Assembly (NCBI GenBank): GCA_039801085.1
Contig: JBDRTY010000002.1
Span: 443,339-507,338 of the forward strand
DNA: 64,000 nt
Reading direction: 5' to 3'
DNA from: a candidate division WOR-3 bacterium
GTDB lineage: Bacteria > Hydrothermota > Tepidihabitantia > Tepidihabitantales > Tepidihabitantaceae
Shown: piece by piece, positions 1 to 64,000 of the stretch
Layout of the letters: each line of letters begins with the position of its first letter
How positions within the stretch are numbered: the stretch's first letter is position 1
The notes under the pieces: generated by a model
What the model saw: only the letters and a program-made list of their open reading frames with translations
Database searches by the model: none
What the model was told of the DNA's origin: nothing
Position numbers and translations under genes: made by a program

Positions 1-561
1 CATTCCGGCACCGTCCGTCTCTTCGGAGAGCTGGTAACTTCCCGTACTATCAGGCATTGGCGCAGTCAGATCGGCTATGTTCCGCAGAACCTCGTTCTTG
101 ACCCGCGGCTGCCGTTTGACTGTCAGGAGGCGATCCTGCTCGGGCTTTACGGCCGGCTCGGACTCTTCCGCAATCCGGCTCCGGCGGACCGTCAGCGGGC
201 AGCCGAGCTGATGCACTACTTCCGGATTGTGCACCTGAGCCACCGGCCGGTCGGACAGATCTCGGGTGGTGAACAGCAGAAGGTGGCGCTCGCCCGCGCC
301 CTGCTTCAGGAGCCGAAAATCCTGCTGCTCGATGAGCCGACCACCAGTCTGGACCGGCGTTCGGTCCAGGAGCTGCTTGAGCTCATCGCCGAAATCTATG
401 TCCGTTTCCGCCTGACCGTGGTCATGGTCACCCATCTGCCTGAACATCTGCCTTCAGTCTGCAGTCAGGTGGTGCTGATGAAGGCGGGCAGGATCGTCTG
501 GCAGGGGGAAAGGACGGACGGACTGGCACCGGACCGGCTGGAGAGGTTTTTCAATGAGTGA
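1..561 (+). CDS. Metal ABC transporter ATP-binding protein (5' end outside window)
   Basis: C-terminal part of an ABC ATPase; the reading frame is open from base 1, so the start and Walker A lie upstream. Visible are the Q-loop (YVPQ), the signature ISGGEQQ, Walker B (ILLLDEPTTSLD) and the H-loop (VTHLP). The protein would power import of zinc or manganese by the permease that follows, with which it overlaps by 8 bp. Substrate is inferred from the partner's family (ZnuB/MntB type) and not from this fragment. Any binding protein must lie upstream of the window. Confidence 0.9.
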   Translation, partial: HSGTVRLFGELVTSRTIRHWRSQIGYVPQNLVLDPRLPFDCQEAILLGLYGRLGLFRNPAPADRQRAAELMHYFRIVHLSHRPVGQISGGEQQKVALARALLQEPKILLLDEPTTSLDRRSVQELLELIAEIYVRFRLTVVMVTHLPEHLPSVCSQVVLMKAGRIVWQGERTDGLAPDRLERFFNE

Positions 562-1363
562 ATTTCAGCTCCTGGTCAAGCCCCTGCTCGCAGCAGTATT
601 TGGCAGTATCGCCTGCGGGATTGTCGGGGTCTGGGTAGTGCTGCTGAACATCCCCTTTGTCGGAGTTGCCATGTCCCATGCGGCATTTGCCGGTGCGGTC
701 TGCGGACTGCTGCTCGGCATCAATCCGCTCCTGACCGGTCTGCTCTTTGCCGGCGGCGCCGCTCTGCTCATCGGACCGGTGGCGGAACGGGCGGATCTGG
801 AACCCGGAGTTTCGCTCGGGGTGATCTTCTCGCTCATGCTCGGGCTGGCGTTTCTGGGCATCGGTCTGCTCAAGGGTCCGCGCACTGAGGCGCTGCGCTT
901 TATCTGGGGCAACATTCTGCTCGTCAGCCGGACTGATCTTATTCTGCTCGGCTTAAACACACTGGTAGTCATTATGTTTCTGCTGGTGCTGAACAAGGAG
1001 ACCCGGGCGGTCCTGTTTCACCGGGAGCTCGCCCGGGCGGTCGGGGTACCGGAGCGGACGATCTTCTTTTCGCTGCTGGTGCTCTGTGCCCTGACGGTTA
1101 CCGCGAACCTGAATACGATCGGCGGACTTCTGATCTTCAGCCTGGTGGTCAGTCCGGCGTCGGCTGCCTATCAGCTCACCTACCGGCTCAATACCATGTA
1201 TCTGCTCTCATCCGGTTTCGCCCTGCTTGCCAGCCTCTCCGGCCTGGCACTCTCCTGGTTCTTCAATCTGCCCAGCGGTGCCGCCATCATCTGCAGCGCC
1301 AGCCTGATCTTTACCTTTGCTCTGATCTTTTCGCCCAAGCGCAGAATGAGACCGCGGGGCTGA
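554..1363 (+). CDS. Metal ABC transporter permease (ZnuB/MntB type)
   Basis: 269-residue integral membrane protein with about eight hydrophobic segments, of the ABC-3 permease family that imports zinc, manganese or iron. Family features include a hydrophobic N-terminal half with the stretch FVGVAMSHAAFAG and a C-terminal part reading GGLLIFSLVVSPASAAY. It overlaps the ATPase gene by 8 bp and is translationally coupled to it. The metal cannot be told from the sequence, and I see no regulator nearby. The gene ends 2 bp before the convergent pckA stop. Confidence 0.92.
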   Translation: MSEFQLLVKPLLAAVFGSIACGIVGVWVVLLNIPFVGVAMSHAAFAGAVCGLLLGINPLLTGLLFAGGAALLIGPVAERADLEPGVSLGVIFSLMLGLAFLGIGLLKGPRTEALRFIWGNILLVSRTDLILLGLNTLVVIMFLLVLNKETRAVLFHRELARAVGVPERTIFFSLLVLCALTVTANLNTIGGLLIFSLVVSPASAAYQLTYRLNTMYLLSSGFALLASLSGLALSWFFNLPSGAAIICSASLIFTFALIFSPKRRMRPRG

Positions 1364-1365
1364 AC

Positions 1366-3018
1366 CTACTTGCCCGGACAGGCACGGGCGATCGCCGGGT
1401 CAATTCCCTTGTTCCCGTAGTTGTGCTGGAATACGGTCAGGAACTCGCCGGCAAGTTTCCTTGCCCGCTCCTCATAGGCGGCCCGGTCCTGCCAGGTATT
1501 TCTCGGGTTGAGAATGGTGCTGTCCGGCACATTGGGGCAGGATTTCGGGATCGCCAGCTGAAATACCGGTTCAATCTCATAATCCACCTGTTCGAGACTG
1601 CCGTCAATCACCGCCTGCACGATCTCGCGGGTGAGCCGGAGTTCAATCCGCTGCCCCTTGCCATAGGGCCCGCCGGTCCAGCCGGTATTGACGAGATAGA
1701 CCCGGGTCTTGTGCCGGTCCAGCTTCTCACCCAGCAGCCGGGCATAGACATCCGGGTTCCGGGGCATGAACGGCTGGCCGAAGAAGCGGGAATAGGTGCT
1801 TTTGGGCTGAATGATCCCGGTTTCAGTGCCGGCGAGTTTTGAGGTGTAGCCGAGCAGAAACCAGAGCATCGCCTGTTCCCGGCTCAGCCGGGCAACCGGC
1901 GGCAGGACGCCGTTGGCGTCCGCGGTCAGAAAGATGATCGTCTGGGGATGGCTGCCGACCGGCGGGGTCTTGATGTTGGAGAGGAAGGAGAGCGGATAGG
2001 AGCCACGGGAGTTTTCGGTGAGCCGGGCATCGCTCAAGTCAAATGAGCCGTCCGGATAGACCATCGCATTCTCCACAATTGCGCCGTGCTCCAGATAGTC
2101 GGCGGTATGGAAACAGGCATGATAGATCTCCGGCTCCTTTCCCGGGTCAAGGTTGATCAGCTTGGCGTAACAGCCGTTCTCAAAATTGGCGATCCCGGAA
2201 TCTGACCAGCCGTGTTCATCATCGCCGAGGAGCCTGCGCCGCGGATCGGTGGACAGGGTGGTCTTGCCGGTCCCGGAGAGACCCAGAAACAGGGTGATGT
2301 CCCCCTTCTCCCCCTCATTTGCCGAGCAGTGCAGCGGCAGAATCCCCTGCTCGGGCAGGAGGTAGTTCATCACCGTGAACATCAGCTTCTTGATTGAACC
2401 GCAGTATGCCGAGCCGAAGACGATTCCGAGCCGGAGGTCGTAGTCAATTACGATCACCATCGTGCTCGTCCGGTTGGTGCCCGGCAGTTTGCGCAGTCTG
2501 CCTTCATAACGCTGCGGGTTCAGCCGGTCATAGGGCAGGGCGACGAGGGTGAAGGGCCGGTCAGCAAAGATCGACTTTCTGATCTCCGCCGGCACCGGAC
2601 AGAACATGTTATCGACAAACAGGCTGTGGAGCGCCCGGTCCGAGACAAACTGCAGCGGCAGGGCATAGGAAGGGTCCCAGCCGAGGCAACGGTCGAGCGC
2701 ATAGAGCCGGGGCTTGGTCTCCAGCCGTGCCAGCACATCCTCGCAGATCATCTGGAAGGTCTCGGGCGTGATCGGCAGGTTGTTCGGTGAGGTCCAGTCA
2801 ATGTTGCCCTCAGATTCGGGCCGCAGCACCGTGACCGTATCCTGCGGGCTTCTGCCAGTGGAGTCGGGCGGAGTCCAAGTGGCAAGGGTACCGGTCTTAA
2901 GCACAATCGCCTCCCGGCGTGCCACCGCCTCCCGGATCAGCTCGGCGCGTGCCGGATTGCGCCGGACATCAGGATGGGACTCAAGCAGCCGGTTCAGATT
3001 CGGAACAAAATTCTCCAT
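1366..3018 (-). CDS. pckA: Phosphoenolpyruvate carboxykinase (ATP)
   Basis: 550 residues, close to the usual 520-540 for ATP-dependent PEPCK, which converts oxaloacetate plus ATP to PEP, CO2 and ADP. The P-loop GLSGTGKTTLSTDP sits near residue 245-255, followed by the metal/kinase-2 motif LLGDDEHGWSD and the family stretch GIANFENGCYAK. The ATG follows the stop codon of ppdK directly (TAA-ATG), with AAGGA inside the ppdK 3' end as ribosome site, so the two are co-translated. Together they set flux between pyruvate, PEP and oxaloacetate. Confidence 0.97.
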   Translation of the reverse strand: MENFVPNLNRLLESHPDVRRNPARAELIREAVARREAIVLKTGTLATWTPPDSTGRSPQDTVTVLRPESEGNIDWTSPNNLPITPETFQMICEDVLARLETKPRLYALDRCLGWDPSYALPLQFVSDRALHSLFVDNMFCPVPAEIRKSIFADRPFTLVALPYDRLNPQRYEGRLRKLPGTNRTSTMVIVIDYDLRLGIVFGSAYCGSIKKLMFTVMNYLLPEQGILPLHCSANEGEKGDITLFLGLSGTGKTTLSTDPRRRLLGDDEHGWSDSGIANFENGCYAKLINLDPGKEPEIYHACFHTADYLEHGAIVENAMVYPDGSFDLSDARLTENSRGSYPLSFLSNIKTPPVGSHPQTIIFLTADANGVLPPVARLSREQAMLWFLLGYTSKLAGTETGIIQPKSTYSRFFGQPFMPRNPDVYARLLGEKLDRHKTRVYLVNTGWTGGPYGKGQRIELRLTREIVQAVIDGSLEQVDYEIEPVFQLAIPKSCPNVPDSTILNPRNTWQDRAAYEERARKLAGEFLTVFQHNYGNKGIDPAIARACPGK

Positions 3019-5655
3019 TTAGACATCCTTTCTTTCCGTTTTAGCGAGCGCCGCCTGGGCTGCCACCAGCCGGGCAACCGGCACCCGGAACGGCGAACAG
3101 CTCACATAGTCCAGCCCGATTTTGTGGCAGAAGACGATCGTCTGCGGATCACCGCCATGCTCGCCGCAGATGCCGAGCTTCAGCTTGAGATTCACCCGCC
3201 GGCCGTTCCGGCTGCACCATTTCATCAGCAGTCCGACCCCCTTCGTGTCCAGTGTGTCAAAGGGGTTGAAGCTCACAATCCCGAGCCTCTTATAGCCGGC
3301 AAAGAACTTGCCGTAGTCATCCCTTGACCAGGCATAGGTCAGCTGGGTCAGGTCGTTGGTGCCGAAGGAGAAAAAGTCGGCAGCGGTTGCGATCTCATCC
3401 GCCAGCAGCGCCGCCCGCGGCACCTCAATCATCGTCCCGACGGTGTATTTCACTTTTATTCCGGTTTCGGCAAACACCTGCTCTGCCACCTGCTCAATCA
3501 GCTGCCGCTGCCGCACAAGCTCCTCAACATCACCGACCAGCGGAATCATGATTTCGGGCAGAACCTTTATCCCTTCCTGCTTTACCTGACAGGCGGCCTC
3601 AAAGATCGCCCGCGCCTGCATCTCGGTGATTTCGGGATAGATGATGCCCAGCCGGCACCCGCGGAACCCGAGCATCGGATTTGCCTCCTCTAGCTTCTCA
3701 ATCGTCGCCTTCACCCGCTCCACGGTGATTCCGAGCCGTTCTGCCAGCTGGGCGATCTTCTCCTCCTCAACCGGCAGAAACTCATGCAGCGGCGGGTCCA
3801 GAGTCCGGATCGTCACCGGCAGACCGTCCATCACCCGGAAAATCTCGACAAAATCCTGACGCTGCATCGGCAGGAGTTTCGCCAGCGCCCGCCTTCTACC
3901 CGCCTCATCCTCGGCGAGAATCATCTCCTGCATCACCCCGACCCGGTCCGAGGCAAAGAACATGTGCTCGGTCCGGCACAGGCCGATCCCTTCGGCTCCG
4001 AACTCCCGTGCCTTTCGGGCATCGGCCGGAGTATCGGCATTGGTCCGCACCTTAAGGAGCCTGAGACCGTCCGCCCAGCTGAGGAGCGTCTCCAGCTCTG
4101 GAGTCAGCTGCGGCGGTTCCATCGGCACCCTGCCGATGATCACACTGCCGGTTGAGCCGTCAATAGTCAGAATCTCGCCTTCCTTCAGCTCCTGAGTACC
4201 AATCTGCACCGTGCCTGTCTCATAATCAATGTGCAATTCACCGCAGCCGACCACCGCCGGCCTGCCCATGCCCCGCGCCACCACCGCGGCATGGGAGGTG
4301 GTGCCACCGGCAGCGGTCAGAATCCCCTCTGCCTTTGCCATACCGGCAACATCATCGGCTGAGGTCTGATGCCGGACCAGAATCACCCGCCTGCCTGCCT
4401 GAACCCACTCCACCGCCTTCGGAGCGGTGAGTACGATCTCGCCACTTGCCGCACCGGGGGATGCGGCAATGCCCCGTGCTGCAACGGTAAACTGCGCGCC
4501 GGGTGCAATCCGCTGATGGAGCAGGGCGGTAAGTTTCTCCGGATCAATCCGGCGCACCGCCTCCATCTTAGAAATCAGCCGTTCCCTTGCCATATCCACC
4601 GCAATCTTCACCTCAGCCTGCGGTGAACGCTTGCCAACCCGGCACTGGAGGATATAGAGCCTGCCCGCCTCCAGGGTCCACTCCACATCCATCATCTCCC
4701 GGTAATGCCGCTCCAGCTTCCGGCTGATTTTCTCCAGCTGGTCATACACATCGGGGAGCTCTTGTTTGAGGGTCTCTGCCGGCAGCGGGGTTCTGATTCC
4801 GGCAACGATGTCCTCACCCTGGGCATTGGGCAGGTATTCACAGTAAAGCCGTTTCTCACCGGTTGCCGGGTCCCGGGTAAAGAGCACCCCGGTCGCCGAG
4901 TTCGCGCCCAGATTGCCGAAAACCATCGCCTGGACATTGACCGCTGTTCCCCAGTCATCCGGGATTTGGTAGATCCGCCGGTACTCACAGGCACGCGGGT
5001 TGTTCCAGGACTTGAGCACCGCCTCAATCGCCAGCCACAGCTGCTGCTCCGGCTCCTGCGGAAAATCCTGCCCGGTCTTTTCCCGGAAGATCTCCTTGAA
5101 CCGCTGCACCACCGACTCGAGCGCGGTCTCATCCAGCTCGGTATCACTCTTTACCCCCTGCTGTTCCCGCGCCCGGTGCAGCTCCGCCTCAAACTCCTCT
5201 CTGCCGGTTTTCATCACCACATCACCGAACATCTCAATCAGCCGGCGATAGGCATCAAGGGCAAACCGCCGGTTCCCCGATTTCTGTGCCAGCCCATCAA
5301 CCGCCGCATCATTCAAGCCCAGATTCAGCACCGTATCCATCATACCGGGCATCGACGCCCGGGCACCGGACCGGACCGAGACGAGCAGCGGATTGTCCGG
5401 ATCTCCGAACTTCTTCCCCGTGCTCTGCTCAATGTAGCGCAGGCCCCGCTCAACCTCCTGCCTCAGCTCCCGCGGGGTCCGCCCGTGTTTCAGATAATGG
5501 ACACAGACGGTGGTGGCGATCGTAAATCCGGGAGGCACCGGCAAACCCAGCCTTGCCATCTCGGCAAGATTGGCGCCCTTGCCGCCCAGAACCGCCTTCA
5601 TCTTTCCTGAACCGTCGGTCCGCTTCGGACCGAAAAGATAGACCAGTTTACTCAT
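3019..5655 (-). CDS. ppdK: Pyruvate, phosphate dikinase
   Basis: 878 residues, full length for PPDK (pyruvate + ATP + Pi to PEP + AMP + PPi, reversible). The N-terminal nucleotide-binding domain contains ARASMPGMMDTVLNLGLND. The phosphorylated histidine in GGTTSHAAVVARG is residue 455, the same number as in the Clostridium symbiosum enzyme, and the C-terminal PEP/pyruvate domain carries the catalytic Cys in GICGEHGGDP (residue 830). Start ATG at 5655 is supported by AAGGAG about 10 nt upstream. It is third in a four-gene operon and sits directly ahead of pckA. Confidence 0.97.
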   Translation of the reverse strand: MSKLVYLFGPKRTDGSGKMKAVLGGKGANLAEMARLGLPVPPGFTIATTVCVHYLKHGRTPRELRQEVERGLRYIEQSTGKKFGDPDNPLLVSVRSGARASMPGMMDTVLNLGLNDAAVDGLAQKSGNRRFALDAYRRLIEMFGDVVMKTGREEFEAELHRAREQQGVKSDTELDETALESVVQRFKEIFREKTGQDFPQEPEQQLWLAIEAVLKSWNNPRACEYRRIYQIPDDWGTAVNVQAMVFGNLGANSATGVLFTRDPATGEKRLYCEYLPNAQGEDIVAGIRTPLPAETLKQELPDVYDQLEKISRKLERHYREMMDVEWTLEAGRLYILQCRVGKRSPQAEVKIAVDMARERLISKMEAVRRIDPEKLTALLHQRIAPGAQFTVAARGIAASPGAASGEIVLTAPKAVEWVQAGRRVILVRHQTSADDVAGMAKAEGILTAAGGTTSHAAVVARGMGRPAVVGCGELHIDYETGTVQIGTQELKEGEILTIDGSTGSVIIGRVPMEPPQLTPELETLLSWADGLRLLKVRTNADTPADARKAREFGAEGIGLCRTEHMFFASDRVGVMQEMILAEDEAGRRRALAKLLPMQRQDFVEIFRVMDGLPVTIRTLDPPLHEFLPVEEEKIAQLAERLGITVERVKATIEKLEEANPMLGFRGCRLGIIYPEITEMQARAIFEAACQVKQEGIKVLPEIMIPLVGDVEELVRQRQLIEQVAEQVFAETGIKVKYTVGTMIEVPRAALLADEIATAADFFSFGTNDLTQLTYAWSRDDYGKFFAGYKRLGIVSFNPFDTLDTKGVGLLMKWCSRNGRRVNLKLKLGICGEHGGDPQTIVFCHKIGLDYVSCSPFRVPVARLVAAQAALAKTERKDV

Positions 5656-5688
5656 ACAACATTCACTCCTTGGTTTGCAATAAAAATT

Positions 5689-5916
5689 TTACCGGCGCCA
5701 GAAGATCAGATTCAGAATCAGGGTCAGAATGAGCGACAGCACAATTGAGGACGCCACCGGAATATAGACCACCAGATTCCGGCGTTCAATTACGATATCT
5801 CCGGGCAGACGGAAAAAGCCAAGCCTGGGCAGAATTATCAGCCCGGCACCGAAGAAAATCAGCAGTAAACCGGCAAGAATCAGCAACCTGCCCAGCGTGG
5901 AAAAGCTACCGGTCAT
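5689..5916 (-). CDS. DUF2905-type small membrane protein
   Basis: 75 residues from the ATG at 5916, two hydrophobic segments separated by the short loop RLGFFRLPGDIVIERRNLVV, which is the hallmark of the DUF2905 family (unknown function, usually about 70 residues). A longer reading from 5949 is possible, but the chosen start overlaps the upstream gene by only 11 bp and matches family length. It sits between the DUF2007-type gene and ppdK in one operon. Confidence 0.8.
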   Translation of the reverse strand: MTGSFSTLGRLLILAGLLLIFFGAGLIILPRLGFFRLPGDIVIERRNLVVYIPVASSIVLSLILTLILNLIFWRR

Positions 5917-6175
5917 CGTCAGTCTGACCGGTACCCGGCGCATCATCAACCGGCTTTCCGCTCAGAAACCCATCAATAATCTCTTTTGCCTGCGCCAGAT
6001 TTTCCTCCTCAACCAGCACCTCACCCCAGGCAGGTCGCATCACCTGGGCGATGCCGTCATAAGCCGGAATCTGAAATGAATGCACCAGTGCCGGAATCCC
6101 GCTTGCCTCCAGCAGATCCCGGATCGTATTTGCCATCAGCTCATTCTCTGCCCGATAAACCTGCTTCAGCGCCAT
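5906..6175 (-). CDS. DUF2007-type putative signal-transducing protein
   Basis: 89 residues beginning MALKQVYRAENELMANTIRD, the pattern of DUF2007 proteins: a small alpha/beta domain in which a helix follows a strand that recognises an unknown ligand or partner. A Trp-containing stretch RPAWGEVLVEEENLAQAKEI completes the fold. It is the first gene of the operon leading to ppdK-pckA. A strong promoter ends 9 nt before its ATG and no Shine-Dalgarno site is present, so its mRNA should be leaderless. Confidence 0.75.
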   Translation of the reverse strand: MALKQVYRAENELMANTIRDLLEASGIPALVHSFQIPAYDGIAQVMRPAWGEVLVEEENLAQAKEIIDGFLSGKPVDDAPGTGQTDDDR

Positions 6176-6184
6176 AAGAATTAT

Positions 6185-6212
6185 ATTATACCCGGATATT
6201 GTAAATAATCAA
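6185..6212 (-). promoter_or_regulatory. Promoter of the ppdK-pckA operon
   Basis: On the minus strand TTGATT (6212-6207), 16-bp spacer, TATAAT (6190-6185), then only 9 nt to the ATG at 6175. Transcription should begin at or next to the start codon. Confidence 0.75.
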
Positions 6213-6480
6213 ATCTCCCACATATTAGACTCCGGAAATGGGCAACAAATTTCACACCTGTTCCCATCTGCCAGAGCAAAAGCCGGGAACGGCCGAACGG
6301 TGGGGGGAACTGCCCCCCTCTTCGGGCACAAACCGGCATCAGCCTGGCAACACTCTGCAGAACCGCAACTTACCGGAACAGCACCCGGGAAAGTCGGGTT
6401 GAAAATGTGAAATTACGCCATGTTTCTGACTCTAACTGAATAGAGCAAAACCGGCAATGACCCTCAACTTCGCACCCCTT
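6213..6480. other. Non-coding spacer, no recognisable gene
   Basis: First part of an almost 800-bp stretch without a credible gene. The frames here encode low-complexity, Arg/Ser-rich products with no family look. A GC-rich stretch near 6295-6325 can fold weakly, and I see no terminator or RNA gene. Confidence 0.4.
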
Positions 6481-6907
6481 CCCCTTTTCATTTTGCATTT
6501 TGCATTGTGAAAGAGATTCCTCGACTCCGCTCGGAATGACCTTTCCTCCTGTCATTTCGACCGAAGCGGAGAAATCCCTTGCTTAATTCTGCATTGTGTG
6601 AAAGGGATTCCTCGGCTTCGCCTCGCTCGGAATGACACCTCTTTTCGTCATTTCGAGCGACGCCGAGCAATAGCGAGGCGGAGTCGAGAAATCTCTCCGC
6701 CTTGCACTTTGCACTCTGCATTGGGAAAGAGGGATTCCTCGACTCGCCTTCGGCTCGCCCGGAATGACCAAGGGGGCAAAGTCATTTCCCCCGGTGCCGG
6801 AGGCGAACCGTTTCCTGTCATCCCGACTGGAGCGACACCGCAGGCGCGCATTTCTTCGGTCATTTCGACCGGAGCGGAGCCGGAGGCGGAGCGGAGTGGA
6901 GAAATCA
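6481..6907. repeat. Cluster of inverted GC-rich intergenic repeats
   Basis: Alternating copies of one unit in opposite orientation. Forward copies begin GATTCCTCG and end CGGAATGAC (6515-6540, 6606-6636, 6733-6768). Reverse copies begin GTCATTTCGA and end GAGAAATC (6551-6576, 6647-6693, 6859-6906), with a diverged copy from 6817. Neighbouring copies form large hairpins. Between them lie TTTGCATTTTGCATTG-like strings. Open frames across the cluster are only repeat translations. A further pair lies at 40098-40188. These resemble REP/MITE-like intergenic elements; no transposase is nearby. Confidence 0.8.
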
Positions 6908-6934
6908 GCCTGGCAGTTGATTGTCTGCCGGTGC

Positions 6935-6962
6935 TTGACCGGTTCTGACTGGTGATTATGCT
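6935..6962 (+). promoter_or_regulatory. Promoter of the 144-residue unknown gene
   Basis: TTGACC (6935-6940), 16-bp spacer, TATGCT (6957-6962), 8 nt to the GTG at 6971. The spacing matches other leaderless genes in the window and is the main reason for trusting the gene that follows. Confidence 0.65.
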
Positions 6963-6970
6963 GGAATTAA

Positions 6971-7405
6971 GTGCGGTCGCTTGCCCAGTTTTATCAGGAG
7001 CGGGTGCTTTCATATCCCAGACGGCACCGGCGTCGGCTGCCGGTGGTGAAGGCAGGCAGTGAAATCAGGGTTGAGCCGGGGCTGTTCGGCTGGCGGGTGG
7101 TGGTATCCCGGCGTGTCCTGCCCTGCCGTTCTGAGGCGGAGGCGCGGTTTCTCAGGCTGGCGCTGGAGCTCGGACTGGAGGAGATTGAGGTGCCGGATGA
7201 TGAAGGGTATCTGGCCCAGATTCTGCCCGAGTTTGAGCGGCTCAAGGCCGCGGTGGATGCGGTGATGGACCGCTATCTTGACGGGGTCAGCAGTCGCCAG
7301 GTGCGGACTTCGGTCCGGCAGCGGGTCTACACCCGGCTGCTCAGGGATGAAGGCGGTTCACCGCGCTGCCGCAGGGGCAGAACCGGCCGGCACCGGCAGG
7401 GCTGA
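6971..7405 (+). CDS. Hypothetical protein, 144 residues
   Basis: No family recognised. Starts at GTG, 8 nt after a promoter -10 box. The protein is strongly basic at both ends (SYPRRHRRRLPVVK near the N-terminus and an Arg/Gly-rich C-terminus) with an acidic helical middle (LALELGLEEIEVPDDEGYLAQILPEFERL shortened here to its character: Leu/Glu-rich). The basic ends suggest nucleic-acid or ribosome contact, which is only a guess. It lies 46 bp before alaS, which has its own promoter. GC-rich codon use matches the genome. Confidence 0.6.
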   Translation: MRSLAQFYQERVLSYPRRHRRRLPVVKAGSEIRVEPGLFGWRVVVSRRVLPCRSEAEARFLRLALELGLEEIEVPDDEGYLAQILPEFERLKAAVDAVMDRYLDGVSSRQVRTSVRQRVYTRLLRDEGGSPRCRRGRTGRHRQG

Positions 7406-7414
7406 GGGTATTAC

Positions 7415-7443
7415 TTGAAGAAAATCACAATTCTTGGTAAAAT
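7415..7443 (+). promoter_or_regulatory. alaS promoter
   Basis: TTGAAG (7415-7420), 17-bp spacer, TAAAAT (7438-7443), 8 nt to the ATG at 7452. No Shine-Dalgarno sequence precedes the ATG, so alaS is expected to have a leaderless mRNA. Confidence 0.7.
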
Positions 7444-7451
7444 CGATCAAT

Positions 7452-10040
7452 ATGAATCACCGGGAGCTGCGCAGGACTTTTCTTGAGTTTTATGCGGAGC
7501 GGGGGCACAAGATTGTGCCCAGCTCGTCGCTCATTCCCCGTGATGACCCGACGCTGCTTTTCACCAGCGCGGGGATGGTGCAGTTCAAGGCGCTGTGGGC
7601 AGGTGCGGTGGAGCTGCCCTACCGGCGGGCATGTTCAATCCAGAAGTGTCTGCGGGCATCGGATCTGGAGCAGGTGGGCAAGACACCGCGGCACTGCACC
7701 TTCTTTGAGATGCTGGGCAACTTTTCGTTCGGCGACTATTTCAAGGCGGAGGCGATTCCCTGGGCCTGGGAGTATCTGACCCGGGTGGTGAAGCTGGATC
7801 CGGCACGGCTTTATGTCTCGGTTTTCCGTGAGGATGATGAGGCTTACGAGGTGTGGCATAAGGTTGTCGGTCTGCCGAAAAGCCGGATTTACCGGCTGGA
7901 TGAGAAGGACAACTTCTGGGGTCCGGCCGGCGGAACCGGGGCGTGCGGACCCTGTTCGGAGATTTACTGTGATCTGGGACCGGAGTTCGGGTGTGGCAGG
8001 GAGAGCTGCGGTCCGGGGTGTGACTGTGACCGGTTCAGCGAGATTTACAATATCGTCTTTCCCCAGTTCAATCAGCTGCCGGACGGAACCCGGGTGCCGC
8101 TCAAGAACCGCGGAATCGATACCGGGATGGGGCTGGAGCGGCTGGCGATGGTTTCTCAGGGGAAGAAGAGCATCTTTGAGACCGATCTCTTCAGTCCGGT
8201 TGTCCGGGCGACTGAGGAGATTCTCGGGCTGGAGCTGAGTCTTGACAACCGCCAGCTGTTCTATGTTGCTGCGGACCACAGCCGGGCGCTGACCTTTGCG
8301 ATCGCCGACGGTGCGATTCCCTCCAATGAGGGCCGGGGCTATATCCTGCGCAACATCCTGCGCCGGGCACTGCTTTTCGCTCACCGGCACAATGTCCGGG
8401 AGCCGTTTCTCTACCGGGTTTCAGGCGCGGTGGTGGAGCTGATGCGGCAGTTCTATCCTGAGCTCGGTGCGAAGCGGGAGCAGGCGGCGCTGATCATCCG
8501 GGCAGAGGAGGAGCGGTTTCTGCGCACCCTTGATGCCGGGCTGGAGCTGTGGGCGGAGGTGGTGGAGCGGTATCGCAGCGCCGGTGTGATTCCCGGCGCG
8601 GAGCTTTTCCGGCTGCATGACACCTACGGTTTTCATATCGAGCTGGTGGCAGAGCTGGCCCGGGATGCCGGGCTGGAGCTGGACCGTAAAGGTTTTGAGC
8701 AGGCGATGCAGGAGCAGCGGGAGCGGAGCCGGAAGGCAAGCTTCATCGCTGCCGGACAGGAGGCAGCACCGGTTGCCGGTTCCGGACCGCTGGAGTGTGA
8801 GTTTGTCGGTTATGAGGAGGATGAGACCGAGACCGAGCTGGTGAGTCTGAGCCGGCTCGAGGACGGCAGTTATGAGCTGGTGCTGAAGAAGAGCCCGTTC
8901 TATGCGGAGAAGGGCGGACAGGTGGGTGATACCGGCAGGGTGGTCGGTGAGGGTTTTGAGTTTGAGGTCCTGGACAGCTATTACCGGCACGGGATCCGGC
9001 TGGTGCGGGCAAGACTGAAGTCCGGCGAGCCGAAGTCGGGACCGGTCTTTGCCACGATTGACCAGGAGCGGCGCCGGGAGATTGAGCGGGCACACACCGC
9101 TACCCATCTGCTCCATGCCGCCCTGCGCCGGATTGTCGGTGATTATGTCAAACAGGAGGGGTCGCTCGTTGAGCCGGGGAGGCTCCGGTTTGACTTTTCC
9201 GCCTTTGAACCGCTCAAGCCTGAAGAGCTGACCGCGGTGGAGCGGCTCGTCTATGAGCAGGTGATTGCGGATATCCGGGTGGAACGGCTGGTGGATGTGC
9301 CGCTGGAGGAGGCGAAGCGGATGGGCGCCTTGGCATTTTTCGGTGAGGAGTACGGTGAGCGGGTGAATGTGCTGAAGATCGGCGATTTTTCAATTGAGCT
9401 CTGCGGTGGCACCCACCTGCGCCGGACCGGTGAGATCGGGATGTTCCGGATTACCGCTGAGACCGGGGTGGCGGCAGGCATCCGCCGGATTGAGGCGCTC
9501 GTCGGCAGGCAGGCGTTTGAGCGGGTCGGAGCGGAGCGGGCAACACTGGACCGGCTGGCTGAGGAGCTGGGGGTTGGGGAGGCCGGGCTGGTGAAGCGGG
9601 TGCAGGTGCTGAATGAGGAGCTGAAACGGCTGAGCAACCGGGTCCGTCAGCTTTCCGCCCAGCTGGCACGCCAGGAGGCGGACCGGCTGGTCGCAAGCGC
9701 CGAGCAGGCAGGACCGGTCCGGCTGGTGGTCGGTTATTATCCGTTCTTTGAGGTTGATGAGCTGCGGGTGATTGCCGACCGGGTGCGCGAGGTTCTGACC
9801 GGCAGTTATGCCGGACTGCTCACCGGTGCGGTCAGTGGTTCCCGTTTGAGATATGTGGTCTTTGTCAGCCCGGAACTGCAGACACAGCTGCCCGCTGGCA
9901 GGCTGGCAAAGCTGGTCGGTCAGGCGCTGGGCGGTGGTGGTGGCGGCAGGCAGGACATTGCCGAAGGTGGCGGTGCGGTTGAGCGGCTGAGCGCGGGCGA
10001 GCAGGCATTCCGCCAGGCGCTGGCTGAACTCCCGGGTTAA
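7452..10040 (+). CDS. alaS: Alanine-tRNA ligase
   Basis: 862 residues from the ATG at 7452, full length for AlaRS. Class II catalytic core at the N-terminus (RTFLEFYAERGHKIVPSSSL, then LLFTSAGMVQFK), the editing-domain zinc site HTATHLLHAAL and the CGGTH motif, then a coiled region and a DHHA1-type C-terminal domain with the Gly-rich GGGGGGRQDIAEGGG. It charges tRNA-Ala; a tRNA-Ala gene lies at 25471. A TTG six codons upstream is rejected because it would fall inside the promoter. The 3' end overlaps the convergent LCP gene by 4 bp. Confidence 0.97.
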   Translation: MNHRELRRTFLEFYAERGHKIVPSSSLIPRDDPTLLFTSAGMVQFKALWAGAVELPYRRACSIQKCLRASDLEQVGKTPRHCTFFEMLGNFSFGDYFKAEAIPWAWEYLTRVVKLDPARLYVSVFREDDEAYEVWHKVVGLPKSRIYRLDEKDNFWGPAGGTGACGPCSEIYCDLGPEFGCGRESCGPGCDCDRFSEIYNIVFPQFNQLPDGTRVPLKNRGIDTGMGLERLAMVSQGKKSIFETDLFSPVVRATEEILGLELSLDNRQLFYVAADHSRALTFAIADGAIPSNEGRGYILRNILRRALLFAHRHNVREPFLYRVSGAVVELMRQFYPELGAKREQAALIIRAEEERFLRTLDAGLELWAEVVERYRSAGVIPGAELFRLHDTYGFHIELVAELARDAGLELDRKGFEQAMQEQRERSRKASFIAAGQEAAPVAGSGPLECEFVGYEEDETETELVSLSRLEDGSYELVLKKSPFYAEKGGQVGDTGRVVGEGFEFEVLDSYYRHGIRLVRARLKSGEPKSGPVFATIDQERRREIERAHTATHLLHAALRRIVGDYVKQEGSLVEPGRLRFDFSAFEPLKPEELTAVERLVYEQVIADIRVERLVDVPLEEAKRMGALAFFGEEYGERVNVLKIGDFSIELCGGTHLRRTGEIGMFRITAETGVAAGIRRIEALVGRQAFERVGAERATLDRLAEELGVGEAGLVKRVQVLNEELKRLSNRVRQLSAQLARQEADRLVASAEQAGPVRLVVGYYPFFEVDELRVIADRVREVLTGSYAGLLTGAVSGSRLRYVVFVSPELQTQLPAGRLAKLVGQALGGGGGGRQDIAEGGGAVERLSAGEQAFRQALAELPG

Positions 10041-11137
10041 ATTCCGGATTCGGGCGGCAGAACCGCCTTCTCCAGAATTCTCCGGACCAGATCCAGCCTT
10101 TCCAGTGTATCCTCCTGATATTCAGGCAGGAGGTCATAATTTCTGGTCATATACCAGGGCCAGGAGTAGTGCTGCTGGGTCATGAAGTCCAGTGCCGGGA
10201 CCGTGTCCTCATCCCTGAGGAAGTGGCGGATCTGCCTTTCCATCTCCGGATAGATCGGCAGGTAGCAGGACAGGGTTATCATGTAGCGGTCTAGGGTTAC
10301 CGGTCTGCCTTCACTTACCAGTACCGCAAGACGGAGCTTTCCGGGTGTAAACCGGTTTTTGCGGAGCATGCCGAACAGGTAGCGTGCCTCGGCGGGGGTC
10401 AGGTCGGTGTCGGTGCCTACCGTTCTGAAAAACTGGTCTATCAGCAGTTCACCCGCACGGGTCCCGGAAACAAACCAGAGCCGGCCGGCTGCGCTCCGGA
10501 TGAAGTTCAGGGCGTTACGGCAGCGGTCGAGATCATCGTATTTCAGGTAGTTCCGCTGCCGGACAAATTTGAGCGCCTGTTCCGGATCGGTGAGCAGGAG
10601 ATTGCCGACCCTAAGCGGACCCAAAAAACGGGTCAGAAGCCGGAAGAGCATCCGGAAGGTGTCAAAGTCAAGGGCAACATACCGGTGAATCTTGATTCCG
10701 AGCAGCTGTTCCAGCGTCTGACGGAGCAGGGGCACACCCCCAATGGCAAGGGTATGGGTCAGCTTTTCCATCCGGTTGAAATCGGTCCGGTCCCCAGCTG
10801 CGGTGATGCCCGGAACCTCAACGAGCAGGTCCCGGGGAATGGCGACCAGACTGACCCGGTTCAGTTCCAGGTTGATATGGGCAATGATGACGATATCGGA
10901 ATGGGCGGTCTTTTCGCGCGGGATCCGGGTAATACCACCCCGGTCCTGAGCCGGATTGAGGGCGCGGGCATCCCTGCCGATGAGCAGAATGTTGAAGCTG
11001 TTGCCGGTCTCATTCAGGAGCGATACAGGCTTACTGGCACTCCGGGGAGAAAGGATAAAGATTATTACGCTCACGATAATCAGCATCAGGATACCGGTGA
11101 GCAGGAGAATCAGCCCGCCGAGTTTTTTCCGTGCCAT
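10037..11137 (-). CDS. LytR-CpsA-Psr (LCP) family envelope protein
   Basis: 366 residues: a single N-terminal transmembrane segment (LGGLILLLTGILMLIIVSVI) and an extracytoplasmic LCP domain starting FNILLIGRDARALN, with SDIVIIAHINLELNRVSLVAIPRD and the arginine motif FVRQRNYLKYDDLDRCRNAL. LCP enzymes transfer undecaprenyl-linked glycopolymers to the cell wall or other acceptors. It starts 4 bp after the der stop codon and is co-transcribed with der. The polymer is unknown; the C-terminal 110 residues match nothing I recognise. Confidence 0.8.
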   Translation of the reverse strand: MARKKLGGLILLLTGILMLIIVSVIIFILSPRSASKPVSLLNETGNSFNILLIGRDARALNPAQDRGGITRIPREKTAHSDIVIIAHINLELNRVSLVAIPRDLLVEVPGITAAGDRTDFNRMEKLTHTLAIGGVPLLRQTLEQLLGIKIHRYVALDFDTFRMLFRLLTRFLGPLRVGNLLLTDPEQALKFVRQRNYLKYDDLDRCRNALNFIRSAAGRLWFVSGTRAGELLIDQFFRTVGTDTDLTPAEARYLFGMLRKNRFTPGKLRLAVLVSEGRPVTLDRYMITLSCYLPIYPEMERQIRHFLRDEDTVPALDFMTQQHYSWPWYMTRNYDLLPEYQEDTLERLDLVRRILEKAVLPPESGI

Positions 11138-11141
11138 TGTG

Positions 11142-12419
11142 CTAATCGGTGAGATTGAGCCGGAGCGGATAGCCGGTGAAACGGAACTGCTCGCGGATCA
11201 GGTTAAGGACATAGCGCTGATAACGGCTCTTGACCGCCTCCGGTCTGCTGACCCGGAGCCGGAATACCGGTGGTCGGATGCCAGTCTGGGAAAGTCCGAG
11301 CACGAAACAGCCGGGTGCGGGCGGATTTTCCTTTAGCTGGGCGAGAATGGTCTCGCGCAGAAACCGGCTGCTGATCCGCATCGCACCTGAGTGATAAACC
11401 GCCTTTGCCTGCCGGACCGCGTCCCGGACCCCCTTGCCCCGAATGGCACAGGTGTAAACCAGCGGGGCATAGCTGACAAACTCCAGGTTGCGGGTGATGT
11501 ACTCCTCAACCTTCTTTTTCAGTTCTCTCGGGATCAGGTCGATCTTGTTGGCAATGATCACCAGTCCTTTTTCCCGTCGTGTTACCAGGTTGATGATCCG
11601 CTTGTCCTGGGCGGTCGGACCTTCGGTGGCGTCAATGACGACGAGTGCGATGTCACAGCGGTTGATGGCGTCAATTGCCCGCTGCACCGAATAGTATTCA
11701 ACCGGCTGTTCGATTTTTGTCCGGCGCCGGATGCCGGCGGTGTCGACGATCCGGAAGGTTTCACCTTCAAAATCAAATGTCTCCTCAATCAGGTCGCGGG
11801 TTGTACCCGGAACCGGGGTGACGATCGCCCGTTCTCGTCCCAGGAGCTGATTAAGGATGGTGGACTTGCCGACATTGGGTCGGCCCAGGATCGCCAGGGC
11901 AAGACCGGTCGGAGCGGGCAGTTTTACCGGTGGCAGTCCGGCAATGACCGCATCCAGCAGTTCGTCAACACCGGTGCCGTGCTCGGCGGAGATAACAAAC
12001 ACCCTTTCCGCCCCGAGCCGGTAGAATTCGGTCTCATCAAACTGCCGGCGCTTGTCACACTTGTTGACCGCAAGCAGAAACTTTCTGCCCTGTGCCCGGA
12101 GCCGGCTGGCGAGCTCCTCGTCCAGCGGCAGAAGTCCGGTGGTGCCGTCTACCACGAGGATGATCACTGCTGCCTCCTTGAGGGCGGACTCCACCTGACG
12201 GGTGATCTCCTGCTGAATCTGCTCCTCCGCATCCGGAACATAACCGCCGGTGTCAATCACCAGAAACTCCCGGTCCTGCCAGTTGACCGGACGGATCAGC
12301 CGGTCGCGGGTCACACCTGGTTCCTTAAGTGTAATGGCGACCCTGCCGCCGACCAGCCGGTTGAACAGCGTTGATTTGCCCACATTGGGCCGGCCGACAA
12401 TTGCCACCGCCGGAGTCAT
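11142..12419 (-). CDS. der: Ribosome biogenesis GTPase Der
   Basis: 425 residues with the two tandem Era-like GTPase domains that define Der/EngA. The first P-loop is GRPNVGKSTLFN (residue 7 on), the second GRPNVGKSTILN (about residue 180). Each domain has its DTGG/DTAG switch and NKCD or NKID specificity motif, and a KH-like C-terminal domain follows. Der acts in 50S subunit assembly. A promoter ending 9 nt before the ATG implies a leaderless message. Confidence 0.96.
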   Translation of the reverse strand: MTPAVAIVGRPNVGKSTLFNRLVGGRVAITLKEPGVTRDRLIRPVNWQDREFLVIDTGGYVPDAEEQIQQEITRQVESALKEAAVIILVVDGTTGLLPLDEELASRLRAQGRKFLLAVNKCDKRRQFDETEFYRLGAERVFVISAEHGTGVDELLDAVIAGLPPVKLPAPTGLALAILGRPNVGKSTILNQLLGRERAIVTPVPGTTRDLIEETFDFEGETFRIVDTAGIRRRTKIEQPVEYYSVQRAIDAINRCDIALVVIDATEGPTAQDKRIINLVTRREKGLVIIANKIDLIPRELKKKVEEYITRNLEFVSYAPLVYTCAIRGKGVRDAVRQAKAVYHSGAMRISSRFLRETILAQLKENPPAPGCFVLGLSQTGIRPPVFRLRVSRPEAVKSRYQRYVLNLIREQFRFTGYPLRLNLTD

Positions 12420-12428
12420 AGGATATAG

Positions 12429-12456
12429 AGACTAATTCCGGGGATAAATTTGTCAA
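12429..12456 (-). promoter_or_regulatory. der promoter
   Basis: Minus strand TTGACA (12456-12451), 16-bp spacer, TAGTCT (12434-12429), 9 nt to the ATG at 12419. Confidence 0.6.
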
Positions 12457-12504
12457 GCGGAGTTGCCGGTCCGGGTTCTGTCCGGGACCGGGCGGTCCGG
12501 GTGT

Positions 12505-12786
12505 TCAGTGCCGGAGGAGGATCAGCAGGACTACCGCAGCTGTTCCTAAAAAGAGCACTACGCCGATGCTGATCCAGAGGAAACTTTGACTGCGGATCTC
12601 CTCATACCGCTCCTCAACCTCAGCCATTTTGTCCGGGTCCTGAGGCGGCTTGAGCTTGTCCTCAACGATTTCGCCGGTAAACTGCAGCCCGCAGGCAGGA
12701 CAGGATTTGTGTGGCCGGGTCATCAGCTTGCCGCATTCCGGACAGAAGTAGTGCTTGCCCCGTTTGATCAGTGGTGTCTGCGCCAC
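12505..12786 (-). CDS. Zinc-ribbon membrane protein, 93 residues
   Basis: N-terminal zinc ribbon with two CxxC knuckles (CPECGK and CPACGL, residues 15-35), a charged linker with a short acidic helix (DKMAEVEERYEEIRSQ), and one C-terminal transmembrane segment (FLWISIGVVLFLGTAAVVLL). Function unknown; the layout suggests a membrane-anchored protein with its ribbon in the cytoplasm. Starts at GTG, 5 nt after the -10 box of a near-perfect promoter whose -35 lies inside the left copy of the island direct repeat. Confidence 0.75.
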   Translation of the reverse strand: MAQTPLIKRGKHYFCPECGKLMTRPHKSCPACGLQFTGEIVEDKLKPPQDPDKMAEVEERYEEIRSQSFLWISIGVVLFLGTAAVVLLILLRH

Positions 12787-12791
12787 ATCTT

Positions 12792-12820
12792 AAAATAGAG
12801 ATATCAAGGCTGGCTGTCAA
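12792..12820 (-). promoter_or_regulatory. Promoter of the zinc-ribbon gene
   Basis: Minus strand TTGACA (12820-12815), 17-bp spacer, TATTTT (12797-12792), 5 nt to the GTG at 12786. The -35 and most of the spacer belong to the 78-bp repeat that also occurs at 19762-19839. Confidence 0.7.
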
Positions 12821-12878
12821 GAAATATCCACCGGTTTTGAGGTAAAACCGGGATTTTCTGGCTGCTGTTTTCACTTGA
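12801..12878. repeat. Left copy of 78-bp direct repeat bounding the island
   Basis: Matches 19762-19839 over 78 bp with 5 mismatches and no gaps. It contains a perfect 8-bp stem hairpin (CCGGTTTT, 5-nt loop, AAAACCGG, about 12831-12851) and a minus-strand TTGACA. Between the two copies lies the AT-richer island. No integrase, transposase or tRNA gene adjoins either copy, so the mechanism is open. Confidence 0.85.
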
Positions 12879-13205
12879 ATGGGGCAGCCTTTTTAAAACT
12901 TTTTCCTTAATCTATAACTTGGTCTCGGCTGGCAAAAGAAATAATGTTGAAAGTATCATTGCGAGTACTTCATCACCGCCATTTTACCAGTGGTGAAGGA
13001 ATCTCTACTTTTTCAAGCCTCAAGTCTTATCAAGCCAAGCGCAGCCGGTGAATATCTTGTAACACAGCTTAGATTTGAACCCATTCCGGTATAAAACGGT
13101 AGCATCTTCAATTATACAATCTCTTGCTAAAAAATTTTACTTGACAAGAGAGAGTATAATTGAGTCGCAGTCAGATTATAAACCCTGACTGTGAAAGGGG
13201 AAATT
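12879..13205 (+). other. AT-rich leader region of the island, no gene
   Basis: Clearly richer in A and T than the flanks. It contains a diverged string (CATTGCGAG at about 12959 to GAAGGAATCTC near 13005) recalling the inverted intergenic repeats elsewhere. Ahead of the first small gene lie TTGACA (13141-13146) and TATAAT (13155-13160), but only 8 bp apart, too close for one promoter, so the true -35 for TATAAT is unclear. AAAGGGG (13193-13199) is a ribosome site for the ATG at 13206. Confidence 0.45.
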
Positions 13206-13379
13206 ATGATTAATGTCCTGCAGTGGGGAGTCACCCCAGAATCAGGTGGAACAGATGGTACCGGGAAAAAATACTGCTGCGGATGGCTGTGCGAGTGTAG
13301 TGGTTCTTCACAAGAAGCAGCAAATGACTTAACTCGGATTTCGTTAACAGTTCCCGGAGATCAGGCGGCATTACCGTAA
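13206..13379 (+). CDS. Candidate Cys-rich RiPP precursor peptide
   Basis: 57-residue peptide starting at an ATG with AAAGGGG 6 nt upstream. Its middle holds a dense cysteine patch, KKYCCGWLCECSGSS (about residues 21-35), after a Gly/Thr-rich leader and before a Leu-containing tail. A short Cys-rich peptide directly ahead of a SPASM radical SAM protein and an exporter is the usual layout of thioether RiPP loci. The peptide resembles no precursor family I know; its C-terminal 17 codons overlap the maturase frame. It could instead be the remnant of a longer gene. Confidence 0.4.
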   Translation: MINVLQWGVTPESGGTDGTGKKYCCGWLCECSGSSQEAANDLTRISLTVPGDQAALP

Positions 13380-14887
13380 TCAGCAGAAATCAGGCGATAA
13401 GTGGTGGATGGATTCTCCATTTATTCACAAGTTCATTAGTCTTTCAGAGAGGCGATATATATGATGTAAATACAAATTGTTTCGTAGAAGTGGATGCGGT
13501 TGTTTGGGATATAATAGATGACATTGGTGTATTACACGATTCTGATATAATCAGCAAGTGGTTAGCAAAACACGGGGCAGATGACATCACAGAGGCTATA
13601 CAGGCTGTTCATACGCAACAAAAAGAAGGTCTGTTTTTGTCGCATCGTCCAAAACGCATGCTTGGTTATGAGGACCCTGATTCTCTTTTAAGTACCTACA
13701 GGGCAGGTCCGGAGCAGATCATTCTCGAGGTTACAGCTCAGTGTAATTTGAGGGGTCTCTATTGCATCTTTTCTGGACAATACTATTATGAAAGAACCCA
13801 TTTTTCATGTTCAATGAGCAAAACGGTTATGAGACAATCGCTCGCTTATGCACGTTCCTGCGCACTCGCCATTGACGGGGAACAAGAAAGAGGCGTATCC
13901 TTCTATGGTGGTGAGCCTCTTCTTCGTTATGAAGTAATTAGGGAATTAATATCTGAGTTTAATTGCGATAGAGATGTCCGATGGATTTTTAGGATTGTAA
14001 CAAATGGGACTCTTATTAATGAGGAGATGGCCAAGTTCTTTGCAGAAAATGGAGTTTTCCTCCAGGTCAGCCTTGACGGACCCCGGCACATTCACGACAG
14101 GTATAGGGTATTTCCCAATGGTTCCCCCACATTTGATAGAATACTCAAAAACCTAGCGATGCTGCGCAAACTGGCACCCACTTACTATGACACACATGTT
14201 GTCTTTGCAGTAACGATAGGACCGGGTTCTGATTTGCATGCGATCGACGATTTCTTTAAAAGCGAGCCGCTTGTGGAGAATCATCCGCTAACCATTACTT
14301 TTCTTTCCAGTTATGACACAAACCTGTTCACCCGTATCGGTAATTACACACCCGCACAGGTGAAGCAGCGCGAGCAGCTCAAGCTGGACTACATTTCACG
14401 CTTAGCCAGAAATGAAATTCCTACCCAAGTCCAGTCTGCTTTTTTTGCTAAGTCCTTGAGACGGATACATAGACGGACCGCTGTAAGACTGGGAGAATTT
14501 ATACCCGCGAACGGGACTTGTTATCCTGGCATAACCAGAGTTTTTGTCAATGTAAATGGGGAACTCACACCATGCGAGAAGGTTGGCAGTGCTGCTTGCT
14601 TCAGGCTGGGAAAGGTTGAAACCGGCATTGATATAAAAGCGGCAAAAGGATTAATAGACCGGTATGTTGAGGTGTCTGAGAAGAAGTGTATAAAATGCTG
14701 GACGCAGCGGCTGTGCGACTTGTGTTTTAATTCCGGTAGAAAAGGGGATTCGTTATCCCTACATCGGAAAAGAGAAGAGTGTGCCAGGGCGCTTACGCGG
14801 TTTCACGAGGAACTCGTGATGTATGCCTCAATTATGGAGAAAAATCCGAGGGCGTTTGACGCTTTGATTCCTTATCCGAAACAGTGA
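13370..14887 (+). CDS. Radical SAM/SPASM peptide maturase, probably inactive
   Basis: About 500 residues. The N-terminal part (ILHLFTSSLVFQRGDIYDVN then CFVEVDAVVWDI) looks like the peptide-recognition region of Cys-rich-peptide maturases, a radical SAM domain follows, then a SPASM domain with PCEKVG and CIKCWTQRLCDLC. The [4Fe-4S] motif reads CNLRGLYC: the middle Cys of CxxxCxxC is Gly (GGT at 13754-13756, one base from TGT), which should abolish SAM cleavage. The homologous N-terminus extends upstream of the first GTG (13490), but no ATG/GTG/TTG exists there; ATT at 13370 is the best candidate. Both features suggest decay or a base-level error. Confidence 0.75.
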   Translation: MTVISRNQAISGGWILHLFTSSLVFQRGDIYDVNTNCFVEVDAVVWDIIDDIGVLHDSDIISKWLAKHGADDITEAIQAVHTQQKEGLFLSHRPKRMLGYEDPDSLLSTYRAGPEQIILEVTAQCNLRGLYCIFSGQYYYERTHFSCSMSKTVMRQSLAYARSCALAIDGEQERGVSFYGGEPLLRYEVIRELISEFNCDRDVRWIFRIVTNGTLINEEMAKFFAENGVFLQVSLDGPRHIHDRYRVFPNGSPTFDRILKNLAMLRKLAPTYYDTHVVFAVTIGPGSDLHAIDDFFKSEPLVENHPLTITFLSSYDTNLFTRIGNYTPAQVKQREQLKLDYISRLARNEIPTQVQSAFFAKSLRRIHRRTAVRLGEFIPANGTCYPGITRVFVNVNGELTPCEKVGSAACFRLGKVETGIDIKAAKGLIDRYVEVSEKKCIKCWTQRLCDLCFNSGRKGDSLSLHRKREECARALTRFHEELVMYASIMEKNPRAFDALIPYPKQ

Positions 14888-16644
14888 GTTGTTCTCAAGT
14901 TGAGGGTCGTGAAATAAAAATACATGCTTTACCGTTACGTCAGTTTATTTGTTTGTGGAGACCCCATCTTCGCTATGCCCTCGGGGCAGGTTTGACCAGC
15001 TTGTTTATTGCCCTTCTGGGTTTGCCCGGGCCGTTTCTTACCCGATTTGCAATTGATAAGGTCTTCCCGAACCGGAATATTCATCTTCTTACTCTTGTTG
15101 CAATTGGTTTATTGTTTCTTTCAGCAACCACCGCACTCAGTAGCTATATTAGCAGTCTGCTTATGTTCATATTTCGTTCCAAAGTCACAGTTCATATTCA
15201 GCAGAGGTTATTTGAACACATAGAACACTTAAATATGATATTTCATGATCGCACGAAAACGGGTGAATCAGTTTCAATTCTGACCGGTGACGTTTCCAAT
15301 CTGCAAGGGTTGATGGCAGATACCCTGGTTGCGTTTTCGCGGAATTTAGTTACCTTTATCATAGGAGTGATTACGCTTTGTTCACTTAACTGGAGGCTTG
15401 CACTCCTTGCCTTGGGAATCATGCCGCTATTTATCTACTCAACTTATGTGTTCTCCGGCCAAATTCGTAAGAAATCGGGGGCGGTTCAGAAGAATTTTGC
15501 TTGCCTCCTGAGTTTCTTATTCGGGTGGCTTTCAGCAATTTCGTTAATCAAGACGTTCTGGCTGGAAAAAGAAATTGCCATAAGGTTACGCAACCGACTT
15601 GAAGAATCATTTGCCATTAACCTCAGCTTCACTAAAACATTTCTCCTTTCAGGTTCTATCGCTATGTTCATCGGTAGTTTGGGAGCTATACTAATCCTGT
15701 GGTATGGAGGGCAGGAAATAATGAAGGGACGTCTTACCTTGGGTAGTTTTGTGGCATTTAATGCTATTTTGAACTATCTGTACACTCCGATTCAGGTTTT
15801 CATGGGTTTGAATTCCTCCATCCAGAAAGCCTTTGCTTCGCTGGAGAGAGTTTTTACTATCTATAATATTCCAGCAGAAAACGGCGACGCAAATATGCCC
15901 GTTCCTGCTGATAAAAGAATGGATATCTCTTTTGATAACGTAGTTTTTGGTTTTTTGGGTAAAAAACCGGTATTGCATAACATGTCATTTGAAATCAAAT
16001 ATGGGGAGAAAGTGGCGATCGTAAGCAGGTCGGGCAGTGGGAAGACAACTCTGGTCAAACTGCTGCTTAAGTTTTACACCCCTGAAAAAGGAAGGATAGG
16101 TATTGCGGGTATAGATATCAGGTCCATAAGAACTTCGGATCTGCGAAAGAAAATAGGGGTTGTCCACCAGAATGAGTATGTGCTTCCAGGAACAATGCGG
16201 GATAATGTCCGAATCGGTAAGCCCGACGCTTCAGATGATGAGCTTTTTCAAGCGCTCAGACATACCAATCTGTATGATTTCATAGTTGGTTTGCCTGCAG
16301 GGCTTGATACAGAAATTGGGGAGCGCGGAGTGGGGCTCTCTGACGGTGAGGTTCAGAGGTTGGCAATAAGCCGGGTAATTCTCAGGGATCCAGATATACT
16401 GATATTTGATGAGGCATTCTCAGAAATTGACCCACAGTCAGAATCTTTAATCCGGGAAGCTATATTCCAACTCTTCAGGGACAGGACAGTAATTTTCATC
16501 ACACACCGACTTTCTGATGTCGCCTGGGCGGAGCGCGTTATTTTCATTGATGCCGGAAGGTTTATTGGAACGGCTCCACATAATGAACTTCTGGCAACTC
16601 TTCATGACTATCGGGAATTCTGGGAAGCTAACAATGCGGGGTAA
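14884..16644 (+). CDS. ABC exporter, fused membrane and ATPase domains
   Basis: 586 residues: six transmembrane segments in the first 310 residues, then an ATPase domain with Walker A (VSRSGSGKTT), Walker B with the catalytic Glu (ILIFDEAFSEID) and H-loop (THRLSD). The signature is LSDGE, not LSGGQ. There is no N-terminal C39 peptidase, so leader removal would need another protease. GTG start overlaps the maturase stop (GTGA), so the two are coupled. Likely exports the island's peptide. AT-richer codon use than the exporters at 33101-36635. Confidence 0.85.
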   Translation: MSCSQVEGREIKIHALPLRQFICLWRPHLRYALGAGLTSLFIALLGLPGPFLTRFAIDKVFPNRNIHLLTLVAIGLLFLSATTALSSYISSLLMFIFRSKVTVHIQQRLFEHIEHLNMIFHDRTKTGESVSILTGDVSNLQGLMADTLVAFSRNLVTFIIGVITLCSLNWRLALLALGIMPLFIYSTYVFSGQIRKKSGAVQKNFACLLSFLFGWLSAISLIKTFWLEKEIAIRLRNRLEESFAINLSFTKTFLLSGSIAMFIGSLGAILILWYGGQEIMKGRLTLGSFVAFNAILNYLYTPIQVFMGLNSSIQKAFASLERVFTIYNIPAENGDANMPVPADKRMDISFDNVVFGFLGKKPVLHNMSFEIKYGEKVAIVSRSGSGKTTLVKLLLKFYTPEKGRIGIAGIDIRSIRTSDLRKKIGVVHQNEYVLPGTMRDNVRIGKPDASDDELFQALRHTNLYDFIVGLPAGLDTEIGERGVGLSDGEVQRLAISRVILRDPDILIFDEAFSEIDPQSESLIREAIFQLFRDRTVIFITHRLSDVAWAERVIFIDAGRFIGTAPHNELLATLHDYREFWEANNAG

Positions 16645-16646
16645 AT

Positions 16647-17114
16647 TTGTATAAAAGTTTCGCCATCTGCAATGCCATCGTCGGGTTGATGGGCATCGGT
16701 TTCTCGTTTCTCCAGAGACGCCACAACCGACTGATCTTCTGGTTGATGCTGGGCTCGGGGATTTCCTTAATTATCCCGCTTATTCATTTTCTGATTGGGT
16801 GTTGGCTGTATGACATCGGGTCTCCGATATGGAAGAGATGGGCGATGGATGGAACAGCCATTATTACTAATTTCTTTAAATATACTGGTTACTTTTTTAT
16901 CCAGTACATTTTGCTTGTTGGCGGTATGCTGGATTTGGTTTTAAAGAAACGGGCTGCGGAGAGGGAAAGGGAGTTTAGTATGTTTATGGAGCGGATAACC
17001 CGGGCCCGATTCCGGGACAGAGGTGCTCTTGACACACCTCCCCAGAGTTTTGATATCGGGGATAGAAAGGAACCGATACGGTATGATAAGGATGGGAGCG
17101 AAAATGGGGAATAG
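16647..17114 (+). CDS. Small membrane protein of the island, 155 residues
   Basis: Three hydrophobic segments (near residues 7-22, 30-55 and 78-97) followed by a charged cytoplasmic tail rich in Arg and Glu (LKKRAAEREREFSMFMERIT). No family recognised. TTG start lies 2 bp after the exporter stop, and its end overlaps the receptor gene by 11 bp, so it belongs to the same transcription unit. It may be an exporter accessory or immunity protein, which is only inferred from position. Confidence 0.6.
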   Translation: MYKSFAICNAIVGLMGIGFSFLQRRHNRLIFWLMLGSGISLIIPLIHFLIGCWLYDIGSPIWKRWAMDGTAIITNFFKYTGYFFIQYILLVGGMLDLVLKKRAAEREREFSMFMERITRARFRDRGALDTPPQSFDIGDRKEPIRYDKDGSENGE

Positions 17115-19502
17115 TGTTATTGTTTTCTTGGGTGTTATCGCGCTGCTGATTAGCGGCAGTTCTGTCCAGTCTGAAGTGCGGGGTTCGATCACCGGTAGTG
17201 TTTATGATATGGATCTGAAGGTGCCGATTGAGTATGCAACGGTAATACTTTACCAGCTGCCCGACAGTTCCCAGGTTACGGGGACAATAACAGGAAAGGA
17301 TGGGCGATTTATCATAACTGGAGTTAGGCCCGGAGAATACTACTTAGAGGTTTCATTCATCGGTTATCAGGTAAAAAGGCTTGAAAATATTCAGGTTGCG
17401 TCCAACGGAAGAGTTAATCTTGGCGACATTTACATCCGCCAGACCGCAGTACCGGTTGAAGAGGTTAGGATATTCGGAACCCGCCCGAAACTGACTTATC
17501 AGATCGACAGAAAGGTATTAAATGTTGCCCAGAGAGGTATTCCGCCGACAGGAACGGCGGTTGATGTTTTGAAGGATGCGCCGTCAGTAAAGGTTGATGC
17601 GGAGCGTAATATAACCTTGCGGGGAAGCAGTAATTTTACTGTCCTGATTGACAGTCGTCCAACGCTCCTTGAACCCAAGGAGGCGCTGGAACAGATTCCG
17701 GCGGTAAACATAGACCGGATTGAGATTATAACCAACCCGTCAGCAAAATATGAGGCAGAAGGAGTAACAGGGATAATCAATGTAATATTAAAGAAGCAGC
17801 GGCAACCGGGTTCAAGTGGACTCATTAATGCGAGTGGTGGACTTCCAGCAAGTTATAATGGGACCCTCTATCTGAATTACCGGCAGGGGATTTTTAGCGG
17901 TTACCTTGGTGCGAGGGCGGGTAGGACCCGGTTGACTCGGCGAGATGTGGAGCAGCGTGAGATTTACTCCGGTGATACGACATTTTACTTTGTCTCCAAA
18001 TCGCTTTTCCCCCGGGTTTTCTTTTTGTTAGGGGTCAATGGCGGTTTTTCTATGGAGTTTTCTCCACGAGACAAAACCAGTTTTGATGTCGGTATCGGCA
18101 GAATGGATACGGAAGGCAGGTGGGACACCGAAGTTTCGGAGTGGTCGAGCCTTAGCCCTGATACTGGTTATTATAACAGTGCGCGAAGACTCAGGCGCCC
18201 CGGACCGTATCATCTCTTCGGTTTTGAACAGGAGCACCGATTGGGCAAGCCTGGGCATAAGGTTCTCCTGCGAGCCGATTACTGTCGACGGTATGATGAT
18301 TATCTTTCCCGAACCGAGCGGCTTGACTCCAATAATCGTCGCACCAGCGGCTGGCAGGCAAGCCAGACCGGCAGGTTGAGCCTCACAAGAGTCCAGGTCG
18401 ACTATACACTTCCTTTTACCGAACAGAATCAGTTGGAGGCAGGATTGGGCAGCCGATTTGATGACGCCTTGAATGGCGATACCGTATCAGTTCTTGATAC
18501 TGCCACTGGTGAATATGAAATATTATCCCAATTCAGCCGTCAGAGTCATTATAACCTTAACACCAACTGGGCATACAGCACGTTTTCCGGAACCTGGGGT
18601 AATTTTGGCACCAAAATCGGGTTGCGAACGGAATTCTGGCTACAGACAGTTGCTGTTGCTGACAATGATACTTATCGGCTGAAAAGGCTTGACTTTTTCC
18701 CGACCCTGCATCTTTCCTATCAATTACCAAGGGGACAGCAGATGATGGCGAGTTATGCGCGCCGGATTAACCGACCGACTGCGCGCAACCTCCGGCCTTA
18801 TTTAATCTGGACGGACCCGAATACCAGGACTGAGGGAAACCCAGAACTGAAACCGGAGTTTGTCCACTCGTTTGACTTCGGCTACCTGTTGCCGATTGGC
18901 GGAAACCGGCTGTCTGCCGAGATTTATTATCGGATTACTCAGAACGCAATTGACCATATCCGTTCGGTTGATTCAGAAAATATAATAGTAAGTATCCCCC
19001 GGAATGTTGGCAGCTCCAGCGCGCTGGGGGGTGAATTCACATTTGACTTTAGCCCGCTCAGATGGTGGACGGTGAGCCTCACCGGCGAAATATATGACTA
19101 TCAGATAAAGCGGGGTGATTTCCCAAAAAGGGGTTTTATCTGGAGCGGTTCTATAGACAATCAGTTTCAACTGCCAACAAATACCCAGGGCCGGTTTCTT
19201 GTGTCTTACGATAGCCCGAAGGTTGATGCTCAGGGAACATAGGCTCTTTCTATAACACAAGTTTGACATTTAGCCATCAGTTTCTAAAAAGACGGTTGAA
19301 CCTGTTTCTTACCATATCCGACCCGCTACCACCAATCTGGTCAAGTTCATCTGAGGGCAAAGGTTTTAAACAGAGCGGATGGAGCTGGTTTGTGGGGTTT
19401 CGTGCCACTATCGGCTTGACCTATAACTTCAACAACTACCGCTTCCAGCGCCGCCGTTCTTTAGAGATTGAGCAGGAGTTGCAGCGGGAGAATACGGATT
19501 GA
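17104..19502 (+). pseudogene. TonB-receptor-like outer-membrane beta-barrel protein, frameshifted
   Basis: From the ATG at 17104 (GGGAG upstream): signal peptide (IVFLGVIALLISGSSVQS), carboxypeptidase-regulatory-like domain (GSITGSVYDMDLKVPIEYAT), plug (VDVLKDAPSVKVD, IEIITNPSAKYEAEG) and a barrel of the type common in Bacteroidetes next to RiPP loci. The frame stops at TAG 19240-19242, just after SYDSPKVDAQGT. The missing last strands continue in another frame (SFYNTSLTFSHQFLKRRLN) to 19502. A small indel near 19235-19250 therefore separates the final barrel strands. The product would be unable to complete its C-terminal strand. Confidence 0.8.
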
Positions 19503-19761
19503 ATTTGGATCGCAGCCCAAGTTGCGTCAATCAAATCCATCACCGGTGGTAATCTGTCTCTTGGGGGTATAAAGCACTGCTCACCGGAAAAATTATAAAC
19601 GCGCTGGCGAAATGTGCCGAGCATTCCGGTGGTGATCAGGGGGTGTGTTGGATCAACCCCCGGCTCATGAACTTAATTAGCATCAGAAGGTCAGGTATTG
19701 TGTGTCGGCTGCAGAGTCCGGGAATGAATGAGCAGTTCGATTGCTGTGCTGATTCATAGGA
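19503..19761. other. Non-coding stretch at the right end of the island
   Basis: About 260 bp with no credible gene, RNA or strong hairpin. It separates the broken receptor gene from the right repeat copy. Confidence 0.4.
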
Positions 19762-19839
19762 ATATCAAGGCTGGCTGTCAAGAAATACGCGCCGGTTTTG
19801 AGGGAAAACCGGGATTTTCTGGCTGCTGTTTTCGCTTGA
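19762..19839. repeat. Right copy of 78-bp direct repeat bounding the island
   Basis: Same orientation as 12801-12878, 73 of 78 bases identical. It keeps the CCGGTTTT/AAAACCGG hairpin, with one loop base changed (GAGGT to GAGGG), and the minus-strand TTGACA. Here the plus strand ends in CGCTTGACA, which could serve the SWIB-like gene downstream. Confidence 0.85.
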
Positions 19840-19942
19840 CAGAGGGAAGTTTCTGCTCACAATGATTATAATGCCTGTCGAAGCAGACAGGAGGAAGACG
19901 ATGGTTTTCAAACCGCCCGTAACGGGCAGAAAGGAGCAGTAA

Positions 19943-20224
19943 ATGCCGCGTGGACAAGCATTGATGAACCGCACCGTGAAGCTGACGGAGGCGATGCAGC
20001 CGGTCTTCGGTCCGGGGAAGACGATCAAGGTCCGGGATATCAACAAGAAGCTCTGGGCTTACATTAAGAAGCATAAGCTGATGACCGGCGAGGGACCGCT
20101 GATGAAGCGGAGCGTCAAGCTGACTCCGGAGCTGCAGGCGATCATGGGCAAGAAAGCCTCGGTCAAGGTCGGTGAAATGATGAAACTTCTCTGGAAATAC
20201 ATTAACGCCAATAATCTGTTCTAG
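19943..20224 (+). CDS. SWIB-like small basic protein
   Basis: 93 residues made of two similar halves. Each has VKLT, a short Gly-containing turn (FGPGKTIKV or GKKASVKV) and an aromatic helix (KKLWAYIKKHKLM or MKLLWKYINANNLF). This helix pattern is that of the SWIB/MDM2 fold, which is known in chlamydial and a few other bacterial small proteins. A normal SWIB domain is about 70 residues, so the two halves may together form one domain or an internal duplication. Very Lys-rich, so DNA or RNA binding is plausible. The ATG follows AAAGGAG by 5 nt. Confidence 0.6.
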   Translation: MPRGQALMNRTVKLTEAMQPVFGPGKTIKVRDINKKLWAYIKKHKLMTGEGPLMKRSVKLTPELQAIMGKKASVKVGEMMKLLWKYINANNLF

Positions 20225-20248
20225 TCCACAACTTCCCCCGGAGCAGTT

Positions 20249-20287
20249 AAGGCAGACCCCCGGCAGTCGGGGGTTCAGCCTTTTTAT
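20249..20287 (+). terminator. Rho-independent terminator after the SWIB-like gene
   Basis: Stem ACCCCCG / CGGGGGT with a 5-nt loop, extended by AAGGC pairing with GCCTT, followed by TTTTT. It separates the SWIB-like gene from the rRNA promoter. Confidence 0.75.
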
Positions 20288-20374
20288 TAGCCGAACCCCG
20301 GTGAGATTATTAAGTCTATTTTTTTGATAAAGTTAAAATAACGGAGCCGTCTGAAAATTTATTGTTTTTTCTGC

Positions 20375-20403
20375 TTGACAGGTAAGGCAGGATTTGTTAA
20401 TAT
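20375..20403 (+). promoter_or_regulatory. rRNA promoter
   Basis: TTGACA (20375-20380), 17-bp spacer, TAATAT (20398-20403), in an AT-rich upstream region typical of strong rRNA promoters. It lies about 68 bp before the 23S 5' end. Confidence 0.8.
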
Positions 20404-20430
20404 ATAGTTAGCCAAAATTTTTGAATATTT

Positions 20431-20442
20431 TGCTCTTTGACA
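20431..20442 (+). promoter_or_regulatory. boxA-like antitermination site
   Basis: TGCTCTTTGACA matches the boxA consensus (TGCTCTTTAACA) except one base and lies between the promoter and the 23S gene, where NusB-S10 antitermination signals normally sit. Confidence 0.55.
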
Positions 20443-20470
20443 ATTTGGAGAAGAGGCAGGCTGATATTCA

Positions 20471-23485
<3,015 letters not shown>

Positions 23486-23524
23486 TCAGTCTGCTTCTTC
23501 TCCTTAAATCTGGTCTGTAAGATT

Positions 23525-23640
23525 CCCGGCGGTGATACCGGAGGGGAAACACCTCTTCCCATACCGAACAGAGCCGTTAAGCCCTCCAGGGCCGATGGTA
23601 CTGCGCTGGCAACGGCGTGGGAGAGTAGGTCGCTGCCGGG
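23525..23640 (+). rRNA. 5S ribosomal RNA
   Basis: About 116 nt. The closing helix is CCCGGC (23525-23530) with GCCGGG (23635-23640). It contains the conserved CATACCGAACAGAG-like loop and GGTACTGC...GGGAGAGTAGGTCGC. It lies 39 bp after the 23S end and is followed by a T-rich run (TTTTTCTTTTT) that may end transcription. Confidence 0.95.
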
Positions 23641-23655
23641 TTTTTCTTTTTCTGT

Positions 23656-23683
23656 TTGACCGGCAGTCATTTCCGGGTAAATT
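23656..23683 (+). promoter_or_regulatory. Promoter of the SpoIID-like lipoprotein gene
   Basis: TTGACC (23656-23661), 16-bp spacer, TAAATT (23678-23683), 6 nt to the ATG at 23690. Leaderless architecture. Confidence 0.6.
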
Positions 23684-23689
23684 TCTTTG

Positions 23690-24853
23690 ATGCGGACGCC
23701 GGTTCCTGGATTAATTCTGGTGGTAATGATAATCGCCGGCTGTTATCAGCCGGTGGTTGTTTATCAACAGTCAGAGCACACTCCTGAACCGGTTCTGGTG
23801 CGGGTCCGACTGACCGTGCCGGATAGTGGAGTGGTGATTAGCGCCGAGCCGGAACTGCAGGTCAGGATTGGCGGCAGAGCCTGGAAATCAAAACGGGTGC
23901 GGGTGATTTTTCAACCTCGGGGATTCCGGCTGGCGGATGGCGATCTGCCGCCGCAGGTATTCCGGGATACAGCGGTGATTACCAGCGGTTCGGGACTGCT
24001 CCGGGTCGGCTCCCGGCGCTATCGGGGTGCGGTGTTAGTCTTTTTTCTGAGCGATTCAGGGCGGACAGTGGTTGTCAACCGGTTGCCGCTGGAGGAGTAT
24101 CTTTACAGTGTCGTTCCGTGTGAAATCGGTCCGGTCAATCCTGAAACCTACGAGGCGGTGAAGGCACAGGCGATGGCGGCGCGCAGTTTTACCCTGAGCC
24201 GGCTGGGCCGGCGGGAGGGGCTCGGTTATGATCTGTATGACAGCTACCTCCGGGATCAGGAGTACCGTGGTGCGGGTGCGGAGCTGGTGCTGGCAAGTCG
24301 GGCGGTTGATGAGACGCGCGGCGAGGTGCTGATGTATCAGAATGAAGTGGCGGAGGCGCTGTATCATGGCAACTGCGGCGGGGTAACTGCTGACGGCGCA
24401 AATCCCTCTCTGATCAGTGTCCGGGACAGTCCGGGCGCCGGCGGGCGTCCGTTCTGCAGCTGGAGCGACAACTTCTCCTGGCGGATGTCAATCGGACTTG
24501 ACAGCATTGAGCGCACCCTTGCCCGTCTGAGCGGCAGATCAGGCAGGGTCCGGGTGAAGGGTGTCCGGCTGATGAGGGATAATGAATCACACCGGGTGCA
24601 GAAACTTTATTTTAAGACGGACCGGGGAGAGCTGACAGTAAATGGAGCTGATTTCCGTCTTGCTCTCGGTCTCAAATCCACTTTTTTTGAACTCAGGATC
24701 AGTCGGGGCAGGGTGATTTTTGAGGGCAAAGGCTGGGGGCATGGGGTCGGGATGTGTCAGGATGGAGCAGTCGGGATGTCAAGGCTGGGGTATGATTACC
24801 GGCAGATACTGAAGCATTATTATCCCCGGCTGAAGCTGGGTAGGTGGTACTGA
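23690..24853 (+). CDS. SpoIID/LytB-domain lipoprotein
   Basis: 387 residues. An N-terminal lipoprotein signal ends at a lipobox (IIAGC, Cys about residue 18). A SpoIID domain follows with LPLEEYLYSVVPCEI, the characteristic EAVKAQAMAARSF, then ALYHGNCGGVTADG and the C-terminal GKGWGHGVGMCQDGAVGMS. SpoIID-type proteins are lytic transglycosylases of denuded glycan strands; outside spore-formers they act in wall turnover. The ATG at 23690 is preferred over the TTG just before it because of the promoter distance. Ends head-to-head with the arginine decarboxylase gene. Confidence 0.88.
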   Translation: MRTPVPGLILVVMIIAGCYQPVVVYQQSEHTPEPVLVRVRLTVPDSGVVISAEPELQVRIGGRAWKSKRVRVIFQPRGFRLADGDLPPQVFRDTAVITSGSGLLRVGSRRYRGAVLVFFLSDSGRTVVVNRLPLEEYLYSVVPCEIGPVNPETYEAVKAQAMAARSFTLSRLGRREGLGYDLYDSYLRDQEYRGAGAELVLASRAVDETRGEVLMYQNEVAEALYHGNCGGVTADGANPSLISVRDSPGAGGRPFCSWSDNFSWRMSIGLDSIERTLARLSGRSGRVRVKGVRLMRDNESHRVQKLYFKTDRGELTVNGADFRLALGLKSTFFELRISRGRVIFEGKGWGHGVGMCQDGAVGMSRLGYDYRQILKHYYPRLKLGRWY

Positions 24854-25447
24854 TCAGGTCTGGGATTCTTCTTCAGCAATTTCCTTTTCTTCCGGGGCAT
24901 CGGTAATAAAAACAGCGGCAGCCACAACAGTTGTCCACAGGCCGTTCTTGTTACCGATGGCGGTCTGGGTGATGTTCTGGGTGCGGACGATCTCCCGGGC
25001 GATCTTCCAGATCTCCTTGCGTTTGTCGTAGCTCAGATCCGGATCAAAGGGAACGCCGAGCGTGGTGGCAAGCATCTGAGCTGCCAGGTCCTCGGCGTAA
25101 TCGCCGGCGCGGTCCTCCCGTTCACCAAAGGAGTGATATTCGGACAGGTAACCGTAGCGGGAAGGGTCCTTGGGAATGGCGATACCCACCGAGGCGGAAA
25201 TCAGCCGGTGGGGTTCATTGGTAGCGTTGTCACTCATCACCACAAACAGGACCTGACCAGGTTTCAGCAGGTTGAGTCCGCGCTGACGGGAGATGATCCG
25301 GCAGTAGGGCGGGAAAATTGAAGATACCCGCACCAGATTGTAAGGTGCAATACCGGCGTCGCGCAGTGCCGCCTCAAAACTGGCAAGCCGTTCCCGGTGG
25401 ATACCGACTCCTTTGGTAAGAAAGACATAGCGGGGCAGGATGACCAT
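24854..25447 (-). CDS. Pyruvoyl-dependent arginine decarboxylase
   Basis: 197 residues of the PvlArgDC family, common in archaea and found in Chlamydiae and some other bacteria. It makes agmatine from arginine. The self-cleavage site is in NLVRVSSIFPP (about residues 38-48): cleavage between the two serines would generate the pyruvoyl group. Family motifs GVGIHRERLASFEAALRDAG and SASVGIAIP are present. ATG at 25447 has AAGGAGG 6 nt upstream. A tRNA-Ala gene lies 23 bp upstream on the same strand, so the mRNA is probably released from a tRNA-mRNA transcript. Confidence 0.92.
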   Translation of the reverse strand: MVILPRYVFLTKGVGIHRERLASFEAALRDAGIAPYNLVRVSSIFPPYCRIISRQRGLNLLKPGQVLFVVMSDNATNEPHRLISASVGIAIPKDPSRYGYLSEYHSFGEREDRAGDYAEDLAAQMLATTLGVPFDPDLSYDKRKEIWKIAREIVRTQNITQTAIGNKNGLWTTVVAAAVFITDAPEEKEIAEEESQT

Positions 25448-25470
25448 TTTCCCTCCTTAAAAATAAAAAG

Positions 25471-25543
25471 TGGAGCAGACCAGATTTGAACTGGCGACCT
25501 CCAGAGTGCGATTCTGGCGCTCTCCCAGCTGAGCTACTGCCCC
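25471..25543 (-). tRNA. tRNA-Ala (anticodon CGC)
   Basis: 73 nt cloverleaf. Acceptor GGGGCAG pairs with CTGCTCC, D-stem GCTC/GAGC, anticodon stem CCAGA/TCTGG with loop ATCGCAC (anticodon CGC, reading GCG), T-arm GCCAG/CTGGT around TTCAAAT. Discriminator A, CCA not encoded. It sits directly upstream of the arginine decarboxylase gene. Confidence 0.95.
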
Positions 25544-25587
25544 ACAGTTTTGAGGTGCCGGCTTCAAAGCCGTAACCTCCCGGGATA

Positions 25588-25615
25588 ATTATAATTCACC
25601 GGTTAGAATTGTAAA
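25588..25615 (-). promoter_or_regulatory. Promoter of tRNA-Ala and arginine decarboxylase
   Basis: Minus strand TTTACA (25615-25610), 16-bp spacer, TATAAT (25593-25588), about 44 nt before the mature tRNA 5' end. No separate promoter is obvious for the decarboxylase. Confidence 0.6.
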
Positions 25616-25660
25616 TCTCTGCTGACCGCTGTCAAGCGGATAGTTGAGACTGCAGAGCGG

Positions 25661-25689
25661 TTGACAGAAATAGCGATCCATGGTATGAT
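25661..25689 (+). promoter_or_regulatory. Promoter of secreted-protein gene at 25730
   Basis: TTGACA (25661-25666), 17-bp spacer, TATGAT (25684-25689), then about 40 nt with a perfect AAAGGAGGTG ribosome site 3 nt before the ATG. Unlike most housekeeping genes here it has a real 5' leader. Confidence 0.7.
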
Positions 25690-25729
25690 AAGCTGGTGGT
25701 GGTCTGCTGATAGCCAAAAGGAGGTGTCC

Positions 25730-27061
25730 ATGAAGAGTGGCAGAGTGCTGCTGAGTGTGGCACTGCTGTCAGGAATGGCTGCCGGACAGTTTGAGTTCGG
25801 CGTTATTTGTTCCACAACCAGCCGTTTCGCAACCGGACCCAGCAACAGTCACAAACTGGCTTATCGCTCCGAGATGCTTTATCCGGACCGGGATACGCTC
25901 ACACTCGTTTTTCAGTCACGGGAGAGTATCTATTACTGTTTATCCGGAAACGGTCCGGTTCAGCCCTGGAGCCGTCCGGTTGGCATTTATCCCGGTCGGG
26001 ATCCGGGAATCACCTGGGGCAGAGATAGCGATCGGCATCTGGTCTGGGTGATGAGCGATACCGGGTCGGGCGTGCCCAATGTTCATTACCGGAATCTGGA
26101 ATTCCGGATGCTGCCGGTGAATGTAAGTGCCAGCGGAACCGACTGCGGTCATCCGGATGTCTATGCGGACAGCACCGGGGTTGCCCATGTTGTCTGGGAG
26201 GAGGGTGCGGATCAACCGCAGATCTGGTATCGCACTGTCAATGAGAACGGGGTGATCAGTGGGCGGTTCCGGGTTTCAACGGACAGCACCGCTCAGTGTC
26301 GGTTTCCGGCGATCGAGTGCTTCCGGGACACTATTTATGTCATCTGGCAGGAGTTCAATCCGGCACAGCCTGCACCCTACCGGATTGTCCAGCGGCGTCA
26401 GGTGAATGGCACCTGGCTGCCGGTGCAGGTGCTGATGTCAGGTTCGGAACCGCTGGCACATCCGAGCCCTGACTTCGCTTCTGGTGACCGGTTTTCTGCT
26501 GCCTGGGAGGTCTGCACCGGCGGAAATTATGATCCCTATTTCGCCGGTGGCAATGGTGGCGGTTATCATACTGCCGGTATGTCAACGGTGCCGGTGGTGG
26601 CAACCGTGGGCACAGTCTGGTCCTACCTTTTCTGGCAGGAGGATTCAGCCGGATTTCAGGACATCTGCTATCATTTATATTATTTCATGACCGGCTGGAC
26701 CAGGGGCACGGTGCGCCGGCTGTTCAGTATCGGTGAACCGGTTCGTGCCCCCAGCGGTCTGGGTGCCCTTGCGGTCTGGACTCAGGGTGACACTTCCCCC
26801 TACAAGGTGATGTGGGGATTTTTCGGCTATCCGGTCGGAATTGAGGAGGCGGAACTGCGGCTGACCGGCAGGCAGTATTCAAAGTTTGTCAATGACGGCT
26901 CCGCACTTTTCATTCCTCAGCCGGGCGGGGTTGTTCTTGATATCAGCGGGCGCCGGATAGTTGACCTCAGACCCGGATTCAATGATCTGAGCCGGCTCCA
27001 GCGTGGAGTCTATTTTGTGCGTTCCGGTACTGAACTGCAGCGGATGATTTTGGTGCGCTGA
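25730..27061 (+). CDS. Secreted beta-propeller-like protein with C-terminal tail
   Basis: 443 residues. Signal peptide (MKSGRVLLSVALLSGMAAG), then several Asp-box-like or sialidase-like blades (VWVMSDTGSGVPNVHYRN, VVWEEGADQPQIWYRT, TIYVIWQEFNPAQ, YLFWQEDSAGFQDICYH). It ends in a FlgD/type-A-sorting-like tail (VVLDISGRRIVDLRPG then LQRGVYFVRSGTELQRMILV). Such tails mark proteins exported to the surface in several phyla. Binding partner unknown. Start fixed by a strong Shine-Dalgarno site. Confidence 0.75.
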   Translation: MKSGRVLLSVALLSGMAAGQFEFGVICSTTSRFATGPSNSHKLAYRSEMLYPDRDTLTLVFQSRESIYYCLSGNGPVQPWSRPVGIYPGRDPGITWGRDSDRHLVWVMSDTGSGVPNVHYRNLEFRMLPVNVSASGTDCGHPDVYADSTGVAHVVWEEGADQPQIWYRTVNENGVISGRFRVSTDSTAQCRFPAIECFRDTIYVIWQEFNPAQPAPYRIVQRRQVNGTWLPVQVLMSGSEPLAHPSPDFASGDRFSAAWEVCTGGNYDPYFAGGNGGGYHTAGMSTVPVVATVGTVWSYLFWQEDSAGFQDICYHLYYFMTGWTRGTVRRLFSIGEPVRAPSGLGALAVWTQGDTSPYKVMWGFFGYPVGIEEAELRLTGRQYSKFVNDGSALFIPQPGGVVLDISGRRIVDLRPGFNDLSRLQRGVYFVRSGTELQRMILVR

Positions 27062-27069
27062 AGGACGGG

Positions 27070-28659
27070 ATTATCGTCAGAAAGAAAACCGCATTTCTGT
27101 TACTTGCCGGTGTTCAGCTGGTGTTCGGCTGGTATGCGAGCCGGGTGGAATTTCAGCACCTGTGCTGGTCACCTGACAGTCGCCGGCTGGCTTTTACTGC
27201 CCGTTATTATGACGAAGGTTCGGATGTTGAGGGGCTGGAGAGCGGGGATGTGGTGGCGTGGGTGCGGGTTGACAGCCAGTTGCCGGTGCGAATCCTGACA
27301 CCATCGGTGATTAACCGTGTGATTCCGGATCATTCCGGTGAGCAGCTGGTACTGACTACCGGTTGGGGGGTGTTTACGCTCAATTTTGGTGACGGTTCGG
27401 TGCGGCAGCTGCTCCTGGTGGATGAGCCGGGCGACCGCCGGAACTATATTGAAGACGGGGTCTGGTCCGGTTCCGGCACCAGGTTAGCGCTGACTGTATT
27501 TGACTATAGCAGCAACCAGTTTCAGCTCCGGGAACTGGAGACAGACCGCGGCATGCTCCGGTCACCGGGCGCGGTTGCAGCCGATGCCGACTGGCTGGCG
27601 GTGCTTTATTATGAAGGCGACAGCGCGCTGGTTATTGCAGAAAGACCGCGGGCTGATTCTGCGGCACCGGTCAGTTTCTGGCGGCTGGTGCCGGACAGGA
27701 ACAGGAAGGAACCGCTGACTGCAGAGCAGATCAGGTCCGGGGCATTTCCTCTGATCAGTTACCGCGTGCCGGCTGAGGGTGAGATTGAGCTGGAAAGTCT
27801 GGGGGTGCCGGTGCGCAGGCTGAAACTGCAGCCGGGCGGGGAGATTGAGAGCGTAAAGTTTGCTCCTGATTGCCGGCATATTGCCTATACCAATTTTGAT
27901 GGTTCGAGACGGACGCTCTGGCTGGTAAAAACCGATGGCAGTGGCAACCGGCGACTGCCGGGTGCGGGACCGTATGCCTGGCAGGCAGACGGCAGCGGAC
28001 TGCTGATATTTCATAAGGACAGCATCGTTCATTTTGGGCTTGACGGCCGGGTTAAATATCTCTTTTCACTCAAGGGGTTTGAGGTCAGTGCAATTGTCCC
28101 GGCACCGGAGGGCAACCGGTTGCTTCTGGAACTGATTCAGGCGGATACCGGTCTGGTAGCAGTTGCCGAGCCGGATTCGGCTCATTTCCGGATTATTGGC
28201 AAAGGTTATCAGCCCCGATGGCTGAATGCCTATCGGGCATGCTTCCGCACTGCGACCGGATTTGGCAGGTATGACCTTACCTCCGGTGAACTGCAGATGG
28301 TAAACCTGATTACCAGCGGTTTTGCGCCGGAATGGCTTGATGACACCACCGTGATTTTCGCCGCCGGCACTGGTATCTATCAGACCACGGGCACCCGGCT
28401 TGAAGTTAAATATCCGGAGCAGCGGCAATGGTGGTGTGTCAATGTCAATACCGGCAGGATGTGGCAGTATCCGGATGCCTTCAGAGGCGGTTCAGCACCG
28501 GCGGTTCGGAAGGGCGCAGTTATTTCGCCGGACCGCAGACTGAAGGCGTGGATCGGTGATGCCGGACCGAGAAACGGACTTAACCGTCCTGCGGTCTATG
28601 TCAGCGATGTCAAGGGCGGTGGAAGGCGTATCGTTGCCGGTCCCTGGACCAACTACTGA
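27070..28659 (+). CDS. Exported TolB/WD-like beta-propeller protein
   Basis: About 529 residues if translation begins at ATT 27070; the first normal start (GTG 27121) would lose most of a clear signal peptide (RKKTAFLLLAGVQLVFGWYA). AAGGACGGG lies just before the ATT. Blades resemble TolB/DPP-type propellers (LCWSPDSRRLAFTARYYD, VKFAPDCRHIAYTNFDGSRR, YAWQADGSGLLIFHKDS). No enzymatic residues recognised. It follows the previous secreted protein by 8 bp and overlaps the convergent glycosyltransferase gene by 7 bp. Confidence 0.65.
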   Translation: MIVRKKTAFLLLAGVQLVFGWYASRVEFQHLCWSPDSRRLAFTARYYDEGSDVEGLESGDVVAWVRVDSQLPVRILTPSVINRVIPDHSGEQLVLTTGWGVFTLNFGDGSVRQLLLVDEPGDRRNYIEDGVWSGSGTRLALTVFDYSSNQFQLRELETDRGMLRSPGAVAADADWLAVLYYEGDSALVIAERPRADSAAPVSFWRLVPDRNRKEPLTAEQIRSGAFPLISYRVPAEGEIELESLGVPVRRLKLQPGGEIESVKFAPDCRHIAYTNFDGSRRTLWLVKTDGSGNRRLPGAGPYAWQADGSGLLIFHKDSIVHFGLDGRVKYLFSLKGFEVSAIVPAPEGNRLLLELIQADTGLVAVAEPDSAHFRIIGKGYQPRWLNAYRACFRTATGFGRYDLTSGELQMVNLITSGFAPEWLDDTTVIFAAGTGIYQTTGTRLEVKYPEQRQWWCVNVNTGRMWQYPDAFRGGSAPAVRKGAVISPDRRLKAWIGDAGPRNGLNRPAVYVSDVKGGGRRIVAGPWTNY

Positions 28660-29702
28660 AGATAAGAGCTCAGCAGCCGGGCAGCGGTTTCAGCACCGGT
28701 GATCGGAAATTTCCCCCAGCCCGCCTGTGCCATTTCTGCCAGTCTGCCGGCGTGGCGCAGGGTATTGATGATTGAGCCCAGTTTCTGCGGTTGAGTTAGC
28801 GGCAGACATACCCCGTGTTCTGCAGCAAAGGTGAAATTCAGGGGCGCAAACGGTCCGATATGCGGTAGCAGGGTAAACATCGGCAAGCCCAGGCCCAGCG
28901 TCCAGTTGGTTCGCTCGTGCGCTGCTGCCACCATCAGGTCAATTTCGGGAAAAAGCGCGGCGGTCTTTTCATTCTCATCAGCCCGGGAGGGAAATACCAT
29001 GGTGCCGGGAAGTCTGGGGGCAAATCTACCCTCGGTGCCGGCAAAGACAAGCACCTGGTGTCCAGCATCAAGACAGGAGCGGGCGGCAAGGCAGAGCGCC
29101 TTCATATGGGGGCGGGGATAGGCGCCGGAGGTGAAGAAGGCAACGGTCAGCGGCTGGTCAGTGCGGTAGCGCGCCAGGCGACTATGGAAGGCGGTTTCTG
29201 CACGCGCCAGCAGTTGCGGTTCGATGAGCAGTCCGGTGACCGCCACTCTTTCGCTGCTGATGCCCAGCGCCTCAAAACACCGGGCGGTCGGCTCCAGCGG
29301 GACAAGAATCAGTTCCGCTTCAGCGATGGCGGCACTTTTCGGAGCGGCGATCTCACCGTGCAGATAGACAACCCGGCAGACCGGTGCCAGCAGCCGGGCG
29401 AGGAGTGGATGGTCAACAAGCACGATTCCCGGGAAACTGCCAAATTCTTTCCTCAGTTTAGGATCAAGCAATGATAATACCGATGCGGAAACCGTTCCGG
29501 ATTGCCGTATCCGGTTGTAAATTCCGGTCAGCGGTCCGCCTCTGCCGCCAAGCCGGTAGAGCTGTCTTAACAGCCGCCAGCCCGGTCCTGGTGGTGTCAG
29601 TCTGGGTACATCGGGCAGAAACGAGAGCACGGAGTCAAGATAGTTCGGATGTCCCCGCCCGATTCCGGCGGAAATGGCAACAAACCGGTTTCCTGGTGTG
29701 AT
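28653..29702 (-). CDS. MurG-like UDP-glycosyltransferase family protein
   Basis: About 350 residues of GT-B appearance. N-terminal NRFVAISAGIGRGHPNYLDS resembles the glycine loop of MurG/diacylglycerol glucosyltransferases, the middle has RVVYLHGEIAAPK, and the C-terminal half has LTVAFFTSGAYPRPH and a donor-site-like EIDLMVAAAHERTNWTLGLG. Acceptor unknown. A frame from ATG 29762 is open, but a promoter (TTGACG-16-TATACT, 29737-29710) points to initiation at ATC 29702, which also fits the family N-terminus. The start is therefore uncertain. Confidence 0.6.
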   Translation of the reverse strand: MTPGNRFVAISAGIGRGHPNYLDSVLSFLPDVPRLTPPGPGWRLLRQLYRLGGRGGPLTGIYNRIRQSGTVSASVLSLLDPKLRKEFGSFPGIVLVDHPLLARLLAPVCRVVYLHGEIAAPKSAAIAEAELILVPLEPTARCFEALGISSERVAVTGLLIEPQLLARAETAFHSRLARYRTDQPLTVAFFTSGAYPRPHMKALCLAARSCLDAGHQVLVFAGTEGRFAPRLPGTMVFPSRADENEKTAALFPEIDLMVAAAHERTNWTLGLGLPMFTLLPHIGPFAPLNFTFAAEHGVCLPLTQPQKLGSIINTLRHAGRLAEMAQAGWGKFPITGAETAARLLSSYLQ

Positions 29703-29709
29703 GATAGGA

Positions 29710-29737
29710 AGTATAAGTAAACGCGTTCCAGCGTCAA
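29710..29737 (-). promoter_or_regulatory. Putative promoter of the glycosyltransferase gene
   Basis: Minus strand TTGACG (29737-29732), 16-bp spacer, TATACT (29715-29710), 7 nt to an in-frame ATC. It lies back-to-back with the plus-strand promoter at 29744. Confidence 0.45.
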
Positions 29738-29743
29738 ATACTA

Positions 29744-29772
29744 TTGACAGGAATAGAATCATATATTATAAA
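29744..29772 (+). promoter_or_regulatory. Putative promoter upstream of kelch-like fragment
   Basis: TTGACA (29744-29749), 17-bp spacer, TATAAA (29767-29772), 15 nt before the ATG at 29788. AT-rich surroundings. Confidence 0.5.
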
Positions 29773-29787
29773 AATAATACAATTTTT

Positions 29788-30456
29788 ATGCTTTCTGCAT
29801 CCACTGGTTATCTGGCAGGTTACTCACCAGCCAGTAACAGTTGGAGAAGCTCGGATCGGCTGCCAACTGCAGAGTTAGGACCTGGCGGTGCACTCTGCTC
29901 ATACAATCGTAATACAAATGAATTGTTTATTTACTGCCTTGCAGGTGACCTGCCGTCTGGTAGTGACCGGAAAACATATAAGAAAAATGTGAATTTCCGC
30001 TGGGAGTATTTCGGTGGGATTGACACCGATGTCCGGATGGGTGGTGCAATTACTGCGGATTATTATCTGGGTTACATCTATGCGTTTGTAGGTGGTGGTT
30101 CGCGAGACTTTTACCGCCGATGGTGGGGCAGTTACGAGGAACCTGAGAGTGGTGGTGGACAGGCGGAGGGTGTATTACTTGACGATAGTTGTCGGGGCAA
30201 TTCAATCTTAGTCCGTCAGGGGGAAATGGTCAGATTACCCTGCCGGGTGGCAAAGCCGGGCTGGGTCAGGAGTGATGTCTATTCAATCTCCGGCAGGAAA
30301 ATCAGGGGCTTAATCATCGGTCAGTCTGGCTCCGGTTATCCGGTTGTGGAATGGGATACCCGTGATGATGCCGGCAGGTCCGTTTCCGCCGGGGTTTATC
30401 TGGTCCGGTTTGCCACCGGTAATAAAGCACAGACTGTCCGTGTGGTTATAAAGTAA
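29788..30456 (+). pseudogene. 5'-truncated kelch-like surface protein
   Basis: The frame from ATG 29788 encodes 222 residues with no signal peptide. It begins inside a kelch-like blade (MLSASTGYLAGYSPASNSW), and the reading frame before the ATG continues the blade (RIIYYKNNTIF). A complete C-terminal tail follows (VEWDTRDDAGRSVSAGVYLV then FATGNKAQTVRVVIK), typical of the other secreted proteins here. A surface protein that keeps its tail but lacks signal and first blades is probably a remnant. The alternative is a cytoplasmic protein started at 29674. Confidence 0.55.
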
Positions 30457-30471
30457 AAGGGGGTGTCCGTG

Positions 30472-33036
30472 ATGCACCCGGGGAAGCCCTTATCCATAAG
30501 CAGTAATTTGAAGCTGGCGGTTTTTGCAGTGCTGGTATCGGTTCTTAATGCAGTTCTTTATGCTCAGGTTATTGAACGGATGACACCACTTCCCTGGCTG
30601 GATTATAATGGAGCACTGGAGCCGTATGGTGTCGTGGCTAAGGAACTTGTTCTTTCGCAAACCGAGAATAAATTGTACTGTGTCAGTGATCACTGGATTT
30701 CGGTGATTGACTGCGAAACAAACCGTATTATCAAAGAGATTCCGTATGTTCGACGATTTGATGATACCTATGGTTATGCCGGATTCTGGCACAGGAGAAC
30801 CAACCGGGCATATCTCTATTCACTGGGCGGGGTGGATGTGATTGACTTTCACAATGACAGTCTAATTGCCCAACTCTGGACTATCAACGAAAGTTTTCAG
30901 GGTATGGTTTATGACGATTCAATGGATTGCCTGGCGGTTTGTGATGAAAGTACTGAATTGAGAAGGTTTAATGCAGTGGTATTTTTTGACGGGTTAACCC
31001 ATCGTCTGATTGATTATGTTGTGATAGGGTCCGGAATCCCGGTGCGGATTGTCTGGGCACCTGAGATTCAGAAGTATTATGTTCTAAGTTCAATCCATTT
31101 AGGCTCAATATATTTCACCTACTGGCTGAATATCATTGATGCCCGGACCAGACCTTTGGTTGCTGAACAGGTTCTTATCAGCGATTCCGCGTGGGAAGTA
31201 AGATCTTCAGATATGATTTATGTCAATCAGCACCGGAAGGTTTACCTGGCTTTGGGGAATGAGTTGGTGGTCTTTGACTGTCGTGGTGATTCGGTATACC
31301 GTCGGTTAAATGCCGCTGCTAATTTACTTGCTTATGATCCCGGTCTGGATAAAATCTATGCTGTAACCACAGGAGGCGATTCAACAATTTATGTAATCAG
31401 GGCGGCAAGTGACAGCATACTGGGCCGACTGATTCTGCCGTGTATTACACCTGATCAGTCTTACGGACTGATTCCGATTCCGGAATTAAAAAGGCTCTAT
31501 CTTTACTCTAATGTCGGGGTTGCGGTAATTGACTGCCAGACAGATTCGTTAATTACACTGCTCGCTGTTAATAATAACCGCCAGCAGGGTACAGTCTGCT
31601 ACAATCCCAACAACAATTGTCTTTACATCAGCAGTAGTAACCGGATATATGTATTTGATGCGGCAGCGCATCAGCTGGTGGACAGCATTCGGGGCGGCGT
31701 TCAGATCAGCGCTATCTTCTGGAATCCGGCGGTGCGGAAACTTTATGTTTTTGGCAATGTTTCGGACAGGTCGCTGTGTTCGGTTCTTGACGAGACCGGC
31801 AGGCTGCTGAAATCATTTGGAGTCGGCGCGCCGATTTATGACGAAATAAATGTCTGTTTACCGGATAAATCGGGAAACAAGATTTATGTGATAGTCAATG
31901 AGGATCAGATGGTGAAGGTGATTGACTGCATTGCCGATACGGTGCTCCGTGAGATTCCGGTGCTACCCGACCCCTGGATGCTGACCAGGACAACCCGTGA
32001 TAAATACCTTTACTGTGTTCATTTCGCCGCTCCGAGCAGATTGACCGTCATTGATACCGAAACCGACAGCGTGGTGCAAACGGTTCCACTTGATTTCGAC
32101 GGGGCTATAGGGTGTTACTGGCATGCAGGTGTAAACAAAGTTTATATTGCCCATCACTTCAGGCCTTTTATTTCGGTGTATGACTGTTCATTGAAACGGG
32201 TAACTCATGTTATTCGGGTGCCTTATCCTGTTTGGTACATGTACTGCGATACTGTTTTCAACCGTGTTTATGTCTCGCCAATTCACCTTGACGGGGTGCT
32301 TTTTTCAATTGACGCCGGTGCTGATACGGTGCTGAAGCTGTTTCCGGGGGGGAGGTCTAGGGGCTGGGTAACCGGTGCTAATAATAAGGTATATTACAAC
32401 GCCCTTACACTTTCACCGCAGGGGTATGATGAGGTGATCGGAGTAATAGACTGTGCCCAGGAGAGTCTGATAAAGGTGATTTATCCGGGGGCAAGCGTTC
32501 AGACTTATTTGACGACAGCATTCTACGATAATAAGCTATTTATCCCCATAGACATTCGGGAGAGACCTGATGCGGGGAGGGTGGACACTACCGGGGTGAT
32601 CGTCGTTGACTGCATTAATGACCGGGTTATCGGTTACATAGAATTTCCGATTGGAGCACCGTATTTCACCTTATTTGTTGATGTTGACCGTGATGGACAC
32701 CGTCTCTTTGCCCAGTCCCGGAGCCGGATTTACACGATCAGGCTGACGCCACCTGGGACAAGTGAAGGTGATGGGTTTGGAGTCAGTGCGGTGACGGTCA
32801 GTCCCAATCCGGTTTCCGGGAATTGTGTTATCCGCGGTTCGCTGCCAACATCTCTCCTGGTGGTTTATGATAAAGCCGGCAGGACAGTCCGGATACTGAA
32901 GCCGGCAGTCAAAGCCGCAGAAACGGAGTGGCACTGGGACGGCAGAGATGAAAAAGGTAATGCCGTTCCCGCGGGCGTTTATTTTGTCCGGGCGGCAGGA
33001 TCACCCAAAGGGGGAAGGCTGGTTCTGATTCGCTGA
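30472..33036 (+). CDS. Large secreted YncE/NHL-like beta-propeller protein
   Basis: About 854 residues. Signal peptide (LKLAVFAVLVSVLNAVLYAQ), then more than ten repeats of the pattern WISVIDCETNRIIKEIPYV, VAVIDCQTDSLITLLAVNNN and LTVIDTETDSVVQTVPLD, i.e. YncE-type blades, enough for two propellers. A FlgD-like C-terminal tail ends it (VSPNPVSGN, WHWDGRDEKGNAVPAGVYFV). AAGGGGG lies before GTG 30469 / ATG 30472; either may initiate. It starts right after the truncated kelch-like gene. Ligand unknown. Confidence 0.75.
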   Translation: MHPGKPLSISSNLKLAVFAVLVSVLNAVLYAQVIERMTPLPWLDYNGALEPYGVVAKELVLSQTENKLYCVSDHWISVIDCETNRIIKEIPYVRRFDDTYGYAGFWHRRTNRAYLYSLGGVDVIDFHNDSLIAQLWTINESFQGMVYDDSMDCLAVCDESTELRRFNAVVFFDGLTHRLIDYVVIGSGIPVRIVWAPEIQKYYVLSSIHLGSIYFTYWLNIIDARTRPLVAEQVLISDSAWEVRSSDMIYVNQHRKVYLALGNELVVFDCRGDSVYRRLNAAANLLAYDPGLDKIYAVTTGGDSTIYVIRAASDSILGRLILPCITPDQSYGLIPIPELKRLYLYSNVGVAVIDCQTDSLITLLAVNNNRQQGTVCYNPNNNCLYISSSNRIYVFDAAAHQLVDSIRGGVQISAIFWNPAVRKLYVFGNVSDRSLCSVLDETGRLLKSFGVGAPIYDEINVCLPDKSGNKIYVIVNEDQMVKVIDCIADTVLREIPVLPDPWMLTRTTRDKYLYCVHFAAPSRLTVIDTETDSVVQTVPLDFDGAIGCYWHAGVNKVYIAHHFRPFISVYDCSLKRVTHVIRVPYPVWYMYCDTVFNRVYVSPIHLDGVLFSIDAGADTVLKLFPGGRSRGWVTGANNKVYYNALTLSPQGYDEVIGVIDCAQESLIKVIYPGASVQTYLTTAFYDNKLFIPIDIRERPDAGRVDTTGVIVVDCINDRVIGYIEFPIGAPYFTLFVDVDRDGHRLFAQSRSRIYTIRLTPPGTSEGDGFGVSAVTVSPNPVSGNCVIRGSLPTSLLVVYDKAGRTVRILKPAVKAAETEWHWDGRDEKGNAVPAGVYFVRAAGSPKGGRLVLIR

Positions 33037-33064
33037 CCGCGGTTTTCCGGGACAATTTCCTTAC

Positions 33065-33092
33065 TGGACACCTCGCAGAATTTACTGATAAT
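33065..33092 (+). promoter_or_regulatory. Promoter of the ABC exporter pair
   Basis: TGGACA (33065-33070), 16-bp spacer, GATAAT (33087-33092), 8 nt to the ATG at 33101; leaderless layout. Confidence 0.5.
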
Positions 33093-33100
33093 TTAGGTCT

Positions 33101-34894
33101 ATGTTTCATGGTGAGTTCATGCTGCCTGAGGAGGAGGAGCGGGCACAGGGCCGGGCAATTGATTACCTGCGCCGGCTCTGGCCCTTCTTCTCTCCATATC
33201 TGGGCAGGATTGTGGCAGCCGGCCTGCTGCTGCTGGTCTCGAGCGGGCTTTCGCTGCTCGGTCCGGTGCTTTTGAAGCGGGCGATTGATGTCAACCTCGT
33301 CCGGAGTGACCTGCACGGGCTGGCAATTACCTCGCTTTTATATCTGGCGGTTCAGACCGGCATCTTCGTTGCCACCTATTACCAGCTCGTGTGGCTGGCG
33401 CAGGTGGGTGAACAGGGTGCGGCAGATCTGAAAAGGCGGCTGTTTGAGCACATCCTGAAACTGCCGATGTCCTTTTTTGATCAGAATCCGAGCGGAAAGC
33501 TCATCTCCCGGGTTGAGAGTGACACCGAGGCGCTGAAGATGCTTTTCACCCGGACCTCGGTCGTGCTGCTCCAGAGCGGCCTGATGCTTGTGGGGATGAG
33601 CGTAATCATGGGCATTACCAGCTGGCGGCTTTATCTGCTGGTGGCGATGCTTCTGCCGCCGTTTGTGCTTGCCTTTTACCTGTTTCAGAAGAAGGTCCGG
33701 CCGGTTTATCTTGAGGTCCGGCGCCGGGTGGCTGATATCAACAATCTGGTGGTGGAGGCGCTGCGCGGACTGCCGGTGATTCAGGTGTTCAATCAGGAGG
33801 GGAATTTCGCTGCCCGGATGGACCGGCTGAACCGGCAGAAGTTCACGGGTGAGCTGAAGGCGTCCTATCTCTGGTATGCGGTCTGGTTTCTGGTTGATTT
33901 CGGTGAACTCTTGGGGATCGGACTGGTGCTGGCGGTCGGCGGGAGCTGGGCTTTGAAGGGTGCGCTGACCGTCGGCACGCTCGTGCTTTTTATCTCCTAT
34001 ATCAGCCGGCTCTTTGCTCCGCTGCGGGCGATTTCGGACCAGATTAACATCATGCAGCGGGCGTTTGCCTCAGCGGAGCGGGCGCTGAAAATTCTGGACC
34101 AGCAGCCCGAGCCTGCCGGCAGAATCACCGGTCCGCTCAGGTTCAATCAGGAGATTGAGTTTCAGGGGGTGTGGTTTGCGTATGAAGGTGAGGAGTATGT
34201 GCTCCGGGATATAAATCTCAGAATCGGCCGGGGCGAGAAGGTGGCACTGGTCGGTGAGACCGGCGGGGGCAAGAGTTCACTCATCGGACTGATTCTGAAA
34301 TTTTACCGTCCGCAGCAGGGGAGGATCCTCTTTGACGGCATCGACCTGCAGGAGATTGATAATGAGTCATTGCGCCGGCTGACCGGATTTGTGCCGCAGG
34401 AGGTGGTGCTGTTTCCGGGCACGGTGCTGGACAACCTCCGGCTGTTTGACCAGACTGTTACCCCCGAACAGGTGATCCGGGCGGCAGAGCGGGTGCGGAT
34501 TGACGAATCGATCCGGCGTTTTGCTCAGGGGTATGAAACCCCGGTTACCGAAGCTGGCGCGAATCTTTCGCTGGGTGAAAGGCAGCTGCTGGCATTCGCC
34601 CGGGCGCTGGTGCGGGACCCGCAGATGCTGATTCTGGATGAGGCGACATCTGCAATCGATCCCCAGACCGAAAGGCTGATTCAGGAGGGCATGCAGGAGC
34701 TGCTTGCCGGCAGAACCGCCATCATCATTGCTCACCGGCTGGCAACGATTCAGCTGGTTGATCGGATCGTCGTGGTCCACAAGGGCAGGATCGCAGAGCA
34801 GGGCGCGCATGAGGAGCTGCTGAGAAAAGACGGCATCTATGCCCGGCTTTTCCGGCTGCAGTTTGTCGAGCAGGCGGTGGGGAGCAATGGCTAG
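33101..34894 (+). CDS. ABC exporter half-transporter, subunit with catalytic Glu
   Basis: 597 residues: six-helix exporter membrane domain and ATPase with Walker A (VGETGGGKSS), Walker B ending in Glu (MLILDEATSAID) and H-loop (IAHRLAT). The signature is degenerate (LSLGERQ). With the next gene, whose signature is canonical but whose Walker B ends in Asp, this makes an asymmetric heterodimer of the TM287/288 or BmrCD type with one competent and one degenerate ATP site. Lipid or drug export is likely; the substrate is unknown. Confidence 0.88.
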   Translation: MFHGEFMLPEEEERAQGRAIDYLRRLWPFFSPYLGRIVAAGLLLLVSSGLSLLGPVLLKRAIDVNLVRSDLHGLAITSLLYLAVQTGIFVATYYQLVWLAQVGEQGAADLKRRLFEHILKLPMSFFDQNPSGKLISRVESDTEALKMLFTRTSVVLLQSGLMLVGMSVIMGITSWRLYLLVAMLLPPFVLAFYLFQKKVRPVYLEVRRRVADINNLVVEALRGLPVIQVFNQEGNFAARMDRLNRQKFTGELKASYLWYAVWFLVDFGELLGIGLVLAVGGSWALKGALTVGTLVLFISYISRLFAPLRAISDQINIMQRAFASAERALKILDQQPEPAGRITGPLRFNQEIEFQGVWFAYEGEEYVLRDINLRIGRGEKVALVGETGGGKSSLIGLILKFYRPQQGRILFDGIDLQEIDNESLRRLTGFVPQEVVLFPGTVLDNLRLFDQTVTPEQVIRAAERVRIDESIRRFAQGYETPVTEAGANLSLGERQLLAFARALVRDPQMLILDEATSAIDPQTERLIQEGMQELLAGRTAIIIAHRLATIQLVDRIVVVHKGRIAEQGAHEELLRKDGIYARLFRLQFVEQAVGSNG

Positions 34895-36635
34895 GGGCAA
34901 GGCAGGCGGATTGCAGGTGGTTTATGACTTCTGGCGCCGTAACATTCCGCTGGCGGTCCTGCTGGTGGTGCTGACCGCATTTGCCAGTGCGGTGGCGGTT
35001 GCCTTCCCCTATCTGCTCCGGCTGATCATTGACGGGATCAAGTCGGAGATTACGAGCCGGAAACTGCTGACTTATGTGCTGATACTTTCCGGGTTCGGGC
35101 TGGCACGGGCGGTGGCAGATGTCCTGCTGCCGTTTCTGAGGGGCAGGACTAACGAAAGATTTCAGTGGGAAGTTCGGAGCGGGGTGTTCAGCCGGCTGCT
35201 CTACTACGATTACCGGTTTACCAACCGCTTCCCGAGTGGTGATGTGATGGAACGGCTGGACCACGACCTGCAGGAGCTGTCCTGGTTTGCCTGTTCCGGT
35301 ATCTTCCGTTTCGCCGCCGGCGCCATGCTCGCCCTGTTCACGCTGGTGATGCTTCTGCGTATGAACTGGCTGCTGACGCTGGTGACGATTGTGCCGGTGA
35401 CTCTTGGGGTGGTCGGCTGGCTCCGGCTCGGTCCGAAAATCTACAGCCTGTTCATGCGCTGGCGGGAGCAGATTGCCGAGATCAACAACCAGCTCCAGTC
35501 GACATTTGCCGGTATCAGGCTCGTCAAGGCGTTTGTTACCGCCGAAGGTCTGGCAGGCCGGTTCAGAGCGACGCTGGACCGGCGGGTCGGACTGGCGGTT
35601 CGCGAGGCACGGTTTGAATCCCGGCTGCAGGTGCTGTATATGATGATTGCCGAGCTGGCACTGCTGCTGGTGCTCTGGGTGGGCGGAGGACTGGTGATCG
35701 CCCGGCGGTTGACTCTGGGAGAGTTCGTTGCCTTCAATGTCTATCAGCTGATGCTTTTGCCGACGATGTTTGATATCGGCAATTTGTTTGTCTCCGGCAG
35801 AAGGGCAAGCGGGGCAGGGACACGGATTATGGAGCTGGTGCGCGAGGATTACAGCATCAGTCGCCGGGGTGCGGATCTCGAACCGCTGCCGGGTGAACTA
35901 CGGCTGGAGCGGGTGGTCTTCAGTTATAACCGGGTGCCGGTGCTCAGGAATGTGTCAATGGTTATCCCTGCCGGCAGGAAGATCGGTATCGCCGGCACGG
36001 TCGGTTCGGGCAAGAGCACACTGCTGCGGCTGATACTGCGGCTGATGGAGCCGGATGCGGGTACAGTGATATTAAACGGCACCGATATCCGAGATCTGAA
36101 CCTGATCGCCTATCGCCAGCTGTTCGGATATGCACCGCAGGAGCCGGTTCTGTTTTCGGACACATTGAGAAACAACATTCTGTTCGGACGCAGGGCAGAT
36201 GATTCCCGCTTGCATGAGCTGTTAAGACTGGTTCAGCTCGAGGATGATGTCCGTGAGTTTGTCCGGGGTTTGGATGAGCCGTTAGGGGAACGAGGCACCG
36301 GTCTGTCCGGCGGTCAGAAGGCGCGGGTGGCGCTGGCACGGGCGCTGCTCCTGCAGCCGGAGATAATCATCCTTGATGATGCCACTTCCGGGCTGGATGC
36401 GGATACCGAGCAGGAGTTCTTTGCCCGGCTCTTTAACGCACTGCCCGGCAGGACATTTATTATCGTTTCCCACCGGCTCAAGGTGCTTTCCGCCTGTGAT
36501 TACATCTATGTCCTGGACCAGGGTGAAGTCAGCGAGCAGGGCACACCCGCCGAACTGTTGTCAAGGTCCGGTCTCTATTACCGGCTTTATGAGCGTCAGC
36601 TCCTCAGGGAGGAGCTGGAACAGCTTGACAGTTAG
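34887..36635 (+). CDS. ABC exporter half-transporter, degenerate Walker B subunit
   Basis: 582 residues from ATG 34887, which overlaps the previous gene by 8 bp and follows GGGGAG. Six-helix membrane domain, Walker A (AGTVGSGKST), canonical signature (LSGGQKAR), Walker B with Asp replacing the catalytic Glu (IIILDDATSGLD) and H-loop (VSHRLK). Asp here plus LSLGE in its partner form the degenerate site; the partner's Glu plus this LSGGQ form the working site. Ends 9 bp from the convergent DHS-like gene. Confidence 0.88.
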   Translation: MARGKAGGLQVVYDFWRRNIPLAVLLVVLTAFASAVAVAFPYLLRLIIDGIKSEITSRKLLTYVLILSGFGLARAVADVLLPFLRGRTNERFQWEVRSGVFSRLLYYDYRFTNRFPSGDVMERLDHDLQELSWFACSGIFRFAAGAMLALFTLVMLLRMNWLLTLVTIVPVTLGVVGWLRLGPKIYSLFMRWREQIAEINNQLQSTFAGIRLVKAFVTAEGLAGRFRATLDRRVGLAVREARFESRLQVLYMMIAELALLLVLWVGGGLVIARRLTLGEFVAFNVYQLMLLPTMFDIGNLFVSGRRASGAGTRIMELVREDYSISRRGADLEPLPGELRLERVVFSYNRVPVLRNVSMVIPAGRKIGIAGTVGSGKSTLLRLILRLMEPDAGTVILNGTDIRDLNLIAYRQLFGYAPQEPVLFSDTLRNNILFGRRADDSRLHELLRLVQLEDDVREFVRGLDEPLGERGTGLSGGQKARVALARALLLQPEIIILDDATSGLDADTEQEFFARLFNALPGRTFIIVSHRLKVLSACDYIYVLDQGEVSEQGTPAELLSRSGLYYRLYERQLLREELEQLDS

Positions 36636-36644
36636 ATTACCGCT

Positions 36645-37814
36645 TCAGATCCGGGTGTGCTGGAAAAACTCCTGTTTCAGCCGTTCCATCATTTCTACCC
36701 GGCGGTCATAGAGCCGGTGGAGCTTGCGCGGTTTGTGCCTTGCCAGCGCATAATGGGTAAAGAGCGGCAGTGCCACGGTTGCGTCCAGATAGCAGACGAT
36801 CGCATCCGGCAGCCGGTTCGGATCCACCTTGCCCCAGGAGACCGCCTCGTGCGGGGTCGCACCGGAAAGTCCGCCAGTATCAGGCCGGGCATCGGTGAAC
36901 TGGATGAAGTAGTCCTGACCGACATCGCGCAGCATCAGGATCTCCTGAATCTGAGGTTCGGTCTGGAGCATGAAGTTCTTCGGCGAACCGCCACCGACCA
37001 GTACGACTCCGGACTCGCCACCGGAACGCTTGGCATAGAGCACATAGGATGTGGTTTCATTGACATCAATTGACGGGTTGATGCGCAGTTTCAGCCCCTT
37101 GAGTTCCAGTCCGGCAATGTTCATTCCGATCGTTGAGTCACCGGGGGAACTGGTGTGGACCGGGACGCCATAGCGGTAGGCGGCGGCAAGGATCGATACA
37201 TCCTTAAGCCCGTTTTTCTCCTCGTATTCGGCGGCGTACTTCCCGAGATAATGGTAGAATTCAGCGGTGCCCATCTCCTTCTGGAACTCGGGCTGGAGAA
37301 GGATTTTCCGCAGGATTTCGTCGGTGGCACAGAGACAGTCGGTGTAACCGAGGAAGATGTCGTAAATTCGGACAACATCATTCTTGCGCAGATCGGCATC
37401 ATCAACTGCAGGGGAACCCGCGTAGAGTGGAAAGTTGAAGGCAAAGTGCAGGTCGTGATACATATTGGCACCGGTGGTAACAATCCAGTCAATAAATCCG
37501 GCTTTGATCAGGGGGACAATGCAGGAACAGCCGAGACCGGCAGGGGTAAGGGCACCGGCAAGCGACATGCCGATGATTGTCTTCGGTTTGAGCATCTTCT
37601 GGACAAACAGCTGGCATGCCTGACGGAGCCGGGCAGAGTTGTAGGCAAGAAAGGTTTCTTCAATCAGATAGACCGCTGACTCTTTGCCGGTGATACCTTC
37701 GGGCAGAATCCGCTTGCCGGAGAGATAGAGATGCTTGCGCGGGGTCCGGCGTTTCCGCAGCCAGTCCGGCAGTTCGCTGAGATCAGGACGGTAACGGTAA
37801 TTTTTCTTCTTCAT
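36645..37814 (-). CDS. Deoxyhypusine synthase family protein
   Basis: 389 residues. Resembles deoxyhypusine synthase throughout ([49 protein letters not shown]) and keeps the active-site lysine in [12 protein letters not shown]. In eukaryotes and archaea the enzyme moves aminobutyl from spermidine to eIF5A; bacterial homologues lack that target and are linked to polyamine synthesis. It starts 10 bp after an ODC-type decarboxylase, with GGAGGTG before the ATG, so an aminobutyl transfer using putrescine or agmatine is the likeliest role. Confidence 0.85.
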
Positions 37815-37824
37815 TTTTCACCTC

Positions 37825-38970
37825 CTATGGGACAAAAATGGTCTTTGCCGGCGGAATGCCGTTGAAGTGGGTTGCATGGGCAATGGAATAGGCACCGATA
37901 TTCTGGGCATACACCAGATCCCCCAGCTCCAGCTCTGGCAGTTCCTCGGCGGTGGAGATGATGTCCAGCGAGTCACAGGTCGGTCCGGCAAGGGTGGTGA
38001 GCTGGGTCGGTCCCTGCTTCAGAGTTGCAAACTGATATTTGCAATGGTCAAAAACGGTGCCCGAAAGTGCGCCATACACACCATCATCAAGATAATACCA
38101 GTGCTTGTTATTGCGAATCGACTTGCCGATTACCGACATCAGCAGAAAGCCCGCTGGTCCGACAATCGCCCGTCCCGGCTCGGCGATCAGCCGGACATCA
38201 TCCGGGAAAAGCCGGGCAAGTTCCATATTGAGTGCGGGGGCGATATCGGCAAACCAGTCCGGGTCGGTATCAAAATGGCGGATTGGAAATCCGCCGCCGA
38301 TGTCCACCAGTTTCAGATTCAGACCCTTGTTTTCTGCCTCGGTCAGGATCATCCGGGTGAGCTCAAGGGCGTCAAGATAGTTATTACCCTGCAGACACTG
38401 GGAGCCGACATGGAAGGAGATACCAACCGGTTCCAGCCCGAGTTTTTTTGCCTTGAGCAGGAGGGGAATCGCATCCGCCGGTTCGGCACCAAATTTGAGT
38501 GAAAGCTCCACCACCGAGCCGACATTCGGCACTTTGATTCTGACCACCACCTGCGCCTGCGGTGCATGGCGGGCAATCTTGTTCAGCTCATATTCGGAGT
38601 CAAAGGTCATGAGCCGGACCCGGCGCCGGATCGCATATTTAATCGCCTCCGGCCGTTTGACCGTATTGGCAAAGATCACCCGTTTCGGATCCGCACCTGC
38701 CGCAAGTACCCATTCAATCTCCGGTTCAGACGCTACATCAAATCCGCATCCCTCCTGGGCAAGAGTTTTGATCACCTCGGGGTTCGGGTTTGCCTTGACC
38801 GCATAGAACGGCTCCACCCGGGGCAGGAGCTTGCGGAACTTTGCCAGCTGGGCTAAAAGCAGGGTGCGGCTGATGACAAACAGCGGGGTGCCGTGCTTTT
38901 TTGCGAGCCGGGGAAATGAGGCGCGCAGTTTCCTCAGATAGCCGTTCTGATTTTTGATATTTGTGTTCAC
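37825..38970 (-). CDS. Ornithine/lysine-type decarboxylase (fold III PLP enzyme)
   Basis: 381 residues, length and motifs of eukaryotic-type ornithine decarboxylase: PLP lysine in FYAVKANPNP (about residue 60), the Gly-rich LVDIGGGFPIRH, EPGRAIVG and the catalytic Cys in GPTCDSLD. The last motif separates it from diaminopimelate decarboxylase, where CESGD is expected. It would make putrescine (or cadaverine). GTG start at 38970 lies 6 nt after a promoter -10. First gene of a two-gene unit with the DHS-like gene. Confidence 0.88.
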   Translation of the reverse strand: MNTNIKNQNGYLRKLRASFPRLAKKHGTPLFVISRTLLLAQLAKFRKLLPRVEPFYAVKANPNPEVIKTLAQEGCGFDVASEPEIEWVLAAGADPKRVIFANTVKRPEAIKYAIRRRVRLMTFDSEYELNKIARHAPQAQVVVRIKVPNVGSVVELSLKFGAEPADAIPLLLKAKKLGLEPVGISFHVGSQCLQGNNYLDALELTRMILTEAENKGLNLKLVDIGGGFPIRHFDTDPDWFADIAPALNMELARLFPDDVRLIAEPGRAIVGPAGFLLMSVIGKSIRNNKHWYYLDDGVYGALSGTVFDHCKYQFATLKQGPTQLTTLAGPTCDSLDIISTAEELPELELGDLVYAQNIGAYSIAHATHFNGIPPAKTIFVP

Positions 38971-38976
38971 GCCTCA

Positions 38977-39004
38977 ATTATTGCCGGTCGGATTTGCGGG
39001 TCAA
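38977..39004 (-). promoter_or_regulatory. Promoter of the decarboxylase/DHS-like operon
   Basis: Minus strand TTGACC (39004-38999), 16-bp spacer, AATAAT (38982-38977), 6 nt to the GTG at 38970. Confidence 0.55.
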
Positions 39005-39006
39005 GA

Positions 39007-40011
39007 TTAAACACCGGCCGGGATGAGCACCGCGGCGCCATTGATCCGGCTGTGCTTGACCGCCAGCAGGGCTTCGTTTGCCTGCTCAAGCGGAAAGGTG
39101 GTGACGGTGGTCTGAAGCGGAACTTCCTCTGCCAGCCGGAGCAGTTCAATCACATCCTGCCTGGTGCTGTTGGCAACCGAAACTAGCTGCCGTTCGTGGT
39201 AGATCAAACCATAGTCCAGCACCGGGATCGGGCTCATATGGATGCCGGCAAGGGCAAGGGTTGCGCCCCGCTCCAGCCAGGCAAGCGCCTTCGGCACCAG
39301 TTCGCCTGCCGGGGCAAAGATAACCCCGGCGTCCAGGGTAAAGGGCGGCTGTCCATCGGCACTGCCGACCCAGTCAGCGCCCAGTTCCCGGGCGTGCTGC
39401 TGATGAAGCGGACTGCGGGTAAAGACCGCAACCGGACAGCGCCAGTATTTCAGAATCTGCAGACAGATGTGGGCAGAGGCGCCAAAGCCCCACAGCCCGA
39501 CCCGGTCGCCAGGCTGAATCTGCGCCCGCCTCAGGCTCCGGTAGCCGATCACACCGGCACAGAGCAGCGGTGCGAGATTTGGCACAGGGATTTTCCGGGG
39601 CAGGGGATAGCAGAAGCCGGCGCGGACGAGAGTAAACTCGGCATATCCACCATCGGTATGAAAACCGGTGAACCGGATGTTTTCACAGAGGTTCTCCCTG
39701 CCCTTACGGCAGTGTTGACAGGTTCTGCAGACACCGGCAAGCCAGGGGATGCCGACCAGTGTGCCGGGTGGTGGCTGGGACACATTCTCGCCCAGCTTGT
39801 CAACAATGCCGACAATCTCGTGTCCGACAATGAGCAGCAGGCGCGGGACCTTTATGTCACCCTCAATCTCATGGATATCGGTATGGCAGACACCGCAGGC
39901 AAGGACCCGGACCCGCAGTTCATCCGGACCGGGTTCCGGAACGGGCAGTTCGGACGCCTCCAGCGGTGCAGTTTCCACCGGTGCGATCTTGCGCAACACC
40001 ATCGCCCGCAT
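39007..40011 (-). CDS. Zinc-dependent alcohol dehydrogenase
   Basis: 334 residues of the medium-chain dehydrogenase family. Catalytic zinc ligands in ACGVCHTDIHE and VGHEI, structural zinc site with four cysteines in CRTCQHCRKGRENLC, and a Rossmann loop GLWGFGASAHI. The loop has Ala-Ser where GxGxxG is usual, so cofactor binding may be somewhat altered. It oxidises alcohols or reduces aldehydes; AdhA/AdhP-like, substrate unknown. It lies 36 bp upstream of the decarboxylase gene on the same strand, which has its own promoter. Confidence 0.85.
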   Translation of the reverse strand: MRAMVLRKIAPVETAPLEASELPVPEPGPDELRVRVLACGVCHTDIHEIEGDIKVPRLLLIVGHEIVGIVDKLGENVSQPPPGTLVGIPWLAGVCRTCQHCRKGRENLCENIRFTGFHTDGGYAEFTLVRAGFCYPLPRKIPVPNLAPLLCAGVIGYRSLRRAQIQPGDRVGLWGFGASAHICLQILKYWRCPVAVFTRSPLHQQHARELGADWVGSADGQPPFTLDAGVIFAPAGELVPKALAWLERGATLALAGIHMSPIPVLDYGLIYHERQLVSVANSTRQDVIELLRLAEEVPLQTTVTTFPLEQANEALLAVKHSRINGAAVLIPAGV

Positions 40012-40097
40012 CGGAAATTATTAAACATTGTGAACCCGGCAAGACAAGCACGGCGGATGTTCGGTTGCGGTCTTCAGGCAGACAGTGACCGGAAATG

Positions 40098-40188
40098 GAT
40101 TCCTCGACTGCGCTCGGAATGACAGAAGGAGTAATTCCGGTCCGAATGCGCCTTCGTTCTTGGTCATTTCGACCGGAGTGGAGAAATC
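40098..40188. repeat. Inverted intergenic repeat pair
   Basis: Forward unit 40098-40123 (GATTCCTCG to CGGAATGAC) and reverse unit 40163-40188 (GTCATTTCGA to GAGAAATC), same family as the cluster at 6481-6907. The two can pair across a 39-bp loop. Confidence 0.75.
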
Positions 40189-40201
40189 CCTTCCGCTACC
40201 G

Positions 40202-40230
40202 TTGACAGTGAGGCAGAGCAGTGGTAATTT
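40202..40230 (+). promoter_or_regulatory. Promoter of the DsrE-like gene
   Basis: TTGACA (40202-40207), 17-bp spacer, TAATTT (40225-40230). A short leader with AAAGGAG (40239-40245) precedes the ATG at 40251. Confidence 0.6.
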
Positions 40231-40250
40231 TATTCAGAAAGGAGCTGAAA

Positions 40251-40604
40251 ATGGAAAAACGCCGGGTTGCCATCTTTGCCTTTAATTCGGATCCAGTGGT
40301 GTTTGCCCACTGTCTGCTCAACGGACTGGGGATGCAGGCGCAGGGCTGGGAGGTGAGGGTTGTGATTGAGGGTGATGCGACCAAGCAGGTCTCGCTTTTG
40401 CGCAATGAGACCAAGCCCTTTGCCGCTCTGTGGCAGAAGGCGAAAAATGCGGGCATTATTGACTGTGTCTGTGAAGCCTGCGCCCGCAAGAACACGGTTG
40501 TGCCGGCGGTCAGAGAGCAGGGACTGAATCTGTGCAATGAGCTTGAGGGCCATCCGAGCGTTGCCCGTTATATTGAGCAGGGCTATGAGGTGCTGGTCTT
40601 CTGA
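40251..40604 (+). CDS. DsrE/DsrF-like small cytoplasmic protein
   Basis: 117 residues starting MEKRRVAIFAFNSDPVVFAH, with an alpha/beta DsrE-type pattern (GWEVRVVIEGDATKQV) and a cysteine-containing loop IIDCVCEACARKN. DsrE-like proteins carry sulfur or serve as redox partners; the CxC..C cluster fits, but the role is unproven. Start set by the AAAGGAG site; an upstream in-frame GTG at 40221 falls inside the promoter. Confidence 0.7.
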   Translation: MEKRRVAIFAFNSDPVVFAHCLLNGLGMQAQGWEVRVVIEGDATKQVSLLRNETKPFAALWQKAKNAGIIDCVCEACARKNTVVPAVREQGLNLCNELEGHPSVARYIEQGYEVLVF

Positions 40605-40642
40605 TGGCAGGATGAAATACGTCCGGCATTGTAAATCCATTA

Positions 40643-40670
40643 TTGACATATTGAAAATTTATTATATAGT
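40643..40670 (+). promoter_or_regulatory. Promoter of the frameshifted secreted-protein gene
   Basis: TTGACA (40643-40648), 16-bp spacer, TATAGT (40665-40670), then a leader with AAGGGAGG before the ATG at 40717. Confidence 0.65.
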
Positions 40671-40716
40671 ATCCGTGAGCCAATGGTGTCATTAATTCCC
40701 GGCAAGGGAGGCTAAA

Positions 40717-41398
40717 ATGAGACACCTGAAAATCTTGATTGTTAGCAGTGTGCTCACCCTTTCGCCTATATGGGGGGTGGGTTCGGCTGGCTAACTTTTA
40801 TGGGCACGCAACCGGTCCTGGAACCGCAATAGCAGCAGGACGCGGTCTTGAAACCGGTTCTCCCACTCCGGATGCGACCACACTGCTCTGGCTTCTCCAT
40901 GGTAGAGATTCAGATGAAATAAATTTTTTTGAGCGCTGGTATGCACCGTCAGGACCACCAGGTTCATGGGCACGCCGGCAGAATTTACCGTGGGAAGATC
41001 CGAGAAGGGACAAGGTAGATTGGGGAGCCGCACTTTGTCAGGCTGGGGATACCTTCTATGCGGTGTTTGGCAGAGATAACGAACCCCAATTCTGGTGTTA
41101 TTATGATTCCCAGGAACCTGATGGAAGTCAGTCTGTCGATAGGATATCTGCTCTGCCGTCGGTTATGCTTCTGCCCTCGGGCAGAGAATATCAGATCGTT
41201 GTTAATGATGTATCCGGATCCGTAAATCTCACGGTGTTCAGTGTTGCGGGCACAGTGATGAAGCGATTAAGTGAATGCCCAATTTCCGGCAGGTGTGTTC
41301 TGCGGTTGGACACCGGTCATTGGCAAACCGGCATATATTACTGGCGGCTTGAGACCTCTGCCGGGGTGACGGCAGGCAAGGTTACGGTTATCCATTAA
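40717..41398 (+). pseudogene. Secreted kelch-like protein, frameshifted after the signal peptide
   Basis: ATG 40717 has a good ribosome site and encodes a signal peptide (MRHLKILIVSSVLTLSPIWG) that stops at TAA 40792-40794. The mature protein continues in another frame (LANFYGHATGPGTAIAAGRG onward) to 41398 with a C-terminal tail (LTVFSVAGTVMKRL, WQTGIYYWRLETSAG). The frames would join if one G were removed from the GGGGGG run near 40771. Either the gene is broken or the run was misread; a contingency-type on/off tract is a third possibility. Confidence 0.7.
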
Positions 41399-41410
41399 TC
41401 AGAGGGGATA

Positions 41411-42877
41411 ATGACACCATTGGCTCGGTTGAAATTACATTACTCGGCGGTTTTAGTTATGCTGCTCGGATTTTTGCAGCCGCTGAGTGCGATACCGCGT
41501 TTCTTTCGTCTACTGAACGGTTTCTGGCCCAGTTCCATCGCAGTGCTTGGAGATTCCGGTTATCTCCTCTGGGGTGGAGTTTTAATCAATAACCCTCATG
41601 GCAGGACACCTGCTGCCCTGTATCGGCTCTCTCCCAGTGGTGACTCCCTGTGGCTCAAAACCTACAGCCCGGTTTTGCCTGGTGGGGTTTTTTCTGAAGA
41701 TGTCTGTATTCTGCGGGATGGTAATTTTGCCGTTTCCTGCCTCTGGGTTTACAGTTGCCCGGAATCAACGGTTGGCAGAACAACACTGGCTAAGCTTGAC
41801 TCGCTGGGTAATCTGCGCTGGATGAGGTTCTTCCCGGACACGGAATTCGTGTTTAATTCGATATCTCCTACCCGAGACTCGGGGGTTTTAGTTACAGTGA
41901 GGAGTATGAAGCATGAAAACGGAGAACTGTGGAAATTTGACCGGGATGGTAACATTACATGGGTAAAGATGGCTGCGTCCGGGAATGATACTTTTATTGG
42001 TTACGGTTATATCAGACAGGTATCATTCGGCGGTTACATATTAGCAGTGGCAGGCTGGGCTGGCAATGAGAAGCTGGCGGGCATGGCGCGGGCTGATGAT
42101 GATGGCAATATCCTTTGGATACGCTTCTTTAAGGACGAAAGTCTGGATTTGCCGGTAATAAATGATATTTGTGAGACCTCGGACAGCTGTTTTATTGCCT
42201 GCGGGGGGACCAGCTGGACTCCCAAGGACGGTGTCTGGGTGTGGAAAATTGACCGCTGGGGTAATGAGCGGTGGCGGGTGGTTTACCTTCATCCGCCAGA
42301 AAAGGCGCCGAACTCGGTTGCTCCGACTAAAGATGGTGGTTGTGTTGCTGGCGGATCCTATATGTTGCGTCACAGACAGGGTCGGGATACATTATATATC
42401 TGGCTGATACGGTTCAGTGGTTCGGGTGAAGTTCTCTGGGAGCGTATCATCGGCGATGGCACCATTGAGTGGAGCTATATTTATCGCATCCGGTCGGCGC
42501 TTGATGGCGGGTTCGTTTTCTACGGCTGGTATGCAAATATGTCCTGTTTTGTCAAGACCGATTCTGCAGGTAATTTTTTCCCGAACATCTGGCTGGGAGA
42601 ATCTCTGGAGCGCGCTGATAGCGGAGTGATTACCCAAGTTTTTCCCAACCCGGTGCAGGGCAGGGCGGCCATTTACTATCATGCTTGCAGTCCGGGAAAG
42701 CTCAGGTTAGAGGTCAGCGATGTGGCGGGCAGATTGGTGGATCAAACAGAATTCAATGTGGCTGCCGGTTCGGGTGTTTACTACTGGACACATAACAGAT
42801 TGGCACCGGGGATATATTTTGTGAATATCACAACTCCGGACAGCGGTTCGTGCGTCAAAGTGCTGATTCTCAGATAA
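41411..42877 (+). CDS. Secreted beta-propeller protein with C-terminal tail
   Basis: 488 residues. Signal peptide (LHYSAVLVMLLGFLQPLSA), repeated blades of the kind WLKTYSPVLPGGVFSEDVCI, WVKMAASGNDTFIGYGYI and WRVVYLHPPEKAPNSVAPT (each Trp-led with an 'xxTxDGG' turn), and a sorting-type tail (VFPNPVQGRAAIYYHA, VSDVAGRLVDQTEF, RLAPGIYFVNITTPDSG). AGAGGGG precedes the ATG. It lies 12 bp after the frameshifted secreted gene and is probably in the same operon. Confidence 0.78.
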   Translation: MTPLARLKLHYSAVLVMLLGFLQPLSAIPRFFRLLNGFWPSSIAVLGDSGYLLWGGVLINNPHGRTPAALYRLSPSGDSLWLKTYSPVLPGGVFSEDVCILRDGNFAVSCLWVYSCPESTVGRTTLAKLDSLGNLRWMRFFPDTEFVFNSISPTRDSGVLVTVRSMKHENGELWKFDRDGNITWVKMAASGNDTFIGYGYIRQVSFGGYILAVAGWAGNEKLAGMARADDDGNILWIRFFKDESLDLPVINDICETSDSCFIACGGTSWTPKDGVWVWKIDRWGNERWRVVYLHPPEKAPNSVAPTKDGGCVAGGSYMLRHRQGRDTLYIWLIRFSGSGEVLWERIIGDGTIEWSYIYRIRSALDGGFVFYGWYANMSCFVKTDSAGNFFPNIWLGESLERADSGVITQVFPNPVQGRAAIYYHACSPGKLRLEVSDVAGRLVDQTEFNVAAGSGVYYWTHNRLAPGIYFVNITTPDSGSCVKVLILR

Positions 42878-42883
42878 CTAAAA

Positions 42884-43534
42884 ATGCCAGACAGCCCCTT
42901 CAACGGCTATGCAGAAAGTTACGATACCTGGTATGATAAGCCGCCGGGCAGGGAGGCGTTTGCGGTTGAGCTGGCAGCGCTGCGGCGGGTGGTGGCGGAA
43001 CTGCCCCACCCCTGGCTTGAGGTCGGAGTTGGCACGGGCAGGTTTGCGCAGGCGCTCGGCATTCCGCTCGGTGTTGACCCGTCCGCAGCGATGCTCAAAC
43101 TGGCACAGGCGCGGGGGATCAGGACGGTTCGGGCGGTTGCCGAGAACCTGCCTTTCCCTGATGGTGAGTTCGGCACCGTTTTTCTCCTGACCACCTGGGA
43201 GTTTCTTTCTGAACCCGGGCGGGCGCTTCTGGAAATCCGGCGCGTGCTCAAGCCCGGCGGGATGCTGGTCAACGCCTATCTGGACCGTGGTGGTAAATGG
43301 GGAAGGTTGTATCTCCGCAAGGCAGAAGCCGGACATCCGCTCTTCAGCCGGGCACGGTTCTATGACTACGAGGAGGTTGTCCGGCTCACCCGGCAGGCTG
43401 GTTTTGAGGTTGTCCGCACCATCTCCGCCCTGTTTTCCGGACCGGGTGAGGATACAGCCGGCGATGAGCCAAGAGATGGGTTTCACCCCGGTGCCAGCTT
43501 TGTGGTTATCGTGGGCAGAAGGCAGACGGCTTAA
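42884..43534 (+). CDS. Class I SAM-dependent methyltransferase
   Basis: 216 residues, methyltransferase type 11/UbiE-like. Motif I LEVGVGTGRFAQALG, motif II VDPSAAML, post-motif AVAENLPFPDGEFGTVFL and motif III LKPGGMLVNAYLDRGG. N-terminal YAESYDTWYD is typical for small-molecule methyltransferases. Substrate unknown. It begins 6 bp after the secreted protein gene, with no promoter of its own in view. Confidence 0.85.
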   Translation: MPDSPFNGYAESYDTWYDKPPGREAFAVELAALRRVVAELPHPWLEVGVGTGRFAQALGIPLGVDPSAAMLKLAQARGIRTVRAVAENLPFPDGEFGTVFLLTTWEFLSEPGRALLEIRRVLKPGGMLVNAYLDRGGKWGRLYLRKAEAGHPLFSRARFYDYEEVVRLTRQAGFEVVRTISALFSGPGEDTAGDEPRDGFHPGASFVVIVGRRQTA

Positions 43535-43659
43535 ATCCGGGCTAACCCGGGTACGAGCCCGGGGCATGCCCCCACCACAACATATTGTGTTTAACTTACT
43601 ATAATATCTATATAAGGCACCATATCCTTACAAAACCAGGAATCGCTTGAGGAATCCGG

Positions 43660-44622
43660 CTATTTGGAGCGGACTTGGCGGAGTGCCGCCTCGTGCTCCT
43701 GCGGGGTGCGGGAGAATATGTGGGTGCCGTCGCCGCGGGCGACAAAGAAGAGGTAGTTGTGTTCTGCGGGATGCAGGACCGCGCGCAGCGCCTGTTTGCC
43801 TGGGTTGCAGATCGGTCCGGGCGGAAGTCCTGGGTGGAGATAGGTGTTGTAAGGGGAATCAATCTTCAGGTCCTCATTGGAGAGCCGTTCCTTGGGCTGG
43901 GGCAGGATGAACTGGACCGTGGCACAGGACTGGAGCGGGATGTGGCGCCGGAGCCGGTTGAGGAAGACACCGGCGATGACCGGAAACTCCTCCGGTACCC
44001 GCGCCTCCTTTTCCACGATTGATGCCAGTATCACCACCTGCGGTTCGCTGAGGGCGGTCCGGCTTTCCCGGCGGAGCGATTCATAGGTGGCGCGGAACTG
44101 GTGGACGAGCCGGCGGACGAGGTGACGGGGGTCAGAGCCGGTCTGGAATTCGTAGGTCTCGGGAAAGAGCCAGCCCTCAGCAGTGGCAAGGGGAATGTCA
44201 AGGGAGCGCAATAGCGCCGTGTCGGCGCAGGCGGTAAGGAAGGAGTCTGCCGGGCAGATGCCGTTTTCGGCGAGGATTTTCGCAATCTGGCGGGTGGTTG
44301 CTCCTTCCGGAATGGTGACGAAGAGGAATGCCGGGGTTTCGCGCGCAAGCATCTTGAGTACCAGTTTCGGATCGGAGTTGGGGATGAACCGGTAGCGGCC
44401 GGGCTGGATGCGCTGGTCATAGCGGTCAAGCCGGGCAATGAGCTGAAAGATCAGGGCGGAGCTGATGATGCCCTTTTCCTTGAGGGCGGTGGCAATTTCC
44501 AGAATTGACATGCCGGGTTTGATGACCACCTCCCGTTTCGGTCCGGTGTAGTCGGGGGGAGCCGGTTCGGAGCAGAAAAGGCAGAGGGAGAGCAGGGCGC
44601 AGAGCAGGAAACGGATTGTCAT
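43660..44622 (-). CDS. mltG: Endolytic murein transglycosylase MltG
   Basis: 320 residues. Short N-terminal hydrophobic signal with a possible lipobox (LCLFCSEP), a LysM-like segment (MSILEIATALKEKGIIS) and the YceG/MltG catalytic region with LFPETYEF, the catalytic Glu in ILASIVEKEA and SPYNTYLHPGLPPGPI. It cleaves nascent peptidoglycan and sets glycan chain ends. The ATG overlaps the ruvX stop (ATGA), so the two genes are coupled as in many bacteria. Confidence 0.93.
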   Translation of the reverse strand: MTIRFLLCALLSLCLFCSEPAPPDYTGPKREVVIKPGMSILEIATALKEKGIISSALIFQLIARLDRYDQRIQPGRYRFIPNSDPKLVLKMLARETPAFLFVTIPEGATTRQIAKILAENGICPADSFLTACADTALLRSLDIPLATAEGWLFPETYEFQTGSDPRHLVRRLVHQFRATYESLRRESRTALSEPQVVILASIVEKEARVPEEFPVIAGVFLNRLRRHIPLQSCATVQFILPQPKERLSNEDLKIDSPYNTYLHPGLPPGPICNPGKQALRAVLHPAEHNYLFFVARGDGTHIFSRTPQEHEAALRQVRSK

Positions 44623-45074
44623 TCCCGGACTCCAGTTGCCTTGCGGCAGCTCCGGATCCAGTTGAGGTAGTCCTCAAGGATGATCGTGGCGGCGATGCGG
44701 TCGAGCGGTGATTCGGCACCAGGACGCTGCCGGAACGGAATGCCGTGGACTTCGGTGTAAATCTGCTGGGCATAGCGGGTGGAAAGGCGTTCGTCAAACA
44801 GTTCCACCGGCAGATGGAGCTGACGGGCAATACGGGAGGCGAGCAGGCGGATCTTTTCACTACGGCTGCTGGGTTTGCCGGAAAGGCTCAGCGGCAGACC
44901 GATCACAATCAGGTCAATCTCATACTGTTTCACCAGCCGGCTGACCGCAGATATGAGCTCCTCGTCGTTCTTGTGGGTGATGGTTGTGAGACTCTGGGCG
45001 ATAGTGCGGGTTTCGTCTGAGATGGCAACACCGGTGCGCCTTTCACCGTAATCAAGGCAGAGGATCCGGGACAT
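44619..45074 (-). CDS. ruvX: Pre-16S rRNA nuclease / Holliday-junction resolvase homologue
   Basis: 151 residues from ATG 45074: RNase H-like YqgF fold with ILCLDYGERRTGVAISDE, LIVIGLPLSLSG and the C-terminal acidic motif SPLDRIAATIILEDYL. It functions in 16S 5'-end maturation. A start at 45125 is open but falls upstream of a promoter whose -10 ends 8 nt before 45074, so the shorter form is chosen. Confidence 0.9.
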   Translation of the reverse strand: MSRILCLDYGERRTGVAISDETRTIAQSLTTITHKNDEELISAVSRLVKQYEIDLIVIGLPLSLSGKPSSRSEKIRLLASRIARQLHLPVELFDERLSTRYAQQIYTEVHGIPFRQRPGAESPLDRIAATIILEDYLNWIRSCRKATGVRE

Positions 45075-45082
45075 TGGATAAA

Positions 45083-45111
45083 AGTTTAGCCCAGAACCCG
45101 GTTTTTGTCCA
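45083..45111 (-). promoter_or_regulatory. ruvX-mltG promoter
   Basis: Minus strand TGGACA (45111-45106), 17-bp spacer, TAAACT (45088-45083), 8 nt to the ATG at 45074. Confidence 0.6.
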
Positions 45112-45131
45112 GTGGTGAAAGGCAATGTTTT

Positions 45132-45159
45132 TTGACTTTGACACCGGTTCGGATATATT
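45132..45159 (+). promoter_or_regulatory. lysS promoter
   Basis: TTGACT (45132-45137), 16-bp spacer, TATATT (45154-45159), 9 nt to the ATG at 45169. Diverges from the ruvX promoter. Confidence 0.65.
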
Positions 45160-45168
45160 TAGCCCGAT

Positions 45169-46644
45169 ATGAACGAAGCAAAGCTACCGGATGATTTTGA
45201 ACCGTCTTTACAGCAGCGGGAAATCCGGCTGCAGAAGCTGAATCAGCTGCGGGCAGGTGGTATTCTGCCCTATGCCTATCACTACCGGCGGACTCATCTG
45301 AGTCAGGAGGTGATCGGCAGTTTTGAGGAGCTGAACGGGAAAGAGGTGCGGGTTGCCGGCAGGGTGATGTCCTGGCGCCGGCACGGCAAGACCCGCTTTG
45401 CCCATATTCTGGATGGCGCGGGACGGCTCCAGCTTTATTTCCGGCAGGATGTGCTGGGAGCAGAGAATTACGAACAGCTGGAGCTGGTGGACATCGGTGA
45501 TATCATCGGCGTGGCAGGGGAGGTTTTCCGGACGAAGACCGGTGAGGTTACTGTCAATGTCCGGGAGTGGACACTGCTGAGCAAGTCGCTTCTGCCCCTG
45601 CCGGAGAAGTTTCACGGACTGCGGGATGTGGAACAGCGCTACCGGCAGCGGTATGTGGATCTGATTGTCAATGCCGAATCCCGGCGGGTGTTTGAACTGC
45701 GTTCCCGGATCATCCGGCTGATCCGACAGTTTCTGGATGAGCGGGGTTTTGTTGAGGTGGAGACGCCGGTGCTTCAGCCGATTTATGGCGGTGCCGCTGC
45801 CCGGCCGTTTGTTACCTATTACAATGTGCTGGAGCAGGAGATGTTTCTCCGGATCTCGGATGAACTGTATCTCAAACGGCTGATCGTGGGCGGTCTGGAG
45901 CGGGTCTATGAGATCGGCAAGGACTTCCGGAATGAGGGGCTGGACCGGACCCACAACCCGGAATTTACCCAGCTGGAGCTGTATCAGGCGTATGCCGATT
46001 ATCATGATATGATGGCGCTGGTCGAGGAGCTGTTCCGGTTTCTGGCGCAGAGCCTTTTCGGTAGCACTGAAATTGAATACTGCGGTCAGCGGGTGGATTT
46101 CGGCAAACCATGGCAGCGGGTGCGGTTTGTTGAGGCGCTCCGGGAGAGGCTCGGTGCCGACCCGTTGGAGCTGACCGATGAGCAGCTGCGGACGGCGGCG
46201 CAGACCGCCGGGATTGATGTCAAGCCTGGGACGACGCGGGCAAAGCTGCTGGACAAGCTGTTCAGCGAACTGATTCAGGACCGGCTGATCGAGCCGGCCT
46301 TTGTCCTTGACCATCCGAAGGAGACGACCCCGCTCGCCAAACCGCACCGGCAGGACCCGAGGCTGGTGGAACGGTTTGAGCCGGTGGTCTGCGGGATGGA
46401 GATCGGCAATGCCTTCAGCGAGCTCAACGATCCGCTGGAGCAGCGGGAGCGGTTTATTGAGGGGGTGAAGCGGAATGAGGAGTTTGCCACCGTGGATGAT
46501 GACTACTGCACTGCACTGGAATACGGTCTGCCACCGACCGGTGGATTAGGGATTGGGATTGACCGGCTGGTGATGCTGTTTACCAATCAGGACTCAATCC
46601 GGGATGTGATTCTCTTTCCCCAGCTGAAGAAAGCCAGCGGATGA
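45169..46644 (+). CDS. lysS: Lysine-tRNA ligase, class II
   Basis: 491 residues. N-terminal OB-fold anticodon domain (VRVAGRVMSWRRHGKTRFAH) and class II catalytic core: motif 1 around RQFLDERGFVEVETPVL, motif 2 FRNEGLDRTHNPEFTQLE, motif 3 GLGIGIDRLVMLF. Full length. It has an extra acidic/helical insertion (about residues 310-365) before motif 3. First gene of a long run: lysS, lolC-like, lolD-like, mcsA, mcsB, selA. Confidence 0.96.
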   Translation: MNEAKLPDDFEPSLQQREIRLQKLNQLRAGGILPYAYHYRRTHLSQEVIGSFEELNGKEVRVAGRVMSWRRHGKTRFAHILDGAGRLQLYFRQDVLGAENYEQLELVDIGDIIGVAGEVFRTKTGEVTVNVREWTLLSKSLLPLPEKFHGLRDVEQRYRQRYVDLIVNAESRRVFELRSRIIRLIRQFLDERGFVEVETPVLQPIYGGAAARPFVTYYNVLEQEMFLRISDELYLKRLIVGGLERVYEIGKDFRNEGLDRTHNPEFTQLELYQAYADYHDMMALVEELFRFLAQSLFGSTEIEYCGQRVDFGKPWQRVRFVEALRERLGADPLELTDEQLRTAAQTAGIDVKPGTTRAKLLDKLFSELIQDRLIEPAFVLDHPKETTPLAKPHRQDPRLVERFEPVVCGMEIGNAFSELNDPLEQRERFIEGVKRNEEFATVDDDYCTALEYGLPPTGGLGIGIDRLVMLFTNQDSIRDVILFPQLKKASG

Positions 46645-47867
46645 TTTCCGGTTTTGAGTTTTTCGTCGCCCGGCGCTATCTCCGGGGCCGGAGCCGGCAG
46701 CTGCTTTCCGGTCCGAGTGCGATCGCAATGGGCGGTGTGTTTGTCGGGGTAGCGGCGATCATCATTGTCCTTTCAGTGGAAAATGGATTTCACAAGGAGC
46801 TCCGGGACCGGATTCTGGGTGCATCACCCCATATTACGGTTTCCCAGTTCGGTTACCAGCCGGTGGCCTATCAGGGTGAACAGGATTCACTCGTCCGCAA
46901 AATCCGGCAGGTGCCGGGTGTTGTTGAAGTGGCACCTTTCATCTATACGAAGATTCTGATCCGAGCCGGGTCGCTGGTGGAGGGCGGTGTGGTCAAGGGT
47001 GTAGAGCCGGAGCTGGAAAGGAAAATGACCCAGCTTGCGGGCAGTGTAATTGAGGGCGAATTTGCGCTGGATTCCGCCGGCGCGGTGATCGGCAGTGAGC
47101 TGGCGCGGAGTCTGGGCGTTTTTGTCGGCGATGAGATTGTGCTCTTTACGCCGGCGGCTGGCACCGCAACACCGGTCGGTTATCTGCCCCGGACGAAGAC
47201 CTTCCGGGTGCGGGGGATTTTTGATGCCGGGATGTATGAATACAATGCCAGTTTTGTGTTTGTCGGTTTGCGGGATCTGCAGCAGTTTCTGGGAATGCGG
47301 GGGGTGGTGAGCGGATATGAAGTGCGGTGTTCTGAACCGCTGGATGCGAGCCGGGTTGCCAGAAGGGTTGCCAGTGTGCTGGGGGTACCGTTCCGGGCAA
47401 CCGACTGGATCGCCCAGAACAAGAATCTGTTTACCGCATTGCGGCTGGAAAAGGTGGTGACATTCATTGTGCTGGTGCTGATTGTGCTCGTGGCAGCGTT
47501 CAACATCGTCGGGATGCTGACGATGATGGTCATGCGCAAGACCCGGGAGATCGGAATCCTGAAGACGATTGGTGCCCGCTCACCGAGCATCACCCGGATT
47601 TTCATGCTGGTCGGGCTGATGATCGGTATCCTGGGAACTGCGGGTGGTGCGATCTTCGGGTTTGTGGTATCCTGGCTTTTGAACCGTTACCGGTTTGTGA
47701 ATCTGCCCGGAGATGTGTATTTCATCAAGAATCTGCCGGTACAGATGCAGTGGCAGGATTTTGCCATTGTCTGCACATCGGCGCTGGTAATTACCTTTGT
47801 AGCGACATTCTATCCGGCATACCGGGCGGCAAGACTGCAACCGGTGGAGGCGATCCGCTATGAATGA
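46641..47867 (+). CDS. Lipoprotein-releasing-type ABC permease (LolC/E-like)
   Basis: 408 residues. One N-terminal transmembrane helix, a large periplasmic domain and three C-terminal helices ending in TFYPAYRAARLQPVEAIRYE, the FtsX/LolC layout. The N-terminal FEFFVARRYLRGR and coupling loop MVMRKTREIGILKTIGA are family hallmarks. It should extract lipoproteins from the inner membrane, implying an outer membrane. Overlaps lysS by 4 bp and the ATPase gene by 8 bp. Only one permease gene is present, so a homodimer is likely. Confidence 0.88.
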   Translation: MISGFEFFVARRYLRGRSRQLLSGPSAIAMGGVFVGVAAIIIVLSVENGFHKELRDRILGASPHITVSQFGYQPVAYQGEQDSLVRKIRQVPGVVEVAPFIYTKILIRAGSLVEGGVVKGVEPELERKMTQLAGSVIEGEFALDSAGAVIGSELARSLGVFVGDEIVLFTPAAGTATPVGYLPRTKTFRVRGIFDAGMYEYNASFVFVGLRDLQQFLGMRGVVSGYEVRCSEPLDASRVARRVASVLGVPFRATDWIAQNKNLFTALRLEKVVTFIVLVLIVLVAAFNIVGMLTMMVMRKTREIGILKTIGARSPSITRIFMLVGLMIGILGTAGGAIFGFVVSWLLNRYRFVNLPGDVYFIKNLPVQMQWQDFAIVCTSALVITFVATFYPAYRAARLQPVEAIRYE

Positions 47868-48546
47868 AAAAGGAGGCGCTGCGCCGGTGCTGATTGCCGA
47901 GGATATCTGGCGTAGTTTTCAGACCGGACCGGAACGGCTGGAGGTGCTCAAGGGGGTGAATCTGACCGTGGCGCCGGGTGAGCTGGTAGCGATTGTCGGA
48001 CCATCGGGTTCAGGCAAGTCAACACTCCTGCATATTCTGGGCGGGCTGGACCGGCCGGACCGGGGGCGGGTGGTGCTTGATTCCTGCGATATTTTCCAGT
48101 ATCCTGAAGATAGGTTGCCGGAGTTCAGAAGCAGGAAGGTTGGTTTTGTGTTTCAGTTTCATCATCTGCTGAACGAGTTTACCGTTATGGAAAATGTGGC
48201 GATACCGCTGCTCGTTGCCGGGGTTGAGAAAAAACGGGCGCTGGCACAGGCTGAGGCGGTGCTTGAGGAGGTCGGGTTTGTTACCCGGTGGCAGCACAAG
48301 CCGGCAGAACTTTCCGGTGGGGAACGGGCGCTGGTGGCGGTCGCCCGGGCGCTGGCAAATTCACCGGCAATCGTGTTTGCCGATGAGCCGACCGGCAACC
48401 TAGACAGCCGGTCAACCGAGATGCTCGTTGAACTTCTGGTCAGGCTGTGCCACAACGGCAGGACGATGCTGGTCGTGACTCATAATGAGCGGGTGGCAGG
48501 ACGGGCAGACCGGAAACTGGAACTGAAGGACGGGAAGCTGGGTTAG
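47860..48546 (+). CDS. lolD: Lipoprotein-releasing-type ABC ATPase (LolD-like)
   Basis: 228 residues: Walker A (GPSGSGKSTLLH), Q-loop (FVFQFHHLLNEFTVMENV, the LolD/MacB-type pattern), signature (LSGGERAL), Walker B (IVFADEPTGNLDSRS) and H-loop (VVTHNE). ATPase partner of the preceding permease, with which it overlaps. Confidence 0.9.
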   Translation: MNEKGGAAPVLIAEDIWRSFQTGPERLEVLKGVNLTVAPGELVAIVGPSGSGKSTLLHILGGLDRPDRGRVVLDSCDIFQYPEDRLPEFRSRKVGFVFQFHHLLNEFTVMENVAIPLLVAGVEKKRALAQAEAVLEEVGFVTRWQHKPAELSGGERALVAVARALANSPAIVFADEPTGNLDSRSTEMLVELLVRLCHNGRTMLVVTHNERVAGRADRKLELKDGKLG

Positions 48547-48548
48547 CG

Positions 48549-49067
48549 ATGGCTGAAGGAGGCAAGACGGTGAAGATCTGCGATCTTTGCGGTAAGCGGG
48601 AGGCGTCACTGAGCGTCCGGCAGCTGGACAAGGAGGGCCGGGCGACCGAGCTGGCAATCTGTGCGGAGTGTGCCAAGAAGCGGGGGTTTACCAGTGTGGA
48701 GGATTTGAAGAAGAACGCAGCCGAAATTCTGGCAGAGCTCAAGGCGAAGGTCGGGGAGCAGGATGAGACAAGGGTATGTCCACGCTGCAGGCTCAGTTAT
48801 GCCGATTTCAAGAAATCGGGCCGGCTCGGCTGTGCAGAATGTTACCGGACTTTTGCCGAGCTGTTAGCGCCACTGGTGCGCCGTCTGCATGGCTCGGTGC
48901 AGCATGTGGGCAAGGGAAGACAGAGGGGGAGAAAACGGGCGCAGGAGCGGCTGGAGCTGGCGCGGCTGCGGGCGGAGCTGGAACAGGCGATTCAGGATGA
49001 GGATTATGAGCGGGCGGCGTTATTGCGTGACCGGCTGAAACGGGCAGAAGGAGAGGGTGCATCATGA
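48549..49067 (+). CDS. mcsA: McsA-like zinc-binding UVR-motif protein
   Basis: 172 residues. N-terminal zinc sites (CDLCGK, CAECAK), a second pair (CPRCRLSYADFKKSGRLGC), and a C-terminal UVR motif (RAELEQAIQDEDYERAALLR). McsA activates the arginine kinase McsB, encoded next with a 4-bp overlap. In Firmicutes these sit with ctsR and clpC; neither is present here. Confidence 0.88.
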   Translation: MAEGGKTVKICDLCGKREASLSVRQLDKEGRATELAICAECAKKRGFTSVEDLKKNAAEILAELKAKVGEQDETRVCPRCRLSYADFKKSGRLGCAECYRTFAELLAPLVRRLHGSVQHVGKGRQRGRKRAQERLELARLRAELEQAIQDEDYERAALLRDRLKRAEGEGAS

Positions 49068-50107
49068 ATCTGGTGCCGGAAAAGGTCGGGGCATGGCTGA
49101 GTGATACCGGACCGGAGGGAGATGTGGTGATTTCAACCCGGGTCCGGTTTGCCCGGAATATCGAGGATGTACCTTTTCCTGGGAGGATGAAGTTCAGTGA
49201 GGCGGAGCTGGTGCTGGATACGGTGCACTGGGCACTTGAGGAAAGCGGATATCTAAAGGAGGGCAAGTTTTTTGAGCCGGGGATGCTGGGGCAGGATGAT
49301 GGTCTTTATTTTGTAGAACGGCATCTGGCATCGCCCGATTTTATTGCCAGCAGAAGCCCGCGGGGGCTGTTTGTTTCCACTGATGAACGGCTGAGTGTAA
49401 TGATTAACGAAGAGGACCATCTGCGGTTTCAGGCGCTGGCTGCGGGTCTGGATTTTGCCACTGCCTTCAAGCTGGCAGCTGATCTGGATGAAAGGCTGGA
49501 GACCCAGCTGGAATATGCATTTTCCGAGGAGTTCGGATTTCTGACCGCCTGCCCAACCAATCTGGGAACCGGGATGAGAGCCTCGGTATTTCTGCATCTC
49601 CCGGCACTGGTGCTGACGCGCGAAATTGAGAAGGTGCTGCGCGGGGCATATGCGGTCGGACTGCTGGTGCGCGGGATTTACGGCGAGGGCAGCGAGACCC
49701 GGGGTAATCTGTTTCAGATTTCCAATCAGCGGACCCTCGGGCAGTCAGAGGCGGAGATCATTGAGGTGCTGACTAGCGTCAGCCGGCAGATTATCGACTA
49801 CGAGCGGAAGGCGCGCGAATATCTGATGCATAACCTGCGGGTGGAGATTGAGGACAAAGTATTCCGGTCGCTCGGGATTCTGCGCGGGGCACGCATCATC
49901 TCGTCGGATGAGGCAACTAATCTACTGGCGACCGTGCGGTTCGGGGTGATCCTGGGTATCATCAATGAGCTGAAGATGAGCGAGGTTTCCCAGCTGCTGG
50001 TGCTCATCCGGCCGGCAAATCTGCAGGTGATTATCGGCGAGAAGCTGACACCGGCAGAGCGGGATGAGCGCCGGGCAACATTTATCCGCCAGAAACTGGT
50101 GAGGTGA
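49064..50107 (+). CDS. mcsB: Protein-arginine kinase McsB
   Basis: 347 residues, ATP:guanido phosphotransferase family. VISTRVRFARNIEDVPFPG at the N-terminus, nucleotide-binding arginines and the FLTACPTNLGTGMRASVFLH motif that marks McsB. It phosphorylates arginines in proteins, marking them for ClpCP or modulating regulators. Coupled to mcsA and, by GTGA overlap, to selA. Confidence 0.92.
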   Translation: MNLVPEKVGAWLSDTGPEGDVVISTRVRFARNIEDVPFPGRMKFSEAELVLDTVHWALEESGYLKEGKFFEPGMLGQDDGLYFVERHLASPDFIASRSPRGLFVSTDERLSVMINEEDHLRFQALAAGLDFATAFKLAADLDERLETQLEYAFSEEFGFLTACPTNLGTGMRASVFLHLPALVLTREIEKVLRGAYAVGLLVRGIYGEGSETRGNLFQISNQRTLGQSEAEIIEVLTSVSRQIIDYERKAREYLMHNLRVEIEDKVFRSLGILRGARIISSDEATNLLATVRFGVILGIINELKMSEVSQLLVLIRPANLQVIIGEKLTPAERDERRATFIRQKLVR

Positions 50108-51501
50108 AGGTGCTGCTGGATAACGAGAAACAGGCGAGATTGCAGCAGCTGCCCGCAGTGGAAAGGCTATTTAATGATGAACGGGTCCGGCAGGCGGCGG
50201 GAACGCTTCATCCCCGGCTCATCAAGCGGATTATCCGGGATTATCTCCAGGAGGTGCGCAGCGAAATTATCAACGGCAGGGATACTCAATTCAGTTTTGA
50301 GGAACTGGAACTCCGGCTGCTTGTTGCCCGCAAACCGACCCTGACCCGGGCGATCAACGGGCTGGGAGTGGTCCTGCACACCGGGCTGGGAAGGGCACCG
50401 CTGCCCAAGGTGGCGCAGGCGGCACTGATTGATGTCAGTGAGCATTTCTCGGCACTGGAGATCAATCTGCTTGACGGCCGGCGCGGCAGCCGGTATCAGC
50501 ATGTTGAGCCGCTGCTCTGCGAACTGACTGGTGCAGAGGCGGCACTGGTGGTGAATAACAACTGTGCAGCGACACTGCTCATTCTCTCCACGATTGCCAA
50601 AGGCAGGGAGGTGATTGTCTCCCGCGGGCAGCTGATTGAGATCGGGGGTTCGTTCCGGATTCCGGATGTGATGCTCCAGAGCGGCTGCCGGATGGTGGAG
50701 GTGGGAACGACTAACCGCACTCATCTCCGGGATTATGAAAATGCGATTACATCGGAGACCGGAGCGATCCTGAGGGTTCATACCTCAAATTACCGGATTA
50801 TCGGTTTCACCAAGGAGGTCCCGCTGGAGGAGCTGGTGGCACTGGGCAGGAAGTACTCAATTCCGGTAATTGATGATCTGGGATCCGGAGCGCTGCTTGA
50901 CCTTTCCAGGTACGGGCTGCCCAAGGAACCGGTAGTAAGCGAGTCAATCGCTGCCGGCGCGGATGTGGTCTGCTTTTCCGGAGACAAGCTGATCGGTGCC
51001 GGTCAGGCAGGGATCATTGTCGGGAAAAGGGAGCTGATTTCGAAGATGAAGAAACATCCGCTGACCCGGGCATTGCGCTGTGACAAGCTGACTTATGCGG
51101 TTCTGGAGCGGACGCTGGAGCTGTTTCTTGATGAGGAGCGGGTGATGCGTGAGCATCCGTTGTTCCAGATTTTACTCAAGTCGCCAGCCGAGATGCAGGA
51201 GCAGGCGCGACAGCTGCTTAACGCGGTGCAGAAACGGCTGGCAGGCCGGGCGCGGTTTGAGATCAAACCGACCCGGGCGGAGGTGGGCGGTGGTTCGCTG
51301 GCAACCGAAAGTCTGGAGTCAGTCGCAGTGGCGGTCCAGCCGGTTAATATCAGTGTGGATGAGCTGGCACGGCGGATGCGCCTGTTCCGGCCGCCGGTTT
51401 TCGGCCGGGTGGTGCAGGATGAATATCTGCTTGACTTCCGCACCATTCGCGCCGATGAGATTGCAATTATTGCTGAGGCATTGATTCAGGCACTGGCTTA
51501 A
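50104..51501 (+). CDS. selA: L-seryl-tRNA(Sec) selenium transferase
   Basis: 465 residues, full length for SelA. N-terminal helical domain (LPAVERLFNDERVRQAAG) and a fold-I PLP domain with NNNCAATLLILSTIAKGREV, EVGTTNRTHLRDYENAI and the PLP lysine in FSGDKLIGAGQAGII. It converts Ser-tRNA(Sec) to Sec-tRNA(Sec) and implies selenocysteine use. selB, selD and tRNA-Sec are not in the window. GTG start overlaps the mcsB stop. Confidence 0.94.
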   Translation: MKVLLDNEKQARLQQLPAVERLFNDERVRQAAGTLHPRLIKRIIRDYLQEVRSEIINGRDTQFSFEELELRLLVARKPTLTRAINGLGVVLHTGLGRAPLPKVAQAALIDVSEHFSALEINLLDGRRGSRYQHVEPLLCELTGAEAALVVNNNCAATLLILSTIAKGREVIVSRGQLIEIGGSFRIPDVMLQSGCRMVEVGTTNRTHLRDYENAITSETGAILRVHTSNYRIIGFTKEVPLEELVALGRKYSIPVIDDLGSGALLDLSRYGLPKEPVVSESIAAGADVVCFSGDKLIGAGQAGIIVGKRELISKMKKHPLTRALRCDKLTYAVLERTLELFLDEERVMREHPLFQILLKSPAEMQEQARQLLNAVQKRLAGRARFEIKPTRAEVGGGSLATESLESVAVAVQPVNISVDELARRMRLFRPPVFGRVVQDEYLLDFRTIRADEIAIIAEALIQALA

Positions 51502-51561
51502 TCGCGGTCAGCGGTTCGGCCGGCAGTTATGGCAGGGTGCCGGTTCCAAATTGAGTGCGGG

Positions 51562-51589
51562 TTGACAGCAGTTTATCGTTGAATACACT
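51562..51589 (+). promoter_or_regulatory. purN promoter
   Basis: TTGACA (51562-51567), 16-bp spacer, TACACT (51584-51589), 6 nt to the GTG at 51596. Confidence 0.65.
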
Positions 51590-51595
51590 GATTAG

Positions 51596-52222
51596 GTGGC
51601 AATAAAAAAGAATATCGCAGTGCTGGCATCGGGCCGGGGGACCAATTTTGAGGCGCTCGCCCGTGCCTGTCAGCATCCGGATTTTCCTGCCGAACTGAAA
51701 ATCCTGGTGGTAAATGTGCCGGACGCGCCGGTGCTCGCCCGGGCGGAAAACTACGGGATCAGCACGGCGGTGGTTGATCACCGGCAGTTCCGGAAGCGGC
51801 GAGATTTTGAAGCTGAGGTGATCAGGCTGCTTGAGCCTTACGGGATTGATCTGGTCTGTCTGGCAGGCTTCAACCGGATTCTTACCGGCTGTTTTCTTGA
51901 ACGGTTTCCGATGCGGATCATGAACATCCATCCCTCACTGCTGCCGGCATTTGCCGGACTGCAGGGGCTGGAGGTGCACCGGGCAGTGATTGAATATGGA
52001 GTGAAGGTTACCGGCTGCACCGTCCATTTTGTCACTGGCGATCTGGATGCCGGTCCGATTATTGTCCAGCGGGCGATTCCGGTGCGGGATGAAGATACGC
52101 CGGAATCGCTGGCGGTACGGGTGCTGGTTGAGGAGCATCAGGCGTATCCCCTGGCGGTCCGGCTGTTCTGCGAAGACCGGCTTATTCTGGCTGGCAGGCG
52201 GGTGCTCGTTCGCGCTCAATGA
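51596..52222 (+). CDS. purN: Phosphoribosylglycinamide formyltransferase
   Basis: 208 residues. Phosphate-binding loop ASGRGTNFEAL, catalytic MNIHPSLLPAF (Asn and His), GCTVHFVTGDLDAGPII with the catalytic Asp. Uses 10-formyl-THF to formylate GAR in purine synthesis. GTG start follows a promoter by 6 nt. Ends with ATGA overlap on the oxidoreductase gene. No other pur genes nearby. Confidence 0.94.
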   Translation: MAIKKNIAVLASGRGTNFEALARACQHPDFPAELKILVVNVPDAPVLARAENYGISTAVVDHRQFRKRRDFEAEVIRLLEPYGIDLVCLAGFNRILTGCFLERFPMRIMNIHPSLLPAFAGLQGLEVHRAVIEYGVKVTGCTVHFVTGDLDAGPIIVQRAIPVRDEDTPESLAVRVLVEEHQAYPLAVRLFCEDRLILAGRRVLVRAQ

Positions 52223-53268
52223 ACGGCCGGCTCCGGGTGGCACTGGCAGGCTGTGGTGTTCAGGCTCAGGTGGCGCTTCTCCCGGCACTGAAATCTCATC
52301 CGGCGGTTGACCTTGTGGCGCTGTGTGACTCTGATATCCGCAAGCTCCACACCCTCTGTGCCCGTTACAATGTCAAGCGGTATTACACCGATTTTGACCG
52401 GCTGAAGGATGAACCGGATATCAATGCCATTGTGATTGCGACCCCGAATTATCTTCACGCCCCGATGACCATTGCGGCGCTTGAAAGCGGGAAGGATGTG
52501 CTGTGCGAAATGCCGCTGGGAATGAATGCCGCTGAGGTCCGGGAGATGGTGACAACCGCCCGGCGGGAGCGGCGTCGTCTGATGCCCTGTCTGGTTACGA
52601 GATTGCGCATCGATGTCCAGACCGTCCGCGAATATGTGCTGCGCGGAGATCTGGGGCAGCTGTATTATGCGAAGACCGGGTGGCTCCGGGGCAGACGGCA
52701 GTGGTCACCGATGAGCTGGCAGCAGGAGTGGAATTTTGCGGGTGGAGGCGCATTTCTCAATCTGGGGAGCGCACTTCTGGATTCCGCCCTCTGGCTGGTG
52801 GCACCGGCAAAGCCGGTTTCCGTGATTGGTGTGGCAGGATCCCACCGCAAAAATCATCAGCGCGGACAGCAGGTTGTTGAGGATACCGCATTTGCCCTGC
52901 TGCGGTTTGATTCGGGATTGGTCATGACTCTGGAGGTGGGCTGGAGTCTGCTCCTGGAACGGGATTTTGTCTATTGTAATCTTTTCGGTACTCAGGGTGC
53001 AGCAGTGATAGACCCGCTGACAATAACCCGCGAGATCCATGGTCGGCTGGTCAATGTCACACCACCGGTGACGACTCGCGCCCCAGTGCGCCGGGCTTAT
53101 GAGCTGCTGATTAAAAACTGGGTGGAGTCGTTACTCAACGATGTCCCGCCCGAAATGGCAGTCGGAGATGCGCTCCTCATAAATCAGATTGCTGATGCAT
53201 TCTATCGGTCCAATGCGACTGGGGCCGAGGTGCGGCTGGAATCCGAGATCAGGGAGGGTTTGGATTGA
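52219..53268 (+). CDS. Gfo/Idh/MocA family oxidoreductase
   Basis: 349 residues. N-terminal Rossmann domain (VALAGCGVQAQVALLPALKS; the loop is GCGVQA), NYLHAPMTIAALESGKDVLCEMPLG with Met where Lys is common in EKP (CEMP), then a C-terminal alpha/beta domain (FAGGGAFLNLGSALLD; family norm is GGG..D.G.H.ID). The Lys of the EKP motif and the C-terminal His are both missing, so catalysis may differ or be lost. Substrate unknown. Overlaps purN by 4 bp. Confidence 0.82.
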   Translation: MNGRLRVALAGCGVQAQVALLPALKSHPAVDLVALCDSDIRKLHTLCARYNVKRYYTDFDRLKDEPDINAIVIATPNYLHAPMTIAALESGKDVLCEMPLGMNAAEVREMVTTARRERRRLMPCLVTRLRIDVQTVREYVLRGDLGQLYYAKTGWLRGRRQWSPMSWQQEWNFAGGGAFLNLGSALLDSALWLVAPAKPVSVIGVAGSHRKNHQRGQQVVEDTAFALLRFDSGLVMTLEVGWSLLLERDFVYCNLFGTQGAAVIDPLTITREIHGRLVNVTPPVTTRAPVRRAYELLIKNWVESLLNDVPPEMAVGDALLINQIADAFYRSNATGAEVRLESEIREGLD

Positions 53269-53292
53269 GCGGTCAACCGTCTGTTCGGGCAG

Positions 53293-54807
53293 ATGCCAGT
53301 CCGGGTTGCTAACTGGCGCCGTATCGTCCTGCTCTTTTTCGCCGGAGCGGGGCTGAGTCTGGCGTTTGCCCCTTTTCCGTTCCGGTTTCTTGCCTTTTTT
53401 GCCCTGGTGCCACTTTTCTGGGTGCTCGAGCGTTCCCGCCGGTCCTTTTTCTGGGGATGGCTTTTCGGTTTTTTTGCCGCAATGTTCCATCTGTGGTGGC
53501 TGTGGTTTCTTGTCGTGCCGGTAGAGCCGGTGACCCGGTTTCTGCTGAACATCGGTGTGGTTCTGCTTTTCGGCTATCTCGGGCTTTACTGGGGTGTAGT
53601 GGCAGTTGGGGTGCGGTGGTTCGGGCTCTGGAGTGCACCGTTCGTGGTGGTGTTGCTGGAGTTTCTGAAAACCAGAGGGCAGATCGGATTTCCCTGGGAT
53701 TTTCTGGGTTACACAATGACCCCCTGGCCTGTTTTCATTCAGATCGTCTCGGTGGGCGGGGTGTATCTGCTTTCGCTCTGGGTGGTGCTGGTGAATCTGC
53801 TGATTTACGGACTGCTTTTCCGTCCCCGGCGGTGGCAATATCTTGCCGGGCTGGTGGCAGTTTTTCTTGTTGTGGCCGGTTTCGGGCTGGTCCGGATGCG
53901 CCCCTGCCGCCACTGGTTTAATGTGGCAGTTGTTCAGCCGAATGTGTCACCGTTCGACAAGGGGGATCTGAATTCACGGCAGAGAATTCAGGAGGATCTT
54001 TTCCGGCTGAGCCGGCAGGCAGCAGAAGGGAAGCCGGCACTGTTAATTTTCCCGGAGACGGCAACGCTGGTAGACATCACCCATTCCACTGAGATGGGTC
54101 CGATGCTGCAGCGGCTGGTAGACTCCCTCGATCTGGAGATTTTTACCGGCACACCGGTCTACGATGACAGTCACCGTTCCTGGCACAACGGGGCGGTGCT
54201 GGTCCAGCCCCGGCAGCCGATTACTCAGCGGTATTACAAACTCCGGCTGGTACCGTTTTCTGAAAAGATTCCCTACAGCGATGAACTGCCGGTGATCCGG
54301 AAGCTGATTGGCACCGCAGATATGGGCAACTGGGATCGGGGCTGGGAATACACGGTCTTCCAATCCCGGGTCGGTTTGCTGTCCGGGCTGATCTGTTATG
54401 AGGCGATCTTTCCGGACCTCGCACGGGAGTTTGTGCACCGGGGGGCAAGGCTGCTTGTGGTGGTAACAAACGATGGCTGGTTTGGCAGGCTGCCCGGTGC
54501 CTATCAGCACGCTGAGCTGGCGGTAATGCGCACGGCCGAGAATGGAGTGCCGATGGTGCGCTCAGCAAATAACGGCATTTCGTTCATTGTTGATCCGTAT
54601 GGCCGGGTGCTGAAGCAGACCCGGCTGTTTGAGCAGACGGTGATTTCCGGCAGTGTGCCGCAGCCGCTCGGCCCGACCGTTTACCGGATTCTTGGGGACC
54701 GGGTGGTGCTTTTTTATTTGTTGACGCTGATCGCGGGTATTTTCGTCCGGCGCCGGTTCAGCGCAGATTTACGCCTAAGGCGACGGGCCGGGTACAGGTT
54801 TCGTTAG
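53293..54807 (+). CDS. lnt: Apolipoprotein N-acyltransferase
   Basis: 504 residues: five or six N-terminal transmembrane helices, a carbon-nitrogen hydrolase domain and one C-terminal helix. The triad is visible: Glu in LLIFPETATLV, Lys in YYKLRLVPFSEKIPY and Cys in LLSGLICYEAIFPDL. It N-acylates lipoproteins and so supports the presence of an outer membrane and the Lol-type pair. 3' end overlaps the convergent OB-fold gene by 50 bp. Confidence 0.94.
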   Translation: MPVRVANWRRIVLLFFAGAGLSLAFAPFPFRFLAFFALVPLFWVLERSRRSFFWGWLFGFFAAMFHLWWLWFLVVPVEPVTRFLLNIGVVLLFGYLGLYWGVVAVGVRWFGLWSAPFVVVLLEFLKTRGQIGFPWDFLGYTMTPWPVFIQIVSVGGVYLLSLWVVLVNLLIYGLLFRPRRWQYLAGLVAVFLVVAGFGLVRMRPCRHWFNVAVVQPNVSPFDKGDLNSRQRIQEDLFRLSRQAAEGKPALLIFPETATLVDITHSTEMGPMLQRLVDSLDLEIFTGTPVYDDSHRSWHNGAVLVQPRQPITQRYYKLRLVPFSEKIPYSDELPVIRKLIGTADMGNWDRGWEYTVFQSRVGLLSGLICYEAIFPDLAREFVHRGARLLVVVTNDGWFGRLPGAYQHAELAVMRTAENGVPMVRSANNGISFIVDPYGRVLKQTRLFEQTVISGSVPQPLGPTVYRILGDRVVLFYLLTLIAGIFVRRRFSADLRLRRRAGYRFR

Positions 54808-56398
54808 TGCCGTTGCTGGTGGCAGCGCGGATATTCAGCAGATAGATTCCGGCGGGCAGAGGACGGAGCCGGTCATCAGTGCCGTCCCATTTGAGATCAT
54901 AATAACCGCCGGGCGCATCTCTTAACAACTGGCGCACCCGCCGGCCTCGGAGGTCGTAAATTTCCACAGTCAGCCGGTAACCAGTGCGCGGTGAGTTAAA
55001 CTGCAGGGTCAGATACTGACCGTTTTCAGGCACAAACGGATTGGGGAAGATGGTGTCGATAGTCAGTTTTTCTGCCGGTTCAAAGGCAGCGGTCGTATCG
55101 ATGATGTCGGCGGCAAACCGGGGAAGCAGCTGATAACCGGTATTATAGGGTTCTTCGGAGTCATACTGGCCCACAATGCCGGTAATCCGCAGACGTCTGC
55201 CGGTGGTGAGCCAGTTTACCGGAATCCCGGTGTTATCGCCGATCCGGATTGCGATTGCCGGGGTTCCGTTCTTGATCGTCAGGTTCCAGCCGGAGCCGGA
55301 GCGCACTGGTGCCGCAACGACATCCCCGACTACCGTCAGCAAATTGCTTTCCATCGCTTCCGTGAGCGGGGTATTAAAGGGAAGGATGCGGGGCTGGACA
55401 GGCTGAGGCATACTATCAGTGACCCAGATTGCGCCATCGGCGATTTCTGTGAGCCCGTTGTACTCAGTGACTCTGCCGATGATGGCAAGTTCAGTGCCCA
55501 GCGAATCAAGGTAGCGGGACTGTTCAGCGGCAGTAGCGCAGTGGTAGATGTTGATGCCACGGGTCTGGTCCTGAACGTAAAGGCTGGTGTTAGTGCCGGT
55601 GGTAAATACCCGTGCCGGACCGGTGATCCGGCCTTGAACCCGGACCCACTGATTGAGGAGCTGGGGGGTGACGCCATCCGGACCGGGCGACTGGACCTGA
55701 GCAATGGTAAAAAGAGGAACACTTTCTGCCGAGCGGGAGAAGTCGGTGCGGAACCGGGGCAGCAGCTGATAGCCGGTGAGCGGCTGGGTGGTATCACCGG
55801 TATACTGACTCTTGATGGCGATGAGGGTGAAGGTGTCCGGATAGCATATGAAGCCGGGCAGAGGGGTTTCAGCATCGATCCAGACCTGAGTGGTGCCTGT
55901 TGAGTCCTCCAGGATGTAATTGGTGCTGGCTTGGAGGAAAAGGCTGCTGATGCGGACACCGGGGATCTTCACTAGTTCACCTTCATAAAGTTCGCGGTTG
56001 ATTTCGCGGCAGGTGAGGAGTCTCGGTTCAGGCAGGGGGCGGTTTTTTGCCAGAACGGTGATTGTGGCGTTGGTGAGCTCGGTTTTGCCCCGGTACCAGT
56101 CGATCCGTCCGTTTACGAGCACGCTGTCTCCGAGATCGGCATTCTGGAATGTGAAGCTGAAGACATTGATGCCGGCACTGGTGTCCTGAATATAGATGTC
56201 CGTGTAACGGGTGTCAAAAAGTGAGTCGGGGGCGGTGACAATACCGGTGAGAGTGGCTACCTGTCCACGGCGGTCGGGCTTGCCGTCGCCGTCCACATCC
56301 TCAATTGCCCAGCGAATTGGTACCGGCTGGGCGTAAAGGGTGAGGGTAATCAGAACAGCGCCAGTAAACGTTAATCTGACGATTTGATGGCGGGTCAT
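54758..56398 (-). CDS. Secreted protein with tandem OB-like domains and sorting tail
   Basis: 546 residues. Signal peptide (LTFTGAVLITLTLYAQP), then about four repeats of an OB/YhcR-like unit, each with a VxGxV strand and a YIQD/YVQD strand (TLTGIVTAPDSLFDTRYTDI, VRVQGRITGPARVFTTGTNT, LTVVGDVVAAPVRSGSGWNL). A FlgD-like tail follows (IFPNPFVPENGQYLTLQF, LPAGIYLLNIRAATSNG). The start has DVDGDGKPDRRGQVAT, a calcium-type loop. Such OB units often sit beside secreted nucleases, but no nuclease domain is present. Stop of the ATG overlaps the upstream lipoprotein gene by 4 bp. Confidence 0.75.
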   Translation of the reverse strand: MTRHQIVRLTFTGAVLITLTLYAQPVPIRWAIEDVDGDGKPDRRGQVATLTGIVTAPDSLFDTRYTDIYIQDTSAGINVFSFTFQNADLGDSVLVNGRIDWYRGKTELTNATITVLAKNRPLPEPRLLTCREINRELYEGELVKIPGVRISSLFLQASTNYILEDSTGTTQVWIDAETPLPGFICYPDTFTLIAIKSQYTGDTTQPLTGYQLLPRFRTDFSRSAESVPLFTIAQVQSPGPDGVTPQLLNQWVRVQGRITGPARVFTTGTNTSLYVQDQTRGINIYHCATAAEQSRYLDSLGTELAIIGRVTEYNGLTEIADGAIWVTDSMPQPVQPRILPFNTPLTEAMESNLLTVVGDVVAAPVRSGSGWNLTIKNGTPAIAIRIGDNTGIPVNWLTTGRRLRITGIVGQYDSEEPYNTGYQLLPRFAADIIDTTAAFEPAEKLTIDTIFPNPFVPENGQYLTLQFNSPRTGYRLTVEIYDLRGRRVRQLLRDAPGGYYDLKWDGTDDRLRPLPAGIYLLNIRAATSNGTNETCTRPVALGVNLR

Positions 56399-57651
56399 TT
56401 TCTGTTTGCCCCGGTGATCTGCCGGGCAGCTTCGTCAAGTACTGTCTGGGCATCGGTTCCGGTGCGGATGATTTTCTCCAAGGCGTCACCGAGAATCCTT
56501 CTGCCGGCAAACCAGATTTCAGTTTTCGGTTCAAATGCGAGGTAGTCCAGCTGTTTCAGGGCAAGTTCCAGTCCGGGAAGTTCAGCCATTAATTTCCGAT
56601 ATTCGGGGTGCGCAAGCGCACTGCGTCGCACCGGTACATAGCCAGTCCGGACTGCCCATTTTGCCTGCTGCTCCGGCTCGACAAACCATTTGACAAACCT
56701 CCAGGCGGCGGCGAGCTGTTCTAGGGTTCCGGTGCGGAAGATGCCGATGTTGGTGCCATAGCCGATTACTGCGGGTCGGCCTTCAATAGGCAGAGGCGCA
56801 ATACCAAGCCGGAAGGTCAGGTTCGGTTTGAGAAAGGCGTAGGAGACCGAGGTGGACTGAATGCAGGCGATCCTGCCAGCAAGAAAGTCGTTCTGGGGTT
56901 CGTAGCCGGCACCGTAGTAGACACTGGAGTCTTCGTTGACCAGTGCAGCCAGAAACCGGGCAGCATACACCCCGGCCCGGGAGTTAAATTCAGGCATGCC
57001 GGTGCTTTCATTGAGAAACCTGCCACCCTGCTGGAGGAGTAGAGTGCCGAAAACTCCTTCGTTGACAATGCCGGCACTACCGTATCTCCCGGTCTCACGG
57101 CTGGTCAGGTGTCTGAGCATGGTCCGGAGTTCAGTCCAGGTTTGGGGAAACTGCTCATAGCCGGCCTGTTTGAGCTGCTCAATGTTGTAGAAAAAGACCG
57201 GGATTGATTTGTTGAAGGGCAGGGTCACCAGCCGGTCGTTCCAGGTGTTGTTCTCTATGAATGCAGGGAAGAAATCGGCGAGCTCCTCTGGTGTCAGACC
57301 GTCAGCGGTATGGATGAGTGAATCCGCGGGCACCAGTTTGTTCAGTGCATAGAACTGGCTCGTCCAGGATTCATACATCTGAGCCAGATTGGGAGGGGCG
57401 TTGACCTGAACAGCACCCATCAGCTTCTGGGAAAGGCTGGAGTAGTTTGCCATTGATACCGGTTGAATGTCAATTTCCGGATGCTGAGTTTCGAATTCCT
57501 GAATCATTGCCTCCAGTGCATCTCCGAGCGGTCCGCCCATCGCATGCCAGAAGGTTACAATGATTTTTCTGCCCGCGGCCGGCTGCTTCTGGCGGTCACC
57601 ACAGCCGGTTATGAAAATAAAAGCAAGTATGAGCAGGAGGTAGCGGTCCAT
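56395..57651 (-). CDS. Extracellular solute-binding lipoprotein (family 1, sugar type)
   Basis: 418 residues. Lipobox in LAFIFITGCGD (Cys about residue 17), then a MalE/UgpB-like fold: IIVTFWHAMGGPLGDALEAM, FETQHPEIDIQPVSMANYSS, IAPLPIEGRPAVIGYGTNIG. The UgpB pattern suggests glycerol-phosphate or sugar binding. No permease or ATPase genes adjoin. ATG 57651 is chosen over GTG 57657 because the -10 box ends 7 nt before the ATG. Confidence 0.85.
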   Translation of the reverse strand: MDRYLLLILAFIFITGCGDRQKQPAAGRKIIVTFWHAMGGPLGDALEAMIQEFETQHPEIDIQPVSMANYSSLSQKLMGAVQVNAPPNLAQMYESWTSQFYALNKLVPADSLIHTADGLTPEELADFFPAFIENNTWNDRLVTLPFNKSIPVFFYNIEQLKQAGYEQFPQTWTELRTMLRHLTSRETGRYGSAGIVNEGVFGTLLLQQGGRFLNESTGMPEFNSRAGVYAARFLAALVNEDSSVYYGAGYEPQNDFLAGRIACIQSTSVSYAFLKPNLTFRLGIAPLPIEGRPAVIGYGTNIGIFRTGTLEQLAAAWRFVKWFVEPEQQAKWAVRTGYVPVRRSALAHPEYRKLMAELPGLELALKQLDYLAFEPKTEIWFAGRRILGDALEKIIRTGTDAQTVLDEAARQITGANRK

Positions 57652-57658
57652 CAGCACA

Positions 57659-57686
57659 ATTTTATTTGCCTGAATGTATCAGTCAA
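57659..57686 (-). promoter_or_regulatory. Promoter of the solute-binding lipoprotein operon
   Basis: Minus strand TTGACT (57686-57681), 16-bp spacer, TAAAAT (57664-57659), 7 nt to the ATG at 57651. Confidence 0.65.
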
Positions 57687-57983
57687 ATCATACCGGATGA
57701 ACGCACACGAGACAGGCAGGAATTTTTTCCTGAGGCTGGGCTTACCGGAGTGCTGCCGGAGCGGTCAAGCGGTCTTGTTATGGCAGAGAACGGCATATGA
57801 CCGTAAATGTCTTCTCTCTCGGGTACATTATTTCAAGTAATTGAGATTAGAAGTCTTAAGCATACCGGTACCGGTTAAATTGACACGTTAAAAAGCCCTG
57901 CAGGCAGGCTCTAATTTTATGACGGGGAAAACTGTCAGGTGGGAGAAATTCTGCGATTAAGGCATATTGTGTTCTCTTAATTC
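57687..57983. other. Non-coding spacer between divergent promoters
   Basis: About 300 bp with no credible gene or RNA. It separates the lipoprotein promoter from the trpS promoter. Confidence 0.45.
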
Positions 57984-58011
57984 TTGACCCTGTTTCTGTT
58001 CTCCGTATAAT
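57984..58011 (+). promoter_or_regulatory. trpS promoter
   Basis: TTGACC (57984-57989), 16-bp spacer, TATAAT (58006-58011), 7 nt to the ATG at 58019. The best example in the window of a perfect -10 placed for a leaderless message. Confidence 0.75.
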
Positions 58012-58018
58012 CGGATAA

Positions 58019-59026
58019 ATGGAAAGAAAACGTATTCTCACTGGTGACCGTCCCACCGGTCCATTGCATCTGGGGCATTATGTCGGCTCAGTTGCTAACC
58101 GGGTGCAGCTTCAGGATCAGTATGATACCTTCATTATCATTGCCGATATTCAGGCACTGACCACCAATTTTGATCAGCCGGAGCGGTTGCGTCAGGATGT
58201 GCTGAATGTAGCAATGGACAATATCGCCTGCGGCGTTGATCCCGAGAAGGCGACTATTTTTGTTCAGTCCATGGTACCGGCAATTGCCGAACTGACTGTT
58301 ATTTTTGCCAACCTGGTTACCGTGCAGCAGCTTTTACATAATCCGACAATCAAGACCGAGGCACGGCAGTATAATTTTGAGGAATCCATGCCCTACGGGT
58401 TTCTGGGGTATCCGGTAAGTCAGGCGGCAGATATTCTGTTCTGCCGGGCGCACCTGGTGCCGGTTGGAGAGGATCAGGCACCGCATATTGAGCTGACCAG
58501 AAAGATTGCGCGCAAGTTCAATGCAATTTATGCGCCGGTATTTCCTGAGCCGGAGCAGATTCTCAATCCCCGGCTGATCGGACTGGATGGCAATGCGAAG
58601 ATGTCCAAAAGTCTGGGCAACGCAATTTATCTTTCGGATACCCCGGCTGAGGTGAAGCGGAAGGTGGGAACGGCGGTGACCGATCCGGCACGGATTCACC
58701 CGACCGATCCGGGTCATCCGGAGGTGTGTGTTGTCTATGCCTATCATCAGACATTTAATCGAGATGAGGTGTCTGAGATTGAAGCACGATGCCGGGCAGG
58801 AAAGATCGGCTGTGTCCCGTGTAAAGGGCGTTTGACCGAGGTGCTGATCCGGTTTCTGGAGCCGATCCGGGAGCGCCGGGCAGAACTGGAGAAAAATCCG
58901 GATCTGGTCTGGGACATCCTGCAGAACGGAACCGCTCGTGCCCGGGCTGAAGGTGAGAGGACAATGGCGTTAGTCCGGGAGGCGGTGAAGATTAACTTTT
59001 TTCCGATGTCGGGAAAAGACAGATAA
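58019..59026 (+). CDS. trpS: Tryptophan-tRNA ligase
   Basis: 335 residues, class I. HIGH-type motif in TGDRPTGPLHLGHYVGSV and KMSKS in GNAKMSKSLGNAI; VGEDQAPHIELTRKIARKFN is typical of bacterial TrpRS. Full length. Followed after 4 bp by ispD. Confidence 0.96.
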   Translation: MERKRILTGDRPTGPLHLGHYVGSVANRVQLQDQYDTFIIIADIQALTTNFDQPERLRQDVLNVAMDNIACGVDPEKATIFVQSMVPAIAELTVIFANLVTVQQLLHNPTIKTEARQYNFEESMPYGFLGYPVSQAADILFCRAHLVPVGEDQAPHIELTRKIARKFNAIYAPVFPEPEQILNPRLIGLDGNAKMSKSLGNAIYLSDTPAEVKRKVGTAVTDPARIHPTDPGHPEVCVVYAYHQTFNRDEVSEIEARCRAGKIGCVPCKGRLTEVLIRFLEPIRERRAELEKNPDLVWDILQNGTARARAEGERTMALVREAVKINFFPMSGKDR

Positions 59027-59030
59027 CAAG

Positions 59031-59708
59031 GTGGTCAAGAGCGGAGAGTCCGGCTACGGAATTATTTTAGCCTCAGGCCGGGGCAGGAGATTCGGCGGGT
59101 TGAAACAGTTCGCAATGCTCCGGGGACAGCCGCTCATTTATTACAGTCTGCAGACGTTTGAGCGCTGTCCGGCAATCCGAGGGTATGTCGTAGTTACCAA
59201 TCCAAGTAAAATCAGGCAGGTACGGAAAATGGTAGCGGTGCTGCGGTTAAGAAAAGTAATTGATGTGGTTTGTGGGGGGAGAGAGCGGATGGACTCGGTG
59301 ATGCTGGGATTGGCAGTGCTGCCGGGGGATGGATATGTAGCGGTTCATGATGCGGCACGGCCGTTGATTACCGTTCCAATGCTGACGCTGGGGTTGAAAG
59401 CGGTGCGCAAAACCGGTGCGGTTGCCTTTGGTGTGCCAGTAACTGACACGATTAAAGAGGTGATAGAAGACAGGATTGTGCGCACCGTTGACCGCTCCGG
59501 TCTGGTGGCAATTCAGACACCTCAGTTCTTTGATCTGGGGATTTTGCGCCGGGGATATGCGAAAGGCAGCAATCAGGGAATGCTGATAACCGATGACTGT
59601 CAGGCGGTGGAACTGCTGGGACTTTCTCCTGCTGTGATCATCAACACCAGGCCGAATCTGAAGGTGACCTATCCTGAGGACCTGCGACTGTGTGAAGCAC
59701 TGTTATGA
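59031..59708 (+). CDS. ispD: 2-C-methyl-D-erythritol 4-phosphate cytidylyltransferase
   Basis: 225 residues. Nucleotide-binding loop IILASGRGRRFGGLKQFAML, active-site VAVHDAARPLI and VPVTDTIKEV. Third step of the MEP isoprenoid route. GTG start (VVKSGESGYG). Overlaps dxr by 4 bp; dxr catalyses the preceding step. Confidence 0.94.
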   Translation: MVKSGESGYGIILASGRGRRFGGLKQFAMLRGQPLIYYSLQTFERCPAIRGYVVVTNPSKIRQVRKMVAVLRLRKVIDVVCGGRERMDSVMLGLAVLPGDGYVAVHDAARPLITVPMLTLGLKAVRKTGAVAFGVPVTDTIKEVIEDRIVRTVDRSGLVAIQTPQFFDLGILRRGYAKGSNQGMLITDDCQAVELLGLSPAVIINTRPNLKVTYPEDLRLCEALL

Positions 59709-60865
59709 GGAGAACAAAAATTGCAGTTTTCGGTTCCACCGGTTCGGTGGGGAAATCAGCGCTGGCAGTAATTGAACACCTTTCGGACCGGTTTCAACTG
59801 GCAGCGATTGCTGCCCATCAGGCAGTGTCGGAAATCTGCTTTCAGGCGGAGCGGTATCAGCCCGGTTTTGTGCTTCTCAGTGATGTGCAGGCGGCCGAAC
59901 GGGTAAAATCAAGGTTGGGGAGGCGTTTCCGCGTGCTGGGTGGCATGCGGGCGCTGGAGCAGTTTGCGGGCAGTGATGAGATCGATACGCTGGTGATGGC
60001 AATGTCCGGGACCGGAGGGCTCGGCGCGGTGCTGGCAGCTTTGCGTCAGGGTAAAAAGGTGGCTCTGGCAAGCAAGGAGTTACTCGTTGTTTACGGTGAA
60101 CCGTTGATGAGATTTTCCCGGCGTTATCACGGCACAGTACTGCCGGTTGACTCCGAACTGGCTGGCATTCATCAGTGTCTTGAGGGACGAGATGTTTCTG
60201 AGGTCCGCCGCGTCATTCTCACCGCTTCGGGCGGGCCGTTCCGCCGGACCGGACCGCCGGCAGATGCCCGGGTGCGGCAGGTGCTGCGTCACCCGGTTTG
60301 GAAAATGGGTAAGAAAATTACCGTTGATTCGGCGACACTGATGAACAAAGGGCTGGAGGTGATCGAGACTGTCCGGCTTTTCGGGTTCAGTCCGGACCAG
60401 GTGACAGCGGTGATTCATCCGGAATCAGTAGTGCATGCACTGGTTGAATTCCGGGACGGTTCGTTTCTGGCTCAGCTGTCAGTGCCGGATATGCGACTGC
60501 CAATTCAATACTGCCTGACCTGGCCGGAACGGCAGAATTCGCTTGTCCAGTTTCTGGATATCGAACAGGGGATGAAACTGCACTTTCTGCCGGTTGATCA
60601 GGCGCGATTTCCCTGCGTTCAGCTGGCATACCGGGCACTGGCTGCCGGCAGCAGCGGAACCTGTGCGCTTAATGCTGCTAATGATGTTGCGGTAGAAGCG
60701 TTTCTTCAGGGGCAGATTGCCTTCGGGGAAATCCCGGGTATAATCAGAAAGACATTAGCGCAGTTTACTGGCGAGAAAAAAAGAAAGAGGTTTTCTATTT
60801 CCCTCCTGCAGCAGCTGGAACGGCGGGCAGGAGAGTTCGCCCGCAAACTGATCGGAATTAACTGA
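59705..60865 (+). CDS. dxr: 1-deoxy-D-xylulose 5-phosphate reductoisomerase
   Basis: 386 residues. NADPH loop FGSTGSVGKSAL, ALASKELLV, metal/substrate motifs PVDSELAGIHQC and LTASGGPFRRT, then MNKGLEVIE and IHPESVVHALVEF. Second step of the MEP route. Coupled to ispD upstream and 10 bp from rseP downstream, a common grouping. Confidence 0.96.
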   Translation: MRRTKIAVFGSTGSVGKSALAVIEHLSDRFQLAAIAAHQAVSEICFQAERYQPGFVLLSDVQAAERVKSRLGRRFRVLGGMRALEQFAGSDEIDTLVMAMSGTGGLGAVLAALRQGKKVALASKELLVVYGEPLMRFSRRYHGTVLPVDSELAGIHQCLEGRDVSEVRRVILTASGGPFRRTGPPADARVRQVLRHPVWKMGKKITVDSATLMNKGLEVIETVRLFGFSPDQVTAVIHPESVVHALVEFRDGSFLAQLSVPDMRLPIQYCLTWPERQNSLVQFLDIEQGMKLHFLPVDQARFPCVQLAYRALAAGSSGTCALNAANDVAVEAFLQGQIAFGEIPGIIRKTLAQFTGEKKRKRFSISLLQQLERRAGEFARKLIGIN

Positions 60866-60875
60866 AAGGAAGGAG

Positions 60876-62144
60876 ATGTTTACATCCTTGAGTACGCTCG
60901 GACTGGTGGCAATTTTGATCGGCGTACTGATCACTATTCACGAATTCGGGCATCTGATCGTAGCCAAGCTGGGTCGGATTCCGGTTGACTCATTTTCCAT
61001 CGGTTTCGGTCCGGTAATACTGAAGAGGCGTATCGGTGAAACTGAGTACCGACTTTCGCTCGTGCCGCTCGGCGGATACATTAAAATGGTGGGAGAGGAC
61101 AATCCGGCGCAGGGGGGATTCAGCAGTAAGCCGGTCGGAGTCCGGGTAGCGGTGATTGCTGCCGGTCCGTTCTTCAATCTTGTGCTGGGCTTTGTTCTTA
61201 TTGTAGCCATGTATCTTATTTTCGGAGTTACTTCAGTGTCACCGCTGGTAACCCCTTTACCTGGCAGCGGGGCGCAGGTGGCAGGATTGCAGGCAGGGGA
61301 CCGGATACTTGCAGTTGCCGGTGATACTGTTCCGGATTTTGAAACCTTGCAGCAGCTCCTGATGAAGCATCGGGGGAAAGAGGTTGCAGTCACGACCCGG
61401 CGGGGAGATAGCACGCTGGTTTTCCAGTATCTGGTTCCCGAAACACTGGAACTGGAGCCGTTCATTCCACCGGTGATTGACCGGGTGCGTGCCGGCAGTC
61501 CGGCGGCAAGACTCGGGCTTCGTGCTGGCGACCGTATACTGACGGTTGGGGGTAATGAGGTTCAGAGCTGGGAACAGTTTGTCAGTGTGGTCCGCGAGCA
61601 TGGCGGGATGCCGATTGAACTTCGGTGGCAGCGGGGAGAATCTCTGTATGTCGATTCAATCGTTCCGGCGCTGGAGCAGGATCAGCTGAGCCGGGAACGG
61701 TTTGGTCAGATCGGGGTCTGGGTACGTTTGCCCCGCAGGGCGATGTCTCTGCCGCAGGCGGTGTGGGAGGGGGCAAGGCGCACCGGTTACATAACGGTTC
61801 AGACCTTCGTAATTATCTACAAAGTGATTACTAGGAAGATATCATCCCGTGCCATTGGCGGACCGATCATGGTTGCCAAGATTGCTTGGGAGGGGGCGAG
61901 CTGGGGGTGGGAGTATTTTCTGGCGCTCTGGGCGCTGCTCTCCATCAATCTGTTTGTAGTCAATATGCTGCCGGTGCCGGTGCTCGATGGAGGACGAATT
62001 CTGCTGGATGTCGTTGCCGGTATCCGGCGCCGGCCGCTTTCCGACCGGGAACTCACTTGGGCGAACAGCATCGGCTGGGCTGTGATTGGAATTCTGGTGG
62101 CGCTTACGCTGTTTAATGATCTCAGACGGCTGCTTTTCAAGTGA
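60876..62144 (+). CDS. rseP: Site-2 intramembrane protease RseP
   Basis: 422 residues. Zinc site HEFGH near residue 23 in the first transmembrane helix, two PDZ domains (GSGAQVAGLQAGDRILAVAG and GSPAARLGLRAGDRILTVGG) and a C-terminal metal-ligand motif VLDGGRILLD. It cleaves membrane-bound anti-sigma factors or signal-peptide remnants. Start has GGAAGGAG 3 nt upstream. No sigma factor or anti-sigma gene nearby. Confidence 0.94.
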   Translation: MFTSLSTLGLVAILIGVLITIHEFGHLIVAKLGRIPVDSFSIGFGPVILKRRIGETEYRLSLVPLGGYIKMVGEDNPAQGGFSSKPVGVRVAVIAAGPFFNLVLGFVLIVAMYLIFGVTSVSPLVTPLPGSGAQVAGLQAGDRILAVAGDTVPDFETLQQLLMKHRGKEVAVTTRRGDSTLVFQYLVPETLELEPFIPPVIDRVRAGSPAARLGLRAGDRILTVGGNEVQSWEQFVSVVREHGGMPIELRWQRGESLYVDSIVPALEQDQLSRERFGQIGVWVRLPRRAMSLPQAVWEGARRTGYITVQTFVIIYKVITRKISSRAIGGPIMVAKIAWEGASWGWEYFLALWALLSINLFVVNMLPVPVLDGGRILLDVVAGIRRRPLSDRELTWANSIGWAVIGILVALTLFNDLRRLLFK

Positions 62145-63361
62145 GAATTCTTGGTGTGGCGGCTGCCCCGGAGCCGCAGCAGTTTATCGAGGGGTTTCCG
62201 CCTCGAGGTGCCCGGCTTTTTCTGTGTCCGGACCTGGAAATCTGCCGTCTGGCAGCGCTGACCCCGGATGATGAGTTTGTCTACCAGGATGAGCGGCTGC
62301 AGGTAATAACCACCAGCGGTTACGAGCTGGTGGTGGTGCGGGTGGATTTTAATTGTGAGAATTCGGCCCGGGTACTGACTGAGCGCTTCTATGAGGTGCA
62401 GGTGCCGGTGGTGCTTTTCGGACCGCAGGTGACTGCCTGGGGAGATAATCCGCCGGGCTGGGTCCGGTACCGCGTCTGTGGTGATATCGTGCTCGTCTGG
62501 GACCGTATCCGTGAAGATGCCCGGCAGGGTCGGTTGCTTTCCTGTTACTCTGCTCTTCAGCAGCCGCACTATGTCGTTCCCAAACTGATATTCCCCAAGC
62601 CTGGTATGATGAACGTTAACTATCAGGTAGTGCAGTTTGTGCGCGGTTGTGCCTGTCCCGATCGTGTTCGATCGCTGTGTCCGGAATTTCTTTATTATGG
62701 TGAACAGGCAGCATTCCGGCAGAAGGATGAAATTATCGGCGAAGTGCTGGCCCTACCGAAAAAACAAATCCGGCTGCTGGACGAAGATATTGCCCGGTAT
62801 CCTGAATACTACTATGCGCTCTTTCGTATCCTCTGGCGATTCCGACGCCACTGGACTGTTAATGCCGGCAGCCGGCTTTTTGAATATCCCCAGCTGGTCC
62901 GGATGCTGGCTAAAGCCGGGGTGAAAATTATTTACCTCAATGAAAGTTTTTTTGATCCCTGGCTGGAGGAGGCACTGAAAAGTCCGGCAGTAGCAAAACA
63001 ACTCTACCGCCGGGTAAAATTTCTTCATGCACGGCGCATTCTTGTGGGTGCACGGATTACGCTGCCCGACTCAGGTGTGGACTACCACCGCATTGCCGGG
63101 CTTCTCGTCCGGACCGATCTGGATTTCATTGAAACCCGTTTTATCGACCGGAACGGTCGGTTCGTTCCGGTGAGATATCATCCGATGGTTCAGACTGATG
63201 AGCCTGCCTGGATTAAAAGCCGGTTTTATGCCTTTGATTCACTGGTGGACCGTTTTGTCCGTCGTCCCCGCCGAGTCGGCTTTTATTCCACTATTTGGTA
63301 CCTGATACCCTACAGTCTGGCTTACCGTCAGAATTTTCTGGAAGGTCTGGATCGTCCCTGA
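62141..63361 (+). CDS. B12-binding-type radical SAM-like protein with altered Cys motif
   Basis: 406 residues. The N-terminal 130 residues look like a cobalamin-binding fold (LFLCPDLEICRLAALTPDDE, VPVVLFGPQVTAWGD), followed by a radical-SAM-like region (VVQFVRGCACPDRVRSLCPE, IRLLDEDIARYPEYY, KAGVKIIYLNESFFDP). The canonical CxxxCxxC is replaced by C170-x-C172-x7-C180, and the B12-ligand DxHxxG is not evident. Either a divergent cluster site or a non-catalytic relative. GTG overlaps the rseP stop. Function unknown. Confidence 0.65.
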   Translation: MRILGVAAAPEPQQFIEGFPPRGARLFLCPDLEICRLAALTPDDEFVYQDERLQVITTSGYELVVVRVDFNCENSARVLTERFYEVQVPVVLFGPQVTAWGDNPPGWVRYRVCGDIVLVWDRIREDARQGRLLSCYSALQQPHYVVPKLIFPKPGMMNVNYQVVQFVRGCACPDRVRSLCPEFLYYGEQAAFRQKDEIIGEVLALPKKQIRLLDEDIARYPEYYYALFRILWRFRRHWTVNAGSRLFEYPQLVRMLAKAGVKIIYLNESFFDPWLEEALKSPAVAKQLYRRVKFLHARRILVGARITLPDSGVDYHRIAGLLVRTDLDFIETRFIDRNGRFVPVRYHPMVQTDEPAWIKSRFYAFDSLVDRFVRRPRRVGFYSTIWYLIPYSLAYRQNFLEGLDRP

Positions 63362-63371
63362 GCTGTCGGCT

Positions 63372-63611
63372 TTATAGGACCGGTTCCACCTGCTGGACTT
63401 CCGGAATTAGTTCCTTGAGCGTTTTTTCCACCCCTGCTGCCAGAGTCAGACTGGAAAACGGACAATGGGCGCAGGCACCTGTTAGGCGAACCCGCACAAC
63501 GCCATTATCTTCAATACTTACCAGTTCAATGCTCCCGCCATCAAGTGCAAGGGACGGTTTGATTTTCTGTTCAATCACCTGTTTAATCCGCTGCCGGATT
63601 TCTTCGGTCAT
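63372..63611 (-). CDS. NifU C-terminal domain protein (Fe-S scaffold/carrier)
   Basis: 79 residues from ATG 63611, with AAAGGGG 8 nt upstream. A stand-alone NifU-like domain: RPSLALDGGSIELVSIEDN-type strand pair (ALDGGSIELVSIEDNGVV) and the cluster-binding CxxC in LTGACAHCPFSSLTLAAGVE. It would carry or assemble [4Fe-4S] clusters. The gene overlaps the end of the upstream gene by 29 bp. Confidence 0.9.
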   Translation of the reverse strand: MTEEIRQRIKQVIEQKIKPSLALDGGSIELVSIEDNGVVRVRLTGACAHCPFSSLTLAAGVEKTLKELIPEVQQVEPVL

Positions 63612-64000
63612 GGTTTTTCCCCTTTCGGTCAAATTCCAGTACGGGGGATGGTCTGGTAATCGGACCGCCAATCCGCCACTGGATAAGTTCCTCCTCAGCG
63701 CACGGTCGTGCCTTATAAATTTTCCCGTTAGCAGCCACTTTTACCAGTTGTTCCTCCGGATGGTCACAGTACCGGGCGCAGATCTGTGCTGCCAGCTCAA
63801 TTTCTTTCTTTGCCGGTTTCGTCCCCCGCAGAATACACACCGGGCCTACTGTTTCTACCGGTTTCAAAATCAGCTGGTCGGAGTCGTTCAGGCTTTCCAG
63901 AATCCGGTTCTCCTCCTCATTCCGGCCGACAATCAGCTTTGAGTTTCCAGGGAGGCGAAAATGGCGGCCGTAATTCAGCAGCCGGATATCAGTCAGAGTT
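63583..64000 (-). CDS. C-terminal part of an NFACT-R-type protein (runs off window)
   Basis: Open to the window edge (138 codons visible). The segment DIRLLNYGRHFRLPGNSKLI, IVGRNEEENRIL and GPVCILRGTKPAKKEIELAA resembles the NFACT-R_2 domain at the C-terminus of proteins joined to a ThiI/MnmA-like tRNA-sulfurtransferase domain. The N-terminal part is outside the window, so the enzyme part is not seen. Its overlap with the NifU-like gene fits a link to sulfur or Fe-S chemistry. Confidence 0.7.
   Translation of the reverse strand, partial: TLTDIRLLNYGRHFRLPGNSKLIVGRNEEENRILESLNDSDQLILKPVETVGPVCILRGTKPAKKEIELAAQICARYCDHPEEQLVKVAANGKIYKARPCAEEELIQWRIGGPITRPSPVLEFDRKGKNHDRRNPAAD

Follow-up and report, generated by a model that had tools for sequence, protein, structure and literature searches.

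A predicted Cys-rich radical SAM peptide cassette, most likely non-functional, inserted in a zinc-ribbon/SWIB intergenic region of a WOR-3 bacterium

The closest described relatives of the locus presented here come from several families of radical SAM peptide systems. The maturase CcpM (TIGR04068) and the RumMC sactipeptide maturase (NF035951) are both preceded by a small Cys-rich precursor gene, directly upstream. The ranthipeptide (SCIFF) maturase CteB belongs to a system that is not known to include a receptor. In Bacteroides thetaiotaomicron, the itf cluster (ItfA–ItfF) brings together a SPASM-type radical SAM protein, an ABC transporter, a TonB-dependent transporter and a short precursor (PMC11002830). 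Pseudo-radical SAM proteins have moreover been reported in RiPP clusters of Bacteroidales, where they are described as partners of an active radical SAM enzyme (PMC10352776).

The present locus was found in a window of 64,000 nucleotides, the whole stretch of DNA analysed, from the genome of an uncultured WOR-3 bacterium (1.91 Mb in 7 contigs). Between 12.88 and 19.76 kb, five genes encode, in this order, a Cys-rich precursor, a SPASM radical SAM maturase, an ABC exporter, a small membrane protein and a PF14905 TonB-type receptor (Table 1). Pfam and NCBIfam matches agree with the initial annotation on the nature of these products, the small protein being without a family. All five genes lie on the plus strand, some of them overlapping, as had been stated, but the gaps extend from 2 to 28 bp instead of 2 to 11 bp.

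Table 1. Features of the island and of its immediate neighbours (positions in the window)
Feature	Position	Strand	Observation
Zinc-ribbon membrane protein gene, left neighbour	12505..12786	-	50-55% identical in G003, G009 and G013, adjoining SWIB there
Left direct repeat, 84 bp	12795..12878	.	Zinc-ribbon/SWIB intergenic region; contains the zinc-ribbon promoter
Predicted Cys-rich RiPP precursor, 57 aa, frame intact	13206..13379	+	MINVLQWG...YCCGWLCEC...VPGD...; G005 counterpart, tblastn E 8e-8
Actual start of the maturase gene, ATG reading MDSPFIHKFISLSERRYI; frame differs from that of the main part	13408..13463	+	Aligned with the N-termini of G061, G005 and G033
CcpM-like SPASM radical SAM maturase, main part	13460..14887	+	CxxxGxxC for CxxxCxxC; profile match and alignment
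ABC exporter, no C39 peptidase domain	14884..16644	+	PF00664 + PF00005; Walker A glycine to serine
Small membrane protein, 155 aa, no known family	16647..17114	+	Only with these cassettes and in G014
PF14905 TonB-type receptor, shortened by frameshift	17092..19242	+	PF14905 (OMP_b-brl_3), E 3e-68
Receptor C-terminus, other frame	19263..19502	+	Last 30 residues 60% identical to the G003 remnant, 39% to G005
Right direct repeat, 84 bp	19756..19839	.	Extends into the SWIB promoter, to its -35 box
SWIB-domain gene, right neighbour	19943..20224	+	23S rRNA next

CcpM and RumMC are the best NCBIfam matches of the maturase, near full length (272 and 207 bits), but both curated cut-offs are missed by a wide margin. 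The TIGR04068 score amounts to 272.3 bits, and to 265.8 bits for the homologue in UBA2258 (G005, another genus of the same family), for a cut-off of 500, and the enzyme is therefore not a strict CcpM. Further differences from these two maturases are the lack of one cluster Cys in the host (G000) copy and the Gram-negative type of the cassette, with its outer-membrane receptor. CteB provides the closest solved structure (PDB 5wgg, E 1.5e-23), with a radical SAM core and a SPASM domain in common; the relationship is distant and the precursor is different. The itf cluster shares with the island its four types of components, but it also encodes a YcaO enzyme, its ABC transporter carries a C39 peptidase, and its precursor is of the Ile-Thr-Phe type; neither YcaO nor C39-peptidase Pfam domains were detected in the island cassette proteins.

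A short precursor adjoining the maturase is conserved between the host and UBA2258 loci, as expected for a radical SAM-modified RiPP, the two peptides sharing an MI...WG start, a YCCGWxCEC motif and a VPGD tail. A scan for CCGWxCEC over about 85,000 species returned 60 DNA stretches and, among the short frames read, the sole other genuine precursor was that of UBA2258; a single-sequence pattern search of viral contigs with the precursor gave no match. More distant WOR-3 genomes (G061, G033, G067) encode peptides with MI/MF...W leaders followed by CxC repeats. UBA2258 contains uninterrupted counterparts of four of the five island genes in the same order, the exporter being absent. Its small membrane protein carries a fused GNAT acetyltransferase domain (PF00583; L023, 6713-7678).

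Among 147 genomes of the phylum, the two closest matches of the island exporter are ABC proteins encoded directly downstream of CcpM-like maturases, in G061 and G067. These belong to a set of loci (G061, G067, G068 and G079; L024, L025, L028 and L029) combining a CcpM-like radical SAM protein, an ABC exporter and a DUF5916 protein, a layout which is apparently undescribed in WOR-3. As in the island, the maturase is followed by an ABC exporter and then by a large presumed outer-membrane protein, and G061 and G067 share with it Cys-rich MI...W precursors as well as the closest exporters. In contrast to the island, the DUF5916 protein replaces both the PF14905 receptor and the small membrane protein, and the G061/G067-type core is rich in CxC repeats where the island has CCGWxCEC. 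Because a homologous cassette is syntenic in UBA2258, and because the closest relatives of the exporter adjoin CcpM-like maturases, the RiPP layout proposed initially is well supported.

The maturase matches the radical SAM domain PF04055 (E 1.5e-14), and its C-terminal cysteines (CYPG, CEK, CIKCWTQRLCDLC, EECA) align with those of homologues, in keeping with a SPASM domain. It is 52% identical to the UBA2258 protein, with which it is joined in the maturase tree with full SH-aLRT support, G061 and G033 coming next. A single-sequence pattern search of genome contigs with the maturase returned no match. The Gly noted earlier in the radical SAM motif is indeed present: the motif reads CNLRGLYC, with Gly at the second Cys of the CxxxCxxC that holds the SAM-binding 4Fe-4S cluster in active enzymes, and CxxxCxxC is found in all aligned homologues, including that of UBA2258. 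This Gly is unique among 17 aligned rows, and is one of only two departures of the host protein at the 24 columns that do not vary among the remaining 16 rows; the same UBA2258 protein accounts for two of these rows. The initial annotation also saw no start codon for this gene. A start does exist at ATG 13408: MDSPFIHKFISLSERRYI, read from there, corresponds to the N-terminal sequence that the family conserves (in G061, PFIHRFKSLSGKYYIYDV). The defect is in fact a frameshift, and the frame is lost at about 13455-13463, within a short AT tract.

Further lesions affect the transport proteins. The Walker A motif of the exporter is SRSGSGKT, whereas related exporters have G in first place; like the maturase Gly, this change falls at a position conserved in homologues. 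The exporter signature LSDGE was retained as a weak candidate lesion only, since related exporters have LSLGE and the position varies. The receptor had rightly been described as broken: its reading frame ends at a stop codon (19240-19242) and the C-terminus continues in another frame, where it is matched by a remnant in a sister-genus genome (G003). The plug and most of the barrel match PF14905 (1-344 of 408), with the C-terminal strands out of frame, while the UBA2258 receptor matches positions 1-408. The island receptor is 36-41% identical to ordinary PF14905 proteins of the family versus 33% to the receptor of the UBA2258 cassette. This, together with the maturase score below the TIGR04068 cut-off, counts against a CcpM-like cassette. 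TonB and other PF14905 proteins are present in the host and its relatives (one PF14905 protein of the congener G001 is 88% identical to one of the host), so that a TonB-driven receptor could have worked.

Traces of a similar system are found at a different site in the sister genus. G003 carries a frame-broken small membrane gene together with the last 30 receptor residues (L112, 10031-10547, C3), and G009 an even more eroded trace of the same remnant locus (L127, about 2200-2420, C1), in a region syntenic with 25.6-37.8 kb of the window. These eroded remnants indicate that decay of the system has affected more than one lineage and, together with the Walker A change, strengthen the earlier proposal of decay, which is supported. 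A cassette that still functions is very unlikely. It would require the maturase to be a cluster-independent pseudo-radical SAM protein and the frame breaks to be sequencing errors or programmed shifts; each frame is mostly open, that of the precursor is intact, and the pseudo-radical SAM proteins of Bacteroidales offer a precedent. These proteins however partner an active radical SAM enzyme (PMC10352776) and the island has only one maturase; besides, the Cys-to-Gly change co-occurs here with two frameshifts and the Walker A change, in a window whose other long frames look unbroken.

The direct repeats reported on both sides do bound the island, but they are 84 nt long rather than 78 bp, and 92% identical. 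A search of the whole host genome recovered only these two copies, both flanking the island, which rules out a chance, dispersed or regulatory repeat. The zinc-ribbon promoter (12820-12792, minus strand, TTGACA-17-TATTTT) is contained in the left copy, and the right copy reaches the TTGACA of the SWIB promoter at 19836. Each neighbour has its own copy and thus keeps its promoter. Comparison with close relatives, as had been advised, revealed the unoccupied site: in three sister-genus genomes (G003, G009, G013), the zinc-ribbon (minus) and SWIB (plus) genes are divergent, and the roughly 200-290 bp that separate them contain no island; EngA comes next past the zinc-ribbon gene, and the SWIB-23S region forms the other flank. 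The repeat corresponds to this gap, which is undivided in the three genomes, its sequence being too diverged for a base-by-base alignment. In the congener G002, the upstream regions of EngA and SWIB are about 130 bp apart, with neither island nor zinc-ribbon gene; neither island flank was found in the G001 assembly. In the host, the SWIB gene directly precedes 23S and 5S rRNA genes (20471-23641), with no 16S gene in the window, and SWIB is linked to 23S in G002, G003, G009 and G013 as well.

The repeats thus behave like a target duplication by insertion. Since sister genomes show the unoccupied site and the repeat occupies that gap, the island is most simply read as a derived insertion that duplicated a host intergenic region. 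An assembly chimera is unlikely, because the sequence at both junctions is the intergenic sequence of the host itself. Neither an integrase nor a transposase is encoded among the island genes, and no inverted repeats were detected at its ends, so that it does not have the features of an autonomous mobile element. Possible routes to the duplication are the repair of a staggered break and recombination with a circular donor. The latter, in which a second version of the intergenic region would have come with the donor and no target duplication would be involved, is possible but on balance doubtful. It would fit the 8% of positions that differ between the repeat copies and the absence of integrase, transposase and inverted ends, as well as the repeat length, 84 bp being far longer than usual transposon target duplications; the divergence could however simply reflect age, and a plasmid search with the maturase gave no match at E 1e-40.

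The island had been called AT-richer than its flanks, and this stands: its GC content is 0.41-0.50 and its GC3 0.43-0.55, compared with 0.55-0.65 and mostly 0.60-0.78 for most other genes of the window. Low GC does not by itself set the island apart, since the window contains two more AT-rich stretches with long open frames, at about 29.7-33.0 and 40.7-42.9 kb; as no flanking direct repeats were found around these stretches, they were rejected as similar islands. Between the left repeat and the precursor gene lies a single relic of a palindromic element, ATTGCGAG...AATCTC (12958-13005), which resembles dispersed repeats of other bacteria. A pattern close to it, CATTGCGAG-N(8-38)-GCAATCTC, had no exact match in the host genome and, among the loci compared, the relic is present at the island only; being suggestive only, it was not adopted as a marker of foreign DNA.

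A horizontally acquired, foreign origin, as first advanced, is only partly supported: the atypical composition, the derived insertion and the empty sites of relatives agree with an acquisition, but every close relative found is a WOR-3 bacterium, and the nearest maturase, precursor and small protein are all in the host's own family. A serious rival, although less likely than not, is that the cassette is old in this bacterial family and was relocated from a nearby ancestral site. The G003 remnant of the small membrane gene is indeed 74% identical to that of the island, close to the EngA divergence (72%), it lies in a region syntenic with the window, and the PF14905 proteins nearest to the island receptor are those of the family itself. 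Against such a long residence, the GC and GC3 of the island are far below those of the host, a comparable exporter was found in no other genome of the family, and the G003 and G009 remnants are at a different site.

Taken together, the island is real, well delimited and most likely non-functional, and it can be regarded with good confidence as a pseudogenised, CcpM-like (ranthipeptide/sactipeptide-type) RiPP cassette inserted in the zinc-ribbon/SWIB intergenic region and no longer working. In its working form, a precursor of 57-60 residues with a short MI....WG(G) leader would be bound by the N-terminal region of the maturase, and radical SAM chemistry would cross-link its CCGWxCEC core, Cys thioethers being the probable outcome. 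The peptide would then leave through the dedicated ABC exporter, and the TonB-type barrel and its small membrane partner may bring this modified product, or its cargo, back across the outer membrane. Entry of the cassette into the divergent intergenic region would have left each gene its own 84-bp copy and promoter. Function was presumably lost as the maturase lost a SAM-cluster ligand and its frame near the start, the ATP site of the exporter was damaged, and the receptor C-terminus fell out of frame. A more speculative and rather improbable extension would be a WOR-3 uptake loop for a secreted peptide: a WG(G)-leader CCGWxCEC thioether peptide exported by the ABC protein and recaptured, perhaps with metal, by the PF14905 receptor and its small partner, while the cassette would change sites without an integrase, duplicating about 84 bp as it moves, and would be lost repeatedly.

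The island is notable for its type of precursor, for an insertion that duplicated promoters and for a decay that sister lineages show in parallel. It gives a clear before-and-after view of an insertion that duplicated a divergent promoter region, with both flanking genes retaining their promoters, and shows related lineages in which a peptide system decays at different sites. It also draws attention to Cys-rich radical SAM peptides as a family in a phylum for which almost no RiPP literature was found in our search; the uninterrupted version in UBA2258 could be expressed.
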